From the NCBI GenBank assembly GCA_017547385.1, contig JAFYPU010000014.1:1-64000 (forward strand): a stretch of DNA of 64,000 nucleotides, read 5' to 3'. Positions 1 to 64,000 of the stretch are shown here, piece after piece; position 1 is the first letter of the stretch; each line of letters begins with the position of its first letter. The stretch comes from Bacteroidaceae bacterium (GTDB lineage: Bacteria > Bacteroidota > Bacteroidia > Bacteroidales > Bacteroidaceae). The translations under genes were made by a program, and so were the position numbers. The notes beneath the pieces were generated by a model that worked only from the letters and a program-made list of their open reading frames with translations, was not told the DNA's origin and did not search any database.

Positions 1-102
1 GGACACACCATATTTCTTACAAATTTCCGTCTTCTTTAGATGACCATAGTAACAGGCCCTCACGATTTCCAATCGCAATGAATTACTAATTAAGCGTGAC
101 AT
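1..102 (-). CDS. Helix-turn-helix protein, N-terminal fragment (transposase-type HTH?)
   Basis: The reading frame starts at an ATG (102-100) and runs off the left edge of the window without a stop, giving 34 residues. The visible part has the spacing of a helix-turn-helix (RLEIVRACYYGHLKKTEICK followed by KYGVS), as in the small first ORFs of IS3-type elements and other transposase-like HTH proteins. It begins 26 nt after the stop of the upstream WYL gene on the same strand, so the two may be co-transcribed. The rest of the gene lies outside the window, so the family cannot be fixed. Confidence 0.5.
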   Translation of the reverse strand, partial: MSRLISNSLRLEIVRACYYGHLKKTEICKKYGVS

Positions 103-128
103 AACTTTTTTTAATTGTGTCAACTTAT

Positions 129-1016
129 TTAGTACACAACAAATCTTCTCTTTACTTCTTCTCTCAGTTCTTGTGGCTCTAGCACTTCTACGTTTTCTCC
201 CATCGCCAATATCTGGCTGGAAAGTTCCGGAGTCAAGCACAACTTATATTCAAACACACTAAACTCTCCATATCTCGAAGATGTCTCGCACTGAGATTTA
301 TGCAAGGGCAAAGAACGCAAGTATTCTATCTGCTTTCCGTATGCCTTGAGTTTTACTTTTACCGGAGAGAGGTCTTTGCTTACAAAGATTCCCACCGTGT
401 TTTCATAATATTTTGCGGCATTAAAATTTTCGGGCAATGAGAAGGATTGTTCCCTAATGGTCATTTCCAGCAAACGGTCCAGGGCAATGTTACGGATGGC
501 CTCTAATTCCTTTATAAAGCCAAGCAGATACCATCTCTTATGATAGGCTTTCATGGCGTAGGGCTGGAGGGTGTAGGTCGTTCTACGGCCATAAAAGGGC
601 TGATAGTCTATTGCCAATTCTTTAGAGCGCTGCATCGCCTCTATTATCGTTTGTAAATACTCCGTACCGCGCGGAATGTCTTCAAACAAGATTCTCTCTT
701 TCATGTTGTGCCCCGCAATGATCATATTCGATAGATTGAAGGAGTTCAATAGCCACTTCCTGGTCCTATTGTTTCTCAAGACTTCAGGATTGGTGATGGC
801 GTACTTGTATCCGCTGGATGGGTTGCATTTGATTTCCACTCCAAAAAGTTCTTCTACGGCAACACGATGCTGATGGAAAGTGCGCAAAGGCAAGGGTTTG
901 TTGTCTCCCAGATTGCTTTCTTGCCAGCGTTTGCTGATTTCGTCAAAGGTCAGTTGCTTTTCCTGCAAGAGGATATCAAGCAGCCATATATATCGATTGA
1001 ACGTTTTGCTTATCAT
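129..1016 (-). CDS. WYL domain transcriptional regulator
   Basis: A 295-residue protein. Residues 1-75 look like a winged helix-turn-helix, residues 132-170 carry the WYL core with RWYLLGF at 161-167, and the C-terminal third resembles the WCX extension of this family. WYL proteins are DNA-binding regulators thought to sense nucleic acids or nucleotide ligands, and they often sit in defence or mobile regions. The only neighbour here is a cut HTH gene at the window edge, so the target is unknown. No clear Bacteroidetes promoter was found upstream, and base composition is more AT-rich than in the gyrA region. The family assignment is firm; the role is not. Confidence 0.82.
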   Translation of the reverse strand: MISKTFNRYIWLLDILLQEKQLTFDEISKRWQESNLGDNKPLPLRTFHQHRVAVEELFGVEIKCNPSSGYKYAITNPEVLRNNRTRKWLLNSFNLSNMIIAGHNMKERILFEDIPRGTEYLQTIIEAMQRSKELAIDYQPFYGRRTTYTLQPYAMKAYHKRWYLLGFIKELEAIRNIALDRLLEMTIREQSFSLPENFNAAKYYENTVGIFVSKDLSPVKVKLKAYGKQIEYLRSLPLHKSQCETSSRYGEFSVFEYKLCLTPELSSQILAMGENVEVLEPQELREEVKRRFVVY

Positions 1017-1874
1017 AACTCATCCTTTTAAGTCTATCATCAATAAAATCCGATGTGTAAATATATAAAATTTCCACGCAATACTCAATATATAACCCTC
1101 TGAATTTTACAACTGGGGCCCAGCGCGCGGTGGTGGACAGAAGTGCTATCATTGTTTGCTTTGGCTAAATGGCAACAGATGCCCCCCTATTTTTTTTCTT
1201 ATTACTCATTTCATGCCAGGCTTAAGCTCCGCCTCCGACAACAAAACGAAAATAGTCTATACGGTGGGCCGTAGTGTTTCTCCCCCACCACCTTGCTCGA
1301 AAAGTGCCAACGCCTCTATGGCTCTTTTTCTTTTAGCGCATCCCTGCGTTTCTTGTTTTTCTCATGAGTCATCCTTACTCTTTTTGTTGGTTCTCCCTAT
1401 ATATATTATACGATGACTCTTTGCTATTTCCGCCAAAAACAAGCCTTAGGTGTGCAAAATCCTTGCACACAGAGTAAAAAACCACCTTTTTTTTGCGAGG
1501 GAGGCGTACTTTTTAAAAAGGCAAATACCCATAGCCACAAAGAGCAACTTTTCTAAACTTATAACCTAAACAAATTAAAACATTGCAACTTTTAGGATAT
1601 AAATAAAAGCGTTCCGCCGCGGCTTTTTTACCCCCCAAAAAATTCCTCAGCGAGCCTGAAAATGGCCTCTACGGGCTTCGGGCGTGTTTTTTCGGTGTGT
1701 CAGGCGGTGCGTTTGCCGAAAGTTTTTGTTACCTTTGCGCTGGTGTTGCCCTCATCCGGGGCGTAGCTGCTCCCTAGGGGCGTTTGTGTGCGCGTGGGGT
1801 GGCTTGGTTTCGGCTCGCTCTCGGCACACTGGCACGAACAACAAAATTAAGTAAATTTATTACACAACATATCT
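1017..1874. other. 858-bp gene-free gap containing the gyrA leader
   Basis: No convincing gene was found. The longest open frame (1156-1416, +) is rich in Ser, Leu, Phe and Cys, matches no family I know and has no promoter. A short dyad GTGTGCAA/TTGCACAC lies at 1450-1470 with no T-run downstream on either strand. The last 130 bp form the GC-rich leader of gyrA, with two short hairpins possible around 1748-1785. Poly-T and poly-A tracts are frequent. Confidence 0.55.
1730..1737 (+). promoter_or_regulatory. gyrA -7 promoter element
   Basis: TACCTTTG matches the Bacteroidetes -7 consensus TAnnTTTG. An upstream TTTG at 1712-1715 is only 14 bp away, shorter than the usual 19-21, so the -33 box is unclear. 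Transcription from here would give a leader of about 130 nt. Confidence 0.5.
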
Positions 1875-4409
1875 ATGGCAGAAGACAGAATTATCCCCGT
1901 GAACATTGAGGAGGAAATGAAGAGCTCTTACATCGACTATTCCATGTCGGTGATTGTGTCTCGCGCATTGCCCGATGTTCGCGATGGCTTCAAGCCTGTG
2001 CACCGACGCATTCTCTACGGCATGATGGGCATGGGCAACACGCACGATAAGGCCTACAAGAAGAGTGCACGCACCGTGGGCGAAGTGCTGGGTAAATATC
2101 ACCCTCATGGCGACAGCTCTGTGTATGGAGCACTGGTGCGCATGGCGCAGGATTGGAACATGCGCTACACCCTGGTGGACGGCCAGGGTAACTTTGGCTC
2201 CGTGGACGGCGACTCGCCCGCGGCCATGCGTTACACCGAAGCGCGCCTCAGCCTGACCGGTGAGGCCATGATGCAGGACCTGGAGAAGGAGACGGTGGAC
2301 ATGGTGGACAACTTCGACAGCTCGCTGCTCGAACCCACGGTGATGCCCACACGCATCCCCAACTTCTTGGTGAACGGGGCAAGCGGCATTGCGGTGGGCA
2401 TGGCCACCAATGTGCCCACGCACAACCTCCCGGAGGTGATTGACGGGTGTGTGGCTTATATCGACAATCCCGAAATCGAGGTGGAGGAACTGATGCAGCA
2501 CGTCAAGGCGCCCGATTTTCCCACCGGTGGTTACATCATGGGGTTGCAGGGCGTGCGCAGCGCGTATGAGACAGGGCGCGGACGCGTGGTTATGCGCGGA
2601 CGTACCGACATTGAGAGCGGAGCGACGCACGACAAGATCATCATTTCCGAAATCCCCTATGGTGTCAACAAGGCTGAGCTCATCAAGAGCATTGCGGACC
2701 TGGTGCAGGAGAAGCGCATCGACGGCATTAGCAACGTGAACGACGAGAGCGACTGCGAGGGCATGCGCATCGTGGTCGATGTGAAGCGCGACGCCAATGC
2801 CAATGTGGTGCTGAACAAGCTGTTCAAGATGACGGCCCTGCAAACAAGCTTCTCAGTGAACTGCATCGCGCTGGTGAACGGACGGCCCAAATTGCTCACG
2901 CTGAAGGATTGCATACGCTGCTTTGTGGAGCATAGACACGACGTGGTGCTGCGCCGCACGCGCTACGACTTGCGCAAGGCCCAAGAGCGTGCCCACATCC
3001 TGGAGGGGCTCATCATTGCGAGTGACAACATTGACGAGGTGGTGCAGATCATCAAGTCGTCAAAGAGTCCGCAGGCTGCCATCGAGGCCCTGATGGTGCG
3101 TTTCGCGCTGGACGAGCTGCAGGCCAGGGCCATCGTGGATATGCGTCTGGGGCAGCTCACCAACATTCAGCAGGACAAGCTTCATGCCGAATATGACGAG
3201 TTGCAGCGCAAGATTGCTTACTTCGAGCAGATCCTCAGCGACGAGGAGCTTTGCAAGCAGGTGATCAAGGACGAGCTCATCGAGGTGAAAGAGAACTATG
3301 GCGACGCGCGACGCTCGGAAATCAAGCTTTCGAGTGAGGAGTTCAATCCCGAGGACTTCTATGCTGACGATGAGGTGGTGATCACCATCAGCCATCTGGG
3401 CTACATCAAGCGCACACCGCTGGCAGACTTCCGTGCGCAAGCTCGTGGCGGCGTAGGAAGTAAGGCCGGTAGCACGCGCGATGCTGACTTTATCGAATAC
3501 ATTTATCCTGCCACGATGCACAACATGATGTTGTTCTTCACAGCCAAGGGCAGATGTTACTGGCTGAAAGTGTATGACATCCCCGAGGGCAACAAAACAT
3601 CGAAGGGACGTGCCATTCAGAACATGCTGAACATTGATAGCGACGACAGTGTCAACGCATGCCTGCACATCAAGAAACTGAACGACCCCGACTTCTGCGA
3701 ACGCCACTACGTGATGTTCTGCACGAAGAACGGCATCATCAAGAAGACTTGTCTGACCGAATACTCCCGCCCGCGCACCAATGGTGTGAATGCTATCACC
3801 ATCCGCGAGAGCGACCGCGTTATCGGCGTGGCGCTCACCAATGGCGAAAACGAGATTGTGTTGGCCAATCGCAATGGTCGCGCTATTCGCTTCAACGAGG
3901 ATGCGGTGCGCGTCATGGGGCGTACTGCCACCGGCGTGCGAGGCATGACGCTTGACGAGGATGGTCAGGACGAGGTGGTGGGCATGGTGTGTGTTAATGA
4001 CCCCGAGCGCGAAACCATCATGGTGGTGAGCGAACAGGGCTTTGGCAAACGCAGCACCGTGGAAGACTACCGAAAGACCAACCGCGGCGGTAAGGGTGTG
4101 AAGACGCTCAACATCACCGACAAGACCGGGCTTGTGGTGGCCATCAAGATTGTTACGGACGAGAACGACCTGATGATTATCAACAAGAGTGGTGTAACTA
4201 TTCGTCTCAAGGTTTCGGACGTGCGTGTGATGGGTCGTGCCACGCAAGGGGTGAAACTCATCAACCTGGGCAAACGCAACGACTGCATCAGCAGCGTGTG
4301 TCAGGTGCCTACGCAGACTGAGGACGAAGCGAACGAAGGTGCCGAAAACCTTGCAGAAGCCACCGGCGAAACCGCCACAGAAGCTCCCACGGAGAATATA
4401 ACCGAATAA
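1875..4409 (+). CDS. gyrA: DNA gyrase subunit A
   Basis: An 844-residue type IIA topoisomerase A subunit; with GyrB it introduces negative supercoils using ATP. The breakage-reunion domain is intact: the catalytic tyrosine is Tyr120 in AAMRYTEAR (E. coli Tyr122), and the quinolone-determining region has Ser81 and Gly85 at the positions of E. coli Ser83 and Asp87. The C-terminal beta-pinwheel is present, with a degenerate GyrA box (QARGGVG) near residue 525 and an acidic tail rich in Glu, Ala and Thr. Length is normal for the family. It is followed 28 bp later by a TPR lipoprotein-like gene on the same strand, so it may head a longer transcript. The start is fixed by [14 protein letters not shown], the usual beginning in this phylum. 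Confidence 0.98.
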
Positions 4410-4437
4410 CCGAATAAAAACCATAAAAACAATCGTT

Positions 4438-5715
4438 ATGAAAAAAATTCTTAGTCTCATCGCAGTTGTGATGGTGTCCGGTCTGGCTTATGGACAGGCC
4501 GCCTATACTTTCAAGTTTGAGAACTTGGCGCGCAAGAGCCGTTTTGCATCGTGCGACTCGCTCATCAGTGTGGAGCTGGAGAAAGCCAAGAAAAAGGAGA
4601 ACACCAAAGCAACCAAGTATGCCGAGCTCTACAATCTCGGCTCCAAGGCTGCTTTCTCTCTGGTGCACCCCGAACTCTTGAAGGGGGCTGCCGGCAATCC
4701 TTTTGATACCACTTTGTTTATCTCGAAGAGTGAGCAGGCACTTGATTATGCGGCTTTGAGTCATGATTACGACATGCGTCCCGCCAAACCCGGTGCCGAG
4801 CCCAACCCCAAATTCATAGCAGCCAACAAAGAGATTGTTATGAAAATGTTGGACCAGTGGTATTTTGCTGGCTTCTTCTTCCTGGAAACTGACAAGGCAC
4901 GTGCGGCAGAATACTTCCTCAAGTATACACAAGCTTACAAGCACCCAGTGTTTACGCAAGCCGAACAGGATTCCATCTACAATGTGAAGAAAGACAACTA
5001 CAGTAAGTCGGCTTTCAACGCTGCTTGGACTTATTATGAGCTCAAGGACTGGGACAACATGCTGAAAGCCGCCCAAGTGGTGTTGAAAGACACTTTCAAT
5101 ATGCACACCACTTATTTGATGACTTGCGAAGCTTTGTTGGTGAAAGGCGACACTGTGAATTGGTTGAAAACTTTGGAAGAAGCCATCGCTCGTGACAAGA
5201 ATAACGAACAATTCATCGAATGGCAACAGGCCTATTACCTGCAGACCGAAAATGTGGCAGCCGCTGAGCAAACGGCTTTGCGCTACATCGAATTGCACCC
5301 CGAGGATGCCACCGGTTATTTCATGATGGGTGCGGTTGAGCTGAACATGAAGAAGAATTACGCCAAGTCGCGTGAGTATTCTGAAAAAGCATTGTCCATT
5401 GCGCCGAACAACTATCGCATTCTTGTGAACTTGGGAGCGTCGTACGTGAATGAGATGCTTGCAAAGGTGAGTTCGGGTGCTTTCAAGTATGTAGGCCATC
5501 CCGGAAAGGCAGTACCCTCAAAGGATAAGGCACTTTATGACAAGGAGTTGGCAGAGTTTAAGACCTCTTATGAGAAAGCACGTGGCTATTATGAAAAGGT
5601 GCGCGAACTCGAACCTTCCAACAGCAGACTCTGGGCTTATCCCCTTTATGTGTGCTATGGCAACCTTGGCATGGAAGCCAACGCCAACGAAATGAAATCT
5701 TATCTCGACAATTAA
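4438..5715 (+). CDS. Exported TPR-repeat protein
   Basis: A 425-residue protein with a Sec signal peptide (MKKILSLIAVVMVSGLAYGQ, cleavage about residue 20). The rest is mostly alpha-helical with tetratricopeptide-like repeats, clearest at residues 250-345 (for example ATGYFMMGAVELNMKKNYAK). TPR proteins act as periplasmic scaffolds, but nothing here names a partner. It lies 28 bp behind gyrA and is followed by a second gene of the same design, so the two are probably paralogues by tandem duplication. It probably acts in the periplasm. The exact function is unknown. Confidence 0.8.
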   Translation: MKKILSLIAVVMVSGLAYGQAAYTFKFENLARKSRFASCDSLISVELEKAKKKENTKATKYAELYNLGSKAAFSLVHPELLKGAAGNPFDTTLFISKSEQALDYAALSHDYDMRPAKPGAEPNPKFIAANKEIVMKMLDQWYFAGFFFLETDKARAAEYFLKYTQAYKHPVFTQAEQDSIYNVKKDNYSKSAFNAAWTYYELKDWDNMLKAAQVVLKDTFNMHTTYLMTCEALLVKGDTVNWLKTLEEAIARDKNNEQFIEWQQAYYLQTENVAAAEQTALRYIELHPEDATGYFMMGAVELNMKKNYAKSREYSEKALSIAPNNYRILVNLGASYVNEMLAKVSSGAFKYVGHPGKAVPSKDKALYDKELAEFKTSYEKARGYYEKVRELEPSNSRLWAYPLYVCYGNLGMEANANEMKSYLDN

Positions 5716-5821
5716 AAAAGTCGAGAGTGCTTTCACCCCTTATCGCTTGGGTGAATGAATGACTGAACACGCAGAGTTGAATTTAAAGCGACTCTGTTAA
5801 GAAAAATAACAAACTATGACA

Positions 5822-5867
5822 AACATTGGCAGTTGCATGGCAAAAATGCCGTGCGGCTGTCAATGTT
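5822..5867 (+). other. 20-bp intercistronic RNA hairpin between the TPR genes
   Basis: Left arm 5822-5841 and right arm 5848-5867 pair along all 20 positions with a 6-nt AAAAAU loop. Several pairs are G-U in the + transcript and would be mismatches on the other strand, so the fold belongs to the + RNA. No U-run follows, so it is not a classical terminator. It may limit read-through or protect one half of the message. Confidence 0.65.
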
Positions 5868-5904
5868 GACTAAAAAGGCTTGAAGCCAAAATCAAATTGA
5901 AGAC

Positions 5905-7107
5905 ATGAGAATTCTGACATTGTTACTGTCTGTTGTTCTTTCCTTTGGCGGCGTGTATGCACAGAAAGTATATCGCCCCATAAAGAATTCGTTGAAAGCG
6001 AAGAACGGTAAAGACGCTTTGGCATCCGTTCAGAAACTTCTGACTGATAGTGTGTGCGCTTCCGACCCGAAGCTGTATCTTTTCGGTATTGAAGCATACC
6101 AATTGATGAATGATGTAGAGAATGAAAAGCTTTATCTCAAGAAAAATGTTGACACAACCGCATTTTTCAGCAGCACATTGGGCATTTTTGAATATGCATT
6201 GAAATGTGATAGCGTGGAGTGTCGTTTGCAGCAACTTGAAGGAGAGAAAATCAGGTATCGCAAGCAAAACACCGATTTGCTTCGCAGCTATTCCAATAAC
6301 CTGAAGGTGGCTGCCAACTATTATTACAAGAAAAAGAACTTTGCTGAGGCTGCACGCTATTATGACATTATATTGAAAACAAACAGCCGGTTGAAAAACG
6401 CAAAAGCCAAAGGCGTTTTCACGGAAGAAGAGGTGAATTTGTCGGCATTCCGTCATTTGTATAGCAGTTACCAGGCAGGAAATGACAAAGACGTGTCGCG
6501 ATATAAAGACATGGCCTTGCAGGACAGCACACAGCGTTGTCTGATTTACGAAGTGCTGGCCCAATCAGCTGCTCATCAGAAAGACACCGTGAAATACATG
6601 GAATATCTCTATACAGGTATCAGCAAGTATCCGCGACACGCTTTTTTCTTTACCAACATTGCGGACTATTATGCTCATTACGGCGACTACAAGCGCATCT
6701 CGGCTTTGGCAGACACATTGCTTTTGGCGGATAGCACCAATGTGGTGTTTTGGGAAGGCAAATGTGTGGCACTGATCAACCTGAAGAAGCATCACGAAGC
6801 CATTGCTGCTGCTGAAAAATGTTTGCAGCAGGATAGCACACTTCTCAGCTCCTATTTTTATATCGGTGCGAGTTATTGCAACCTGGCCGGTGAGGTGGTT
6901 TTGCCCACAAACATCAATTCCGCAACCTATCGCGAGGCTTACAACCGCCGCAAAGATTATTATAAAAAAGCCCAACCTTATTTGGAGTATTTCCGCCAAC
7001 ACGCAGAAGAACAGAAAAAGTTTTGGGCACCATTATTATATAAGGTATACCTGAATCTGAACCTCGGAGCGAAATTCGAGGAAATAGACCGTTTGTTGAA
7101 AGAGTGA
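5905..7107 (+). CDS. Exported TPR-repeat protein (paralogue of the preceding gene)
   Basis: A 400-residue protein with a signal peptide (MRILTLLLSVVLSFGGVYAQ) and a helical body with TPR-like units, including a stretch around residues 280-325 that ends in SYFYIGASYCNLA, resembling the corresponding NLGASYVNE region of the upstream gene. Both proteins end with a similar Tyr/Lys-rich segment (YKKAQPYLEYFR here, YEKARGYYEKVR there). It probably arose by duplication and acts in the periplasm. Codon use is more AT-rich than in gyrA. The stop is 21 bp before the M3 peptidase start, so the two are probably co-transcribed. Partner and pathway are unknown. Confidence 0.78.
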   Translation: MRILTLLLSVVLSFGGVYAQKVYRPIKNSLKAKNGKDALASVQKLLTDSVCASDPKLYLFGIEAYQLMNDVENEKLYLKKNVDTTAFFSSTLGIFEYALKCDSVECRLQQLEGEKIRYRKQNTDLLRSYSNNLKVAANYYYKKKNFAEAARYYDIILKTNSRLKNAKAKGVFTEEEVNLSAFRHLYSSYQAGNDKDVSRYKDMALQDSTQRCLIYEVLAQSAAHQKDTVKYMEYLYTGISKYPRHAFFFTNIADYYAHYGDYKRISALADTLLLADSTNVVFWEGKCVALINLKKHHEAIAAAEKCLQQDSTLLSSYFYIGASYCNLAGEVVLPTNINSATYREAYNRRKDYYKKAQPYLEYFRQHAEEQKKFWAPLLYKVYLNLNLGAKFEEIDRLLKE

Positions 7108-7128
7108 AATCTGAAAAACAAAGAAAGC

Positions 7129-9156
7129 ATGAATCCGTTTCTTAATACATACGGCACATATCGCGAAACCATTCCGTTTCATCTGATCGGAGTGGCTGAG
7201 ATTGAGGAAGCACTGATCGAAGGCATGAAGCGCGAGAAGCGCGAGGTGGAGCATATTGTGGAAAATCCCGAGCCGCCAACCTTTGAAAACACCATCGAAG
7301 CCCTTGAAAGCACGGGGCGTTTGCTCGATTGTGCCACCACGGTGATGTATAATTTGGCAAGTGCAGAAACTTCTGACGCCCTTGATGAGCTGACCAACAA
7401 GTATGCTCCCATTCTTTCGGCGCACTCCAACGAAATCATGCTCAATAAGAAGCTTTTTGAACGAGTGCAGCGTGTTTATGCGCAAAGGGAAACCTTTTCC
7501 GGTGAAGCACGCCGATTGCTTAACAATACCTACGAAGCCTTTGAGCGGAGTGGGGCAACATTGTCTGATGAAGCGAAAGAAGAGTATAAGAACATCACCT
7601 CGGAGTTGTCGCAACTCTCTTTGACTTTCTCTCAGAATAACCTCAAAGAAACCAATGACTTCTGTCTGTTGGTTGAAGATGAAGAGAAATTGTCCGGACT
7701 GCCGGAAACGCAAATCGAACAAGCTGCAGCCGAGGCAAAAGCTCGCGGCAAGGAGGGTTGGGCCTTCACGTTGAAAGCTCCCTCTTACGTTCCGTTTATG
7801 ACTTATGCAGATTGCCGCGAATTGCGAAAGCAACTCCACATGGCGTATGGTACAAGGTGCACACACGGAGGTGCTACGGACAATTTTGAAGTGGTGCGCC
7901 GCATTGTGAATCTTCGCCGGCAGAAAGCTCGTTTGCTGGGTTATGAAACCTATGCCGATTTTGTGTTGCGTCGACGCATGGCGCAGAACACGGAAAAGGT
8001 CTATGCGCTTCTGCACGAACTCATTGCTAACTATCGTGAACCGGCACTGCGAGAAGTGGAAGCCGTAGCTGCACTTGCCAGACGCGAACAGGGCAAAGAC
8101 TTTGTGCTGCAAGCATGGGATTTTGCTTATTATTCCAATAAGCTGAAACGTGCCGAATATGATTTGGACTCCGAGATGCTGCGGCCTTACTTCGAGTTGG
8201 AACGTGTGAAGCGCGGTGTGTTTGGTTTGGCCACAAAACTCTATGGCATTACGTTCCGTGAGGAGAAAGCCATACCGGTTTATCATCCCGACGTTGTGCC
8301 CTATGAAGTGTTGGATGCCGATGGCACTTATTTGGGAGTGCTCTACACGGATTTTCATCCCAGAGATGGCAAACAGGGTGGGGCATGGATGACATCCTAC
8401 AAGGACCAGTGGTTAACACCGGAGGGTGAGGATCATCGTCCGCATGTTTCGGTAACGATGAATTTCACCAAGCCGACAGCCACCAAGCCCGCGTTGCTCA
8501 CTTTCGAGGAAGTTGAGACGTTTCTGCATGAGTTCGGACATGCGCTTCATGGCCTTCTCTCAAAATGCAAATATCGTTCGTTGAGTGGAACAAATGTATT
8601 CTGGGACTTCGTGGAGCTGCCTTCGCAGTTCATGGAGAACTATGCCGTAGAGCCGGACTTCCTCCGCACTTTTGCCCGTCATTATCAAACCGACGAACCA
8701 TTGTCTGAGGCCTTGCTCCAACGCATCACGAAGAGTCGCAACTTCAATGTGGCTTATGCCTGCATGCGTCAGGTCTCGTTCGGATTGCTCGATATGGCTT
8801 ATTACACGCTCAGCGAACCTTTGCAAGAGGACATCCGCGCATTCGAACGCGCAGCCTGGCAGGAGGCACAACTGCTTCCGCCGGTGCCCGAATGCTGCAT
8901 GTCCACCCAATTCGGGCACATCATGTCCGGCGGATATGCTGCCGGCTACTACAGCTACAAGTGGGCAGAGGTGCTCGATGCCGATGCCTTCGAACACTTC
9001 AAGGAACGAGGCGTTTTCAGTCGTGAAGCGGCCGACAGTTTCCGTGAGAACGTTCTTTCGCGTGGCTCATCCGAAGACCCCATGACGCTCTACCTTCGTT
9101 TTCGTGGCAAAGCACCTTCCATTCAGGCTTTGCTGAAACGCAACGGATTGGCGTAG
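7129..9156 (+). CDS. M3 family zinc metallopeptidase (oligopeptidase A / Dcp type)
   Basis: A 675-residue thimet-oligopeptidase-family enzyme that cuts short peptides. The zinc site is complete: His467-Glu468-x-x-His471 (HEFGH) with the third ligand Glu496 in FVELPSQ. The length matches bacterial Dcp and OpdA (about 680). There is no signal peptide, so it is probably cytoplasmic and finishes the breakdown of peptides made by other proteases. It sits 21 bp after the TPR gene and 45 bp before the deaminase gene. Whether it acts as an endopeptidase or a dipeptidyl carboxypeptidase cannot be told from the motifs alone. Confidence 0.93.
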   Translation: MNPFLNTYGTYRETIPFHLIGVAEIEEALIEGMKREKREVEHIVENPEPPTFENTIEALESTGRLLDCATTVMYNLASAETSDALDELTNKYAPILSAHSNEIMLNKKLFERVQRVYAQRETFSGEARRLLNNTYEAFERSGATLSDEAKEEYKNITSELSQLSLTFSQNNLKETNDFCLLVEDEEKLSGLPETQIEQAAAEAKARGKEGWAFTLKAPSYVPFMTYADCRELRKQLHMAYGTRCTHGGATDNFEVVRRIVNLRRQKARLLGYETYADFVLRRRMAQNTEKVYALLHELIANYREPALREVEAVAALARREQGKDFVLQAWDFAYYSNKLKRAEYDLDSEMLRPYFELERVKRGVFGLATKLYGITFREEKAIPVYHPDVVPYEVLDADGTYLGVLYTDFHPRDGKQGGAWMTSYKDQWLTPEGEDHRPHVSVTMNFTKPTATKPALLTFEEVETFLHEFGHALHGLLSKCKYRSLSGTNVFWDFVELPSQFMENYAVEPDFLRTFARHYQTDEPLSEALLQRITKSRNFNVAYACMRQVSFGLLDMAYYTLSEPLQEDIRAFERAAWQEAQLLPPVPECCMSTQFGHIMSGGYAAGYYSYKWAEVLDADAFEHFKERGVFSREAADSFRENVLSRGSSEDPMTLYLRFRGKAPSIQALLKRNGLA

Positions 9157-9201
9157 GCTCATTCCGACAACAAATTGAAACATCACACATACATCCAAGA
9201 T

Positions 9202-9639
9202 ATGAACACCAAGGATCTGAAACAATTGGAACTCGATAAGCGCTATTTGCGCATGGCACGCATTTGGGCTGAGAACTCCTATTGTCAACGTCGACAAGTG
9301 GGGGCGCTCATCGTGAAAGACAAGATGATTATCAGTGATGGCTACAACGGAACCCCGGCAGGCTTTGAAAATGTTTGCGAAGACGAAACGGGTGTAACGA
9401 AACCCTACGTGCTGCATGCCGAAGCCAATGCTATCACTAAGATAGCCCGTTCCGGCAATAATTCAGATGGAGCCACACTCTATGTTACGGCCTCGCCTTG
9501 CATTGAATGTGCCAAACTCATCATTCAGGCCGGCATCAAGCGCGTCATTTATGGAGAGCACTATCGCCTGACCGACGGCATCGATTTGCTGAAAAGGGCG
9601 GGCATCGAAGTGCTCTATGTTGAGGCTGCTGCGCAATAG
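9202..9639 (+). CDS. dCMP deaminase-like cytidine/deoxycytidylate deaminase
   Basis: A 145-residue zinc deaminase. The catalytic signature HAEANA (His72, Glu74) and the zinc motif SPCIEC (Cys100, Cys103) are both present, as is the GYNGTPAGFENVCED substrate-loop region typical of ComEB/dCMP deaminases. It should turn dCMP into dUMP for dTTP synthesis. The ATG at 9202 is preferred over one at 9175, because family members start close to the DKRYLRMA helix and the extra nine residues look like leader. Transcription probably comes from upstream; a repeat array and a new promoter follow the gene. Confidence 0.9.
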   Translation: MNTKDLKQLELDKRYLRMARIWAENSYCQRRQVGALIVKDKMIISDGYNGTPAGFENVCEDETGVTKPYVLHAEANAITKIARSGNNSDGATLYVTASPCIECAKLIIQAGIKRVIYGEHYRLTDGIDLLKRAGIEVLYVEAAAQ

Positions 9640-9712
9640 TTCGCCGATATTTGCCGCACCTCATCCATACTCTGCCGCACAAGGGCAGATTTTATTAGTG
9701 CTTTGCAGAAAG

Positions 9713-9773
9713 AGTGGCAGGCCTTGCCACTTTTTTGGCAGTGCTCGCCACTTTAGTGGCAAGGCCTGCCACT
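9713..9773. repeat. 21-bp phased dyad array, locus A (3 units, 61 bp)
   Basis: Three 19-nt dyads start at 9713, 9734 and 9755, each a 7-nt arm, 5-nt core and 7-nt arm, with TT linkers. The first reads AGTGGCAGGCCTTGCCACT; the third is its exact reverse complement; the middle one has the core GTGCT. The whole is a nested palindrome. It lies between the deaminase and S41 genes, just before a promoter whose -33 box (9773-9778) touches the last arm. Locus 56144-56204 uses the same arm word. Confidence 0.85.
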
Positions 9774-9807
9774 TTTTGCAGAAAGCCATCTCAAAAACAT
9801 AACTTTG
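9773..9807 (+). promoter_or_regulatory. Promoter of the S41 protease gene
   Basis: TTTTTG (9773-9778), 21 bp, then TAACTTTG (9800-9807) fits the Bacteroidetes -33/-7 pattern. The ATG follows 21 nt after the -7 box, giving a leader of about 15 nt. Confidence 0.7.
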
Positions 9808-9828
9808 CATTAACCTATCACACAAAGC

Positions 9829-11583
9829 ATGGCAAAGCTCCGCGATTCAAGATTTGTGCCGCTCATCATAGCCCTGGGGGTTGTGCTGGGCATTCTCATT
9901 GGCAGCTTTTGTGCCAACCATTTCTCGGGCAACCGTCTGAACATCATCAACACGTCGAGCAACAAACTCAATGTGCTGCTGCATCTCATCGATGACCAGT
10001 ATGTGGACACTGTGAACATTCCCGACCTTGTGGAAAAGTCGCTGCCGCAAATTCTGATGGAACTCGACCCGCATTCCACCTATGTGGGAGCCTCTGACGT
10101 GGAGGAATCGATGCAGGAACTCAAGGGAAGTTTCTCCGGCATCGGTGTGCAGTTCACTATCTATCGCGACACGGTGCGTGTGGTCAAGGTTATCAAGGGC
10201 GGACCCTCCGAACAGCACGGCATCATGCCCGGCGATTGCATCATCAGTGTGGACGGAAAACCTTATGTGGGCAAGGAAGTAACCAACGATGAAACCATGA
10301 AACGCCTCAAAGGTCCACGCGAAACCACGGTGAAGTTGGGCATAAAGCGACATGGCAAGCCACAACCGCTCAGCTTCTCCATTGTCAGAGGGGATGTGCC
10401 CTTGCGCACCATTGATGCCGTGTATATGCTTGACGAAACTACCGGTTATATTCGCATCAATAGCTTTGGCGAAACCACTTATCCCGAGTTTCTTTCGGCA
10501 TTGGCCAAGTTGAACAATGAAGGATTGGAAGGACTCGTTATCGACTTGCGCGGCAACCTGGGTGGCTACATGGCACCGGCCGTGCAGATAGCCAATGAAT
10601 TTTTGCCGAAAGACCGTCTGATTGTCTACACCGAAGGGCGCAAATCCCCCCGTGAGGAATACACCAGCGACGGCCGCGGCACCTATCCCGCTTTGCCCCT
10701 TGTAGTTCTGGTGGACGAAGGATCGGCATCGGCCAGTGAGATTTTGGCCGGAGCCGTTCAAGACAACGATCGCGGCGTCATCATCGGGCGAAGAACCTTT
10801 GGCAAGGGACTGGTGCAAGTACCCATCGATTTCCCCGACGGAAGCATGTTGCGTCTCACGAAGGCTCGCTATTACACCCCCTCCGGGCGATGCGTGCAGA
10901 AACCCTATACGCCGGGCGATGAAGAGGAGTATGCCGCCGATTTGCTGCTGCGTGCCGAGCACGGCGAATACTTCACCGCCGACAGCATCAAGACCGATGG
11001 CGAAAAGTTTGAAACGCGTGGCGGTCGCACTGTTTATGGAGGCGGAGGCATCATTCCCGACATCTTCATCGCTCGCGACACGCTGGGCATGACGTCTTAC
11101 TTTATGGAGGCCTACCGCACCGGCTTGATGTTTAGCTTTGCTTACGATTTTGTGGACCGTCATCGCTCACGTTTGGGCGAAGAAACCGATTTAACCAAGA
11201 TTTCGGCCTATCTGGATCGTCAGGATGTGTTGGAACAATTTGCACGTTTTGCTGAAAAGAACGGACTGAAGCGTCGCAACATCATGTTGCAGAAATCCGG
11301 AAAACTCTTCAAGGAATACCTATACAATTACATCGTAGGCGACCTGCTCGACACCGAGGGAGCCGTGATGTATGCCAATCTCACCGATCCTGCCGTGCAG
11401 AAGGCACTTCTGCTCATGCAGCGCGGAGAAACTTTCCCTGCTCTGCCGAAAGCCGAAGGGCCGCAGGCAAAAGCGGTTGGCCGCACTTACGTTTTCGGCA
11501 ACCACTTTGCCTTTCACCTATCTTTCACGCAAAACAAGTTGTTGGCAATATGGCAGACAAGAAAGAACTACGCAAACTCCTGA
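9829..11583 (+). CDS. S41 C-terminal processing protease with PDZ domain
   Basis: A 584-residue CtpA/Tsp-family serine protease. An N-terminal signal anchor (residues 9-28) places it in the periplasm. A PDZ domain spans about residues 95-180, and the protease core holds the Ser/Lys dyad: Ser301 in GSASASE and Lys326 in TFGKG, 25 residues apart as in E. coli Tsp. A C-terminal part (about 400-584) extends past the core, as in Bacteroidetes homologues. Such enzymes trim or degrade envelope proteins with exposed C-termini. It has its own promoter, and its 3' end overlaps the next gene by 34 bp, so the two are translationally coupled. Confidence 0.95.
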   Translation: MAKLRDSRFVPLIIALGVVLGILIGSFCANHFSGNRLNIINTSSNKLNVLLHLIDDQYVDTVNIPDLVEKSLPQILMELDPHSTYVGASDVEESMQELKGSFSGIGVQFTIYRDTVRVVKVIKGGPSEQHGIMPGDCIISVDGKPYVGKEVTNDETMKRLKGPRETTVKLGIKRHGKPQPLSFSIVRGDVPLRTIDAVYMLDETTGYIRINSFGETTYPEFLSALAKLNNEGLEGLVIDLRGNLGGYMAPAVQIANEFLPKDRLIVYTEGRKSPREEYTSDGRGTYPALPLVVLVDEGSASASEILAGAVQDNDRGVIIGRRTFGKGLVQVPIDFPDGSMLRLTKARYYTPSGRCVQKPYTPGDEEEYAADLLLRAEHGEYFTADSIKTDGEKFETRGGRTVYGGGGIIPDIFIARDTLGMTSYFMEAYRTGLMFSFAYDFVDRHRSRLGEETDLTKISAYLDRQDVLEQFARFAEKNGLKRRNIMLQKSGKLFKEYLYNYIVGDLLDTEGAVMYANLTDPAVQKALLLMQRGETFPALPKAEGPQAKAVGRTYVFGNHFAFHLSFTQNKLLAIWQTRKNYANS

Positions 11584-12089
11584 GAAGCCGGCGGCAGCAA
11601 TATGCGGAGCTTCAAGCCGAATACTCAAAGCGTGTGATGGAGCAGTTGATGCAACACCCGCGTTTTCTTGCGGCCGAAACAGTGATGCTCTACCATGCCC
11701 TGCCCGATGAAGTGGACACGCAAAGCATTTTGCAGGGATTCTATCAACAGAAACAATTGTTGTTGCCGGTTATCGATGGCGACACCATGTTTCCCGTGTG
11801 TTACACCGGAGAAGACAACTTGCACACCGGAAGTTACAACATCAATGAGCCGCAAGGGGCTCCCTTTACCCGGCTTTCGTTCATCGATTTGGTGATTGCC
11901 CCCGGCATGGCCTTTGACACCGCCGGTCGTCGGCTGGGTCGCGGCAAAGGATATTACGATCGATTCCTGGCTCAGCTGGAACTTGCCAACGCCTACAAGA
12001 TAGGCGTATGTTTCCCTTTCCAACTTCTTCCGGAAGTCCCCGTCGACGCCCACGACATCTGCATGGACGAGGTGTTGTTTGGCGATTAA
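11550..12089 (+). CDS. 5-formyltetrahydrofolate cyclo-ligase
   Basis: A 179-residue enzyme that turns 5-formyl-THF into 5,10-methenyl-THF using ATP, clearing an inhibitory folate. The signature LGRGKGYYDRFL is at residues 129-140, and the N-terminal RKLLRSRRQQ helix is typical. Length is normal for the family. The start lies 34 bp inside the S41 protease gene in another frame, so expression depends on that transcript. The link to the protease appears to be positional rather than functional; folate one-carbon metabolism also involves the gcv genes further along. Confidence 0.93.
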   Translation: MADKKELRKLLRSRRQQYAELQAEYSKRVMEQLMQHPRFLAAETVMLYHALPDEVDTQSILQGFYQQKQLLLPVIDGDTMFPVCYTGEDNLHTGSYNINEPQGAPFTRLSFIDLVIAPGMAFDTAGRRLGRGKGYYDRFLAQLELANAYKIGVCFPFQLLPEVPVDAHDICMDEVLFGD

Positions 12090-12232
12090 AATAGTTTTGT
12101 CTCAACCTTTTCCCAACCCAACGGCAGTCCATAAACTCCCTTCTGCGTTATGTTCGATGCATATTAAGGTGTTAAAGCTGCGCTAAACGCTGAAAATAGA
12201 GCGCATTCGGGCTTCTCAAAGAGTTTTTTTCG

Positions 12233-12240
12233 TATTTTTG
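12233..12240 (+). promoter_or_regulatory. purB -7 promoter element
   Basis: TATTTTTG matches TAnnTTTG and ends 34 nt before the purB ATG. A TTCGG at 12206-12210 is a possible weak -33 box. The surrounding 185-bp gap (12090-12274) holds nothing else that I can support. Confidence 0.55.
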
Positions 12241-12274
12241 CAAACCATAAAGAAACAATATAAAGCACCTATAA

Positions 12275-13621
12275 ATGGAATTCAACATGCTTACAGCCGT
12301 ATCTCCCATTGACGGCCGTTATCATGGCAAGACAGAAGCGCTTGCCAACTACTTTTCTGAATATGCACTGATGAAGTATCGAGTGCGCGTTGAGATTGAG
12401 TATTTCATTGCTCTCTGCGAACTTCCGCTGCCTCAGTTGGAAGGTTTTGATAAAGCTCTTTTCCCCGAACTTCGCAAGATTTATGCAGAATTCTCTGAAG
12501 CCGATGCCTCTCGTGTGAAAGAGATAGAATCGGTTACCAATCACGATGTAAAAGCCATCGAATACTTCATCAAGGAGCGTTTTGATGCTATCGGAGGTTT
12601 GGATGCTTTCAAGGAATTTATCCACTTTGGACTCACGTCGCAAGACATCAACAATACATCATTCCCTTTGATGCTTAAGGAATCTCTCGAAGCAGTTTAT
12701 ATCCCTTTGCTTGAGGAATTGGTGGATCGTTTGAATGCTTATGCAGAAGAGTGGAAGGATATTCCGATGTTGGCCAAGACACACGGACAACCGGCTTCTC
12801 CCACTCGTTTGGGCAAGGAAGTGCGTGTCTTTGCTTATCGCCTCGAACAGCAGCTCGCATTGCTCAAGGCCAGCCGACACACAGCCAAGTTTGGTGGTGC
12901 CACAGGTAACTACAATGCACACAACGTGGCTTATCCTGCTTACGACTGGCGCACTTTTGGTAATCGCTTTGTGAGTGAGAAGTTGGGATTGGAGCGTGAG
13001 GAATTCACCACCCAAATCAGTAACTACGACAATATGGCTGCCGTTTTTGATGCTATGCGTCGCATTCACACCATTGTGATTGACCTTGACCGCGACTTCT
13101 GGCAGTATATTTCGATGAACTATTTCAAACAGCGCATCAAGGCCGGTGAAGTTGGTTCGAGTGCCATGCCTCACAAGGTGAACCCTATCGATTTTGAAAA
13201 CTCCGAAGGAAATCTCGGCTTGGCCAATGCCATGCTTGAGCATCTCAGCACCAAACTTCCCATCAGCCGTTTGCAGCGCGACCTGACCGACAGTACGGTT
13301 ATCCGCAACATCGGTGTACCTATGGGACATGCACTCATCGCTTTCCACAGCACTTTGAAAGGTTTGGACAAGCTGCTTCTGCACGAAGAGAGTATCAAGG
13401 CAGATTTGGACGACTGCTGGGCTGTGGTGGCTGAGGCTATACAGACAGTGTTGCGTCGTGAGGCTTATCCCAATCCTTACGAAGCATTGAAAGCCTTGAC
13501 GCGTACCAATGCAGCTATCACCGGTGAAAGCATTCGCACATTCATTGAAGGATTGGAGGTAAGCGAAGCTGTGAAAGCGGAATTGCGTGCCATCACTCCT
13601 TACAACTACACAGGCGTTTAA
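12275..13621 (+). CDS. purB: Adenylosuccinate lyase
   Basis: A 448-residue fumarase-superfamily enzyme. It acts twice in purine synthesis: it releases fumarate from SAICAR and from adenylosuccinate. The superfamily signature GSSAMPHKVNPIDFEN is intact (about residues 293-308), TSQDINNT supplies active-site residues near residue 128, and the start MEFNMLTAVSPIDGRY is the usual one for the long PurB group. Length is normal. It has its own promoter and a short leader. The following gene begins 88 bp downstream with no clear terminator between. Confidence 0.97.
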   Translation: MEFNMLTAVSPIDGRYHGKTEALANYFSEYALMKYRVRVEIEYFIALCELPLPQLEGFDKALFPELRKIYAEFSEADASRVKEIESVTNHDVKAIEYFIKERFDAIGGLDAFKEFIHFGLTSQDINNTSFPLMLKESLEAVYIPLLEELVDRLNAYAEEWKDIPMLAKTHGQPASPTRLGKEVRVFAYRLEQQLALLKASRHTAKFGGATGNYNAHNVAYPAYDWRTFGNRFVSEKLGLEREEFTTQISNYDNMAAVFDAMRRIHTIVIDLDRDFWQYISMNYFKQRIKAGEVGSSAMPHKVNPIDFENSEGNLGLANAMLEHLSTKLPISRLQRDLTDSTVIRNIGVPMGHALIAFHSTLKGLDKLLLHEESIKADLDDCWAVVAEAIQTVLRREAYPNPYEALKALTRTNAAITGESIRTFIEGLEVSEAVKAELRAITPYNYTGV

Positions 13622-13709
13622 GCAAGCCGGTTGGCCAAAGTTGCGTGCAGCGAGTGTTTATCTGTGAACCCTATACAATTATTTATATATAAAGATTAAA
13701 GTTACCGCT

Positions 13710-15065
13710 ATGAGCGAAAATTTCTTTGACAAAAAAGATTTTAATGAAAGAGACGGGGAAAACCGTGATGGCTACTCCCCCGACAACAATCGACCGGCCG
13801 GTGGAGGCTATAACCGCCGTGAGGGTGGTATGCGTCCGCGTTTCTCAGGTCGCACAGAGGGTGGTCGCACCTATGTGTCCAGTCGCTATCCTTCTGAAGG
13901 CAACAGAGGTTATCGTCCTCGCTACACTCGTGTGAATACAGAGGGCGAAGGTGCAACCGGCCGTTATGGTGAGAATTCAGGAAACTATTCACAACGTTCT
14001 CACAATGCTTATGCGCATTCTGAGGGTTACCGTCTGCGCGGTGGATATCAGCGCAGCGAAAATCCGTGGGGCAAGCGCCGTTCTTACAATGCCGGTGCTG
14101 ATGGTGAGAACAATAATTATAATTCTGAATATGCTCCGCGTTATCGTGCCGCAGGCGAGGGTGGTTACCGTCCTCGTTATAATCAAGGTGGTGCAGGCCG
14201 TGAAGGTTATGCTCAAGGTGCCGGCGGACAAGGTGGATACAATCGCGGAGGTTACGGACAGCGTCCTCGCCGTTCCGGTTACGACCCCCATGCAAAGTAT
14301 AGCCACAAGAAACGCTTGGAGTATAAGGAGAAAAATTACGATCCCAATGAGCCCATCCGCTTGAACAAGTATTTGGCCAACGCAGGCATTTGCTCGCGTC
14401 GCGATGCCGACAAATACATTCAAGCCGGTGTGATTACGGTCAACGGACAGGTGGTTACAGAATTGGGCACAAAGGTTCTGCGTTCGGATGTGGTGCTTTT
14501 CCACGATGATACGGTGAAGATTGAAAAGAAGGTATACGTTCTGCTTAACAAGCCTAAGGGATATGTTACGACCAGTGAGGATCCGCAAAATCGCAAAACC
14601 GTGATGGACCTTGTGCGCAATGCTTGTCCTGAACGCATCTACCCTGTTGGACGCCTTGACCGCAACACCACGGGTGTGCTTTTGCTCACAAACGATGGAG
14701 AAATGGCTTCTCAGCTCACACATCCCAAGTTCTTGAAGAAGAAGATTTACCACGTTCACACTGACCAGAACGTTTCGGCGGCTGATATACGCCAGATAGC
14801 AGAAGGTATCATGCTCGAAGATGGAGAAATCAAGGCAGATGCCATTGACTACGCCAGTCCCACAGATAAGAAACAAGTAGGTATCGAAATCCATAGTGGA
14901 AAGAATCGCATCGTACGTCGCATTTTCGAAAGCCTGGGTTATCGTGTGGTGAAGCTCGATCGCGTCTACTTTGCCGGTCTTACCAAGAAGAATGTGAAGC
15001 GCGGCGATTGGCGTTTCCTCACAGAGAAGGAGGTAAGCATGCTCCAAATGGGGGCTTTCGAATAA
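13710..15065 (+). CDS. RsuA/RluB-family pseudouridine synthase with long disordered N-terminus
   Basis: A 451-residue protein. Residues 1-205 are low complexity (Gly, Arg, Tyr, Asn with many RGG/GGY-like runs) and probably disordered and RNA-binding. An S4 domain follows (about 216-262, [20 protein letters not shown]), then the catalytic domain with the nucleophile Asp317 in [10 protein letters not shown]. The enzyme isomerises a uridine in rRNA; RluB or RluE/RsuA specificity cannot be told from sequence. RluB of E. coli has no such N-terminus, though extended versions are common in Bacteroidetes. asnS follows after 37 bp on the same strand. Confidence 0.93.
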
Positions 15066-15102
15066 GCATTGCACATTATTTTGCATAAAAGGAAAAAGTA
15101 TC

Positions 15103-16506
15103 ATGAATACAGTAAAGAGAACAAGAATAGTTGAATTGTTGACCCGTGAGGATTATGGAGCAACAGTCAATGTGAAAGGATGGGTGCGCACTCGACGTGG
15201 CAGTAAGTCGGTCAACTTCATAGCACTGAACGATGGTTCAACCATCAAGAACGTGCAGGTAGTGGCCGACGTCGAGAAGTTTGATGCCGAGTTGCTCAAA
15301 CTCATCACCACCGGAGCATGTATCAGTGTTGACGGCACTTTGGTGCAAAGCGTTGGTTCCGGTCAGAACGTTGAAGTGCAAGCCACTGCCATTGAGGTTC
15401 TCGGCACTTGCGCGTCCGACTATCCCATGCAGAAGAAAGGTCAGACCTTTGAGTATATGCGTCAGCACGCCCATATGCGTCTCCGCACCAACACGTTCGG
15501 TGCAGTGTTCCGCATCCGCCACCACATGGCGATGGCCATTCACCAATACTTCCACGAGCATGGTTTTGTGTACTTCCACACACCCATCATCACTGCCAGC
15601 GATTGCGAAGGTGCCGGCCAGATGTTCCAGGTAACAACGCAAAATCTTTATGACCTGAAGAAGGATGAAGAAGGCCACATCGACTACAGCGGCGACTTCT
15701 TCGGCAAAGCTACTTCACTCACTGTGAGCGGACAGCTTGAGGGTGAACTCGGTGCTACAGCGCTTGGAGCTATCTACACCTTTGGTCCTACTTTCCGTGC
15801 AGAGAACAGCAACACACCGCGCCACTTGGCCGAGTTCTGGATGATTGAGCCGGAAATGGCTTTCTACGACATCACAGACAACATGGACCTGGCCGAAGAT
15901 TTCATCAAGTATTGCGTGCGTTGGGCTCTGGAGAACTGTCAGGACGACCTCGCTTTCCTCAATCAGATGATTGACAAAACGTTGCTTGAACGCCTTCACT
16001 TTGTTTTGGAGAACGACTTCCAACGTCTCACTTACACCGAAGGCATTGAAATCCTTGAAGAAGCCGTTCGCAATGGCCGCAAGTTCGAATTCCCCGTGTC
16101 ATGGGGTGTGGATTTGGCCAGTGAGCACGAACGTTACTTGGTGGAAGAACACTTCAAACGTCCTGTTATCCTGACAGACTACCCGAAGGAAATCAAGGCC
16201 TTCTATATGAAGATGAACGACGACGGCAAAACCGTGCGTGCCATGGACGTGCTGTTCCCGCAGATTGGTGAAATCATCGGCGGAAGTGAGCGTGAAGCCG
16301 ATTACGACAAGCTCATGGCTCGCATCAACGAACTCGAAATTCCCATGAAGGACATGTGGTGGTATCTCGACACCCGTCGTTTTGGTTCGTGCCCGCACTC
16401 CGGTTTTGGTTTGGGCTTCGAACGTCTCATCCTCTTCGTTACCGGAATGCAGAACATCCGCGACGTAATTCCTTTCCCGCGTACACCGAAAACCGCAGAG
16501 TTTTAA
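15103..16506 (+). CDS. asnS: Asparaginyl-tRNA synthetase
   Basis: A 467-residue class IIb synthetase that charges tRNA-Asn. The N-terminal OB fold binds the anticodon ([20 protein letters not shown], about residues 26-45). Class II motif 2 is in [20 protein letters not shown] and motif 3 in [10 protein letters not shown] near the C-terminus. [11 protein letters not shown] is typical for AsnRS rather than AspRS. The C-terminal end [12 protein letters not shown] is canonical. Length is normal. It is closed by a strong terminator at 16536-16580. Confidence 0.97.
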
Positions 16507-16535
16507 GCCTTTTCGGAAACGCTCTCAAAACATCA

Positions 16536-16580
16536 AGCACAGGTTGGTCCCGCGATGTGGAGCACCTGTGCTTTTTCTTT
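16536..16580 (+). terminator. Rho-independent terminator after asnS
   Basis: AGCACAGGT (16536-16544) pairs with ACCTGTGCT (16564-16572), followed by a T-rich run. It lies before the first in-frame ATG of the next gene and argues against a start at 16555. Confidence 0.85.
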
Positions 16581-16617
16581 TACTCATTTTGTCGAATGCT
16601 TTAATCCTTCTTCGATA

Positions 16618-17736
16618 ATGTCAAGTTCTGCTGCATCCCTGCCTGTGCCGAAGCGCGAACGTTCTTCCAATATGGAGGCACTGCGTGTGCTGGCCATGTT
16701 TTTCGTGTTGGTGGTTCATGCCGACTTCGCTGCTCTGGGTTATCCCACCATTGCCAACCTGACGCATCATCCCGAAGAGCGCATTGCTCTGTCGTTGGTG
16801 GAATATCTGTCGGTGGTCTGTGTCGATGTATTTGTGATGCTTTCGGGTTGGTTCGGCATCAGAGCGCGTACCGAGGGAGTGGCTCGTTTGTTGTTTCAAG
16901 TGTTTTTCGTAACATCGGTGGTCATTGTCGGTTTTGCCATATACAAAGGAGGTTCTCCCGACACGCCAGACAAACTTTTGGACAGCTATTTCGGTTATTG
17001 GTTTGTCTATGCCTACCTTGTGCTCTATCTGCTTTCGCCCGTGCTCAATGCATTTGTGGAACGTGCCTCGCAGCGTGAGTTTCTGGGAGTGCTCGTTGCC
17101 TTCTTCACGGTTCAGACATTAGGCATTTGGCAGTTGTCCGGCGTGTTCCAACAAGGTTATGGCACTTTGTCGTTCATCGGACTCTATTTGTTGGCACGCT
17201 ATCTGCGTCTTTATGTGGCCGATCGTCTGATAGCCCCTAAGGCCTTCTTCTTTTTGGGATATGTGCTTTGTGCTTTGGTGCAACTTGTCCTGCTGTTGCT
17301 TTTTGTGCTTTCCGGCGACAAGGAGAGTGTGCACGAATTCAATCGCTTTTCCACCAACTACACCAACCCCTTTGTCATTCTCGGTTCATGCTTTCTGTTG
17401 CTCTTCTTCTCGCGTCTCAATTTCCGCAGCCGTCTGATCAATTGGTTGGCGGCAGGCAGTCTGAGCGTGTATGTTGTGCATCAAAATCTGCTGGCGCGTC
17501 CCGTTTTCAAGGAAGCCGTGGTGCATCTTCACAAGGAGTTTGAGCCGCTTCTGTTTGCCTTGCTCACCCTTTTGTCTTTGGTGGGTGTTTACGTGGTGTC
17601 TGTGCTTGTTGACCAAGTGCGAGCCTGGAGTTGGCAGGGATTGGAAGCGGCAGTCGGACGCGCCAAGTTGTGGCAGAAGGGCAGGAGAGAGCAACCTGCC
17701 GAAGCCGAACAACCCTCATCCCATCAATCGCAGTGA
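16618..17736 (+). CDS. Membrane acyltransferase (acyltransferase-3 family)
   Basis: A 372-residue multi-spanning protein of the acyltransferase-3/OafA-like type, which acylates sugars on surface polysaccharides or lipids. It starts with a short Ser/Arg-rich tail, then MEALRVLAMFFVLVVHADF, the first helix with the family's conserved His near its end. About ten hydrophobic helices follow. The start at 16618 is used because 16555 lies within the asnS terminator. The C-terminus is Arg/Glu/Pro-rich and cytoplasmic. It is a single gene with terminators on both sides. The acceptor is unknown. Confidence 0.85.
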   Translation: MSSSAASLPVPKRERSSNMEALRVLAMFFVLVVHADFAALGYPTIANLTHHPEERIALSLVEYLSVVCVDVFVMLSGWFGIRARTEGVARLLFQVFFVTSVVIVGFAIYKGGSPDTPDKLLDSYFGYWFVYAYLVLYLLSPVLNAFVERASQREFLGVLVAFFTVQTLGIWQLSGVFQQGYGTLSFIGLYLLARYLRLYVADRLIAPKAFFFLGYVLCALVQLVLLLLFVLSGDKESVHEFNRFSTNYTNPFVILGSCFLLLFFSRLNFRSRLINWLAAGSLSVYVVHQNLLARPVFKEAVVHLHKEFEPLLFALLTLLSLVGVYVVSVLVDQVRAWSWQGLEAAVGRAKLWQKGRREQPAEAEQPSSHQSQ

Positions 17737-17828
17737 TGCCCGAGTGCACCCCGACAGCTTCCCGGCGTTCTACAGAAAAACGCTAAGGTCTTTCCCGACC
17801 TTTTACCCTGCAACATAACAAAATGAGT

Positions 17829-17868
17829 ATGCGGTTTCAATGATTTGGAACCGCATTTTTTTGTATTC
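17829..17868 (+). terminator. Terminator after the acyltransferase gene
   Basis: ATGCGGTTTCAA (17829-17840) pairs with TTGGAACCGCAT, followed by seven T residues. Confidence 0.85.
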
Positions 17869-17929
17869 CGGAAGCCATGTGTTTCCTCTTGAAACGGTAG
17901 ATAAGCAAATCCGCACTGCCTTTCGGTAA

Positions 17930-18057
17930 AGTATCACGCCTTGACACTACAGTATCACGCCTTGACACTGAAGTCTCAAGCACTTGACACAAAAGTATCA
18001 TGCGCTTGACACAAAAATATCAACGCCGTGAGACAAAAGTATCATGCCGAAGATACT
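17930..18057. repeat. 21/22-bp phased dyad array, locus B (6 units)
   Basis: Six dyads start at 17930, 17951, 17972, 17994, 18016 and 18038. The arm word is AGTRTCA with its complement, and the cores are CGCCT, CGCCT, AGCAC, TGCGC, ACGCC and TGCCG. Unit 1 reads AGTATCACGCCTTGACACT. Left arms mostly have A where the right arm has C, which pairs as G-U only in the minus-strand RNA. It lies between two convergent genes, between their terminators. Confidence 0.85.
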
Positions 18058-18119
18058 GCACCTGAAAGCCGTTTAGATTTCTTTTCTCGCTTTTTCGTAG
18101 CAAGCATCAGCCTTTCGGA

Positions 18120-18156
18120 CAAAAGAAAGCCCTTTTGCAAAAGTCGCAAAAGGGCT
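18120..18156 (-). terminator. Terminator after lpdA
   Basis: AGCCCTTTTGC (18128-18138) pairs with GCAAAAGGGCT (18146-18156). On the minus strand the hairpin is followed by TTTCTTTTG. It closes the glycine cleavage block. Confidence 0.8.
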
Positions 18157-18193
18157 TGTCGGGTGTAAGTTATGCTTTTCCGAAACGGCACCA

Positions 18194-19552
18194 TCAGGCA
18201 TGGGCGGCCGAAAGCAGTATTTCGCTCAGGGCAGGGTGGGCATGGATGCAGCGCGAAAGGTCGCTCAGGCTGGCATCTGCATTCATCAGCACCGCCACTT
18301 CGTGTATCAGGTCGGCTGCATGTGCTCCCAGAATGTGAGCTCCGATGATGCGGCCCTGTTCGTCGCACAGGATTTTGGCCAGACCGTCGTCGGCTTCCAT
18401 GGTGAGGGCTTTGCCGTTGGCGCGATAGAAAGCCTTGTGCGCTGTGTAGGCTATGCCGCGCTCCGCTGCCTGCTCCTCGGTCAGGCCCACGCAAGCGGCT
18501 TCGGGCACCGTGAAGACGGCAGCCGGCACAATGTCCAGGCGGATTTCGTCAGCCTTTTCGCAGATGTGGTTCACGGCACGGAAACCTTGGAAAGTGGCAG
18601 CGTGGGCCAACTGGCAGAGGCCGTTGATGTCGCCGATGGCATAGACGCCCGGCACGTTGGTCTGCATGTTTCCGTCCACGATGATGCCGCGCGGTGTGTG
18701 TGCCACACCGATGTCGTCAAGGTTGAGCGAAGAGAGGTTGGCAGCACGTCCCACAGCCATCAGCACGAGGTCGGCTTCGCAAGCGGCTTCTTTGCCTTTC
18801 TCCTCATAGCACACGGTATATCCCCCGTCCGTGGGGCGAACGGCCGTAACGGCTGCACCGGTCTTGAAGGTGATGCCGCGCTTCTTCAGAGAGGTGCGCA
18901 GACGCTTGGCAATGTCGCGGTCGAACTGGGGGAGTATTTCTTTGCAAAACTCCACCACGGTTACGTCGCTGCCGAAACTGTGGTAGATGCTTGCAAACTC
19001 CAGGCCGATAACGCCGCCACCGATGACGCAGAGGCGTGCCGGCACTTCCGGGAGGTTGAGCATCTCGGTGGAAGTTACCACTCCCTCGCAGTGCGCTCCT
19101 TCGATGGGCAGGAACTTCGTTTGGCTACCGGTGGCAATGATGATGGCGGGAGCGGTGAAAGTCTGTTCGCCCTCGGCCGTTTCGGCCACCACGGTGTGAG
19201 CGTCGGCAAAGCGTGCCTTGCCTTTCACCAGGGTGATGCCGGGCGTTTTCATCAGCATTTCGATGCCTCCCACAAGCTTTGCCACCACTTCGTTTTTGCG
19301 TTCCACGGCCTTCGAGAGCGAGAAACTGATTTCGCCCCCCGTGCTGATGCCGTAGCGTTCGGCCTCACGCACATCGTCAAGCACCTCGGCGTTGCGGCAA
19401 AGGCATTTGGTGGGGATGCAACCCGAGTTAAGGCATGTTCCGCCCAACTCGGCAGCCTCGATGAGCACCACCTGTCGGCCGGTTTTGGCAGCATGAACGG
19501 CAGCTTCGTATCCACCGGGACCTGCGCCTATGATGATAATGTCTGTTTGCAT
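18194..19552 (-). CDS. lpdA: Dihydrolipoyl dehydrogenase
   Basis: A 452-residue flavoprotein, the L-protein of the glycine cleavage system; it reoxidises dihydrolipoyl groups with NAD+. FAD-binding GAGPGG is at residues 9-14, the redox-active disulfide is Cys40/Cys45 in GGTCLNSGC, the NAD-binding GGGVIGLE follows, and HAHPALSE near the end supplies the catalytic His-Glu pair. The ATG at 19552 is chosen, because an ATG at 19585 would add an unlikely 11 residues before the FAD strand. It lies 75 bp after gcvPB and ends the block, so it probably serves GcvH first; it may also serve any 2-oxoacid dehydrogenase elsewhere. Confidence 0.94.
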   Translation of the reverse strand: MQTDIIIIGAGPGGYEAAVHAAKTGRQVVLIEAAELGGTCLNSGCIPTKCLCRNAEVLDDVREAERYGISTGGEISFSLSKAVERKNEVVAKLVGGIEMLMKTPGITLVKGKARFADAHTVVAETAEGEQTFTAPAIIIATGSQTKFLPIEGAHCEGVVTSTEMLNLPEVPARLCVIGGGVIGLEFASIYHSFGSDVTVVEFCKEILPQFDRDIAKRLRTSLKKRGITFKTGAAVTAVRPTDGGYTVCYEEKGKEAACEADLVLMAVGRAANLSSLNLDDIGVAHTPRGIIVDGNMQTNVPGVYAIGDINGLCQLAHAATFQGFRAVNHICEKADEIRLDIVPAAVFTVPEAACVGLTEEQAAERGIAYTAHKAFYRANGKALTMEADDGLAKILCDEQGRIIGAHILGAHAADLIHEVAVLMNADASLSDLSRCIHAHPALSEILLSAAHA

Positions 19553-19627
19553 GTTTGAAATGTTTGGGGTGAAACTACGGGCCAACCGAAGCGCGTGGCT
19601 CGATTGGCCCGAGTAGATACGTTTTTC

Positions 19628-21109
19628 TTAAAGCATTGCGAAAGTGAACTTAGGCTCTTTCACCGCCTTCACATCGTCAAGACGACGCACCGGCGTGGAG
19701 TGCGGAGCCGTCTTGAGCAGTTCGCGATTGTCGCGAGCTTCGATGGCGATGGTCTTCATCACTTCGATGAATTCGTCCAACGTGTCCTTGCTTTCTGTTT
19801 CCGTGGGCTCAATCATCATGGCTTCGTGGAAGAGCAACGGAAAATAGATGGTGGGAGCGTGGAAACCGTAGTCGAGCAAACGCTTGGCCACATCGAGTGT
19901 GGTTACATGCCCTGCATCATGATGGTCGCCGCCATATTCTTCACGCAGACCGTCGAACACAAATTCGTGCTTGCACAAGCCGTCGATGGGAAGCTTGTAG
20001 TATTCCTTCAAGCATTCCTTTATATAATTGGCATTGAGCACTGAGAGTTTTCCGGCCAAAGGCACATTCTCCTTGCCCAGTGACAACAGATAAGCATAAG
20101 CACGCACCACAACGGCATAGTTGCCGAAGAGGGGCGACACAGCACCAAGCGATTGCTCGTTCATCCGGATGGAGAAGCTGCCGTCGGCATTCTTCACCAC
20201 CTGCGGATTGGGCAGATATTCCTCCAAGCCGGCGCGAACACCCACCGGACCGCTGCCGGGACCGCCACCGCCGTGCGGCGTTGAGAATGTCTTGTGCAGA
20301 TTGATGTGCATCACGTCAAAGCCCATGTCGCCGGGACGGCAAACACCCAGCATGGGATTCAGGTTGGCACCATCGTAATACATGAGGCCGCCGCATTCGT
20401 GAACGAGACGCGCAATCTCAGGTATTTTCTTTTCGAAGATACCCAGCGTGTTGGGGTTGGTCATCATCATGCCGGCAATGTCGTCTCCCAACAACGGCTT
20501 CAGGTCTTCCACATCCACGGTTCCATCGGCTGTGCTCTTCACCTGCACAATCTGCAGTCCGCATACGGCAGCCGAAGCCGGGTTGGTGCCGTGAGCAGAG
20601 TCGGGCACGATGATTTTGGTGCGTCCGGTGTCGCCGCGCATTTCGTGATACTTGCGAATTACCATCAGACCGGTCAATTCGCCGTGTGCTCCGGCATACG
20701 GATTAAGCGTGAAGGCACTCAGACCGGCGATTTCCGAGAGTGTGCGTTGCACCTCCCAATACAGCTCCAGCGCACCTTGTGTTGTGCATTCGCATTGTGC
20801 GGGATGAAGATTGGTGAAGCCTTTCAGCGCAGCCATCTCCTCGTTTATCTTCGGGTTATACTTCATGGTGCAACTTCCCAAGGGGTAGAAGCCTGTGTCC
20901 ACACCGAAGTTGTTATTACTCATGTTGGTGTAATGACGCACGGCAGTGAGTTCGTCCACTTCGGGAAGGCCCAAAGGCTTTTCGCGCAACAATGCAGAGG
21001 GCAGTTCATCCATGCTGTGGTTTCTCATGGTGCTCTCGGGCAATGAATATCCGGTACGTCCGGGTTTTGAAAGTTCGAATATCAACTTTCCGTAGTATGT
21101 CTTGTTCAT
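19628..21109 (-). CDS. gcvPB: Glycine dehydrogenase (decarboxylating), subunit 2
   Basis: A 493-residue C-terminal half of the split P-protein. With GcvPA it decarboxylates glycine and passes the aminomethyl group to lipoyl-GcvH. The PLP lysine is Lys273 in HINLHKTFSTPHGG, followed by a glycine-rich loop. PDSAHGTNPASA is at 169-180. Split P-proteins are one of the two known arrangements. It is 30 bp from gcvPA, which is upstream on the same strand. Confidence 0.96.
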   Translation of the reverse strand: MNKTYYGKLIFELSKPGRTGYSLPESTMRNHSMDELPSALLREKPLGLPEVDELTAVRHYTNMSNNNFGVDTGFYPLGSCTMKYNPKINEEMAALKGFTNLHPAQCECTTQGALELYWEVQRTLSEIAGLSAFTLNPYAGAHGELTGLMVIRKYHEMRGDTGRTKIIVPDSAHGTNPASAAVCGLQIVQVKSTADGTVDVEDLKPLLGDDIAGMMMTNPNTLGIFEKKIPEIARLVHECGGLMYYDGANLNPMLGVCRPGDMGFDVMHINLHKTFSTPHGGGGPGSGPVGVRAGLEEYLPNPQVVKNADGSFSIRMNEQSLGAVSPLFGNYAVVVRAYAYLLSLGKENVPLAGKLSVLNANYIKECLKEYYKLPIDGLCKHEFVFDGLREEYGGDHHDAGHVTTLDVAKRLLDYGFHAPTIYFPLLFHEAMMIEPTETESKDTLDEFIEVMKTIAIEARDNRELLKTAPHSTPVRRLDDVKAVKEPKFTFAML

Positions 21110-21139
21110 TGTTATGGCTTTAGAATGTTTCTACCCTGT

Positions 21140-22477
21140 TTACACTAACTTGGCCACTGCTGCCACAAAAGCGTCAATTTGTTGTTGACTGTTCTGCTCT
21201 GTTGCTGCAAAAACAACAAGTTGCTCTGCTTCGTTGGCCACAACGCCGGCGAGATAACCCTCGGCAGTCAGCTTTTTGCGAAGCTCGTTCAGCGGTGTCT
21301 TGCCGGTATAGCGGAGTGTGAACTCGTTGAGGAAAGGAACTTCGTGCACCTTCTCAAATGCACCTGTACCGATGAGCGCATCCTGAAGGTAGTGGGCGGC
21401 TTCGTAAGACAATTGGTTGACTTCGCGCAAGCCCTTCGGTCCCATCAACGACAAGTATGAAGCCACGTAGAGGCACATGAAACCTTGCGCTGTGCAGATG
21501 TTGGAAGTGGCCTTCTCGCGACGAATGTGCTGCTCGCGAGCCTGCATTGTCAAGACGAAGCATCGTTTTCCTTCGGCATCGGTGGTGGCACCCACAAGAC
21601 GGCCGGGCATTTTGCGGATTAGGGCCGAAGTGGTGCACAAATAGCCGATGTAAGGACCGCCGTAGCCCATGGGAATTCCCAGACTCTGTGCATCACCGCA
21701 CGCAATGTCTGCTCCCCATTCGCCGGGCGACTTCAAAACACCCAAGGCGGAAGCCACGGAATTGATGACGAGCAATGCTTTTTCTGCATGGCATGCATCA
21801 GCCAGTCCGCTGAAGTCTTCGATGTTGCCAAAATAGTTGGGTTGTGCCACCATCACACCGGCAACGTCGCCACCGGCCAACAACTCGTTGATAGCGGCTT
21901 TGTCGGTAACTCCATCCTTGGCAGGAACTTCCACGAGTTCCACACCATGATATTTTGCATAGGTGCGCACCACTCGGAGCACGTCAGGGTTGAACGTAGA
22001 TGAGATGAGCACTTTTCTGCGCTTCTTGGCAGCAGCCACACACATCATCATCGCTTCTGCAGTGGCCGTTGCACCATCGTACATACTGGCATTCGAAATT
22101 TCCAAACCCGTCAACTCGGCCATCATGCTCTGATACTCGAAAATATACTGCAAGGTGCCTTGCGAAATCTCGGCTTGGTAAGGAGTGTATGAGGTGGAAA
22201 ACTCAGAGCGCGATGCGATGTAGGGAATTACGCTCGGTGTGTAGTGGTTGTAAGTGCCGCATCCGGCAAAGCATACCAGCTGTTTGTTGCGGGCAGCCAT
22301 GCCTTCAATGATTTCGCGCACTTCAATCTCGGATTTGGCCGAGGGCATGTCGAGTTCGCCGACGAACTTCAGTTCTTCCGGGATCTCGGCATAGAGTTCT
22401 TCCAACGAACCCACGCCAATCACTTTCAGCATTTCGCTGATGTCTTGTTGGGTGTGGGGAAAATACTTATAGGACAT
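21140..22477 (-). CDS. gcvPA: Glycine dehydrogenase (decarboxylating), subunit 1
   Basis: A 445-residue N-terminal half of the split P-protein. It begins MSYKYFPHTQQDISEML, typical of GcvPA, and contains CFAGCGTYNHYTPSVIPYI and EISQGTLQYIFEYQSMMAEL, both hallmarks of the subunit. It lacks the PLP lysine, which is in GcvPB. It follows gcvH after 115 bp, a gap holding a long hairpin. Confidence 0.96.
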   Translation of the reverse strand: MSYKYFPHTQQDISEMLKVIGVGSLEELYAEIPEELKFVGELDMPSAKSEIEVREIIEGMAARNKQLVCFAGCGTYNHYTPSVIPYIASRSEFSTSYTPYQAEISQGTLQYIFEYQSMMAELTGLEISNASMYDGATATAEAMMMCVAAAKKRRKVLISSTFNPDVLRVVRTYAKYHGVELVEVPAKDGVTDKAAINELLAGGDVAGVMVAQPNYFGNIEDFSGLADACHAEKALLVINSVASALGVLKSPGEWGADIACGDAQSLGIPMGYGGPYIGYLCTTSALIRKMPGRLVGATTDAEGKRCFVLTMQAREQHIRREKATSNICTAQGFMCLYVASYLSLMGPKGLREVNQLSYEAAHYLQDALIGTGAFEKVHEVPFLNEFTLRYTGKTPLNELRKKLTAEGYLAGVVANEAEQLVVFAATEQNSQQQIDAFVAAVAKLV

Positions 22478-22519
22478 AGATTTTTGTTTAGTGAGTTAGT
22501 GAAAATGAGCCTTGAAATG

Positions 22520-22571
22520 CAAAATGTGTCAATGGCCTGATGGATTTTCACCGGCGCACTGACACATTTTG
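22520..22571 (-). other. Hairpin in the gcvH-gcvPA gap
   Basis: CAAAATGTGTCA (22520-22531) and TGACACATTTTG (22560-22571) are exact 12-bp complements with a 28-nt loop that holds a smaller possible stem. No strong U-run follows on the minus strand. It may act as a partial terminator or an mRNA stability element that sets GcvH above GcvPA. Confidence 0.55.
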
Positions 22572-22592
22572 TGAGGGCACATTGCCAATTGT

Positions 22593-22970
22593 TTAGTGGC
22601 AGATGGCTTCGTAGGCAGCAACGTCCATCAGTGCTTCCACTTCGGCAGGATCGCTGAGCTTCACTTTCATAATCCAGTTGGCGAAGGCGTCTTTGTTCAC
22701 AAGCTCAGGAGCGTCTTCCAACTCTTCGTTGATTTCAACCACAGTGCCGCTCACAGGTGAGATGAGGTCGCTGGCAGCTTTCACACTCTCGACGGCACCG
22801 AATTCTTCACCGGCTGTAACTTCATCATCCACTTCGGGCATATCTACGTATACCACGTTGCCGAGTTGGTCTTGCGCGTAGTCGGTAATTCCGACGTATC
22901 CGTATTCGCCTTCAATCTTTACGTATTCGTGGCTCTCGCTGTAGTAGAGTCCTTCAATCACTTTTGCCAT
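22593..22970 (-). CDS. gcvH: Glycine cleavage system H protein
   Basis: A 125-residue lipoyl carrier that shuttles the aminomethyl group between the P, T and L proteins. The lipoylated lysine is Lys64 in GAVESVKAASD. Length is normal. It lies between gcvT (34 bp upstream) and gcvPA. Lipoylation is probably done by the ligase encoded at the head of the same block. Confidence 0.97.
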   Translation of the reverse strand: MAKVIEGLYYSESHEYVKIEGEYGYVGITDYAQDQLGNVVYVDMPEVDDEVTAGEEFGAVESVKAASDLISPVSGTVVEINEELEDAPELVNKDAFANWIMKVKLSDPAEVEALMDVAAYEAICH

Positions 22971-23004
22971 TTTTGTTGTGTTTTTAGATAGTTATTAAAT
23001 AGTA

Positions 23005-24096
23005 TTATTTCTTGTAGTTCTTCTCATAGAAGCGTTTCTTCGTAACAACTCCGTCTTGCAGTTTGCGGTGTATGCGCACCTGAACGGGAGTGCCAAGTTT
23101 GGCATAGGCAATGTCAATAAGTGCCATGCAGACGCTCTTGCCTGTTGATATGGAGTTGTAGCCTGTTGTTACGGTTCCGATAACCTTGCCTTCGGCTTCA
23201 ACATCGTATCCGTGGCGCGGAATGGCGCGGCCGGCGAGCTCGATACCCACAATCTTGCGGCTGACACCCTCAGCTTTCTGTTTGGCCACGGCTTCTTTGC
23301 CGATGAATTCTTCTTTCTCCACTTTGACAAACATGCCAAGGCCTGCTTCGATGGGCGAAAGCTCGTCGGTGAGTTCGTCGCCATAGAGCGGAAGTCCCAC
23401 TTCGAAGCGGAGTGTGTCGCGACAGCCCAGGCCGCAGGGTTTCACCTCTCCGGAATTCACCAAAATGTCCCAAGACTTTTGGATGTAGGCGTGGCTGCCG
23501 TATATCTCAAATCCGTCTTCTCCTGTATAGCCTGTGCGGCTCACAATGAGGGTTTCGCCATCAACGTCGATGGTCTTGAAAGTATAGAAAGCCAATTCGG
23601 CACATTCCAATCCGAGGAGTTTCTCGGTCAGAGCTTCTGCCTGAGGACCCTGAACGGCCAACTGGCCATACTGTTCGCTTTGGTTGATCACTGCAACGTC
23701 CATGCCGTCTTTCTGCGCCAACATCCAAGCGTAGTCCTTGTCGATGTTGGCTGCGTTGATGACGAGGAAAAATTTCTGCTCAGCCATTTTATACACCAAA
23801 AGGTCGTCCACGGTTCCGCCGTGTGGGTGCAGCATCATGCCGTAATAAATCTTGCCAATGGGAGCGCCGGCTACGTCGTTGGTGAAGATGTGTTGAACGT
23901 AGCGTTCGGCATCGGGGCCTTCCACTAACACTTCGCCCATGTGGCTCACATCGAACACGCCGCAGGCTTGTCGCACGGCGTTGTGCTCATCTGCGATGTC
24001 GGTGTATTGGATAGGCATTTCAAATCCGCCGAATGGCACCATCTTGGCACCGAGTGCGACGTGCTTTTCGTAAAGACAGGTTCTTTTTTCTGACAT
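23005..24096 (-). CDS. gcvT: Glycine cleavage system T protein (aminomethyltransferase)
   Basis: A 363-residue enzyme that transfers the methylene group from aminomethyl-lipoyl-GcvH to THF and releases ammonia. The start MSEKRTCLYEKHVALGAKM and FGGFEMPIQY (residues 23-32) are typical, as are FDVSHMGEV with the conserved aspartate and the C-terminal GYNSISTGKS. Length is normal. It starts 14 bp after the lipoate ligase stop, so the two are probably co-translated. Confidence 0.97.
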   Translation of the reverse strand: MSEKRTCLYEKHVALGAKMVPFGGFEMPIQYTDIADEHNAVRQACGVFDVSHMGEVLVEGPDAERYVQHIFTNDVAGAPIGKIYYGMMLHPHGGTVDDLLVYKMAEQKFFLVINAANIDKDYAWMLAQKDGMDVAVINQSEQYGQLAVQGPQAEALTEKLLGLECAELAFYTFKTIDVDGETLIVSRTGYTGEDGFEIYGSHAYIQKSWDILVNSGEVKPCGLGCRDTLRFEVGLPLYGDELTDELSPIEAGLGMFVKVEKEEFIGKEAVAKQKAEGVSRKIVGIELAGRAIPRHGYDVEAEGKVIGTVTTGYNSISTGKSVCMALIDIAYAKLGTPVQVRIHRKLQDGVVTKKRFYEKNYKK

Positions 24097-24110
24097 GTTG
24101 TATTAGGTTT

Positions 24111-25178
24111 TTAAGGATTGGTATTTTCGCTTTTAGGATATGCGTTTGTTTCTTTCTGCTCGATGTTCAGGAGTTTCCTGAGTGCTTGTGTACTGAAATT
24201 TCTTATGCTTTCTTCGGGGTGAAGTGTATCGATGATTTCTCTCATGGAATCAGCATGATAGCTTGCTCCTATGAAAGCTTTGCTGAAAGCCTCTTCTGCA
24301 TTCCCGCACTCGAAGAAGTCACCCGTGAGCCGCACTTCAGTGATGGTGTTTCCGCACAATGAGAAATGTATTTCCACGCTGCCGCAACCGGCAATGCGGT
24401 CGCTATGTGTGATGTGTGTGTGTCGGGATTTGCCATACAGAAACTCAGGGTTCCGATAGGCTTTCTCGTTCTCGAAAATGCGCTTCACATCTTCATGCGT
24501 TAGGTGCACTTCCTTGTTGCATAGACTTGTTTCTATGGCCGTGCGCAATTGATGGATGTCAATGCTGAGCACATCTTTCAGCAGTCCGATGCGGCTTTTC
24601 ACGCTCGCCACGCCGGCTTTGCTGAGCTTGGCTGCATCGGGCGTGATGGCGTTTTGCATATTCACGGCTTGCGTATCGAAGAGCATGGTGCCGTGTACAA
24701 TGTTGCGCTTGGGCAGATGGTAGAAAGCGTTGCCGCATATTTTTCTGCCGTCCGCCAGACAGATGTCGTTGCGTCCGGTGGTGATAACGGCTGCCCCGAG
24801 TTGGTTCAAGGCCTGTGCCACTGTGGTGGCATATTCGGCAAAGAGCGTTTCCACGGCGCGGCTCGGTGTGATGAGACTCAGCATCAAGTTACCCTCGTCG
24901 GCATAGATGCATCCGCCTCCGCTTTTGCGGCGCACCACGTCTATGCCGTGTGTGTGGCAATAGTCCAGATTGATTTCGGCATGAGCCACTTGGTTGCGTC
25001 CCATCACCACGGTGGGCGAAAGCTGCCAGGTGAAAAAATAATTTCCTTCGGGCAAGTGTTCGGCTACATACTCCTCTGCTGCCAACCAAAACGTGGCGGC
25101 TTGCCGATCCATGTTTAGCGGAAAGCGTACATGGCAGGCCGGAAATGCCGAGGCTTTTATGTCGGTTTTTGAGTTCAT
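24111..25178 (-). CDS. lplA: Lipoate-protein ligase A-type protein
   Basis: A 355-residue LplA-like protein that attaches lipoate to carrier proteins through lipoyl-AMP. The lipoate-binding RRKSGGGCIYADEGN is at about residues 78-92 and the catalytic lysine lies in DGRKICGNAFYH. The length includes the C-terminal accessory domain of full LplA. As first gene of the gcv block it probably lipoylates GcvH, so scavenged lipoate can serve the pathway. No lipA or lipB is in the window. Confidence 0.9.
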   Translation of the reverse strand: MNSKTDIKASAFPACHVRFPLNMDRQAATFWLAAEEYVAEHLPEGNYFFTWQLSPTVVMGRNQVAHAEINLDYCHTHGIDVVRRKSGGGCIYADEGNLMLSLITPSRAVETLFAEYATTVAQALNQLGAAVITTGRNDICLADGRKICGNAFYHLPKRNIVHGTMLFDTQAVNMQNAITPDAAKLSKAGVASVKSRIGLLKDVLSIDIHQLRTAIETSLCNKEVHLTHEDVKRIFENEKAYRNPEFLYGKSRHTHITHSDRIAGCGSVEIHFSLCGNTITEVRLTGDFFECGNAEEAFSKAFIGASYHADSMREIIDTLHPEESIRNFSTQALRKLLNIEQKETNAYPKSENTNP

Positions 25179-25203
25179 CGGAGGTGTTGCCTGATATCAC
25201 CGC

Positions 25204-25234
25204 CAAAATTAAAGAAAGGTGTGAGAAATCCCAA
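25204..25234 (-). promoter_or_regulatory. Promoter of the lplA-gcv block
   Basis: On the minus strand TAATTTTG (25211-25204) fits the -7 consensus, with TTGG (25234-25231) about 19 bp upstream as a -33 box. The ATG is about 26 nt further on. No glycine riboswitch is seen in the 233-bp gap. Confidence 0.6.
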
Positions 25235-25293
25235 CTAAGCTGTCGGTTTTTTTGGCTTTCAAGGATAAAAAATCTTGCAGCGATTGCGTGAAA

Positions 25294-25354
25294 ATCTACA
25301 AGGCGTTTAGAAGTTTCTACAAGCACTGCAGAAATTTCTAAACGCCTTGTAAAT
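25294..25354. repeat. 21-bp phased dyad array, locus C (3 units, 61 bp)
   Basis: Units start at 25294, 25315 and 25336 with cores AGGCG, AGCAC and CGCCT. Unit 2 reads TTCTACAAGCACTGCAGAA. Unit 3 matches the reverse complement of unit 1 at 18 of 19 positions, so the whole is an inverted repeat with unit 2 at its apex. It lies upstream of the lplA promoter and behind menCE. Confidence 0.85.
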
Positions 25355-25411
25355 TTTTGTAAGCCCCATGTGCCTTTTTCTGACAAAAGGTAAGCATTTG
25401 TGCGTTGTGGC

Positions 25412-27454
25412 TTATTTCTTTCTGAGTGCCTCTGCTGCCATTCGGCGAGCCTCGGCTCGAGCCGGTTTTCCGGTGTCAGTAAACGGAAGATGCTCCACCG
25501 ATAAATAGTGTTTGGGACGCTCGTGCGATGTGAGCCTTTCGTGGCAAAGTGCTTGCAGTGTTGGCAGATGTTCGGGCGTGTCGGTGATGAGCGTGAGGGC
25601 TTCGCCGAATTTGGCATCGGGCACAGCGGTCAGCTGCATCCGATAAGGATTTGCAAGACGTGCTTCAAGCGTTTCGATTTGCAGTTTCAGTCCTCCTGAG
25701 CATACCACATTGTCGCGGCGTCCAAGCACTTCGAAAGTGCCGTCCTCCAACAAGCGGGCATGGTCATTGGTGTGAAGCGTTTCGGGGCACACTTCGGGTG
25801 CATCAATGATTAGACAATCATTTTCGTCAATGCTGACTTTTACTTTAGGTAATGGTTGATAACCCGTTGGCGATGCTGTGTTTATGCGTCGCAGTGCAAT
25901 GTGTGAAAGCGTTTCCGTCATGCCGTAAGTGCTCCACACATTGTGCGGAAATGAGCGAAGCATGTCTTCAAGTTCAGCACTCATAGCTCCGCCGCCGATG
26001 ATGAGTTGACGCACTTGCCGCAGCATTTCAGCCTCGCGTGGCACGCGTAGTGTTTCCCACACCTGCATGGGGGTCATGGCGGCAAACACAGGGGGGCGGT
26101 GCAGGCGTGCCAAGGGGTGTGCCGAAGGGGCACTTGTGATGAGCTGCAAGTCTTGCGTGAAAGCACGCACAGCCATCATCATGCCGGCAATGCGATGCAG
26201 CGGCAGGCAGAGCAGGGCCGTATCACCGGCTTGCAGGTTCAGAATTTTGCAAGTGGCTTTTGCACTGTTACGCATTCGTTGTTTCTCCACAACAAGTGGC
26301 TTGGGCTTCCCTGTCGAACCGGAGGTGTGCACCGTGAGTGTGGGGCAGTTGTCTTCCCACACTGAGCGGAATTTCTGTAAGTCAGTGCAGAAATCGCGCT
26401 CTTCCTTTTTGTCAATCCACAGGTGCTCTCCTTCGATTTGAAGTTGTGTTTCTTCAAAATTGTCTGTGAAGAGTTGTCCGGTGCCGAGTCCTTGTGGCAA
26501 CATGTTGCTGTGCTTCTCCACGTGTGAGGTCCATTGTGCGATGGCGTTCAGTCCCACGTTGCTTTCGAGTGCACTGGTTACCCAATGTCCGATACCGCGT
26601 TTGTCGGCTTCTGCCATCCACTCTTCAGCACCCGCAAGGCCTCCGTGCAACGACGGCTTGAGGATGATGAATGACGGACGCACCGTGTCAAGCAATCGCT
26701 GCTTTTCTGCCGGTGTGTTGATGCCGATAAGTTCCTCATCCAGTGCGATGGGGAGCGGCGATGTGCGACATAATTCAGCCATTTCCGCCCATTGGCCGGC
26801 CCGAATGGGTTGCTCAATGCTGTGAATGCCCAGTGCAGACAGTCTGGCCAGGCGTTCGGGTGCTTCGGCCGGCGTGAATGCTCCATTGGCATCCACTCGG
26901 AGTTGCACTTCATCAGGTGTGTAGCGTTGGCGAAGCCGTTCGAGCAAATCCATCTCGCGCTCAAAGTCGATGGCACCGATTTTCAATTTTATGCACTTGA
27001 AGCCTGCTTTGAGCTTTTCCTCCATGCGCAAAAGCATTTCCTCGTAGTTGCCCATCCAAACAAGCCCGTTGATGGGTATGCCGTGCGTTCCGCGCGTAAA
27101 GGGAGTGTCATAGAGTTTCAGGTAATGCCCTTTGAGGGAGGCTTGAAACGAAAGGAGAGCCGTTTCAAAGCCGAAAAGAATGGAGGGGAAAGCTCGTAGC
27201 GTTTCGTGGTCTATGCTTTGTCTTTGCTCCAGTGCGTGTGCAAATTTCCGAAGATGCTCTTCATAGTCGGGACAAGCATCACAACTGAGGTCGGGCAGGG
27301 GGGCACATTCGCCCAACCCCAGGGCATAAGGGTCAGCGGTTGATGTGAGGCGCACATACCACGAGCGGCGGGTATAATAAATGCCGCGCGACGTTCCAGC
27401 AGGTTGCTTGAAATGGAACGTGCGCGGCTCTATGCAGACTTTGAAAGGTATCAT
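25412..27454 (-). CDS. Fused o-succinylbenzoate synthase / o-succinylbenzoate-CoA ligase (MenC-MenE)
   Basis: A single 680-residue frame carries two menaquinone enzymes that are usually separate. Residues 1 to about 345 are MenC of the enolase superfamily: Lys156/Lys158 (KLK), metal ligands Asp188 (VDAN), Glu214 (IEQP) and Asp239 (ALDE), and Lys266. Residues of about 365-680 are MenE, an AMP-forming acyl-CoA ligase with the P-loop HTSGSTGKPK at 376-385, STYGMTET, and a C-terminal TDTGKPARAE lysine. The MenE half is short, lacking most of the N-terminal subdomain, as in other Bacteroidetes MenE. It converts SHCHC to OSB and then OSB-CoA. The frame is continuous, so it is a real fusion unless an assembly error removed a stop. 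It lies 18 bp after menB. Confidence 0.9.
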   Translation of the reverse strand: MIPFKVCIEPRTFHFKQPAGTSRGIYYTRRSWYVRLTSTADPYALGLGECAPLPDLSCDACPDYEEHLRKFAHALEQRQSIDHETLRAFPSILFGFETALLSFQASLKGHYLKLYDTPFTRGTHGIPINGLVWMGNYEEMLLRMEEKLKAGFKCIKLKIGAIDFEREMDLLERLRQRYTPDEVQLRVDANGAFTPAEAPERLARLSALGIHSIEQPIRAGQWAEMAELCRTSPLPIALDEELIGINTPAEKQRLLDTVRPSFIILKPSLHGGLAGAEEWMAEADKRGIGHWVTSALESNVGLNAIAQWTSHVEKHSNMLPQGLGTGQLFTDNFEETQLQIEGEHLWIDKKEERDFCTDLQKFRSVWEDNCPTLTVHTSGSTGKPKPLVVEKQRMRNSAKATCKILNLQAGDTALLCLPLHRIAGMMMAVRAFTQDLQLITSAPSAHPLARLHRPPVFAAMTPMQVWETLRVPREAEMLRQVRQLIIGGGAMSAELEDMLRSFPHNVWSTYGMTETLSHIALRRINTASPTGYQPLPKVKVSIDENDCLIIDAPEVCPETLHTNDHARLLEDGTFEVLGRRDNVVCSGGLKLQIETLEARLANPYRMQLTAVPDAKFGEALTLITDTPEHLPTLQALCHERLTSHERPKHYLSVEHLPFTDTGKPARAEARRMAAEALRKK

Positions 27455-27472
27455 CAGATGCGTGAGAGGGTA

Positions 27473-28291
27473 TTAAGGAAGTTTGGGATACTTCTTGAAG
27501 TCGGGCTTGCGCTTTTCCAAAAAAGCACGACCGCCTTCGTGAGCTTCGTCAAGCATGTAATAAAGCATCGTGGCATCTCCGGCCAATTCTTGAATACCGG
27601 CCTGACCATCCAATTCGGCATTCAGCCCGGCCTTAATCATGCGCAGCGCCAGCGGAGACAATTCCATCATCTGTTCAGCCCATGCCACGGTTTCGTTCTC
27701 CAATTCCTCGATAGAAACTACCTTGTTGACCATTCCCATGCGTTCGGCTTCGGCTGCACTGTATTTGCGGCAGAGGAACCAAATTTCGCGCGCCTTTTTC
27801 TGGCCGACGATGCGAGCCAAATATGATGCGCCGAAACCGGCATCAAAACTGCCGACGCGAGGCCCTGTCTGCCCGAAGATAGCATTCTCGGAAGCTATGG
27901 TGAGGTCGCACATCAGGTGCAGAACGTGTCCGCCGCCGATGGCAAATCCGTTCACCATGGCTATCACAGGCTTCGGCAAGGAACGAATTTGCTTCTGCAC
28001 GTCCAGCACATTCAGACGTGGAACGCCATCTCCGCCAACATATCCTCCACGCCCCTTGACGTGCATGTCGCCTCCTGCGCAGAAGGCTGTGTCGCCCGCA
28101 CCGGTAAGCACAACAACGCAAACCTCTTGTGCTTCTCGACAATAGCGCAACGCATCGCTCATCTCGGCCACTGTGAGTGGTGTGAAGGCGTTGCGATAAC
28201 GCGGACGGTTGATGGTGATACGGGCGATGCCGTTCCAGAAATCGAACAAGATTTCTTCATATTGTTTGATACATTCCCAGTTTCTTTCCAT
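27473..28291 (-). CDS. menB: 1,4-dihydroxy-2-naphthoyl-CoA synthase
   Basis: A 272-residue crotonase-family enzyme that closes the naphthoquinol ring from OSB-CoA. AFCAGGD (near residue 70) and [16 protein letters not shown] form the oxyanion hole, and [16 protein letters not shown] is specific to MenB. Length is normal. It is between menD and menCE on the same strand, matching the order of reactions. Confidence 0.96.
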
Positions 28292-28350
28292 AATATATTA
28301 AATATGTGTAGTTGGTATTTCGTGATGGGGGATGGCTGTGCCGAAATGTT

Positions 28351-29949
28351 TTATTGCTCCGTGAAAACTTCCACAAGCACGGGGCGTGTGGCTTCTGTTT
28401 GCATTAAAAACTCAATGGCGGTTTCCAGCTTTTCGTATTTGTTCACAGATTGATAATGCAAGCCATAAGTTTCTGCCAGACCACGCGCACAGAAATTATG
28501 ACCGGCGGCTACATACTTTTGCAGCGCAGCAGAGGAGTTCAAACCAGCAATCTGATGGAAGATGCCTCCTCCTCCGTTATTGATGAGCAGTATGCGCAGA
28601 TTTCCTGAGAGCTCCGGATTGCAAAGGGCATTGCTGTCGTAGAAAAAGCTCAGGTCTCCCAAAATCACTACGGTGTTTCCGGATGTTCCCAATGCGTGTC
28701 CGGCTGCGGCCGAAAGGGTTCCTTCTATTCCGTTGGTGCCTCTGTTGCAATGCACGGGGTATTCGCCACCTTCAATAAAGCGCGAAGCCATGCGCACGGT
28801 GCTGCTATTGGCCAAATGGAGGGAAGCCGATTCTTGTTGAAGCACAGCCGAGCAGCACAACTGAACTGCACGAAGGGCTGTGTGGTTCTCGGGAGAAAGG
28901 AAGTTGAGTTGACGAGCTTCAATCTTGTGCGTTTCAAGTATTTCTTTCCATCGCAGAACTTCGGGCTTGGTGTCTTTGATTTCGCAAAGTTGTTCCACCA
29001 ATTCGGGCAAACCGCAGCGAACCACAGTCTGCAGGTGGCAGAATGTGTCGGGGCATTCGCCGTATTCATCGATGCGGATGACGGGGCACGTTGGTGCTTT
29101 TCGCAACATCAGTTTGGTGCGTTTGTGAACCAAGTTGCCTCCGGCATGAATGATGAGGTCCGGCTGAAATTCGGGCAAACCCTCTGCATATTCCATCACT
29201 GCAGTGCGCCATGCGCAGGGAGCGTTGGCAAGATGTTCCGGCAAGATGAGAATATTGTGATTGGCTTCCAAATTCTCAATGTAGGGAAGCGCCTCTTCGT
29301 TCTGACCAATGAGGAGCACCGGCAATCGGGCAGCTGTGATTTGTTGCACAAGGTCATCGCTCAGAGGATGCTTTGCGATGGGGCGGTGTTCGGTGAAAAT
29401 TCTTTCCTGTGGCAGCTGTGCTTCTGTGAATTGGAAGAGCGGTTCGCTCAGTGGCAGATTGATATGTACGGGTTGCTTACGCGAAACGCAGAGCAGTGCT
29501 TCGTTGGCTTGGCGATTGGCATACCAATGTTCGGATGGGGTGTTGACTTCCGGCACAACAAAGGAGGTGGCATAGGGTTGGAGTGCTCCCATTTGGGGAA
29601 GCGTTTGGCCATCCAGTTGTCCAATCCATTCTGGCGGACGGTCGGCAGAGATAATCAGCAAAGGCAAGTGGCGCATCGCAGCCTCGGCTACGGCCGGCAG
29701 AGTTCCCAATAAGGCAGAACCGGATGTAACGCAGACGGCTACGGGGCGCTTGGTGGCTTCGATAAGTCCGATGGCCACAAATGCGGCACTGCGTTCGTCG
29801 GTTACGGCATGGCAGCGGAATTTCGGACACTCGTTGAAGTTGTGTACCAAAGCCCCATTGCGCGAACCGGGACACACCACCACATCGCGCAGACCATGTC
29901 CGGCCATCACGGCAGTGAGTATGTTGATATTTGTTTTGTGACTATACAT
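28351..29949 (-). CDS. menD: 2-succinyl-5-enolpyruvyl-6-hydroxy-3-cyclohexene-1-carboxylate synthase
   Basis: A 532-residue ThDP enzyme that joins isochorismate and 2-oxoglutarate to start menaquinone synthesis. VVCPGSRNG near residue 25 and the C-terminal ThDP motif GDLSFFYDSNAL...NNGGGGIF are intact. The ATG at 29949 is chosen: it lies 22 bp after the menF stop and gives the usual MYSHKTNINIL start, while a longer frame to 30123 would run into menF and adds 58 residues unlike any MenD. Confidence 0.95.
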   Translation of the reverse strand: MYSHKTNINILTAVMAGHGLRDVVVCPGSRNGALVHNFNECPKFRCHAVTDERSAAFVAIGLIEATKRPVAVCVTSGSALLGTLPAVAEAAMRHLPLLIISADRPPEWIGQLDGQTLPQMGALQPYATSFVVPEVNTPSEHWYANRQANEALLCVSRKQPVHINLPLSEPLFQFTEAQLPQERIFTEHRPIAKHPLSDDLVQQITAARLPVLLIGQNEEALPYIENLEANHNILILPEHLANAPCAWRTAVMEYAEGLPEFQPDLIIHAGGNLVHKRTKLMLRKAPTCPVIRIDEYGECPDTFCHLQTVVRCGLPELVEQLCEIKDTKPEVLRWKEILETHKIEARQLNFLSPENHTALRAVQLCCSAVLQQESASLHLANSSTVRMASRFIEGGEYPVHCNRGTNGIEGTLSAAAGHALGTSGNTVVILGDLSFFYDSNALCNPELSGNLRILLINNGGGGIFHQIAGLNSSAALQKYVAAGHNFCARGLAETYGLHYQSVNKYEKLETAIEFLMQTEATRPVLVEVFTEQ

Positions 29950-29971
29950 TTCAGGGAAGGTATGTGGAGAA

Positions 29972-31060
29972 TTATGCCTTGGGATTGAGCACTTGCAACA
30001 TGGTTTGCAATTTTCGTTCGGTCTCTTCCCATTCTTCAATTTCGACACTGGACGACAACAGACCGCCTCCGGCATAGAGTGTGATGGCTTTCTCATGAAT
30101 TGAAAGACATCGCAGAGATACATAAAAATGAGTTTGACCTTCGGTTGTCAGCATTCCGCTATATCCGGCATAGTATCTGCGCGGCTCTGCTTCTGCTTCC
30201 AGAATGGCTTCCAAGGCTTTGTGGCGTGGCACACCGCATACGGCAGGTGTAGGATGCAGGTCTTCTATTATATTATATGGTGTGGCTGTTGGCTTTAAGG
30301 TAAAGCGAAAATCGGTACGCAAATGTACCACGCTGCCGGCGCGACAAGGATAAGTGGGCGATGCTTCCAACTCTTGTACATAAGGGCGCAGACATTCGGC
30401 CACTTCGTCTGCCACCAGTTGTTGCTCACGGCGATTTTTGTGGCTCCAACGCTCAATGTCGGCCACGGCTGTTCCATTGTTCCATGCCTCAGTGCCGGCC
30501 AACGCCATGGTGTGCCAATGATGGCCGTCGCTTTCGAGCAGCACTTCCGGTGTAGCTACGAGCCACAGACCGGTTTCGTCTGTCCACCACAAGGCCACGT
30601 AATGATTGGGGTGGGCAAGGCAGGCATTTAGAAACAAACTCACAGGATGCGGAGCAGCTTCGGCTGTGAGTTGCATGCTTCGGGCAAGCACAATCTTTTC
30701 GCATACACCGGTAGTCAGCAAGTGATGGCAATGGGCAAAAGCATTTGCATATTGCTTCCTGCCGTTGTCAGTTATGGTAGTTTTGATTGAGTAATTTTGA
30801 ATGTCGAGCGGAATTTCGCAGGTTTCGTGAAGGTCAGGTGCTATCAGCAAAGCGGGTATGGAAGAGTGCGAATGGAAAGGAGCTACCACATAGCCCGATT
30901 TTCCACAACAATCATGCAAATTCTGTATGTGTTGCGGCCGGTCAGCCTGTGCCATATAGTGATATACGGTTGCTCCCGGCAGACGGCAGAAAGCGTATCC
31001 GCCGCCGTTGAAATGATTTTCGACCAGAGCTTGTTGGCTGATATGTTTGTTAGCTTGCAT
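29972..31060 (-). CDS. menF: Isochorismate synthase
   Basis: A 362-residue chorismate-binding enzyme that makes isochorismate from chorismate. The C-terminal half carries TPEVLLES and CGVPRHKAL, and ends in LYAGGGLLSSSVEIEEW with the family's conserved Gly-rich and Glu residues. It is shorter than E. coli MenF (431), as expected for the Bacteroidetes form. It heads the men genes, 15 bp after mazG. Confidence 0.93.
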   Translation of the reverse strand: MQANKHISQQALVENHFNGGGYAFCRLPGATVYHYMAQADRPQHIQNLHDCCGKSGYVVAPFHSHSSIPALLIAPDLHETCEIPLDIQNYSIKTTITDNGRKQYANAFAHCHHLLTTGVCEKIVLARSMQLTAEAAPHPVSLFLNACLAHPNHYVALWWTDETGLWLVATPEVLLESDGHHWHTMALAGTEAWNNGTAVADIERWSHKNRREQQLVADEVAECLRPYVQELEASPTYPCRAGSVVHLRTDFRFTLKPTATPYNIIEDLHPTPAVCGVPRHKALEAILEAEAEPRRYYAGYSGMLTTEGQTHFYVSLRCLSIHEKAITLYAGGGLLSSSVEIEEWEETERKLQTMLQVLNPKA

Positions 31061-31075
31061 GAAGTATCTTTGCCT

Positions 31076-31903
31076 TTACTTTTCGTCTTGACGTTCTGAT
31101 TGTTTGGCTTCTTCCCATATGGCATCCATTTCAGCCAGTGTCATATCTGTGAGTTTACGACCTTGTTTGAGCGTTTGCTCCTCTAAGTATCCGAAACGGC
31201 GCATGAATTTTCGGTTGGTGCGCTCCAAAGCATTGTCGGGATTTATCTTGTAGAGGCGTGCCGCATTGATGAGTGAAAACATCACGTCGCCGAATTCGGC
31301 CTCAGCCTTGTCCTTGTCCATGTGTTCCACTTCAGCCTCAAATTCTGATATTTCCTCTTTCACTTTTTCCCACACTTGTGAGCGTTCTTCCCAATCGAAG
31401 CCAACGTTGCGTGCTTTGTCTTGGATGCGGTAAGCCTTGATGAGCGAGGGTAGGGCAGCGGGAACGCCGCTCAGCACCGTCTTGTTGCCGTCCTTTTCGC
31501 GCTGTTTGATTTGTTCCCATTGCTCGCTCACTTGTTGGGCGGTTGTTACGGAATTTTGCGAGCGGTTTTCACCGGCCTCTTGTTGAGGTGGAAAAACGTG
31601 TGGATGGCGGAATACTAATTTGTCACAGAGTTTATGGCAAACGTCTGCAATATCGAAATCTTTCGACTCCGAACCTATTTTGGCATAGAAGCACACGTGC
31701 AGTAGCACATCGCCCAATTCTTTACAGATGTCGGCTTTGTTGTTATTGATTAGTGCATCGCAGAGTTCGTAAGTCTCTTCAATGGTATTGGGACGCAGGC
31801 TTTCGTTGGTCTGCTTGCGGTCCCATGGACACTTCTCTCGCAGTTCGTCAAGCACATCGAGCAGACGGCCGAATGCCTCCAGTTTTTCTTCGCGTGTATG
31901 CAT
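31076..31903 (-). CDS. mazG: Nucleoside triphosphate pyrophosphohydrolase MazG
   Basis: A 275-residue protein with two MazG folds. The first (residues 1-120) has CPWDRKQTNESL and EETYELCDAL, with the catalytic KELGDVLLHV helix; the second (about 165-265) has EFGDVMFSLINAAR. It hydrolyses NTPs to NMP and pyrophosphate and cleans up aberrant nucleotides or ppGpp. It is the first gene of the men transcript, from a promoter inside a palindromic cassette. No functional link to menaquinone is evident. Confidence 0.94.
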   Translation of the reverse strand: MHTREEKLEAFGRLLDVLDELREKCPWDRKQTNESLRPNTIEETYELCDALINNNKADICKELGDVLLHVCFYAKIGSESKDFDIADVCHKLCDKLVFRHPHVFPPQQEAGENRSQNSVTTAQQVSEQWEQIKQREKDGNKTVLSGVPAALPSLIKAYRIQDKARNVGFDWEERSQVWEKVKEEISEFEAEVEHMDKDKAEAEFGDVMFSLINAARLYKINPDNALERTNRKFMRRFGYLEEQTLKQGRKLTDMTLAEMDAIWEEAKQSERQDEK

Positions 31904-31924
31904 TTTTCCAGTTTTTCTAAATAG

Positions 31925-32018
31925 TATGGCAAAAGTAGTGCAAGGCGAGCGGAGAACAAAGAAAAAGCCCGATTTTTCTTTTGTCTCCCGAGCCGCAGTC
32001 TACTTTGGGCGCATGCCA
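31925..32018. repeat. Palindromic promoter cassette, single copy
   Basis: GCAAAAGTAGTGCAAGGCGAGC at the left is mirrored by GAGCCGCAGTCTACTTTGG at the right, with AAGAAAAAG/CTTTTTC-type A and T runs in the middle. It is the same class as the triple array at 37119-37380. The left end holds the mazG promoter; the right end has a decayed copy pointing toward the TonB receptor. Confidence 0.65.
31930..31960 (-). promoter_or_regulatory. mazG-men promoter inside a palindromic cassette
   Basis: On the minus strand TTTG (31960-31957), 19 bp, then TACTTTTG (31937-31930): a full Bacteroidetes promoter. The spacer CTCGCCTTGCAC is the same as at 37127-37145. The ATG is 26 nt downstream. Confidence 0.75.
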
Positions 32019-32087
32019 AAATTCGTAATGCAGCAAGGAAATCGTAGAAAAAACTTTTGTCTCGTTAGTTCTTTCAAAAGAAACCCT

Positions 32088-32095
32088 TACCTTTG
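32088..32095 (+). promoter_or_regulatory. -7 element of the TPP-controlled receptor gene
   Basis: TACCTTTG fits TAnnTTTG and lies about 17 bp before the riboswitch, as expected for a promoter that begins the aptamer. No clear -33 box is seen. Confidence 0.55.
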
Positions 32096-32108
32096 CCCTC
32101 GACTTTTA

Positions 32109-32195
32109 CTAAGGGGTGCTCAATTATATTGTTGGGCTGAGATCATACCCAAGTACCTGAACCGGATAATGCCGGCGTAGGAAATGGTAGAAGGT
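32109..32195 (+). promoter_or_regulatory. TPP (thiamine pyrophosphate) riboswitch
   Basis: The THI-box is complete: AGGGGTGCT at the 5' side (32112-32120), GGGCTGAGATCATACCC (32134-32150), CCTGAACCGGATAATGCCGG (32156-32175) and CGTAGGAAATGG (32176-32187). CTGAGA and the CCTGA...GATAATGCC strings contact the pyrimidine and pyrophosphate. About 100 nt separate it from the ATG, with a G+C-rich hairpin at 32209-32235 and no U-run, so control at translation or stability seems more likely than termination. It should shut off the receptor when thiamine is ample. Confidence 0.93.
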
Positions 32196-32292
32196 CTTGT
32201 GCAGATTTGTAGCAGCATGCCGGCTGCTCGCTGCTGATTCTCACATCACCATCTAGATCCCCCTTTTCATTATTCACTTAATCATTACGATA

Positions 32293-34524
32293 ATGAAAAG
32301 AATTGTTTCAACTGCGGCCCTTGTCGTGGGCCTGATTCCTTGTGTCGCACAGACAGAAGGAGACTCTATCCATCAAATTTTGGGTGAAGCGAGTGTCATA
32401 GCGACGCGTGCCACTTCCACTACTCCCATCGCTTTTACTAATCTTTCGCGTGAGCAAATTTCTCGGTCTAATCACGGGCAGGACATCCCGTATCTGCTGA
32501 GCGTAACTCCGTCCGTGGTTGTTACGAGTGATGCCGGTGCGGGTATCGGTTACACTTCGTTGCGTATCCGCGGTGTTGATGCCACGCGCATCAATGTAAC
32601 TGCCAATGGCATTCCGGTCAATGATGCTGAGAGCCACACGGTATTTTGGGTAAACATGCCCGACTTCGCATCGAGTGTGAAAGACCTCCAATTGCAACGC
32701 GGTGTGGGTACCTCGACCAATGGCGCGGGTGCATTCGGTGCGAGTCTGAATTTGCAGACCGCAGATTTTTCGTACAAACCTTATGCAGAACTGAGTGCTT
32801 CTATGGGTTCGTTTCTCACGCACAAGCAAACTTTGCGTATTGGTACAGGATTGCTGAAAGACCATTGGACATTTGATTTGCGCTTGTCTAACATCGGCAC
32901 AGATGGTTATATCGATCGAGCTGCGGCTAAACTCCATTCATTCTACACTCAGGCTGCTTGGGTGGGCACTTCGACTTCTGCTCGCCTCATTGCTTTTGGT
33001 GGCAAGGAGCAGACCTATCATGCGTGGAACTATGCCAGTCGCGAGGAGATGGAAGCGTATGGACGCCGATACAACTCGTGTGGTTACATGTACACAGACT
33101 CTGTAGGCGTGCAGCACTTCTATGACGATCAGACCGACAACTATGTGCAGACCAATGTTCAGTTGCTTCTTGACCATCGCTTCACCAATCGTTGGAGTGC
33201 ACACCTCGGGGCACACTATACCAAGGGAGATGGTTATTATCAGGAGTACAAGACGGACCGCAAGCTGATTGAGTATGGCATGCAACCCTACGAAGTGAAT
33301 GGTGAGACGGTGAAGCGTGCCGACTTGGTGCGCAAAAAGGCGATGGACAACCATTTTTCCGGTGCCGTGTTCTCCGTAAATTATCGCGACACTAAATTAC
33401 GCGCATCCTTGGGTGGAGCGGCCAATAAATACGTCGGCGACCATTTCGGAAAGGTGCTTTGGGTGAAAAACTACCTTGGAATGCTTGATCCCAATGACGA
33501 TTACTATCGCAACGAAGCACGCAAGACAGATGCCAATGTTTATGCCCGTGCGGAGTATCTCTTTGCCAAGGGACTCACAGCCTATGCTGATTTGCAATAT
33601 CGCTACATTCGTTATCGCATGGAGGGAACAAATGATAAGTATAATTCATACACAGGTGTCGGCATGCAAGGTTTGGATATGGACGAGCACTTTCATTTCT
33701 TTAATCCCAAGGCTGGAGTAAATTGGCAAATCAGTCCTCGTTGGCGCCTCTATGCTTCCGTGGCTCAGGCGCACAAAGAGCCTACGCGCAACAACTATAC
33801 CGATGGCTACTTCACAGAGCGTCCGCGTGCCGAGCGTCTGACAGACTATGAAGTGGGTGCCGCGTATCAAGCTTCCAAATGGCATGTTGCAGCCAACCTC
33901 TACATGATGGATTATCACAACCAGTTGGTGCTGACGGGCGAACTGAATGAAATCGGCGAAGCTGTCTCTGCCAACGTGCCGAGAAGTTATCGAGCCGGTG
34001 TGGAATTGCAAGGCGGTTTTTCTCTGCCTTGTGGTTTGGAATGGACGGCCAATCTCACCCTCTCTCGCAACCGTATCCGCGATTTCAAGGAGACCATCTA
34101 TGGTTACGATGATGAGTGGAACGATTTGCCGGGAGTGATTGTCGATCATGGCGATACGCACATCGCTTTCTCGCCCGAGGTCATCGCCGGCAGCCGTTTG
34201 GCGTATACTTTCAAAGGGCTGCGTGCCGAACTTCAAACCCAATATGTGGGCAAGCAGTATATGAGCAACGCAGATGTGCGCGAGCACCAATTGGACGACT
34301 ATTGTGTTTCGAACCTTGACCTCAGCTACACCTTTGAGCCGCGTCGCTATGTCAAGAGCATTCGTGTGGGGGTGGCTGTTTACAATCTGTTTAATGCCGA
34401 GTATGAAACCAATGGTTGGGCATCGTCGTCCTATCTCAATACGCCCGACAACCGTGTCAACTACACCGGTTATGCCGCGCAAGCCGGCACCAACTTCCTT
34501 GCCAATCTGACATTGCGCTTCTGA
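32293..34524 (+). CDS. TonB-dependent outer membrane receptor, probable thiamine transporter (OMthi type)
   Basis: A 743-residue receptor with a signal peptide (residues 1-20), a plug domain (about 35-150, with SLRIRGVDATRINVTANGIP) and a C-terminal beta-barrel ending in FLANLTLRF, with an aromatic last residue as outer membrane barrels require. There is no SusC-type N-terminal domain. The TPP riboswitch before it points to thiamine or a precursor, matching OMthi receptors known in Bacteroides. No pnuT or thiamine pyrophosphokinase gene follows, unlike the usual Bacteroides layout; these may be elsewhere. It should import thiamine using TonB energy. Confidence 0.9.
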   Translation: MKRIVSTAALVVGLIPCVAQTEGDSIHQILGEASVIATRATSTTPIAFTNLSREQISRSNHGQDIPYLLSVTPSVVVTSDAGAGIGYTSLRIRGVDATRINVTANGIPVNDAESHTVFWVNMPDFASSVKDLQLQRGVGTSTNGAGAFGASLNLQTADFSYKPYAELSASMGSFLTHKQTLRIGTGLLKDHWTFDLRLSNIGTDGYIDRAAAKLHSFYTQAAWVGTSTSARLIAFGGKEQTYHAWNYASREEMEAYGRRYNSCGYMYTDSVGVQHFYDDQTDNYVQTNVQLLLDHRFTNRWSAHLGAHYTKGDGYYQEYKTDRKLIEYGMQPYEVNGETVKRADLVRKKAMDNHFSGAVFSVNYRDTKLRASLGGAANKYVGDHFGKVLWVKNYLGMLDPNDDYYRNEARKTDANVYARAEYLFAKGLTAYADLQYRYIRYRMEGTNDKYNSYTGVGMQGLDMDEHFHFFNPKAGVNWQISPRWRLYASVAQAHKEPTRNNYTDGYFTERPRAERLTDYEVGAAYQASKWHVAANLYMMDYHNQLVLTGELNEIGEAVSANVPRSYRAGVELQGGFSLPCGLEWTANLTLSRNRIRDFKETIYGYDDEWNDLPGVIVDHGDTHIAFSPEVIAGSRLAYTFKGLRAELQTQYVGKQYMSNADVREHQLDDYCVSNLDLSYTFEPRRYVKSIRVGVAVYNLFNAEYETNGWASSSYLNTPDNRVNYTGYAAQAGTNFLANLTLRF

Positions 34525-34632
34525 TAAACATACGGCTTGCTTCGGTGCTGATTCCTGCTTTCTGTGTCAAGCAGAGATAGGGGGAAATTTCCTTGAATTA
34601 TGGGGGAGAGTGAAGCAAGCGCATGGGCAAAA

Positions 34633-34693
34633 ATCCGCAGTGCTTGCAGAATTTTCTGCGAGCACTGCGGAAAATTCTGCAAGCACCGGAGAT
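34633..34693. repeat. 21-bp phased dyad array, locus D (3 units, 61 bp)
   Basis: Units start at 34633, 34654 and 34675 with cores GTGCT, AGCAC and AGCAC. Unit 2 reads TTCTGCGAGCACTGCGGAA. Unit 3 matches the reverse complement of unit 1 at 16 of 19 positions. It lies between the TonB receptor and RNase Z genes, 80 bp before the rnz -7 box. Confidence 0.85.
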
Positions 34694-34752
34694 TTTTGCG
34701 CAATGCCATCTCTAATTTCAACTGCTTGTGAGGTATCTTTCGGAAAGCCTTT

Positions 34753-34781
34753 TTTGTTTACGTTTTTATTCCCTAAATTTG
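34753..34781 (+). promoter_or_regulatory. rnz promoter
   Basis: TTTG (34753-34756), 17 bp, then TAAATTTG (34774-34781). Spacing is slightly short. The ATG follows 52 nt later. Confidence 0.6.
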
Positions 34782-34833
34782 CACGGAAAGCATCCGTTTC
34801 GTGAGTGATGGGTGCGGAAAACAGGTAATAGGT

Positions 34834-35748
34834 ATGGAAAAATTCGAAGTGTATGTCCTCGGTTGCGGCAGTGCTCTGCCCACCATGCGTCATTATCCCT
34901 CGTCGCAAGTGATCAGTCTGCGCGAAAAGCTGTTTATGGTCGACTGTGGCGAAGGTGCACAGTTGCAGTTGCGGCGTTCGCGTTTGCGCTTTTCGCGGCT
35001 GAACCATATTTTCATCACGCACCTCCATGGCGACCACGTGTTCGGTTTGCCGGGATTGGTTTCCACCTTTGCCTTGTTGGGACGCACGGCCGATATGCAC
35101 GTTTACGGACCGGCTGATTTGGAAAAGGTGATGCAACCCATGTTAAACTACTTCTGTTCGGGCATTCCTTTTACGGTGCATTTCCACACCGTGGATACGA
35201 CCGTGGGCGGTAAGGTTTACGAAGATCGCAGTGTGATTGTCGAGGCTTTTCCGTTGCAGCATCGCAAACCTTGTGTGGGTTATTTGTTTCGTGAAAAGCC
35301 TGCGCTGCCGCACATCAAGCGTGATATGATTGATTTCCTGGAAATACCGCATTTTGCCATCAATGATATCAAAGCCGGTGGCGGATGGACCACTGCGGAT
35401 GGTGTGTTCTATCCTCACGAAAGGCTCGTTACACCGGCTGAACCACCACGCAGTTATGCCTATTGCAGCGACACACGTTTCGTGCCCGAATTGGCAGAAA
35501 CATTGCGTGGGGTTGACTTGCTGTTCCACGAAGCCACTTTTGCCGAAACCGATGCAGCGCGTGCGGCCGAGACCATGCACAGCACGGCGCAACAAGCGGC
35601 AACATTGGCCAAGATGGCTGAAGTGCGACGCTTGCTGATTGGCCACTTCTCAGCGCGATATGAGGATGAAAGCGTGTTGCTGAAAGAGGCACAAAGCATC
35701 TTTGCCGATACATTGTTGGCACGCGAAGGGCTGTGTTTGGCTTTATGA
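34834..35748 (+). CDS. rnz: Ribonuclease Z
   Basis: A 304-residue metallo-beta-lactamase-fold endonuclease that trims tRNA 3' ends. The metal-binding THLHGDHVFGLPG is at about residues 61-73, ALPTMRHYPSSQVI precedes it, and LFHEATF plus LLIGHFSARY supply further ligands. The ATG at 34834 gives MEKFEVYVLGCGSALP, the normal start; an upstream GTG at 34801 would add an unlikely 11 residues. It is followed by a strong terminator. Confidence 0.95.
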   Translation: MEKFEVYVLGCGSALPTMRHYPSSQVISLREKLFMVDCGEGAQLQLRRSRLRFSRLNHIFITHLHGDHVFGLPGLVSTFALLGRTADMHVYGPADLEKVMQPMLNYFCSGIPFTVHFHTVDTTVGGKVYEDRSVIVEAFPLQHRKPCVGYLFREKPALPHIKRDMIDFLEIPHFAINDIKAGGGWTTADGVFYPHERLVTPAEPPRSYAYCSDTRFVPELAETLRGVDLLFHEATFAETDAARAAETMHSTAQQAATLAKMAEVRRLLIGHFSARYEDESVLLKEAQSIFADTLLAREGLCLAL

Positions 35749-35779
35749 GCAATGCCAAATTGAATTAAGAGTAAACTTT

Positions 35780-35845
35780 AACGCCGGATTTGTTTCGCTG
35801 AAAGCACTTTTGACTTTTCGGGAAACAAATCCGGCGTTATTTTTA
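35780..35845 (+). terminator. Terminator after rnz
   Basis: A 16-bp stem (35780-35795 with 35823-35838, core CGCCGGATTTGTTT) with a 27-nt loop, followed by TATTTTTA. The loop is unusually long. Confidence 0.75.
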
Positions 35846-35867
35846 TGGGTAAAAGAAGATAGAGAAG

Positions 35868-36536
35868 CTATCCTCGAATGCCGAAGAGGCGTGAGCCGAT
35901 GCGCACCATGTTACTGCCTTCGTGGGTGGCCAAGGGATAATCATCACTCATGCCCCACGAACGTATGGAAAACGAAGGTTCGTCAGCGAAATAGGCTTCT
36001 TTGATTTCCTCAAACAAACGGGCTGCTGCGCGGAAATCCTGCCGTATTCGCTCCTCATCGTCTGTGTTTGTGGCCATGCACATCAAGCCGCAGATGCGAA
36101 CATGTGGCATTTTTTTCCATTCGCCTTCTGCCAACAATGCACGGCATTCGTCGGGAGTGAAACCAAACTTGGTCTCTTCTGCCGCCACATGCAGTTGCAG
36201 CAAACAGTCGATGCAACGATTGGCCTTGGCTGCCTGTTTTTCAATTTCGCGCAATAGCTTGGCGGAATCCACGGCGTGAATCAGCGAAACGAAAGGAGCG
36301 ATGTATTTCACCTTGTTGGGTTGCAGGTGTCCGATGAAGTGCCATTCGATGTCGGTGGGCAGAACTTCCTGCTTGGCACACAATTCCTGTGCCCGGCTTT
36401 CACCGAAAATGCGCTGACCGGCATCATAGGCCTCTTGCAGCCGTTCGGCCGGATGAAACTTGGAGACGGCCACCAACCGAACATGCGGCGGCAATGAGGA
36501 AAGCACTTCCTGCAAGTTAAGAGCGATTTCAGACAT
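35868..36536 (-). CDS. YggS-family PLP homeostasis protein
   Basis: A 222-residue PLP-binding TIM-barrel protein (PLPBP/YggS). The PLP lysine is Lys26 in LVAVSKFHP; FGESRAQEL and WHFIGHLQPNK are family motifs, as is the C-terminal MSDDYPLATHEGSNMVRIGS. These proteins have no known catalytic activity; they buffer PLP and influence amino acid balance. The upstream gene on the same strand (DUF4494) ends 50 bp away, so the two are probably one transcript. Confidence 0.94.
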   Translation of the reverse strand: MSEIALNLQEVLSSLPPHVRLVAVSKFHPAERLQEAYDAGQRIFGESRAQELCAKQEVLPTDIEWHFIGHLQPNKVKYIAPFVSLIHAVDSAKLLREIEKQAAKANRCIDCLLQLHVAAEETKFGFTPDECRALLAEGEWKKMPHVRICGLMCMATNTDDEERIRQDFRAAARLFEEIKEAYFADEPSFSIRSWGMSDDYPLATHEGSNMVRIGSRLFGIRG

Positions 36537-36586
36537 GAATTGCAGTGCTTAAGCGGTGATACAGGTGGGGAGGGGAGATGTGATTA

Positions 36587-37057
36587 TCAGTCCTCAGACT
36601 TTTTAGCAAACTCGGGCGCAGCTTCGCGATATTTGTAAACATCCACAATCTGCGTTTCAGCCACTGAGGCAATGGTGTAATCCATCATCGAATCCTTCAT
36701 ACCCTCGTCCAGACGCTTCACAGCTCCACGCAAATCGGCAGCCTGAACCAATACGTTCTGCGATGTTTTCTTCTCAGCACCGCTCTTTTCATCAAGCGTG
36801 ATAAACACAAGTTTCACCTTGAACCAGCGATCGGCCGATTCCTCGGGTGTTTCAAACAACTCGGCGTAGCGGGCACGCTTGATGTCGCTCACCTCGAATT
36901 CGCCCGTCATGAAAGGCGTTACTTCTTCAATGATTCTTTTTTCAGCTTCGGTGAAACTGATGGCATCCACCAAGTAGGGTTCTGTAACCTTCTTGACTGC
37001 TCCGTTCTCCAGTGTTTTCTCGTACTTGATTTTGGTTTCAAACCATTCGTGCATCAT
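36587..37057 (-). CDS. DUF4494 family protein
   Basis: A 156-residue cytoplasmic protein of a family confined mostly to Bacteroidetes. MHEWFETKIKYEKT, VDAISFTEAEKRI and KLVFITLDEKSGAEKKT are conserved features I recognise. No enzyme motif is visible and the family function is unknown. It is transcribed from a promoter inside the first copy of the 3-copy cassette array upstream, 50 bp from the yggS-like gene. Confidence 0.8.
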   Translation of the reverse strand: MMHEWFETKIKYEKTLENGAVKKVTEPYLVDAISFTEAEKRIIEEVTPFMTGEFEVSDIKRARYAELFETPEESADRWFKVKLVFITLDEKSGAEKKTSQNVLVQAADLRGAVKRLDEGMKDSMMDYTIASVAETQIVDVYKYREAAPEFAKKSED

Positions 37058-37118
37058 GTAAGTAAATTTTTATGTTGTTTCTAAATATATTCCTATGCCT
37101 TTTCGTGATTTGGCGAAG

Positions 37119-37150
37119 CAAAGTTAGTGCAAGGCGAGCGCAAAGCAAAA
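37119..37150 (-). promoter_or_regulatory. Promoter of the DUF4494 gene
   Basis: On the minus strand TTTTG (37150-37146), 19 bp, then TAACTTTG (37126-37119), a perfect Bacteroidetes promoter. Copies 2 and 3 of the same repeat have ACACTTTG and TCACTTTG in place of the -7 box and are probably inactive. Confidence 0.75.
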
Positions 37151-37380
37151 GGAAAACCCCTTTTTCTTTTGCTTTGCCGAGCCGCCGCCTAACTTGGGCA
37201 AAGCCAAAGTGTGCAAGGCTCGGCAAAGCAAAAGGAAAATCCTTTTTTCTTTTGCTTTGCCGAGCCGCCGCCTGACTTGGGCAAGGCCAAAGTGAGCAAG
37301 GCGAGCGCAAAGCAAAAGGAAAATCCTTTTTTCTTTTGCTTTGCCGAGCCGCTGCGCCAGACTTGGGCGAAGCCGAAGTG
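37119..37380. repeat. Triple array of palindromic promoter cassettes
   Basis: Three tandem copies start at 37119, 37205 and 37288 (period 86 and 83 bp). Each runs CAAAGT...GCAAGG, then GCAAAGCAAAAGGAAAA, a T-run, then CTTTTGCTTTGCCGAGCCGC and ends ACTTGGGC. The arms around each central A/T run are complementary, so each copy folds as a long hairpin. Copy 1 drives the DUF4494 gene. The rest of the 412-bp gap holds nothing else. Confidence 0.8.
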
Positions 37381-37469
37381 TGATTTAGAACAGTCCGGGC
37401 GTGTGGTTCTGAGCGTAGTTAAATTGATAATCCCATCCTCACAGCTTTTGTGGGATGGGATTGAAGGAG

Positions 37470-39845
37470 TCAGTGAATGCTTTTTACAAGTTCCTCAAAG
37501 CGGTTGAGGTCGCGCGGGTCGGCATTGATGTCGAGGCGTTGGCCGTTGCGGTCGAAGAGAAAGTAAGAGGGATAGTGGGGAACTTTGAGGTGCAGCTCAA
37601 CGGCTCGTTGCTGTTCGGCCGGTAGGTTATAGTGAATCACGTTCTCGCCCAACACATTGTTTTCCTTGATAACATTTTCCCAAGAGGATTTGTCGGAGCG
37701 GTTGGCCAGATAGATGAACACCATGTCGTGGGGCTGCATGCGTTGGTAGAGTTCTTGGCTATGCTTCAATGCAGCTTTGCAGGGACCGCACCACGTTCCC
37801 CACACATCGATGAGGATGAGTTTGCCTTGATGGGGCTCGATGATTTTTTGCAAAATCTTTTCGCCATCGCTCAGTTGGGATACATCTTCGGCCGAGCGCA
37901 GTGAGGACGAGCCCGAAATGTCGCGGCGAGACAGGGCTTCGTATTTCTCGTTCTGTGCCAGCACCTGTTGGATAAAACCTGTTGTTTTCAGTTCGCTCTT
38001 CATCCACTCCACCATGTGCGCCGGCAGTGCGCGGCGGTTGTCGTCGATGTAATCGTAGAGTTCGCGTGCGATGTAGAGTTCGTATAAGGTTTTGTCGGAA
38101 GCCACGCTGTCGAGTCCGTGCTTTAATTTTCGGCGCAACAACTCGGTAGAGATGTCGTACTGGTATTTGCTGAAGAGGCCATTGAGGATGGCCACGAGTT
38201 CGCTATTGTTGAAGGCATCAATCAGGGCTTGCTTTTGGGTTTTGTCTTCGGTGGCATCGATGTTGCTGTTTAGCAGTTCTATTTCTGCTTCAAAGCGGCC
38301 GAGGGCAGAGGCTTCTTTTTCGTTGAGCGAGATTTTTCCTTGCTCTGCCATCTCTTGTATCATGGGTAGTAGGGAAGTCTTGCTGCTCTTTCTATCCGCG
38401 TTGCGCACATCGATGTAGTCTCTCATGAAGGTGCTGAATTCGCGGTGCAGCGTGTAGGGTTTGCCGTGTTGCAACCAAAGGTTCTGGCTCACGTAGTCCA
38501 CATATCCTTTGGGCAACTGAAATTTGTCTACATAATAGCGGGCCTGCATCAGGTTGCGTCCCAAATCTACCAGAAAGTTATTGCGCAGGAATTCTTCGAA
38601 TCGCAGAGAGAGGGTGGGGTGAGCCAAAAGGGTGGAGTCGAGTTTGGCATTGGTGGCTGCCAACTCCCGTTTGCCCTCTTCGAGATAAGCCATGGCCTCT
38701 TCGGCTGTGCTGTGGTCATTCTGTAATGTGGGAAAATTCAAGTATAAGACGTGTGCCAGCAACTCGTTTTGCAAACGTGCGTCTTTGCCCATGAAAAGCT
38801 CATGCCCCGTCTTGCAATCGTACAAGTAGAAGTAGGTCTCGCCGGGTTCGAGTATGGTATGGGTATTGATGCTTCTGTTGAGTCCGGACATAAAGATATA
38901 TGATGTGTTGAGCAGGGGTACTTTTATGCAGAAGCGCCCCAAAGAGTCCAACGAGGTGTTGAAGGTTTCCTGCTCGTCGGAGATAAAGTTTTCGATGAAT
39001 ACCTCGAGGGAATTGTTGCCTCCGTTTCCTTTTACCGATGCAGGAATGTCTTTAATCCAGCCCATGATAGTCGCACTGTCGCCGGCTTGATAGCCGTTGT
39101 CCTTGAAGTCGCGGCGCAAGTCGCGTGAGGGATAATCGGGCAGTGTTCCGGTGGTGATGGGACGGCATGCAATGGCTCTGTTCTCCCCAATGCCGATTTT
39201 GCGCATGCCTTTCTTCATCTTGCTCACGCTCACGGAGAGTTTTTCCTTACCCTTGCTAGCCACGAAGGTATAGCTGTCTTTCTTCTCCGTCTGCGAAAGA
39301 ATGTCCCACACACAATTATTATATATAATATGGTGTTCGGCAAAGCCTATCAACCACTCGCCCGTTGCTTCGTTGCGCCAATAGGTGTCTGTGAGTCCTT
39401 GGGGCAGAACGTTGCCGGGATGGATGTTAAAAAACTGCCAACCGGCGGGTTCTATCAAGTCGAAGTGCGTGGTTCCTTTGGGCAGGGCGTCGAACACGCA
39501 TACGAAGTCCACCTGTCCGCTCTCGGGCATAACGAATTGTTGGTCAAGCTCTATGAGAGTAGTTCCCACCTCGGCCCATATCGGCATATTTTTGCGAATG
39601 GGGTAGCGCTCGCTGCCCACTTGTAAATAGGAGGTAGCTTTCATGCGAATCCACTCCCCGGGGCGATAGTCGATGTGCATTGTTACCTCGGTGCGTTCAT
39701 CGCCCATTTTTACCTTGGTGATGTTGACCACGTGGCTGTGGCTGTTGAAACCTGTCTGCACATTCCCCCAAATGGTGTGGGGAGTTTGTGCATATGCGAC
39801 CAATGCAAGAAGTGAAAAAAGGAGTGTGAAGATTTTTGCTTTCAT
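37470..39845 (-). CDS. Exported TlpA-like thioredoxin-domain protein
   Basis: A 791-residue protein with a signal peptide (MKAKIFTLLFSLLALVAYAQ). A long N-terminal part (21 to about 640) has no clear family; it includes a beta-rich segment and long helices. Residues 650-790 are a thioredoxin fold with the redox pair Cys686/Cys689 in WGTWCGPCKAA. The arrangement resembles TlpA/ResA-like exported reductases of Bacteroidetes, which keep periplasmic cysteines reduced or take part in cofactor assembly. It is a single gene with its own -7 box. The substrate is unknown. Confidence 0.85.
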   Translation of the reverse strand: MKAKIFTLLFSLLALVAYAQTPHTIWGNVQTGFNSHSHVVNITKVKMGDERTEVTMHIDYRPGEWIRMKATSYLQVGSERYPIRKNMPIWAEVGTTLIELDQQFVMPESGQVDFVCVFDALPKGTTHFDLIEPAGWQFFNIHPGNVLPQGLTDTYWRNEATGEWLIGFAEHHIIYNNCVWDILSQTEKKDSYTFVASKGKEKLSVSVSKMKKGMRKIGIGENRAIACRPITTGTLPDYPSRDLRRDFKDNGYQAGDSATIMGWIKDIPASVKGNGGNNSLEVFIENFISDEQETFNTSLDSLGRFCIKVPLLNTSYIFMSGLNRSINTHTILEPGETYFYLYDCKTGHELFMGKDARLQNELLAHVLYLNFPTLQNDHSTAEEAMAYLEEGKRELAATNAKLDSTLLAHPTLSLRFEEFLRNNFLVDLGRNLMQARYYVDKFQLPKGYVDYVSQNLWLQHGKPYTLHREFSTFMRDYIDVRNADRKSSKTSLLPMIQEMAEQGKISLNEKEASALGRFEAEIELLNSNIDATEDKTQKQALIDAFNNSELVAILNGLFSKYQYDISTELLRRKLKHGLDSVASDKTLYELYIARELYDYIDDNRRALPAHMVEWMKSELKTTGFIQQVLAQNEKYEALSRRDISGSSSLRSAEDVSQLSDGEKILQKIIEPHQGKLILIDVWGTWCGPCKAALKHSQELYQRMQPHDMVFIYLANRSDKSSWENVIKENNVLGENVIHYNLPAEQQRAVELHLKVPHYPSYFLFDRNGQRLDINADPRDLNRFEELVKSIH

Positions 39846-39927
39846 TGTGGTGTGTTTTGTTATGCTTCTTATTGTTTCATGAGTGCGTAGTAAACATTCA
39901 AATTAGGATGTGTTTTGATGTATGTCG

Positions 39928-39935
39928 CAAAGATA
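39928..39935 (-). promoter_or_regulatory. -7 element of the TlpA-like gene
   Basis: TATCTTTG on the minus strand fits TAnnTTTG; it lies 82 nt before the ATG. No -33 box was found. Confidence 0.5.
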
Positions 39936-40425
39936 TTTTCTTTTTGTGGTTTTTACCCCCCCCAATCATAATATATGTTAATTCTAAAGGCATTCTTCAT
40001 TTGGGGGAATGCAAGAACCGAAGTTGTTCAAGGGAATCCGACAATAAGGGCCGGCCTTCACTTAGTATTAACACATGAGGCAGCGTTTTGTTACATGGAG
40101 AGGGGAATTTTTAGAGATTTTTTAGAAAAGTCGTCGGGCTTGTTGGCCTTCATCACCGGCTGGTGAGAGCACAGGTGCGCAGAATATGAAAGTGAAATGG
40201 CATTTAATGGGACTCAAACCCCCATCTCGTTGAATTATTATGCATGATAATTCAGATAAACGCCGTTTCGACGGAAGTCGGAAGCTGTCTGCTTGGCTTC
40301 TGTACGGCTTGTCGGATGATGGCCGAACACGTTTCATGCAGTGCTGCAATGCCGTGCCGAAGAGATATGACAGAGGCGGAAAATCACATTTCATACCTCG
40401 TGCTCTGAAACTTATGCGCCAATTA

Positions 40426-40457
40426 TTCGCCTATGTATTAAAGGTTTCTTAACTTTG
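40426..40457 (+). promoter_or_regulatory. Promoter of the Ser/Thr kinase gene
   Basis: TTCG (40426-40429), 20 bp, then TAACTTTG (40450-40457). The ATG follows 22 nt later. Confidence 0.65.
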
Positions 40458-40479
40458 CGGCAGGAATTATTAAAACAGA

Positions 40480-42009
40480 ATGACAAACAACGATAGGAGC
40501 GGTTTGTTGCCCGTGGGAACACTCCTCAACAGTGGCAACTATCGCATCGAAAAACATTTGGCCTCCGGCGGATTTGGCAACACCTATGTGGCGACCCACA
40601 TCGGACTGGATGAGCGTGTGGCCATCAAGGAGCTTTTTCTTAAAGGCATCTGCAACCGCTTGGATGCGGATGGCAGCATTACCATCACCATTGCTGAAAA
40701 TCGTCGACTCTACGACTCGCAGTTGGCAAAGTTCAAGAAAGAAGCCCTGCGCTTGCGCAAACTTAACAACCGGCACATTGTGCGTGTGCTCAACTATTTC
40801 GAGGAAAACGGAACGGCCTATTATGTGATGGACTTCCTCAAGGGTGAAAGCCTCTCTGCACGCATGAAGCGCACACACCGCCCCCTCACAGAGCAGGAAG
40901 TGCTGCACTTTTTGCCGCAAGTGCTCGACGCGCTCGAGGAATCGCATGCAGCCAACATTTGGCACCTTGACCTGAAACCGGGAAACATCATGGTGAACGA
41001 CAAAGGCGAAGCCGTGCTCATCGACTTCGGTGCCAGCAAGCAGGTGAGCAACACCGACACGGAGGGAGCCACCACGTCGACAGCCAACTGCTATACACCG
41101 GGATACGCGCCCAGCGAACTGACCGAAGGAGCCATCGAAAAGTTTGGCCCGCACACTGACATGTATTCGCTTGGTGCCACCATCTATGCGCTGCTCACAC
41201 ACCTCTCGCCGCCCTCGCCCTCGGTGGTGATGGAAGACGGACTTCCGCCATATGCAGTGCCCGTGAGCGATGCTATGCAGCGCCTGGTGAAATGGATGAT
41301 GCAATATGCCAGAAACGCCCGTCCGCAGAACGTGGAAGCAGTGCGCAAGTATCTCAAGGAAAACTTTGGCGAAGTAGCTCCTCCCGAGCCCGTGGTTATT
41401 CCCGAAGAGCCGGAAGAAGTTACCGTGGTGGAAGTGGAAGTATCGAGAGAGAACCCCCAACAAAACGCCAAGAAAGAAGAAGAGATTTCAGTGCATGTGG
41501 ATGATGAGCCGGCACCCAAAAAGAAATGGAAATGGGTGGTGGCAGGCATCGTGGCAGTGGCTGCCATCAGCGGCATTGTGGCTACCAACTTCGGAAAAGA
41601 GGATGCAAAAACGTCCGGTGGCGAAACTGTTGCCCTTGCTGACTCCGTGGAGGTGGACAAAGTGCGCGTGGCCGTCAAGTCGCAATTCTCACAAGACAGC
41701 ATCGTTTACAGCTACACCGGCAAGATGGTGAACGGACTTCCGCAAGGCCGAGGACGTGCTGTGCAAGAGGATGGACACGTTTACGAAGGCCTCTTTGTGG
41801 ACGGACTATATGAGGACGACAATGGCACCATGTATATGAAAAACGGAGATAAGTATGTGGGTACATTCCGCAGTTGCTATTTCCATGGTCCGGGTGCTTA
41901 CTACTTCCAATTGAACGGCAACAGCTACAAAGGAAAGTTCATTAAGGGGCAGCCCTCTCCCGGTACCGTTGTTTACGACTCCGGTGGTAAAGTCATCAAT
42001 AAGTTCTGA
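40480..42009 (+). CDS. Hanks-type Ser/Thr protein kinase with C-terminal MORN repeats
   Basis: A 509-residue membrane kinase. The kinase domain (about 20-290) has the Gly loop ASGGFGNTY, Lys50 in VAIKEL, the catalytic loop HLDLKPGN (162-169, Asp164) and DFG at 182-184. The usual HRD arginine is Leu, so it is a non-RD kinase that may not need activation-loop phosphorylation. A Pro/Glu-rich linker follows, then one transmembrane helix (about 351-367), then three MORN-type repeats (GKMVNGLPQGRGRAV at 414-428, YEGLFVDGLYEDDNGT, YVGTFRSCYFHGPG) on the outer side. It may couple an envelope signal to intracellular phosphorylation. No phosphatase gene is adjacent. Confidence 0.9.
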   Translation: MTNNDRSGLLPVGTLLNSGNYRIEKHLASGGFGNTYVATHIGLDERVAIKELFLKGICNRLDADGSITITIAENRRLYDSQLAKFKKEALRLRKLNNRHIVRVLNYFEENGTAYYVMDFLKGESLSARMKRTHRPLTEQEVLHFLPQVLDALEESHAANIWHLDLKPGNIMVNDKGEAVLIDFGASKQVSNTDTEGATTSTANCYTPGYAPSELTEGAIEKFGPHTDMYSLGATIYALLTHLSPPSPSVVMEDGLPPYAVPVSDAMQRLVKWMMQYARNARPQNVEAVRKYLKENFGEVAPPEPVVIPEEPEEVTVVEVEVSRENPQQNAKKEEEISVHVDDEPAPKKKWKWVVAGIVAVAAISGIVATNFGKEDAKTSGGETVALADSVEVDKVRVAVKSQFSQDSIVYSYTGKMVNGLPQGRGRAVQEDGHVYEGLFVDGLYEDDNGTMYMKNGDKYVGTFRSCYFHGPGAYYFQLNGNSYKGKFIKGQPSPGTVVYDSGGKVINKF

Positions 42010-42037
42010 GCAAATTTTCTTACGATCAACAATCTTC

Positions 42038-42072
42038 AGCCGCGCAACCTGAGTTGTGCGGCTTTTGTTTGT
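42038..42072 (+). terminator. Terminator after the kinase gene
   Basis: AGCCGCGCAAC (42038-42048) pairs with GTTGTGCGGCT (42053-42063), followed by TTTTGTTTG. Confidence 0.8.
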
Positions 42073-42156
42073 CTGCATATCAGTTTGTTGGGGATACTCC
42101 TTCGTTCTGTCTGAATGATTATTGTTCGGGAAGGAATCCTTCCGTTCGCCGTTAAC

Positions 42157-42200
42157 GAAAAAAGGGTGTGCCGAGATAATTTTCGGCACACCCTTGATGG
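42157..42200 (-). terminator. Terminator after the EF-G2-like gene
   Basis: AAGGGTGTGCCGA (42162-42174) pairs with TCGGCACACCCTT (42183-42195); on the minus strand TTTTTTCG follows. The + side also ends in a T-run, so it may work both ways. Confidence 0.8.
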
Positions 42201-42245
42201 TTTTTGCTCGGGGGAAGTTTCCCTCGCAATAATAGGTAGATAAAT

Positions 42246-44399
42246 TTATTCTTCGTTTTGCTTTTCGAAGTCCGCGATAAGTTTGTTTTGCAAGTCGCCG
42301 GGCACAAGTTCGTAGCTCGCAAACTTCATGATGAATGAGGCGCGGCCACCGGTGAGTGAGCTGAGCGAAGTGGAGTAAGTGCCCATTTCCTTGAGAGGCA
42401 CCTTGGCCTGAAGTTTCTCATAGCCGTTTTCGCTGCTCATGCCCACAATCATACCTCTGCGTCCTTGGAGGTCGCTCATCACGTCGCCCATCTTGTCGGC
42501 GGGAACAAACACTTCAACGTCGTAGATAGGTTCGAGAATCTTCGGACCTGCTTCCTTAAATGCCTGGCTGAAGGCGTTGCGACCTGCCAGCATGAAGGAG
42601 AGTTCGTTGGAGTCAACCGGGTGCATCTTTCCGTCGTAAACGATGACGCGAACGTCGCGAGCGTAGCTTCCGGTGAGCGGTCCCTGTTCCATGCGACTCA
42701 TTACGCCTTTCAGGATGGCGGGCATGAAGCGAGCGTCAATGGCTCCGCCCACAACAGAGTTGATGAATACGAGTTTGCCACCCCATTCCAAAGGTATTTC
42801 TTCCTTACCCTTGAGGTTGATGCGGATTTCCTGATTGCCAAACTTGTAAACAGTGGGATCGGGCATGTCTTCGTAATAAGGCTCAACAATGAGGTGAACT
42901 TCACCAAACTGTCCGGCACCACCGCTCTGCTTCTTGTGGCGATAGTCAGCGCGTGCAGCCTTGGTGATTGTCTCACGATAAGGAATGCGCTGCTCATAGA
43001 ACTCGATGTTGATCTTATCGATGTTTTCGAGACGCCACTTCAGGGTGCGCAGGTGGAACTCTCCTTGTCCGTGCACCAAGATTTGACGCAACTCCTTGCT
43101 TTGTTCAACTTCCCAAGTGGGATCTTCCTGACGCATGCGGTTGAGGGCCGACATCATCTTTTCGGTTTCGGCTTCGTTCACGGCACGGATGGCGCGTGTA
43201 TACTTGGGGTTGGGATATTTAATAAAGTTGAAGCGGTGGTCGCAGTCCTTGCTGTTGAGCGTGTTGCCCGTGCGCACATCTTTCAGTTTGACGGTGCAAC
43301 CGATGTCGCCGGCTTGCAAACTTTCCACCTTTTCGCGGTTGGCTCCGGAACAAACAAAGATTTGTGCCATGCGCTCTTTCGAACCTCTGTCGGCATTGGT
43401 CAGATCGTCGCCTTCCTTCAGCGTTCCGCTCATCACTTTGAAGTATTGCACTTCACCGATGTGCGGTTCTACGCCGGTCTTGAAGAAATAGATAGAAGTC
43501 GGTCCGTCAACTGTCGGGGGCACTTCCACACCGCGTGTGTTGTGTACGGAGGGCATTTCGTCCACGAACGGAACCACGTTGCCGAGGAATTCCATCAAAC
43601 GGCCTACACCCATGTTTTTGCCGGCGCACACGCAGAACACGGGGAAGATGCTGCGCGTAACCATACCCTTGCGGATACCTTCACGCATCTCATCTTCGGT
43701 GAGGTGTTCGGTTTCAAAGAATTTTTCCATCAAACCTTCGTCATTCTCTGCGGCAGCTTCCACCAGCACGCGGTGCATGGCTTCTGCTTTCTCCATTTCT
43801 TCGGCCGGAATGTCCTCAATGGTAGCTTCGCCACCGTCGGGGCCCCAAGTGAGCTTCTTCATCAAAATGATGTCAATCAAGCTGTTGAAATCGGGACCGG
43901 TGGTTACGGGATACTGCACGGGAACCACTTTTGAGCCATAGATGCTCTGAAGTTCGTCCAACACCTTATCGTAGTCGCAGTTCTCACTGTCGAGTTGGTT
44001 CACCAGGAAGATGACAGGCTTGCCCAGCTTTTCGGTGTAACGGAAGTGGTTTTGCGTTCCCACTTCAGGGCCGAACTGTCCGTTGAGCAGGAGCAGGGCG
44101 GTGTCGGTTACGTTGAGGGCTGTCATGGCTGCGCCGACAAAGTCGTCAGAACCCGGGCAGTCGATGATATTGAGCTTTTTGCCATTGCGCTCTACGTGGA
44201 ATACGGTTGAGAACACTGAATAGCCGTAGTCTTGCTCCACGGGGAAGTAGTCCGACACGGTGTTCTTGGCCGTGATGCGTCCTCTGCGTTTGATTTGTCC
44301 GTTTTCAAAAAGCAGGGCTTCGGTCAGTGTTGTTTTACCGGAGCCGTCGTTTCCCAAGAGTGCGATGTTTTTGATTTCGCGAGAATTGTAAACTTTCAT
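42246..44399 (-). CDS. EF-G2-like translation elongation factor (divergent G domain)
   Basis: A 717-residue homologue of elongation factor G with all five domains. The P-loop is GNDGSGKT (16-23) instead of AHVDAGKT, and the switch II motif is DCPGSDDF (80-87), where Ser84 replaces the catalytic histidine of DTPGHVDF. The NKxD motif is NQLDSE. Bacteroides EF-G2, as published, drives translocation without GTP hydrolysis and is made under carbon starvation; the lost histidine fits that idea. A normal fusA is expected elsewhere. It is a single gene. Whether this protein behaves like the Bacteroides one is inferred from sequence only. Confidence 0.85.
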   Translation of the reverse strand: MKVYNSREIKNIALLGNDGSGKTTLTEALLFENGQIKRRGRITAKNTVSDYFPVEQDYGYSVFSTVFHVERNGKKLNIIDCPGSDDFVGAAMTALNVTDTALLLLNGQFGPEVGTQNHFRYTEKLGKPVIFLVNQLDSENCDYDKVLDELQSIYGSKVVPVQYPVTTGPDFNSLIDIILMKKLTWGPDGGEATIEDIPAEEMEKAEAMHRVLVEAAAENDEGLMEKFFETEHLTEDEMREGIRKGMVTRSIFPVFCVCAGKNMGVGRLMEFLGNVVPFVDEMPSVHNTRGVEVPPTVDGPTSIYFFKTGVEPHIGEVQYFKVMSGTLKEGDDLTNADRGSKERMAQIFVCSGANREKVESLQAGDIGCTVKLKDVRTGNTLNSKDCDHRFNFIKYPNPKYTRAIRAVNEAETEKMMSALNRMRQEDPTWEVEQSKELRQILVHGQGEFHLRTLKWRLENIDKINIEFYEQRIPYRETITKAARADYRHKKQSGGAGQFGEVHLIVEPYYEDMPDPTVYKFGNQEIRINLKGKEEIPLEWGGKLVFINSVVGGAIDARFMPAILKGVMSRMEQGPLTGSYARDVRVIVYDGKMHPVDSNELSFMLAGRNAFSQAFKEAGPKILEPIYDVEVFVPADKMGDVMSDLQGRRGMIVGMSSENGYEKLQAKVPLKEMGTYSTSLSSLTGGRASFIMKFASYELVPGDLQNKLIADFEKQNEE

Positions 44400-44691
44400 A
44401 GTATTGTTTGTTTAGGTTTTTACTGTGTGATTGCACAAATCGAGGCGCAAATTAGCGAGAAAATGCATTCTGCGCAAATAGCCCGATTATGTTGTTCAGC
44501 ATTCTTTTGGACGCAGTGTGTATTCTGATAGAGCCGTTGCGGAACAGAAAATGCATTGTTTGATAAAATGTAAGCCAATGGCATATTTGTGCTTACACAT
44601 TGTCATATTGTTAATTAAGCGTAAAAGAATTCGCACGCCTTGCAGACGTTTTTTGCTTGGGCGGCACATTCCGGATTAAGGCAGCGGAAAA

Positions 44692-44752
44692 ATTTGCAAA
44701 GCCTCCGAAATTTTCGCCTGTGCTTCCGGAAAATTCTGCAGTGCTTGCAAAA
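44692..44752. repeat. 21-bp phased dyad array, locus E (3 units, 61 bp)
   Basis: Units start at 44692, 44713 and 44734, with cores AAGCC, GTGCT and GTGCT. Unit 2 reads TTCGCCTGTGCTTCCGGAA. Arms match less well than at other loci, and unit 3 matches the reverse complement of unit 1 at only 12 of 19 positions. It lies between divergent genes, so it cannot be a terminator for either. Confidence 0.75.
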
Positions 44753-44935
44753 AATGCCGTTTCCGAGGCCTTGGAGAGGGGTGGGGGAACAAAAAAGGAA
44801 GAAGCGCAGGCAGTGCTTCTTCCTTTGTGAGACGAATTTACGAAAAACTTTCCGGATGACCAAATGCCCCTGTTTGCAACGTTCTGACATTCTGTCGCAA
44901 AAATGCTTGTTGCGATGGATTTTTGACAAAGTCGC

Positions 44936-44966
44936 TTGTGCATGCACATCGTATGTGTTAACTTCG
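44936..44966 (+). promoter_or_regulatory. Promoter of the HemW-like gene
   Basis: TTG (44936-44938), 20 bp, then TAACTTCG (44959-44966), one base off the consensus. The ATG is 24 nt downstream. The rest of the 591-bp gap (44400-44990) holds repeat locus E and no gene. Confidence 0.55.
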
Positions 44967-44990
44967 CGCAAAATCCCCAAGCCGTTAGTT

Positions 44991-46118
44991 ATGGACATAG
45001 GTTTATATATTCATATTCCCTTTTGCAAAAGTCGTTGCCTATATTGTGATTTCTATTCCACCACTTGCAACGAGTCTCTCTATGATACCTATTTAAAGGC
45101 GGTGCTGCTTGAAATCACGATGCGCCTTTGTTTAGACAGAAAAGTGCGCATCGGCACCATTTATATGGGAGGGGGCACTCCCTCTTGCCTGGGCGGAAAG
45201 CGCATAGCGGATATGTTGGATTACATCTGCAATATGTTGGATGTGGCAGAGGGGGCTGAAATCACGGTGGAAGCCAATCCTGACGACGTTACGCCGGAAC
45301 TGGTGGGCCACTTGGTAAGAGCGGGTGTCAATCGTGTGAGCTTGGGCGCACAGACCTTTGATGACCAAATGCTTGCGCTGCTCAACCGTCGCCACAGTGC
45401 TCAACAAACTCTGCAGGCCGTGCGTTGGTTGAACGAAGGCGGAATTTGGAATGTGAGCCTTGACCTGATATATGGCTTGCCGGGACAGACCTTGGCAGCC
45501 TTCGAGTATGATGTTCACGAAGTGCTCTCCACGCATGTTCCTCACGTTTCGGCTTATTCGCTCATGGTGGAAGAGGGAACGCCCTTGGCACGACGCGTGG
45601 CGCGTGGCGAACTCACACCTGCCGACGACGATTTGAGCCGCGCCATGTTTGAACGTATGCTCGACATCCTCGAGTCCGAACATTTTGAGCAGTACGAAAT
45701 TTCCAACTTCGCCCAATTCGGTCATCGCTCGCAGCACAATTCGTCCTATTGGAAAGGGGTGCCCTATGTGGGCATTGGCCCCGGAGCGCACTCCTTCGAT
45801 GGTAGAAATCGTCGCTTCAATCTCCCTGATTTGCAGGCGTATTTCAAAAACCCGGCACGTCCGCCTCACGAAGTGGAAGAACTCACACCGATGGAGCGTG
45901 CCAATGAGGCAGTGATGGTTTCGCTCCGCACAAAAGAGGGCCTTCACCTTGGTGCTTTTCAGGATGTGCACGGCTGTGCCGCGTTTCAGTATGTGATGCG
46001 CGAAGCTGAGCCCTTGTTGCAGCAAAAGCTGTTGCAACAAACGGACGGTCGTCTCTCGCTGACGCGTGAAGGCATCTTTGTGAGCGACATGGTGATGAGC
46101 AAACTCATGCAGGTGTAG
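44991..46118 (+). CDS. hemW: HemW-like radical SAM heme chaperone
   Basis: A 375-residue radical SAM protein of the coproporphyrinogen-dehydrogenase-like group. The 4Fe-4S ligands are Cys12, Cys16 and Cys19 in FCKSRCLYCDF, followed by YMGGGTPSCL and GAQTFDDQML. HemW binds heme and helps insert it into respiratory proteins; it is often mislabelled HemN. The ATG at 44991 is chosen: an open frame back to 44640 would cross the promoter and repeat E. Confidence 0.9.
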   Translation: MDIGLYIHIPFCKSRCLYCDFYSTTCNESLYDTYLKAVLLEITMRLCLDRKVRIGTIYMGGGTPSCLGGKRIADMLDYICNMLDVAEGAEITVEANPDDVTPELVGHLVRAGVNRVSLGAQTFDDQMLALLNRRHSAQQTLQAVRWLNEGGIWNVSLDLIYGLPGQTLAAFEYDVHEVLSTHVPHVSAYSLMVEEGTPLARRVARGELTPADDDLSRAMFERMLDILESEHFEQYEISNFAQFGHRSQHNSSYWKGVPYVGIGPGAHSFDGRNRRFNLPDLQAYFKNPARPPHEVEELTPMERANEAVMVSLRTKEGLHLGAFQDVHGCAAFQYVMREAEPLLQQKLLQQTDGRLSLTREGIFVSDMVMSKLMQV

Positions 46119-46203
46119 GGAATTTCAGTGTGAGTATTACCACTTCAGAATATCTAATCTCTAAAAGTTGAGACGCATTCGGTGTGTCTTCAAAGTTTTT
46201 CCT

Positions 46204-46211
46204 TACTTTTG
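46204..46211 (+). promoter_or_regulatory. -7 element of the M6 protease gene
   Basis: TACTTTTG fits TAnnTTTG; the ATG is 120 nt downstream, so the leader is about 115 nt. Confidence 0.5.
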
Positions 46212-46331
46212 CAAGCCTCATCGCGTATATTATATAATGTGTGCGAACGACCATAACGGGGCATTTCATGTAGCTGCAATGCGTGAAGATGCGCCTGCAT
46301 TCTTTGAGAAAAATCAAAAATCAAAAACAAT

Positions 46332-48158
46332 ATGAAAAGAATTCTGTGTTTATTTATCCTCGTTGCAGGTCTTGTGGGACAGGCAGCATGGGCAGTCAAT
46401 CCGCAACGCCGTGTGTTTGGTGTGAAACAAGCTGACGGCACCGTGGTAAACGTGAGCAAAGTCGGTAACGGCCACTTCTGTTTTCTCGTAACGGAGGACG
46501 GTGTGGCATTGGTGCGTGAAGAAGGCAGCAGCCGCCTTTGTTATGCCACCATGGTGGATGGCAAAATGTGCAGCACGGGGCAGTTGGCTCACAACGCAGA
46601 GGCACGCACAGCCGATGAGCGCGAATTTGTGCGTACACTCAATGTGGATGTTCGTCAGGCTTATCGCACGTTGGCTGCCAACAACAAGCGTTCTTCACGT
46701 GCGGCTTCACGTACGCTCAGTTCTGCTGATGGCTTGGGCAAATACGGACAGAAGTCCGACGGAGTGGTGCCCAGCATCGGCGAAGTGGTGATACCCGTCA
46801 TCATGGTGCAGTTTCCGGACATGAAGTTCCTCGAAACAACTACCGTCGATAAGGTGAGCCGCACACGCAATGAGTCTGGCTATTCAGATGAAGTGCAGGC
46901 CGTGGGTTCGGTTCGTGATTACTACATCGCACAGAGCGACAGCCTTTTTCAGCCCACATTCGATGTGCTTGGCATCGTAACCCTCTCAAAAGGTTACGCC
47001 TACTATGGTGCGGATGGAAGCAACGACATCGACCTGAATTGTAACAAAATGATTCAAGAAGCAGTCGACTCGATGGTGGCACGCGGTGTGGATTTCTCTC
47101 AATATGCTATCAACGGCATTGTGCCTAATGTGAGCATCTATCATGCCGGACCCGGTGCGCACCAGTCGTATGAAGAGGGATGGGAAGACTATCTTTGGGC
47201 GCACTTCACCGACTATTATACTTTCAAGGCCGGTGATGTGAAAATCAATTCCTATTTCGTAGGTTGCGAAGTCATGCAAGATTACACTGTTCTGAGCGGT
47301 GAATATATCGTAACCGGTGCTTACTTTGACGGCTTTGGTGTGTTTGTTCACGAGATGAACCACGCCTTGGGTTTGCCCGATTTCTATTGCACCGACTACA
47401 GTGTGGAAAAAGGTACACCCGACATTTGGAGCGTTATGGACTATGGCCAATATCTGGGCGACACATGGCAACCCGTTGGCTTCAATGCATACGAACGTGC
47501 CTACATGGGATGGCTTGATGTGAAGCAACTGGGCGACGAAGCGCAGCACTGCACACTTTATCCCTTCGGCTCAAAAGAAGGCCCGACTGCTTATTGCATC
47601 AAGAACCCGGCCAACGAAAAAGAGTATTTCCTCCTGGAAAATCGCCAGCCTTCTACCTGGTATCCTGAAAATATGGGACACGGAATGCTGATAACACACG
47701 TTGATTATAACAGCACACGTTGGTATTGGAACGACCTGAACAACGATCCCGACCACTTGCGCTTCACCGTTGTGCATGCCGATAACACTTGGGATGGTTA
47801 CTATGACGGCATTCGTTGGTCGCGCTTCCAAAATGACCTCTTCCCCGGTGGGAAAAAAGTAACCTCTTTCACGGATGACACAACACCGGCCTCGGATGTG
47901 TTCACGGGTGGCAAATTGGGCCGTCCCATTTATAACATCACCGAAACCGATGGTGTGATTACTTTCTCTTATCTTGACGCAAACGAAACAGCCATCCACA
48001 AACTCGAAGCACAAGGAGCAACTACCGCTTCTGTGTATAGCATCGATGGTCGCCTGCTTCAATCGTCTATGGAGCTTTCTGCCATTCGCCACTTGCTGCC
48101 TGCCGGTGTTTATATTGTGAAAACAATTGCCGGAACGCAAAAGTGGAGCGTGCGATAA
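46332..48158 (+). CDS. Secreted M6-family metalloprotease with T9SS-like C-terminus
   Basis: A 608-residue protein with a signal peptide (1-21), a pro-region (about 22-150) and an M6 (immune inhibitor A-like) catalytic domain. The zinc site is His340-Glu341-x-x-His344 in VHEMNHALGLPDFY, with Asp350 as a candidate third ligand. The last 60 residues (VYSIDGRLLQ, then LPAGVYIVK and a basic end) resemble a type IX secretion C-terminal signal. It probably degrades proteins outside the cell or at the surface. It is followed 47 bp later by DUF4923. The T9SS assignment rests on the C-terminal pattern only; no T9SS genes are in the window. Confidence 0.88.
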   Translation: MKRILCLFILVAGLVGQAAWAVNPQRRVFGVKQADGTVVNVSKVGNGHFCFLVTEDGVALVREEGSSRLCYATMVDGKMCSTGQLAHNAEARTADEREFVRTLNVDVRQAYRTLAANNKRSSRAASRTLSSADGLGKYGQKSDGVVPSIGEVVIPVIMVQFPDMKFLETTTVDKVSRTRNESGYSDEVQAVGSVRDYYIAQSDSLFQPTFDVLGIVTLSKGYAYYGADGSNDIDLNCNKMIQEAVDSMVARGVDFSQYAINGIVPNVSIYHAGPGAHQSYEEGWEDYLWAHFTDYYTFKAGDVKINSYFVGCEVMQDYTVLSGEYIVTGAYFDGFGVFVHEMNHALGLPDFYCTDYSVEKGTPDIWSVMDYGQYLGDTWQPVGFNAYERAYMGWLDVKQLGDEAQHCTLYPFGSKEGPTAYCIKNPANEKEYFLLENRQPSTWYPENMGHGMLITHVDYNSTRWYWNDLNNDPDHLRFTVVHADNTWDGYYDGIRWSRFQNDLFPGGKKVTSFTDDTTPASDVFTGGKLGRPIYNITETDGVITFSYLDANETAIHKLEAQGATTASVYSIDGRLLQSSMELSAIRHLLPAGVYIVKTIAGTQKWSVR

Positions 48159-48205
48159 AGACAAACGAAAACCCATAAGTATCAGCAATAATCACAAATA
48201 CACTT

Positions 48206-48838
48206 ATGAAAGAAATTATATTGAAAGCAACACTTCTGATGGCCGTGGCATTGGCTCTGCCTCAAGTGTCGGCTGCGCAAAATGTTTTGGGAAATTTGTT
48301 GGGAGGCTTGACCGGAAACAGCAATACCGGCAGTGCCGTCACCAATGTGCTGGGAGCTATGGTGGGAAACAAGGAAGTTTCGCAGCAAACTCTTGTCGGA
48401 ACTTGGACCTACAATGAACCTGCCATCGCCTTCCAAAGTGAAAATATCGCCAACCAAGTGGGAGGTGCTTTGGCTGCAGCACAAGCAGAGAAAAAGCTTG
48501 GTGCGGCACTTTCGAAATATGGTGTAACAGCCGGTAAAGTGCAACTGACTTTCAACGAAGACGGCACTTACACTTGTGTCATTGGAAAGAGAAAAGTCAG
48601 TGGCAAGTATACCGTTTCCGGCAGTACGCTTTCGCTCACCAAGTTGGGTGTCAAGAGCGTAAAGACCAATGTGAAAATCACCGGTAATGAGTTACAACTC
48701 ACGGCCGATGCTTCCAAATTGCTCGCATTGGTGCAGTCGTTGGGTAATGTGGCCGGTAGCAATTCATCGCTCAGCACATTGACTTCTCTGTTGAACGGTT
48801 TTGATGGTGTGAATTTGGGACTGAAACTCACGAAATAG
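48206..48838 (+). CDS. DUF4923 family exported lipocalin-like protein
   Basis: A 210-residue protein with a signal peptide (residues 1-22). A Gly/Ser-rich stretch (residues 30-60) leads to a beta-rich domain (GTWTYNEPAIAFQSEN and a C-terminal half with KVQLTFNEDGTYTC), matching DUF4923, a lipocalin-like fold in Bacteroidetes. It may bind a small hydrophobic ligand in the periplasm, but none is known. It sits 10 bp before the HD gene. Confidence 0.78.
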   Translation: MKEIILKATLLMAVALALPQVSAAQNVLGNLLGGLTGNSNTGSAVTNVLGAMVGNKEVSQQTLVGTWTYNEPAIAFQSENIANQVGGALAAAQAEKKLGAALSKYGVTAGKVQLTFNEDGTYTCVIGKRKVSGKYTVSGSTLSLTKLGVKSVKTNVKITGNELQLTADASKLLALVQSLGNVAGSNSSLSTLTSLLNGFDGVNLGLKLTK

Positions 48839-48848
48839 ACCTGCGAAA

Positions 48849-49490
48849 ATGATTACGGAACTCGAAAGACAAGCCAACAAAGATAAGTTTATCGCATATT
48901 GCCGTGAATTTATCGGTGGGCGCGAAGGATTGGAACGGCTTTTGACCTATATGGATGAAAGCGGCTTCTACACTGCTCCCAGTTCCACGAATTTCCATCT
49001 GAATGTTGAAGGCGGTTTGTGCAAACACTCGCTGAATGTCTTTGAAACGGCACGCGATATTTACACAAACATATTGGAACCCAAACGAGTGGCAGGCGAA
49101 ACATCCTTTACCCAACCCATCAATATCGAAAGCATAGCCATATCCACGCTCTTCCATGATTTATGCAAAATGCAAATGTATCAGAAAGCTGAGAAATGGA
49201 AGAAAGACGAAGCAGGTCGTTGGGTGAGTTATCCGGGCTATGAAGTGAAAGATGATTTTCCCTTCGGTCATGGCGAAAAGTCGTGTTTCATCATCGAACG
49301 CTTCATGCGGCTGAAGAAGAGTGAACTTCTGGCCATTCGTTGGCACATGTGCATGTTTGATGTGCCCGAGCAGGGCAGTGCCGGACGCTTTTCGCTCAGA
49401 GCTGCCATGGAGGCTGAACCGCTTGTCTCGCTTGTGCAAATGGCAGACCTGCTTTCCGCTAACTGTTTAGAGGTAACAACAAAATACTGA
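48849..49490 (+). CDS. HD-domain phosphohydrolase
   Basis: A 213-residue protein with the HD signature: His60, then His103-Asp104 in STLFHDLCKM, with further metal-site His residues in FPFGHGEKS and IRWHMCMF. It should hydrolyse a phosphoester, perhaps a nucleotide; the substrate is not known. It follows DUF4923 after 10 bp and may be co-transcribed with it. The next gene is convergent, with a shared terminator. Confidence 0.85.
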   Translation: MITELERQANKDKFIAYCREFIGGREGLERLLTYMDESGFYTAPSSTNFHLNVEGGLCKHSLNVFETARDIYTNILEPKRVAGETSFTQPINIESIAISTLFHDLCKMQMYQKAEKWKKDEAGRWVSYPGYEVKDDFPFGHGEKSCFIIERFMRLKKSELLAIRWHMCMFDVPEQGSAGRFSLRAAMEAEPLVSLVQMADLLSANCLEVTTKY

Positions 49491-49508
49491 ACGCCATTTC
49501 ATAAACAT

Positions 49509-49549
49509 AAAATCCCGTTTCAATGTTTAAGCATCGAAACGGGATTTTT
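49509..49549. terminator. Bidirectional terminator between the HD and helicase genes
   Basis: AAAATCCCGTTTC (49509-49521) pairs with GAAACGGGATTTT (49536-49548). T-runs lie on both strands, serving both convergent genes. Confidence 0.85.
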
Positions 49550-49569
49550 CTGTTCACACACAAGACTTT

Positions 49570-52500
49570 TTACGAAAGCCGTTTCGAGGCATCAATCAAG
49601 GCATTATAGATGGACGAACGCCGCAGAAGTTGTTCGTTGCCCACCATAATAAATTGTTGACGGGCACGCGTGATGGCCACATTGAGTTTACGGTCCACCC
49701 ATTGCCCTTCAACAAAATGAGGTTCGGAGAGCAGATTGAGCTGATAGGGCTGTGATATAGTGGTCGAGAACACCACAAATTCACGTTGGCTTCCCTGATA
49801 ACATTCCACGGTATCAATGGTGAATTTATCGGCATCCTCAATTCCCAGTGTGCGCAGTCGGTTTCTTACCAAAGCAATTTGCGCACGGAAGGGCACAATG
49901 ATACCAATGTCGCAGGAGGCATTGAAATTGGATCTGTTGTTTCCGTGCAATTTCACGAGGCTTTTCACAATCAGAGCAACGGCTTCCGCTTCGGCCGCAT
50001 TGCTTTTCGTGGAATGAGATGTGGGGGTGGGCAGTGGGCAGTTGAGGAACAAAAGACGTGATTCGGACAACCAATTTTCGATGTCGCTTTCCGGAATACC
50101 GAAAGTGCTTAGCGCACCTTTCTGGTGCTCAAGTGAAAGGCTTCCCAAACGCTCTGAATAAAAATGTTTGCTCACAAAATCGCAGATGTCGGGATGCATG
50201 CGTCCCTGCCGGCTCAGCATGCCTATGCAATGAGGACTTTGTTTTACGAATATGCGGTGCAGGCGTTCGAAGAGTGAAGTGCGCAAATCGTGGATGCCGA
50301 TGTCAGAAAGTGCTTCTTGTGTTTGCAAATTGGCGGAATGTTTGGGCGATTGCATCACTACGGCCGGCAGTTGTTTGTGGTCGCCGATGAGAATGAATTT
50401 CTCGATAGCGGGAGTTTGCGGATGCTGTGGGAATGTGGCACAAAACAAGGGTAGCATTTGCGGTTCCAATACTTGTGAGGCTTCGTCGATGATAGCGGCA
50501 CGGAAACTGCGAAGACGGAAAATCTCGGTGTGAGCAGAAAGGGTGAGCAACGAGCCTACGATGATGGGTGTGCCGGCTATGAGTGTTGCCACATCGTTGC
50601 GGTTGGTCATCGAGGATGCTGCGTTTTCGAGCAAGCGATGTCGGAATTTCGCTGAGCATGTCTGTTCATTTCCGATGCGTATATATGAAAATGTGGTTTC
50701 CTCTGAGAGTTTCTCAAGCATGCCGCAGATTTCGTCAACGGCACGGTGCGTATATGCCGTCAGCATCAATGCTTTCTTCTCTTGCGTGTGGGGATATTCA
50801 AGTAGGAATTCCTGCACCATCGACCGAAGGGCCACATTGGTCTTTCCTGTTCCCGGTGGTCCGACAAGCAAATAAAAATCGTTGGCTTGTTTGGCTGCCA
50901 GCACAATGGCATTCATTGTTTCTCCATAATCGCCCCGCAGGTTCAGTGAAGCATTGTGAGTGGCTTCGCGTTGGTTCAGCCAGAGTTGCTGACGGTTTTC
51001 GGGGGCTCGCAACAGGCTGTGCAGTCCGCGGTAAGCCAATGAAAAAGTTGCGTCAGTGCTGTCTTTCTCGATGGCATAGCGTTGGTGAACGTCAAAAAGG
51101 TGCTTATTGCGTTGAGGATAGTTCAGGCGAAGTTTCAGATGCCCGGCTCCCATCTCTGCAATGGTGCCACGTGTCAGTTGAGTGGTAGCCACGGAGTCGT
51201 TGTCGGTGTTACGACAATATAGCTGCACCATTTCGCCTTCGTTAAAGTTGGGTGTAAAGTTTTCGTAATGCTTCGGAAATGTAAAGGTCAGCCTCTCTAT
51301 GCCCTTGTCGGTGCTTATGAATTCTTCTATTTGCAAGTCGTGCATAATTTCGCCGGCTTGCAACTTCGTGGCAAAAGGGGCCGTCCATGTGCGGGAGAAG
51401 CCTCGCATGGATCCTGGACGTGTGTCGGAAGTTTTAGAAAGGAATAACTCTCGTGCCAAGAAACTGCAGAAAGTTTTGAAATAGGCCGCAAGATGTGGAG
51501 AAGCCTGCATGTTGTGCAAAGGTGCGATGAGGACTTGCAGTTGTGGCTTAAGGTAATCATCAAAAAAACGTCCCTGCATTCGATGGATGTTGAGCGCATC
51601 AATGCTGATGGCAGGCAGTATTTCTTCCCAGCGTTCTTGACGCATCAAACTTTGGTGACGGATAATCTCATTGCGCAAAATGAGTATTTCCCGCATGGCT
51701 TGCGCTGAGGTGCGTTGGTCGAACAATTTTCCGTGAGCACTGTAAAACAAGAAAGAACGCACGGTGTCGCGTGGCTGTCCCAAGCAAAAATGTATCATCT
51801 CCTTATAAAGCGACATTTGCAGCACATGCTCGATTTTTGGACTATTGCCAAAATTGTCTGCCTTGCCACTCTTGAGCTCAAGCACGCGCTGATGGTCCGT
51901 GGTCATCACATCAAAGCGGCCTCTCAACCCCAGAGCCGGACAAATAAAAGCCGGTTCGAGCACCACTTTCTGCTTGTCGATATCCACCTCCGGGCTTGCA
52001 AAAGTTGTTTGCACGGTGTGGCGAATGTTGTGGAAGTGATTTTCTGCTTTGTCAAAATACTCACGAGTGATGGGCGTGTCGCATCCCAGATAACTGAGCA
52101 TGGATTGATGAAAATCCTGGCGGATGGAACGAAGAAACAATTGCTTTTCATCCGCTTCTGAAAGGGCAGCCTCGCTTTCGTGAAGGCAATCATCCATAAA
52201 TCGGTTGGCTGCATTACCGAGTAGGATGGGTTGTGTGATTTCTTTCGGTGCAAGTTGCGAAAGCCAATAGTGCAGGGCGTGTGCTCCATACGGCTTGACG
52301 CAAGCGCAGAGTGTGCTCACATCGATAAGGAAGTCTGGTTCGAGAATAACGATGCGTGCTTCCCAATGTTCTCCCTTGCGGCGCAAACCGATGAGTGAAG
52401 CTTGCATACCTTCTTCGGCTTGTTCGGCCAATTCGGGTTGTGTTTCTATATATATTATTAAATGTGTGCCGTCGCCTCTTGATGGGATGACGGTCAATCG

Positions 52501-52956
52501 GTCGGCATTTACTCCGACAATGAGTGCGCGTTCGGCTTCTTGCGGAAAGGATGTGTCGCTTTTCTCTCCTGATTTCTCTTCTCTTTCAATCTCTTCCGGA
52601 AGTGCTTCAACTGTTGGCGTAGGTCTTTGTGCGCCGGTCAGTTCGGTGATAAAGTGCGTCAGCAGTTTTACGTCCTGCTCAAAGGCCTTTTCGGAAGGCT
52701 TCGCTTCACCTTTCAGCACCCTTCGGGCATTTCGGCGAAAGCGGTCGGCTGCATGATAATCCACATTTGCAGCTTTGCAGACGGCGTATAGCTTTGAAAA
52801 AAGTCCCGAGTATTGTGTCTGAAAATCGGCAGAGAGTTCTGCGCAAAGCCTTTCGAGCATGGCGTAGAGCCTCTCGTAGCGTGCTTGCAGCGGAAAGGAA
52901 GGGTTGCAAGCAACCTGTATTTCTTCATACAGCTCGTCGGCAGTTTGTGAAAGCAT
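49570..52956 (-). CDS. Dna2-like nuclease-helicase (PD-(D/E)XK nuclease plus SF1 helicase)
   Basis: A 1128-residue protein. An N-terminal helical part is followed by a RecB-type nuclease at about residue 340-365 (GRFDVMTT, then LELKSGK). The C-terminal half is an SF1B/UPF1-like helicase: Walker A GPPGTGKTN at about residue 700, IDEASQVLEP, GDHKQLPAVV, GRMHPDICDF, ECYQGSQRE and NVAITRAR. Dna2-type proteins process flaps and broken ends. The ATG at 52956 is chosen: it lies 22 bp after the transglycosylase stop, while a start at 53121 would overlap that gene by 143 bp. Such proteins occur in defence loci, but neighbours here are housekeeping. Confidence 0.88.
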   Translation of the reverse strand: MLSQTADELYEEIQVACNPSFPLQARYERLYAMLERLCAELSADFQTQYSGLFSKLYAVCKAANVDYHAADRFRRNARRVLKGEAKPSEKAFEQDVKLLTHFITELTGAQRPTPTVEALPEEIEREEKSGEKSDTSFPQEAERALIVGVNADRLTVIPSRGDGTHLIIYIETQPELAEQAEEGMQASLIGLRRKGEHWEARIVILEPDFLIDVSTLCACVKPYGAHALHYWLSQLAPKEITQPILLGNAANRFMDDCLHESEAALSEADEKQLFLRSIRQDFHQSMLSYLGCDTPITREYFDKAENHFHNIRHTVQTTFASPEVDIDKQKVVLEPAFICPALGLRGRFDVMTTDHQRVLELKSGKADNFGNSPKIEHVLQMSLYKEMIHFCLGQPRDTVRSFLFYSAHGKLFDQRTSAQAMREILILRNEIIRHQSLMRQERWEEILPAISIDALNIHRMQGRFFDDYLKPQLQVLIAPLHNMQASPHLAAYFKTFCSFLARELFLSKTSDTRPGSMRGFSRTWTAPFATKLQAGEIMHDLQIEEFISTDKGIERLTFTFPKHYENFTPNFNEGEMVQLYCRNTDNDSVATTQLTRGTIAEMGAGHLKLRLNYPQRNKHLFDVHQRYAIEKDSTDATFSLAYRGLHSLLRAPENRQQLWLNQREATHNASLNLRGDYGETMNAIVLAAKQANDFYLLVGPPGTGKTNVALRSMVQEFLLEYPHTQEKKALMLTAYTHRAVDEICGMLEKLSEETTFSYIRIGNEQTCSAKFRHRLLENAASSMTNRNDVATLIAGTPIIVGSLLTLSAHTEIFRLRSFRAAIIDEASQVLEPQMLPLFCATFPQHPQTPAIEKFILIGDHKQLPAVVMQSPKHSANLQTQEALSDIGIHDLRTSLFERLHRIFVKQSPHCIGMLSRQGRMHPDICDFVSKHFYSERLGSLSLEHQKGALSTFGIPESDIENWLSESRLLFLNCPLPTPTSHSTKSNAAEAEAVALIVKSLVKLHGNNRSNFNASCDIGIIVPFRAQIALVRNRLRTLGIEDADKFTIDTVECYQGSQREFVVFSTTISQPYQLNLLSEPHFVEGQWVDRKLNVAITRARQQFIMVGNEQLLRRSSIYNALIDASKRLS

Positions 52957-52978
52957 GGTGTGCAAATGCGGGATGATT

Positions 52979-54211
52979 TTAATCTTCCAATTGGTTGAAT
53001 TCGGGATCGTCGGGACCGTATATCTTTGTTCCTTTCGTAAATCGGTTGGGTTTGGCAGGGCTTCCGCCTCTTTCGCTGCTGTTGGGAATGTAGGCACCCG
53101 GCATATCGGGATTTCCGCCATAGCCGCGCCACAAGTCCATGATGCGCTCCACGTAGTTGGCAGTCTCGTTTCCGATCATGTATCCATACTTCACCGAAGG
53201 GTCGCGGTAGTATTCAGGCAAGCTCAAATTGCGCACATAAACACTTACGTCTGCCCAGCGTTCGGGATTTCCACCGTGCTTGCGTGTCAGCGTCATGGCA
53301 TCGCGAATGTGTCCGTAGCCACCGTTGTAGGCTGCCAGCACAAAGCGTTGTTTCTCGCTGCGGTTGCGAATGTCTGAAAACTTTCCACTGAGTTCTTTGA
53401 TGAGCTTGGCGGCCGCTGCCACGTTGTCGGAAGGTGAAAAGATGCGATCGGCCGGTAACCCCAGTTGCTCGGCAGTGCCGGGCATGATTTGCATCAGTCC
53501 GCGAGCACCGGCCCAAGAAATGGCATTGGGGTCGAAACCCGACTCCTGATAGCATTGGGCTGCCAGCAAACGCCAGTCCCAACCGGTGGTCTGCGCTGCC
53601 TGTTTGAACAGATGGTCATAGGTGGAAATGATACCCTTTTCGCGTGAAATGTATGGTGCCTGCACTTTTCTGCGGACGCGTTGTTGGGGCAGGGCAGTGC
53701 GGTGGCTGTTTTCGATGCGGCTTTCGGTGTAAGTGGAGTGCCAACTGTCGAGTGCTTCGGCCAAGGCTTTGTTGTCGCATACGGCCCACGAGGTTTTCAG
53801 CGAGTCAATGGTTGCTCCTGCCGGTGTGAGATTGTTCTCTTCAATGAAGTGTGTGGGCAGTTGCAAGGCAATGATGTCGGCATCGCCGTTCTTCAGCAGC
53901 TTGATAAGTTCGGTGGTGTCGTGAGCCAATTCCACTCGCACACTCAGGCCGTGCTCTGCCGCAAAGTCTTCGGCCAAGGCATATTGTCGGCCCATGGGTC
54001 GGCCGTTATAGTCGAAGTAGGTATCAGGACCGCTCAAGGTGGTGATAATGAGCTCGCTGCTTTCCAGAATTTTGTCAAAGGCATCCCCATCGGCAGAGGT
54101 CGACTTTTCGGGGGCAAAGGCACCATTGTCGGCTTTGCGCTCCGTGGGAGCGGAGCAAGCACAGAGCCATGTGAGGAGTATAAAAAGGAAAATATGAAGG
54201 CGCATGACCAT
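52979..54211 (-). CDS. Membrane-bound lytic murein transglycosylase F-like protein
   Basis: A 410-residue lipoprotein-like enzyme. The lipobox WLCAC (Cys17) follows a hydrophobic signal. Residues of about 30-200 are an SBP_bac_3-type periplasmic domain (MGRQYALAEDFAAEHGL), and residues 220-360 are an SLT lysozyme-like domain with catalytic Glu in CYQESGFDP and GLMQIMPGTA, AAYNGGYG and ETANYVERI. It cuts the glycan strands of peptidoglycan and forms anhydromuropeptides. A start at 54205 is equally possible. It precedes the helicase gene on one strand, without a clear functional link. Confidence 0.9.
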   Translation of the reverse strand: MVMRLHIFLFILLTWLCACSAPTERKADNGAFAPEKSTSADGDAFDKILESSELIITTLSGPDTYFDYNGRPMGRQYALAEDFAAEHGLSVRVELAHDTTELIKLLKNGDADIIALQLPTHFIEENNLTPAGATIDSLKTSWAVCDNKALAEALDSWHSTYTESRIENSHRTALPQQRVRRKVQAPYISREKGIISTYDHLFKQAAQTTGWDWRLLAAQCYQESGFDPNAISWAGARGLMQIMPGTAEQLGLPADRIFSPSDNVAAAAKLIKELSGKFSDIRNRSEKQRFVLAAYNGGYGHIRDAMTLTRKHGGNPERWADVSVYVRNLSLPEYYRDPSVKYGYMIGNETANYVERIMDLWRGYGGNPDMPGAYIPNSSERGGSPAKPNRFTKGTKIYGPDDPEFNQLED

Positions 54212-54276
54212 GTTTTGAATTCGAATAACTATCTTCGCTGCGCGAAAATACATTAAATAACTTAATCCGAAAGCGT

Positions 54277-54576
54277 ATGGTGAAACATATTGTGCTCTTC
54301 AAGCTCAAAAATGAACTGTCGGCAGAAGCCTGCACCGAAGTGATGAACTCGTTCAAACAAGGCATTGAAAACCTCGTGGGGCGCATCGAAGAAATTCGTA
54401 GCATCGAGGTGGGCTTTAACTGCAATGACGATGAAGCGTGGCACATCTGTCTGAATGCCACCTTCGACACCATGGATGCGCTCCGCACTTATGCCACTCA
54501 TCCCTTGCATCTGGCAGTGGCAGGAGCATTGAAACCGCATGTCGAAGCACGCAGTTGTGTGGATTATGAGGTGTGA
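54277..54576 (+). CDS. Dabb (stress-responsive alpha/beta barrel) protein
   Basis: A 99-residue ferredoxin-like barrel protein of the Dabb family (MVKHIVLFKLKNELS start, with HLAVAGALKPHVEARSCVDYE at the end). Such proteins dimerise; function here is unknown. Length is normal. It ends 22 bp before the antiporter ATG and may be co-transcribed. Confidence 0.85.
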   Translation: MVKHIVLFKLKNELSAEACTEVMNSFKQGIENLVGRIEEIRSIEVGFNCNDDEAWHICLNATFDTMDALRTYATHPLHLAVAGALKPHVEARSCVDYEV

Positions 54577-54598
54577 TAAGTTGCAGAAAGCCACCGCA

Positions 54599-55909
54599 AT
54601 GACCAAGAAGCAATCCTCCACAAAACGCCGCCCTCGCCGCAATGGTTGGCTCGCAGTGAGTCCGTTGTTGGTGCTGGTGGGCTTGTTGGTGGGCTTGAGT
54701 CTCATCACCGGCGACCCTTACAAGGTTTCGCTGCCGGTGGTGTTTATTGCCACGGCAGCCTATGCTCTGTTTACCACACGCGGTTTGTCCATCGATGAGC
54801 GGCTGACGCAATTTTCGCGCGGTGCAGGCAGCTCCGGGCTGTTGCTGATGGTGTGGATTTTTGTGCTGGCCGGTGCATTTGCCGAGAGTGCCAAGCAGAT
54901 GGGAGCTATCTCTGCCACGGTGGACCTCACACTCCTGTTGCTGCCCGAGGGAATGCTGTTGGCCGGTCTCTTTCTGGCTGCATGCTTTGTCTCATTGGCC
55001 ATCGGCACTTCGGTGGGAACAATTGTGGCACTGGTGCCTGTGGCCGTCGGCTTGGCATCGCGCACCGACATGAGTCTGCCGCTGATAACGGCCTCGGTGG
55101 CGGGCGGTGCTTTCTTTGGAGACAACCTTTCGTTCATCTCAGACACAACGGTGGCTGCCACTCGCACGCAGGGCTGCCGGCTGAGTGATAAGTTCAGGGT
55201 GAACTTCCGCATTGTGTTGCCGGCAGCCATCATCACCTTCATGGCTTATGTGGTGATGGGGCAGGGCGGAGCACCTCTGCCCGAAGCCGGAAGCGTGGAT
55301 TGGCTCAAGGTGTTGCCCTATGTGGCCGTGCTGCTCACAGCGGTGATGGGCTTGAACGTGACGGTGGTGCTGATGATGGGATGTCTGCTCACCGGAGCGG
55401 TGGGCATGGCCATGGGTTGCTATGACCTCATGGGCTGGATGCAATCAATGGCTTTGGGTATCGGCGGTATGGGCGAGCTGATAGTGATTTCGCTTCTGGC
55501 CGGTGGTTTGCTCGAACTCATTCGCTACAACGGCGGCATCACTTTTCTGTTGCGCATGCTCACACGGCGCATTCGCGGCAAGCGCGGTGCCGAACTCAGC
55601 ATTGCCGCCCTTGTTTCGATTACCAATGTGTGTACGGCCAACAACACCATAGCCATTCTTTCGGTGGGAAAACTGGCCAACGACATTGCCGAGCGATATG
55701 GGGTTGACAAACGCAAGAGTGCGAGCCTGCTCGACACGTTTTCTTGCTGTGTGCAGGGACTGTTGCCCTATGGAGCGCAAATGTTGATGGCCGCCGGTTT
55801 GGCTTCGGTCAGTCCGATGGAGATTATTCCATACTTATATTATCCCATGGTGATGGGCTTCATAGCGTTGCTTGCCATCTTTTTGCGCTATCCGCGACGC
55901 TACAGCTGA
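54599..55909 (+). CDS. NhaC-family Na+/H+ antiporter
   Basis: A 436-residue inner-membrane protein with about 11-12 hydrophobic helices. LAIGTSVGTIVALVPVAVG and GAFFGDNLSFISDTTVAA are typical for NhaC (Na_H_antiporter) proteins, as is NVCTANNTIAILSVG. It swaps sodium for protons. The ATG at 54599 gives a basic N-terminal tail (KKQSSTKRRPRR) before the first helix; an ATG at 54566 would overlap the Dabb gene. It is followed by a terminator. Confidence 0.9.
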   Translation: MTKKQSSTKRRPRRNGWLAVSPLLVLVGLLVGLSLITGDPYKVSLPVVFIATAAYALFTTRGLSIDERLTQFSRGAGSSGLLLMVWIFVLAGAFAESAKQMGAISATVDLTLLLLPEGMLLAGLFLAACFVSLAIGTSVGTIVALVPVAVGLASRTDMSLPLITASVAGGAFFGDNLSFISDTTVAATRTQGCRLSDKFRVNFRIVLPAAIITFMAYVVMGQGGAPLPEAGSVDWLKVLPYVAVLLTAVMGLNVTVVLMMGCLLTGAVGMAMGCYDLMGWMQSMALGIGGMGELIVISLLAGGLLELIRYNGGITFLLRMLTRRIRGKRGAELSIAALVSITNVCTANNTIAILSVGKLANDIAERYGVDKRKSASLLDTFSCCVQGLLPYGAQMLMAAGLASVSPMEIIPYLYYPMVMGFIALLAIFLRYPRRYS

Positions 55910-55958
55910 TGCACCGAGTGGCTGTTAATGCTTTGTTAATCCATGATTGAAATTTCAC

Positions 55959-55997
55959 AAGAGCGTAAAGAAAAAGTCTTTGCGCTCTTTTCTTTTG
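55959..55997 (+). terminator. Terminator after the NhaC gene
   Basis: AAGAGCGTAAAGA (55959-55971) pairs with TCTTTGCGCTCTT (55977-55989), followed by TTCTTTT. Confidence 0.85.
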
Positions 55998-56143
55998 TGT
56001 TCAAGCTTTCCCATGCATAGCGTGAGCCATCCCGTTGGTTTTGTTGGCGTTTCGGGAGTAAACACTTAGGTTTTCCTGCATTGTCCGTACATTGCTGAAA
56101 ACGCACCGGCCTTTCACTGATTTTTCTGAAGCCTTGCTGCAAA

Positions 56144-56204
56144 AGTGGCAGGCCTTGCCACTTTTGTGGCAGTGCTCGCCACTTTTGTGGCAAGGCCTGC
56201 CACT
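56144..56204. repeat. 21-bp phased dyad array, locus G (3 units, 61 bp)
   Basis: Units start at 56144, 56165 and 56186, with cores GGCCT, GTGCT and AGGCC. Unit 1 is identical to unit 1 of locus A (9713-9731), and unit 3 is its reverse complement at 18 of 19 positions. The flanks of A and G differ, so only the array is shared. It lies upstream of dnaG, in the 496-bp gap 55910-56405. Confidence 0.85.
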
Positions 56205-56365
56205 TTTGATGAGAAGCCTTCGGAAATCTTTATGTAGGCTTTTGCTTATTCATGAAAGCCTCTATTCTTTCACTCTGTTGCTTTTTGTTTTTCTTGCACC
56301 TTGCATTCATTTTGCATTGCGCAAGTCAGGTGGTTTGGGATAAAAGGCTGAAAACTTTGTTTTCG

Positions 56366-56397
56366 TTTTGTACTCCGCTCACCTTGCACTAACTTTG
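56366..56397 (+). promoter_or_regulatory. dnaG promoter (leaderless type)
   Basis: TTTTG (56366-56370), 19 bp, then TAACTTTG (56390-56397): a perfect promoter. The ATG is 8 nt after the -7 box, so the transcript would have no or almost no leader. The spacer CTCACCTTGCAC is nearly the same as in the cassettes at mazG and DUF4494. Confidence 0.75.
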
Positions 56398-56405
56398 CTC
56401 CCACG

Positions 56406-58352
56406 ATGATAGACAGACAGACCATAGACCGCATAAACGCAGCCACCGACATTGTGGACGTTGTCAAGGAGTTCGTAACACTGCGCAAGGCAGGTGTGAA
56501 CTTCAAAGGCTTGTGCCCGTTTCACGACGAGAAGACACCGAGTTTCGTTGTTTCGCCCTCGAAGCAGCTCTACAAGTGTTTCAGTTGCGGAAAGGGGGGC
56601 AGTGCCGTTCACTTTGTGATGGAACACGAACAGATGTCTTATCCAGAAGCGCTGAAGTGGTTGGGAAAAAAGTATGGCATCGAGGTGGAAGAACGCGAAC
56701 TCTCCGACGACGAACGCAAGGCCGAGAGTGAGCGCGAAAGTATGTTTGTGCTCAACGAATGGGCTTGCAAGTATTTCTCGGAAACCTTGCACGGTCATGT
56801 CGACGGCATCGCGGTGGGTATGGCCTATTTCCGCAGTCGTGGTTTCCGCGACGACATCATCCGCAAGTTCGGGTTGGGATTTTCGTTGCCGACCCGCGAT
56901 GCTTTGGCTCGCGCCGCTCGTGAGAAGGGATACAAGGACGAATATCTTGAAAAGACCGGCCTTTGCTATCGCACCGATGACGGCCGCTTGCTCGACCGAT
57001 ACCACGGCCGCGTCATCTTTCCCGTGCACACGGTGTCGGGAAAGGTGGTGGCTTTCGGCGGACGCACGCTTTCCACCGACAAGAAGGTGGCAAAATATGT
57101 CAACTCTCCGGAATCCGAAATCTATCATAAGAGCAACGAACTCTATGGCATCTATTTTGCCAAGCACGCCATAGTGAAGCAAAACCGTTGTTTCCTTGTT
57201 GAAGGTTACACCGACGTTATCTCCATGCATCAGAGCGGCATCGAGAATGTGGTGGCATCATCTGGAACTTCGCTCACCACCGGCCAGATACGCCTGCTGC
57301 ATCGCTTCACGCCCAACATCACCGTGCTCTACGATGGCGACAGTGCCGGCATCAAGGCCAGCCTTCGAGGCATCGACATGCTGCTGTCCGAAGGGCTGAA
57401 CATCAAAGTGGTGCTCTTGCCCGACGGCGAGGACCCCGACAGTTTCGCTCGCTCTCACAATGCTGCGGCTTTTCAGGAATACATTGAGAAAAACCAAGTG
57501 GACTTCATACGTTTCAAGACCGATTTGCTGATGCGCGATACAGCCAACGATCCTGTGAAGCGTGCTTCCTTGGTGCAGGACATCGTGAAGAGCATTGCCG
57601 CCATTCCCGATGCCATTGTTCGGCAAATGTATGTGAGAGAATGTGCCGCCATGATGAATGTGGGCGAACCGCTCATCCTTGACGAAATACGCCGACAGCG
57701 AAAAGAACGGCAGGGCGAACGTCCGGCAACTTCCGAGGAGGAAAAATCTGTAGCCGAAGTGCAGAGCACGCCTTCAGTCGAGAACTTGAACGATTCCAAG
57801 GCTGAGCGCGAGGAAAGGCTGCTGATGAGTTTGGTGGTGCGTTATGGCGACCGTCCGATGTATGCCGAAAACGAATTGGCCGAGGGCGAAGAAAACATGA
57901 GTGTGGCGGAGTTTGTCCAAAACGAATTGCAAAACGATGGATTGCAACTGCGCATTCCACTCTACCGTCGGGTGCTCGAAGAAGCCGTTGCCGGATTTTC
58001 GCGTCCCGATTTCCATACGCAGAACTACTTCATCAGCCATCCCGACCCCGAGTTGAGCCGATTGGCAGCCGAAGTGGCGGAGGATAAATACCAACTCAGC
58101 CGTTATCACTTCAAGCAGCAGAAAATGGTGATGGATGAGGAACGCTTGGCCGAGTTGGCTCCACGCCTAGTGAACGACTATAAACATTTTGTGGTGCGTG
58201 AGGAAATGGCTTCCTTGCTGCGCGAATTGGCTCGTCCCGAAGTGGCAGCCAACGAGGTGCGTTGTCGGGAACTGATGAACCGTTATCGCGATTTGGCCAA
58301 CGTGGCCCAGTGTTTTGCACAGGTGTTGGGCGATCGTGTGGTATCACCTTGA
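56406..58352 (+). CDS. dnaG: DNA primase
   Basis: A 648-residue primase that makes RNA primers for replication. The zinc-binding domain has Cys37-x2-His40 and Cys58-x2-Cys61 (CPFH, CFSCGKGG), the RNA polymerase core follows, and the TOPRIM motif is in EGYTDVISMHQ with FDGDSAGI-like YDGDSAGI. The start MIDRQTIDRINAATDIVDVV is canonical, so the ATG is sure. The C-terminal DnaB-binding part is divergent. Its own promoter lies directly before the start codon. Confidence 0.96.
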   Translation: MIDRQTIDRINAATDIVDVVKEFVTLRKAGVNFKGLCPFHDEKTPSFVVSPSKQLYKCFSCGKGGSAVHFVMEHEQMSYPEALKWLGKKYGIEVEERELSDDERKAESERESMFVLNEWACKYFSETLHGHVDGIAVGMAYFRSRGFRDDIIRKFGLGFSLPTRDALARAAREKGYKDEYLEKTGLCYRTDDGRLLDRYHGRVIFPVHTVSGKVVAFGGRTLSTDKKVAKYVNSPESEIYHKSNELYGIYFAKHAIVKQNRCFLVEGYTDVISMHQSGIENVVASSGTSLTTGQIRLLHRFTPNITVLYDGDSAGIKASLRGIDMLLSEGLNIKVVLLPDGEDPDSFARSHNAAAFQEYIEKNQVDFIRFKTDLLMRDTANDPVKRASLVQDIVKSIAAIPDAIVRQMYVRECAAMMNVGEPLILDEIRRQRKERQGERPATSEEEKSVAEVQSTPSVENLNDSKAEREERLLMSLVVRYGDRPMYAENELAEGEENMSVAEFVQNELQNDGLQLRIPLYRRVLEEAVAGFSRPDFHTQNYFISHPDPELSRLAAEVAEDKYQLSRYHFKQQKMVMDEERLAELAPRLVNDYKHFVVREEMASLLRELARPEVAANEVRCRELMNRYRDLANVAQCFAQVLGDRVVSP

Positions 58353-58418
58353 AAGTTTTATTTCACCGTTTCTTAATTCCCACAAAGACAGCAGTGTAAT
58401 GTTGATGTGTTACATAAA

Positions 58419-58460
58419 AACAAAAACGGCAGTCTCATGAGTAAGACTGCCGTTTTTGTT
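58419..58460. terminator. Bidirectional terminator between dnaG and the porin gene
   Basis: AACAAAAACGGCAGTCT (58419-58435) pairs with AGACTGCCGTTTTTGTT (58444-58460). The stem is perfect and has T-runs on both sides. Confidence 0.9.
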
Positions 58461-58481
58461 TTCAAGAAATGCGCCTCGGAA

Positions 58482-59672
58482 TTAGAAGCGTGCCGTTACT
58501 TGAACGTCGAGTGTGTTGTAATATCTGTCGCCTGTGGTGGCGCGGTCGTCCGTAAAGATGTAGTTGAGTTGGAACACGAAGTTCTTGCTCAGATAGTAGT
58601 TGGCCGAAAGTGCCCAATCCGTTTTCATGGAACTCCAAGTCTTGGCATCGCGATAGCAGTCCCATTTGCCATAGAGCTTAAAGTTCTTGAAGAGCGGTGC
58701 GCCCACTGCTGCATACCATGCATCGCTCTTGGTGGGTTTTCTGTAGTCGGTAACCACACCGCCCACGGAGTGCATATATTCGGCACGCACGGTCCATTTG
58801 TCTTCATACTTCAAGCCGGCGCCCCAACGCTTGCGGTCAATCTTTTTCTGCTGATAATAGGGCTCGGAGGTGTTTTGCGCTTTCTTGGCATCGTATTTTT
58901 CGTTCACGTATGTGCCGTTCCAACCAAATCCGCCGATGCTCAAATTCTTGATGGGCGACACCCAAAGTCCGCCGATGATGTCTTTGGATTTGTCTTTGTC
59001 AGTGTGGTTGATGCCTTGGCCGTTGAAAACTCCTACCTGATAGTGCAACCAAGGATGGCCGTCCTTTTTCGAACGGAAGAGATCACCCTGAAGTTGCAGA
59101 CCCACGTCGCGGCCTCCGCTCTTGTGCTCTCCGCAACGGTCGCTCATGCCGGTGATTTTTGAGGTGGCCTGAGAGTAGCTGCCAAATCCCACATCAATGG
59201 GGTTGTAGGGGTTTTCAAATCCGTAGGGACGCTTGAACTGTCCCAGCTTAACACGCAGGAAATCATATTTCTGCCACTCGATGAATGCATCCACGATGCG
59301 CGGACCTTTGTCCTCGCCCGGAGCACCATTCACTTCGAGTTGGAAACGGTAATAGAAGTCTTTGAAAGCGTAGCCGTTGGCATACAAACGCAGATAACGC
59401 AAGTCAAAACCACCATTGCTCTCCTGGCCGGCGCGGTCGTTCCATGAGTATTTTCCCATGATGTAACCTCCGAATTTGATGCTCGGGTTGAAGGCTTTCA
59501 TAAAGCGACTGGCAGCTGTGCTCTTGGTTGTGGAAGTTGCAGAGTCGACTTTTAAGGTGGGCATGGCAGTCGGCTCAGCAGTGGAAACCGCCATGGTGCT
59601 GTCGGCCTCGGTGGCTTGTGCGCTAAGAACGGTGCAGCCCAAAAGCGCAAGTGTGAGATAAATTTTCTTCAT
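58482..59672 (-). CDS. Phosphate-selective porin O/P-like outer membrane protein
   Basis: A 396-residue beta-barrel with a signal peptide (MKKIYLTLALLGCTVLSAQA) and a Thr/Ser-rich stretch to about residue 55. The barrel shows FGGYIMGKYSWND, GFDLRYLRLYANGYAF and RVKLGQFKRPYGFENP, all typical of OprO/OprP-like porins in Bacteroidetes, and ends with LDVQVTARF. Anion or phosphate selectivity is not shown by the sequence. It is a single gene. Confidence 0.88.
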   Translation of the reverse strand: MKKIYLTLALLGCTVLSAQATEADSTMAVSTAEPTAMPTLKVDSATSTTKSTAASRFMKAFNPSIKFGGYIMGKYSWNDRAGQESNGGFDLRYLRLYANGYAFKDFYYRFQLEVNGAPGEDKGPRIVDAFIEWQKYDFLRVKLGQFKRPYGFENPYNPIDVGFGSYSQATSKITGMSDRCGEHKSGGRDVGLQLQGDLFRSKKDGHPWLHYQVGVFNGQGINHTDKDKSKDIIGGLWVSPIKNLSIGGFGWNGTYVNEKYDAKKAQNTSEPYYQQKKIDRKRWGAGLKYEDKWTVRAEYMHSVGGVVTDYRKPTKSDAWYAAVGAPLFKNFKLYGKWDCYRDAKTWSSMKTDWALSANYYLSKNFVFQLNYIFTDDRATTGDRYYNTLDVQVTARF

Positions 59673-59724
59673 GATTATTTTATGAATAATGTGATTTGTC
59701 GCGAAATCTGTTCGTTAACGGCTG

Positions 59725-59732
59725 CAAAATTA
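59725..59732 (-). promoter_or_regulatory. -7 element of the porin gene
   Basis: TAATTTTG on the minus strand fits TAnnTTTG. The ATG is 52 nt further on. No good -33 box is seen. Confidence 0.5.
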
Positions 59733-59918
59733 AGGATTATTTAAAAAATATGAAGCGAGCAAGCAGAGAATACTTTGGTGGATTTCTGTTTCTTGCAAAG
59801 CACCGGAGCATCTTTTTCGAGTATTGAACGAGTTTTAGTTGCGCCTGTAATCATGCGAAACTGTGGTGATAAACGATGTCTTAAGCATGGTTATTTGTTG
59901 TGCCGGCTTTTGCGAAAA

Positions 59919-60000
59919 ATCCGGAAGCATTGTAGGAAATTCTACAAGCACTGCAGAATTTTCTACAAGCACTGCAGAAAAATCCGGAAGCACTGCAGAT
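59919..60000. repeat. 21-bp phased dyad array, locus F (4 units, 82 bp)
   Basis: Units start at 59919, 59940, 59961 and 59982. Cores are AGCAT and three AGCAC. Units 2 and 3 are identical (TTCTACAAGCACTGCAGAA), and the same 19 nt appears as unit 2 of locus C. It lies between the divergent porin and DUF1599 genes. Confidence 0.85.
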
Positions 60001-60034
60001 TTCTGTGCTCCCATTGCGCGAAATATGCCTGTGC

Positions 60035-60067
60035 TTTTTGCGCGTCGCGGAAAAATGCGTAATTTTG
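60035..60067 (+). promoter_or_regulatory. Promoter of DUF1599 and the tpi block
   Basis: TTTTTG (60035-60040), 19 bp, then TAATTTTG (60060-60067), a perfect promoter. The leader is about 95 nt. Confidence 0.75.
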
Positions 60068-60170
60068 CGGCATTCCGAGCACTGATGGTGAGGTTAACGG
60101 CAGGTGAGGCTCTTGTGCTGCTGCATGTGTCATCGTCGGAAAGGAATTTTATGGTACACACATGGTAGAA

Positions 60171-60710
60171 ATGAACACGAAAGAACAGTTTGAGAGCGTG
60201 ATGCGCTCATGTCGTGAACTGTTTATTAAAAAAATGCATGATTATGGTACAGCTTGGCGCATCATGCGTCCGGCTTCCATCACCGACCAGCTGTATATCA
60301 AAGCCAATCGCATCCGAACGCTTCAGGTGAAAGGACACGCAATGGTGGACGAGGGAATTGTTCCCGAGTTTGTGGCCATCGTGAACTATTGCATCATGGG
60401 AATGGTGCAACTCGAATTGGGATTTTCGGAAGGTAGCGATTTGAACGATGACGAAGCTTTGGCACTCTATGACAAGCATGCCACGGCATCGCTGGAATTG
60501 ATGCTGAAGAAAAATCATGACTACGATGAGGCTTGGCGTGGCATGCGTGTCGGCTCGTATACCGACCTCATTCTGATGAAGATATTCCGCACCAAGCAAA
60601 TTGAGGACCTGGAAGGCGATACGTTGGTGTCGGAAGGCATTACCGCCAATTATATGGATATGCTCAACTATGCCGTGTTCGGCTTAATCAAACTTACCCT
60701 TGAAGCATAA
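60171..60710 (+). CDS. DUF1599 family protein with internal duplication
   Basis: A 179-residue protein built from two copies of one motif: [20 protein letters not shown] and [20 protein letters not shown], each followed by VDEGI/VSEGI and a helix ending NYCIMGM / NYAVFGL. Family members lie near nucleotide-related genes, and the fold is thought to be MazG-like, but no reaction is known. The ATG at 60171 (MNTKEQF) fits relatives better than one at 60162. It overlaps or abuts the next frame, so they are co-translated. Confidence 0.8.
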
Positions 60711-60738
60711 GCACATTTACACCTCCTTGGTGCCGGCC

Positions 60739-62730
60739 ATGGTGGCCCGTTGGGTGTTGGCCGCTGTGTTTCTCTTTTCGGGATTTGTGAAAGCAGCCGA
60801 TCCCAGTGGAATGGCATTGAAGCTGAATGCCTATCTGCGCTATGTAGGAGGAAATCTTCCCGATGATAGTCTGTGTCTGCTGGGTGCTTCGGTGCTGCTT
60901 GCCACAGTGGAATTTATGCTCGGTGTGTATCTGTTGTTGGGCATTCGTCGCCGCTTCACAGTGAAGTGCACGCTGCTCATCATGTTGCTGATGACTGCGG
61001 TTACGGCATGGATATATGCTTTTGACCCGGTGCCCGATTGTGGTTGCTTTGGTGAGGCGCTGAAACTGAGCCATGGACAGACATTGGTCAAAAATGTGGT
61101 GTTGCTCTTGTTGGCCATGTTTTTGCAACATCGGCGATGGGCACCCCGTCGTTTCATTTCGGAACGCCATCAGTGGGTGGTGTCGGTGTATTCGATATGC
61201 TACATTGTGGTGTTGGGAATATATGCCGCCCATTATTTGCCGCCCATCGATTTCACGCCTTATCGGCTCGGTACACATTTGCCTACAGCCATGCGGGGCG
61301 AAATGCACACTCTCTTTATCTATGAGAAGGATGGGGAGCAACGTGAATTTAGTGAGGATGCTTTGCCAGAAGAACCGTGGCAGTTTGTAGATGCTCGCAC
61401 AGAAGTGCTGAAAGCTCCGGATGTGGTTGATTTCAGTCTCTCTTCTTTCGGACAAGCCGAAGACCTTACGGAACAGGTACTTTCGGATAGCGGATACACC
61501 TTTCTGCTCACGCTTCCGCATGCAGAGACCGCTGACGACGGGAACACCGATCGCATCAATGATATTTATGACTTCTGCCGAGATGCCGGCCACGCATTTT
61601 ATGGCTTGACTGCATCGGGAGAAGAGGCCGTGGAGAATTGGAAAGACCGCACAGGAGCTGCTTATTCCTTTCTGTGCAGTTCGGACGAAACCATCAAAGC
61701 CATGGTGCGTGCCACCCCGGGATTGATGCTCCTACACGAAGGACGCATCGTGGGAAAGTGGAGCCACAATGCTTTGCCCGAAGATATAGAAACGGGAGGG
61801 ATTGAACGATTGGAGCGTGAACAAATGTCAGAAGGAGGACTTTCGCCAAGCCTGCGTTTGCTGTTGCTCTATGTGGGACCGCTGCTCTTTGTCCTTCTGT
61901 TCGATGCCCTTTGGGTGGGAAGCAAGTATTACAAACGATATACCATTAAGAAACATTTAAATCAAAAGAAAATGAGAAAGAAAATTGTAGCAGGAAACTG
62001 GAAAATGAACCTGAACCTGCAAGAAGGTGTGGCTCTTGCCAAGGAACTCAATGCAGCTCTCACTGCCGACAAGCCCAATTGCGACGTGGTGATTTGCACT
62101 CCCTTTATCCACCTTGCCAGTGTGGCCGGTGAGCTTACCGAAGGTCTGATTGGCCTCGGAGCTGAAAACTGTGCCGATAAGGTGTCTGGTGCTTACACCG
62201 GAGAAGTGAGCGCAGCTATGGTGAAATCCACCGGTGCTCAGTATGTAATCCTTGGACACAGTGAACGTCGTTCTTACTATGGCGAAACAGAAGAAATTCT
62301 GAAGGAAAAAACCAACTTGGCACTTGCTAATGGTTTGAAAGTGATTTTCTGCATCGGTGAGGTGCTGGAAGAGCGCGAAAGCGGCAAGCAAAACGAAGTT
62401 GTGAAAGCACAGATCGAAGGTTCTCTGTTCGACTTGAGCGTTGAAGAACTCTCAAACATCATCTTGGCTTACGAACCCGTTTGGGCAATCGGTACCGGCA
62501 AAACTGCCACAGCCGAACAAGCTGAAGAGATGCACGCTTTCATTCGTGGTGTCATTGCTGAGAAGTTTGGTGCTGAAGCAGCCGAAAACATTTCTATCCT
62601 TTACGGCGGAAGCTGCAAACCCAGCAACGCTAAGGAAATCTTCTCTAAGGAAAATGTGGATGGTGGTCTCATTGGTGGTGCAGCCCTCAAGGTTGCAGAC
62701 TTCAAGGGCATCATCGACGCTTGGAAGTAA
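60739..62730 (+). CDS. BT_3928-type membrane protein fused in frame to triose-phosphate isomerase
   Basis: A continuous 663-residue frame. Residues 1 to about 400 are a BT_3928-family protein: a DoxX/MauE-like four-helix region ([19 protein letters not shown], then [16 protein letters not shown]), a soluble part, and a last helix ([19 protein letters not shown]) followed by a basic tail. From residue 412 ([13 protein letters not shown]) comes a complete TIM with Lys in NWKMN, GHSERR and [10 protein letters not shown]. The two are normally adjacent, separate genes in Bacteroidetes. Here no stop lies between them, which would put TIM on the inner membrane. The start may instead be a TTG at 60700. 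Confidence 0.8.
61972..62730 (+). other. tpiA: Triose-phosphate isomerase part (possible separate internal start)
   Basis: The ATG at 61972 begins a 252-residue TIM of normal length, which interconverts DHAP and glyceraldehyde 3-phosphate. The 20 bases before it are A-rich (AAATCAAAAGAAA), like many Bacteroidetes start sites, so free TIM may be made from this start as well as the fused form. Catalytic residues Lys, His and Glu are all present. Confidence 0.75.
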
Positions 62731-62808
62731 GCCTACTCATGGCCAATGCCTCGTGCCGCGAGGCATTGGCTTTTCCTTTTTTCATAAACTCCACACTCAA
62801 ATTTCGAC

Positions 62809-63342
62809 ATGCGAAAGCCATTCTTTATTCTCTTGATATGCATGCTTGCGGTGAGCAGTGCCAAAGCTCAGAGCACCTATACGGAGCATCTCACAGACTC
62901 GACCACGGGCAGTGGCCGTGTGGTGATAGTTCAGGACTCAGTGCTGCACGATTTGGTGAATAACACAGGAAAATATGCCAACATCAATGTGGCAGCCGGA
63001 GGGCGTGGCGTAAATTCGGGGCATGGTAAGTCACGAAATTCACGCACTGCCGGAACTGTGGGTACGCGCACTCGACACAAGGAGCAGGGATATCGGGTAT
63101 TGGTGTTTACGGGTAACAACACCCGTGAGGGACGTTTGGGTGCTGAGAAGATGCAACGAAAGGCGAAAGCCACGTTTGCAGAACTTTCGGCCTATGTGCA
63201 GTTGCGCAACTCGCGATGGGTTTGTTTGATTGGAGATTTTCGCAAAAGAGAAGATGCGGAGAACTATATGCGCCGTTGCATGTCGTCCGGATTGTCGAAT
63301 GAGGTGCGAATTATCCGAAGCGAAGTGTCGGTTCCCGACTGA
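62809..63342 (+). CDS. Exported SPOR-domain protein
   Basis: A 177-residue protein with a signal peptide (1-20), a Gly/Arg/Thr-rich linker (about 55-90) and a C-terminal SPOR domain ([15 protein letters not shown]... to VRIIRSEV). SPOR domains bind denuded glycan strands of peptidoglycan at division sites. Its place between tpiA and folE is conserved in Bacteroides. Its stop overlaps the folE ATG by one base. Confidence 0.85.
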
Positions 63343-63938
63343 TGATTGAAGAATATTCGATAACACATAGCGTCATGGATGCAACGAAGATTGAAAAGCT
63401 GGCTGCCCATTGCAAAGAAATTCTTTCACTCTTGAACGAAGATGTGGAGCGCGAGGGATTGCTGAAAACGCCTGAGCGAGTGGCCAAAGCCATGCTGACA
63501 CTTACGCGTGGTTATGACATGGACCCGGTGGCCGTGCTTAATTCTGCCAAGTTCAGTGAACCATACAACCAAATGGTGATTGTGAAAGACATAAAGTTCT
63601 ATTCACTTTGTGAACACCACATGCTGCCTTTCTATGGCAAGGTGCATGTGGCTTATATCCCCAACGGATATATCACAGGGCTTTCGAAAATTGCCAGAGT
63701 GGTTGATATATTTTCACACCGCCTTCAAGTGCAAGAGCGCATGACTTTGCAAATCAAGGAATGCATTGAGCAAGCTCTCAATCCGCTCGGTGTAATGGTG
63801 GTGGTGGAGGCTCAACACATGTGTATGCAGATGCGAGGTGTTGAGAAGGACGACTCAGTTACCACGACAAGCGATTTTACAGGTGCTTTTCAGCAGGCCA
63901 AAACACGTGCAGAGTTTTTACAATTAATCGGAAAGTAG
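63342..63938 (+). CDS. folE: GTP cyclohydrolase I
   Basis: A 198-residue enzyme that makes dihydroneopterin triphosphate from GTP, the first step of folate synthesis. Zinc ligands are Cys90, His93 and Cys161 (CEHHMLPF and HMCMQMRG). [20 protein letters not shown] is typical. The ATG at 63342 overlaps the SPOR stop (TGATG), suggesting coupling; an ATG at 63375 is possible. Confidence 0.95.
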
Positions 63939-63971
63939 TGCAAATAAGAATGCAATACTTGCAGAGATGCT

Positions 63972-64000
63972 GCGGCAGTAGCTCAGTTGGTAGAGCGTCG
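63972..64000 (+). tRNA. tRNA, 5' part only (possibly tRNA-Gly)
   Basis: GCGGCAG forms a 5' acceptor arm, then TAGCTCAGTTGGTAGAGC gives a standard D-arm. The window ends before the anticodon. The acceptor sequence resembles Bacteroidetes tRNA-Gly, but identity is not shown. Confidence 0.8.

Follow-up and report, generated by a model that had tools for sequence, protein, structure and literature searches.

Known dispersed bacterial palindromes such as REP, ERIC, Correia and the like are recognised by their sequence, and REP palindromes typically have a GTAG or CGTC tag at their foot. REP and BIME sequences are described as extragenic palindromes whose units, in mixed orientation, form short composite arrays (PMC2817692). 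The BrickBuilt MITE of Porphyromonas gingivalis is built from 23-nt direct repeats without spacers, is present in 19 copies in strain ATCC 33277, and carries terminal inverted repeats resembling the ends of the IS5 family (PMC4596501). PINSR, an intergenic and clade-restricted repeat of Bacteroidales, has 177 and 184 copies in two strains and lacks terminal inverted repeats, with about three quarters of its regions common to the strains.

The window, which is the whole stretch of 64,000 nucleotides analysed here, carries seven arrays of short dyads that share some features with these systems. As in REP/BIME, as portrayed in PMC2817692, more than 100 extragenic palindromic copies are present per genome, with units in mixed orientation. 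In the genome of the window, a profile built from 50 copies has at least 153 matches at E ≤ 0.01 (150 candidates scored). Unlike REP/BIME, the arrays have a rigid 21-bp pitch, usually three units (in this genome and its sister species) and unrelated words at the same pitch across the genus. They also lack the GTAG or CGTC foot, the flank consensus of the element being AAAA/TTTT. BrickBuilt, in the account of PMC4596501, resembles the arrays in lying between genes, in having tandem units roughly two helical turns long together with a leader and a tail, and in its narrow host range; the arrays differ from it in their 21-bp pitch, 2-nt linkers and units in both orientations. Unlike MITEs, they have a one-sided leader without a matching opposite end. 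PINSR, compared by description only, is 188 bp long versus 61 bp for the arrays, and its common regions refer to two strains of one species versus two species here. No description of a 21-bp triple-dyad family was found in open-licence PMC papers, among the matches listed.

Anatomy and copy number of the arrays

The genome of the window (G000) consists of 2,354,218 bp in 34 contigs and is 86.5% complete. Its usual element contains three 19-nt units and two 2-nt A/T (W) linkers, 61 bp in total, and is edged by AAAA and TTTT. The sequence contains the three units of array A (9713, 9734 and 9755) as well as an array at each of the seven loci named in the first-pass annotation (Table 1). A single rule had been proposed for the seven loci; A, C, D, E and F are 61-bp three-unit arrays, B differs in unit number, word and period, and G differs in unit number. 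The arm words had been thought to be locus-specific, but most sampled copies share the major word TTCTRCA..TGCRGAA (cores AGCAC, AGGCG or their reverse complements), a minority have the minor word AGTGGCA..TGCCACT (cores AGGCC and others), and locus B has a third word. This third word (AGTGTCA/AGTATCA.., with a 21-22 bp period) was also observed at G000:C9:101351, a copy with a partner in the same gap of the sister genome.

Table 1. Positions of the arrays and other features in the window.
Feature	Position	Strand	Composition	Remarks
Array A	9713..9773		three units, minor word AGTGGCA..TGCCACT	units 1 and 3 are mutual reverse complements; ortholog in the sister genome G008 (L153)
Array B	17930..18057		six units, third word AGTATCA..TGACACT	period 21, 21, 22, 22, 22; unit starts 17930, 17951, 17972, 17994, 18016, 18038
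Array C	25294..25354		three units, major word	mirror-symmetric
Leader of array C	25355..25394	minus, towards the array		3 mismatches to the leader-plus-array-edge pattern
TPP riboswitch	32102-32201	plus		above the Rfam gathering score
Array D	34633..34693		three units, major word	mirror-symmetric
Palindrome	37140-37350		GCAAAGCAAAAGGAAAA..TTTTTCTTTTGCTTTGC	three near-identical copies in alternating orientation, not array-like
Array E	44692..44752		three units, diverged version of the major word	
Array F	56144..56204		three units, minor word	almost identical to array A
Array G	59919..60000		four units, major word	ortholog G008:C9:350122

The full-genome scan that the annotation had called for identified the arrays as a genome-wide family. 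A two-unit pattern, with its spacing left free over 20-26 bp, gave 58 matches in G000 versus 0 for the reversed pattern. Among these, 57 were spaced at 21 bp and one at 22, in agreement with the 7-5-7 unit, the 2-nt A/T linkers and the rigid 21-bp period read from the window. All 35 matches in the sister genome were spaced at exactly 21 bp, and among the 110 centre-to-centre distances between neighbours that did not exceed 26 bp, 105 measured 21 bp. A matrix of the major word detected 31 elements in 200 kb and none in 2 shuffles. Three-unit arrays predominate in G000 (61, besides 2 two-unit and 2 four-unit arrays) and in contig G008:C9 (29, besides 4 and 2), with 20 and 16 lone units, respectively, counted at a loose cut-off.

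Arm pairing by itself does not distinguish the arrays. A blind search of the window for 7-5-7 dyads gave 13 arrays of at least two units versus a Markov mean of 12.4 (30 simulations); only the three-unit class was enriched (3 versus 0.1 simulated). When the likeness between units was also scored (threshold 46), the window gave 7 matches at period 21, compared with 0-2 at six alternative periods and none in a single shuffle. The first unit (U1) agreed with the reverse complement of its own third unit (U3) at 15.14 of 19 positions versus 13.78 ± 0.24 in 2000 permutations, none of which was as high; many elements are therefore mirror palindromes, and this covariation of the outer units may merely reflect element subtypes. 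For the middle unit, both core orientations are common.

Orthologous copies, placement and leader

The two-unit pattern was present in 2 of 61 genomes, G000 and G008. G008 (RGIG4240) is a sister species with 84.6% coding identity to G000. Across named genomes, where records very close to the window genome may be missing, the exact two-unit word occurred in 20 stretches, 19 of them from Bacteroidaceae bacterium RGIG4240 (roe-deer colon) and the twentieth a contig labelled Ruminococcus. The Ruminococcus-labelled contig L046 (JAFTYF010000048.1), from another roe-deer colon sample, contains a typical array and is perhaps a misplaced contig. A model of the major word gave weak matches (1-5 each) in 10 of the 61 relatives besides G000 and G008, the best with an E of 1.6e-5 (G001).

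Contig G000:C9 (200 kb) is collinear with G008:C9, and 20 of its 30 elements have a partner in the same G008 gap. Conversely, the collinear range contains 22 G008 elements, of which 20 are partnered in G000; one of the other two shares an already-partnered gap. A total of 25 pairs were compared, including 19 of the 20 from C9 (one third-word pair was omitted) and 6 of 7 further candidates (one was too close to the locus end). Same-gap copies differ at 2.44 of 17 positions versus 4.01 for different-gap copies, which indicates that copies descend in place. The inner positions of the units agree at 13.63 of 17 (80%) directly, and at 14.56 of 17 (86%) when flips are allowed, a choice of the better orientation that biases the figure upward. 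Fourfold sites agree at 66% (96 genes), flanks at 56% and unrelated flanks at 46%, so that unit identity lies above fourfold sites and flanks, as expected from constraint or local conversion. At G000:C9:190357 and G008:C9:48925, the minor word AGTGGCA..TGCCACT has kept its place between the species with its units flipped.

Among the 75 orthologous units, 54 have the same orientation, 16 are inverted in place and 5 are ties, with the middle unit accounting for 8 of the 16 flips as counted from aligned rows. The clearest flip is C9:106745, where the 61 bp are identical except for an inverted middle core. Exact inversions at C9:72043 (U2) and C9:185065 (U1 and U2) carry the arm differences along and therefore speak for whole-unit inversion over point changes. 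In some other orthologous units the type, not the orientation, has changed (AGGCG versus AGCAC cores; e.g., C9:47498 U1, C9:52700 U1 and C9:96143 U3), showing that unit exchange between copies also occurs, and it may explain part of the flips. The annotation had also described arms matched within each locus and had asked for paired arm changes in orthologous gaps. The left and right arms of one unit showed no covariation beyond the consensus, and the 12 double changes counted between orthologs do not exceed the control (mean 7.8, maximum 21), so that selection for pairing is unsupported.

Throughout the 464 kb examined in G000, copies sit in intergenic gaps at a frequency of about one per 5-8 kb; 6 lie well inside automatically called ORFs, which were taken for over-extended gene starts. 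Arrays occupy 32 of 101 tandem, 13 of 53 divergent and 13 of 49 convergent gaps of at least 60 bp, so that no gap type is clearly preferred. A role as intrinsic terminators was rejected, as divergent and convergent gaps hold arrays equally often. Relative to random choice among gaps of at least 90 bp, spacing in the three G000 contigs is even (coefficient of variation, CV, 0.45, 0.43 and 0.29 versus 0.84, 0.88 and 0.72 for random placement; 0/5000, 0/5000 and P 0.012). The regularity in G008:C9 (400 kb) is not significant (CV 0.78 versus 0.90, P 0.18).

A 40-nt leader (CTGACACTTTG...CAAAA) stands on one side of 36 of 106 copies in the sampled contigs when at least 8 of the 11 letters of its word are required. 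At 9 of 11 letters it was found beside 32 of the 106, at a fixed distance of exactly 40 nt and never on both sides. Genome-wide, the leader with the array edge (≤3 mismatches) gave 60 copies in G000, 43 in G008 and 0 in the reversed control, and the leader pattern (≤2 mismatches) was found in G000 and G008 and in none of the 56 other genomes of the genus. On its right side the array is bordered by a short conserved flank. On the far side of the element, no conserved end matching the leader, i.e. no terminal inverted repeat, was found. A search for the leader without an array in 864 kb of G000 and G008 contigs gave two weak word matches, neither convincing. Seven G008 gaps without the element were aligned for a target-site duplication, and the junctions were too diverged to read.

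In contigs with two or more leaders, leader direction agrees with the contig majority in 40 of 50 cases in G000 (P 0.005) and 32 of 41 in G008 (P 0.0096). Leaders oppose the sign of the GC skew in 28 of the 36 sampled copies, which are not independent as G000:C9 and G008:C9 are orthologous, and in 21 of 28 in G000 alone. By inspection of the tabulated contexts, leader direction has no apparent link to local gene direction. In G000:C9, G000:C26 and G008:C9, the sign of the GC skew is opposite to the majority coding strand.

Arrays in other species of the genus

Eighteen other genomes of the genus (816 kb) were scanned with a motif-free score for triplets of similar dyads. Matches peaked at periods 21 (46) and 22 (16), with 2, 2 and 3 matches at 19, 20 and 23, respectively, and 10, 12 and 24 at 18, 24 and 15. 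Shuffled sequence gave 0 matches. No 21/22 peak was found in 12 genomes, one from each of 12 other families (327 kb in total), which gave 8 matches at 21 (a single genome contributing 5), 4 at 22, and 6, 5 and 6 at 19, 20 and 23. Short or masked stretches were omitted, which concerns G002, G006, G021, G027, G031 and G032 of the genus and G039, G041 and G055 of the other families. Some matches in the genus represent ordinary tandem repeats, and 4 of 37 are situated within ORFs. Of 46 arrays from the 18 genomes that were tested for recurrence, 25 have further two-unit copies in the sample of their own genome (15-86 kb), and 42 have no copies in other sampled genomes; G015 and G017 share one word.

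Outside the sister pair, the G016 unit TTCTATC-GCTGC-GATAGAA with a W linker follows the same 7-5-7+2 plan, and its cores GCAGC and GCTGC are mutual reverse complements. The G016 pattern, with 15 spacings allowed, matched 35 times in this genome, always at exactly 21 bp, and was absent from five other genomes; with the pattern reversed, G000 and G004 gave one match each. Unit numbers in the seven G016 arrays displayed range from three to eight, and the outer units are mirrored in three of these arrays. As strict patterns gave 2 matches in G007 and 3 in G001, high copy number is established for G000, G008 and G016 only. The complete genome G004 has no 21-bp array at threshold 46 in 200 kb, and one match at 22. 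G013 (L139, L140) carries two families, one at 21 bp (AATTATCTCCGAGATAATT-like) and one at 22 bp (TTCTCATCGCGATGAGAA-like).

None of 26 arrays of other species has both of its flanking genes on one sampled G000 or G008 stretch; by a one-sided match, locus L129 of G007 may adjoin the same gene as a G000/G008 element. The gap before an S41 protease gene holds an array in G000 and G008, and no array was seen by eye in this gap in the 28 other genomes inspected (58 searched). G076 and G022 have other short tandem repeats there.

Competing explanations and possible role

We tentatively interpret the arrays, with confidence a little short of even, as dispersed extragenic elements resembling REP/BIME that function as DNA and are kept for phased binding of a putative protein. 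The main rival, which appears rather unlikely to us, is a purely selfish non-autonomous mobile repeat (MITE/REPIN-like) of about 130 bp, comprising leader, array and right flank. Such a repeat would insert in one preferred direction relative to replication, gap availability and exclusion would produce the evenness, and separate expansions would produce the species words. The fixed, one-sided position of the leader and the short right flank suit this explanation, as do the confinement of the leader to two genomes, its common direction within contigs, the copies missing in G008 and the species-specific words. However, the element has no matching far end, no readable target-site duplication and no convincing array-free leader, 20 of the 22 collinear G008 elements are partnered, and separate transposons are not expected to share one pitch in unrelated words. 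An association with RAYT (Y1) was not found either: G000 and G008 have one Y1_Tnp each, with no array in the surrounding 3.5 kb, and Y1_Tnp was not found in the array-bearing genomes G016, G005, G001, G013 and G026, which are 74-90% complete, leaving the absence uncertain. RAYT was accordingly rejected as the general mobiliser. A mobile origin itself is plausible because of the one-sided leader and the copies missing in the sister genome.

Three further explanations were weighed. Phased A-tracts in nucleoids are a known idea (e.g., PMC3940949), and intrinsically curved or stiff DNA, with A/T tracts at the linkers every two helical turns, no sequence-specific reader and inner letters of minor importance, would agree with the A and T tracts at the linkers and both flanks in G000. 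It would also agree with the A+T fraction of 37 arrays from 15 other genomes, which is 0.59-0.84 at the linkers and outer arm positions and 0.28-0.69 in the core (background 0.48). We consider it improbable, since the conserved inner words, the dyad symmetry and the count of three are left unexplained and some arrays (G035, G034) have linkers containing G+C. Still less probable is a function in transcripts, in which 61-nt hairpins would serve as terminators, stabilisers or processing sites. Arrays A, C, D and F do fold strongly as single strands (z -7.8 to -10.7, DNA parameters), with A/T runs alongside, but E and the 61-bp pieces of G and B fold weakly (z -1.33, -0.85 and -1.74), and RNAalifold found 5 pairs and no common fold among 50 aligned copies of the major family, a test weakened by mixed unit orientation. 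The preference of the annotation for a DNA over an RNA setting is borne out by the lack of a G.U excess on the sense strand (GT 43 versus AC 56), which argues against RNA pairing; in addition, divergent gaps hold arrays as often as convergent ones, and the sole Rfam gathering match in the window is the TPP riboswitch, located elsewhere. Invertible switches, with a site-specific recombinase flipping units for phase variation, seem very improbable. The exact in-place inversions between the sister species and the two common core orientations of the middle unit would be expected of them, but the outer units and linkers vary too, and a segment of 17-19 bp would not ordinarily allow two recombinase sites to synapse.

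Under the favoured interpretation of DNA elements kept for phased binding, each site in the window species and its sister would as a rule display three dyads on the same face of the duplex, at intervals of exactly two helical turns. From this geometry we infer that the dyads most likely bind a dimeric chromosome-organising or regulatory protein, probably cooperatively. Copies would stay at mostly fixed, fairly evenly spaced intergenic positions. The dyads may form hairpins at replication, and template switching could then flip units and cores in place. Such switching at hairpins is documented (PMC8794818) to give rise to inverted loops and repaired stems, and it fits the observed flips. The changes between the sister species resemble those reported in PMC8794818 in loop inversion and stem repair; those described there concern RNA genes, and the present ones whole 17-19 bp units of dispersed DNA arrays. 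The word would drift while length, phase and dyad symmetry persist, until each species has its own, all words presumably descending from one ancestral element. Related species share a near-identical pitch with unrelated letters, which suggests that geometry, not sequence, is what the cell keeps. A more far-reaching version, which we regard as doubtful, is that the genus keeps a chromosome-wide lattice with conserved geometry (7-5-7 dyads spaced by two helical turns; in the window species, three at each site and one site per 5-8 kb) and a direction tied to replication. Hairpin-driven inversion and concerted change, acting along with a putative co-evolving reader, would rewrite its letters in each species.

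Since the pitch is common to the genus and the words are not, a reader that senses geometry, or one that co-evolves with hundreds of sites, becomes testable. The orthologous copies constitute a natural record of in-place inversions at short bacterial palindromes. Even spacing and a common leader direction would tie these elements to chromosome organisation and replication, which are poorly known in Bacteroidota.
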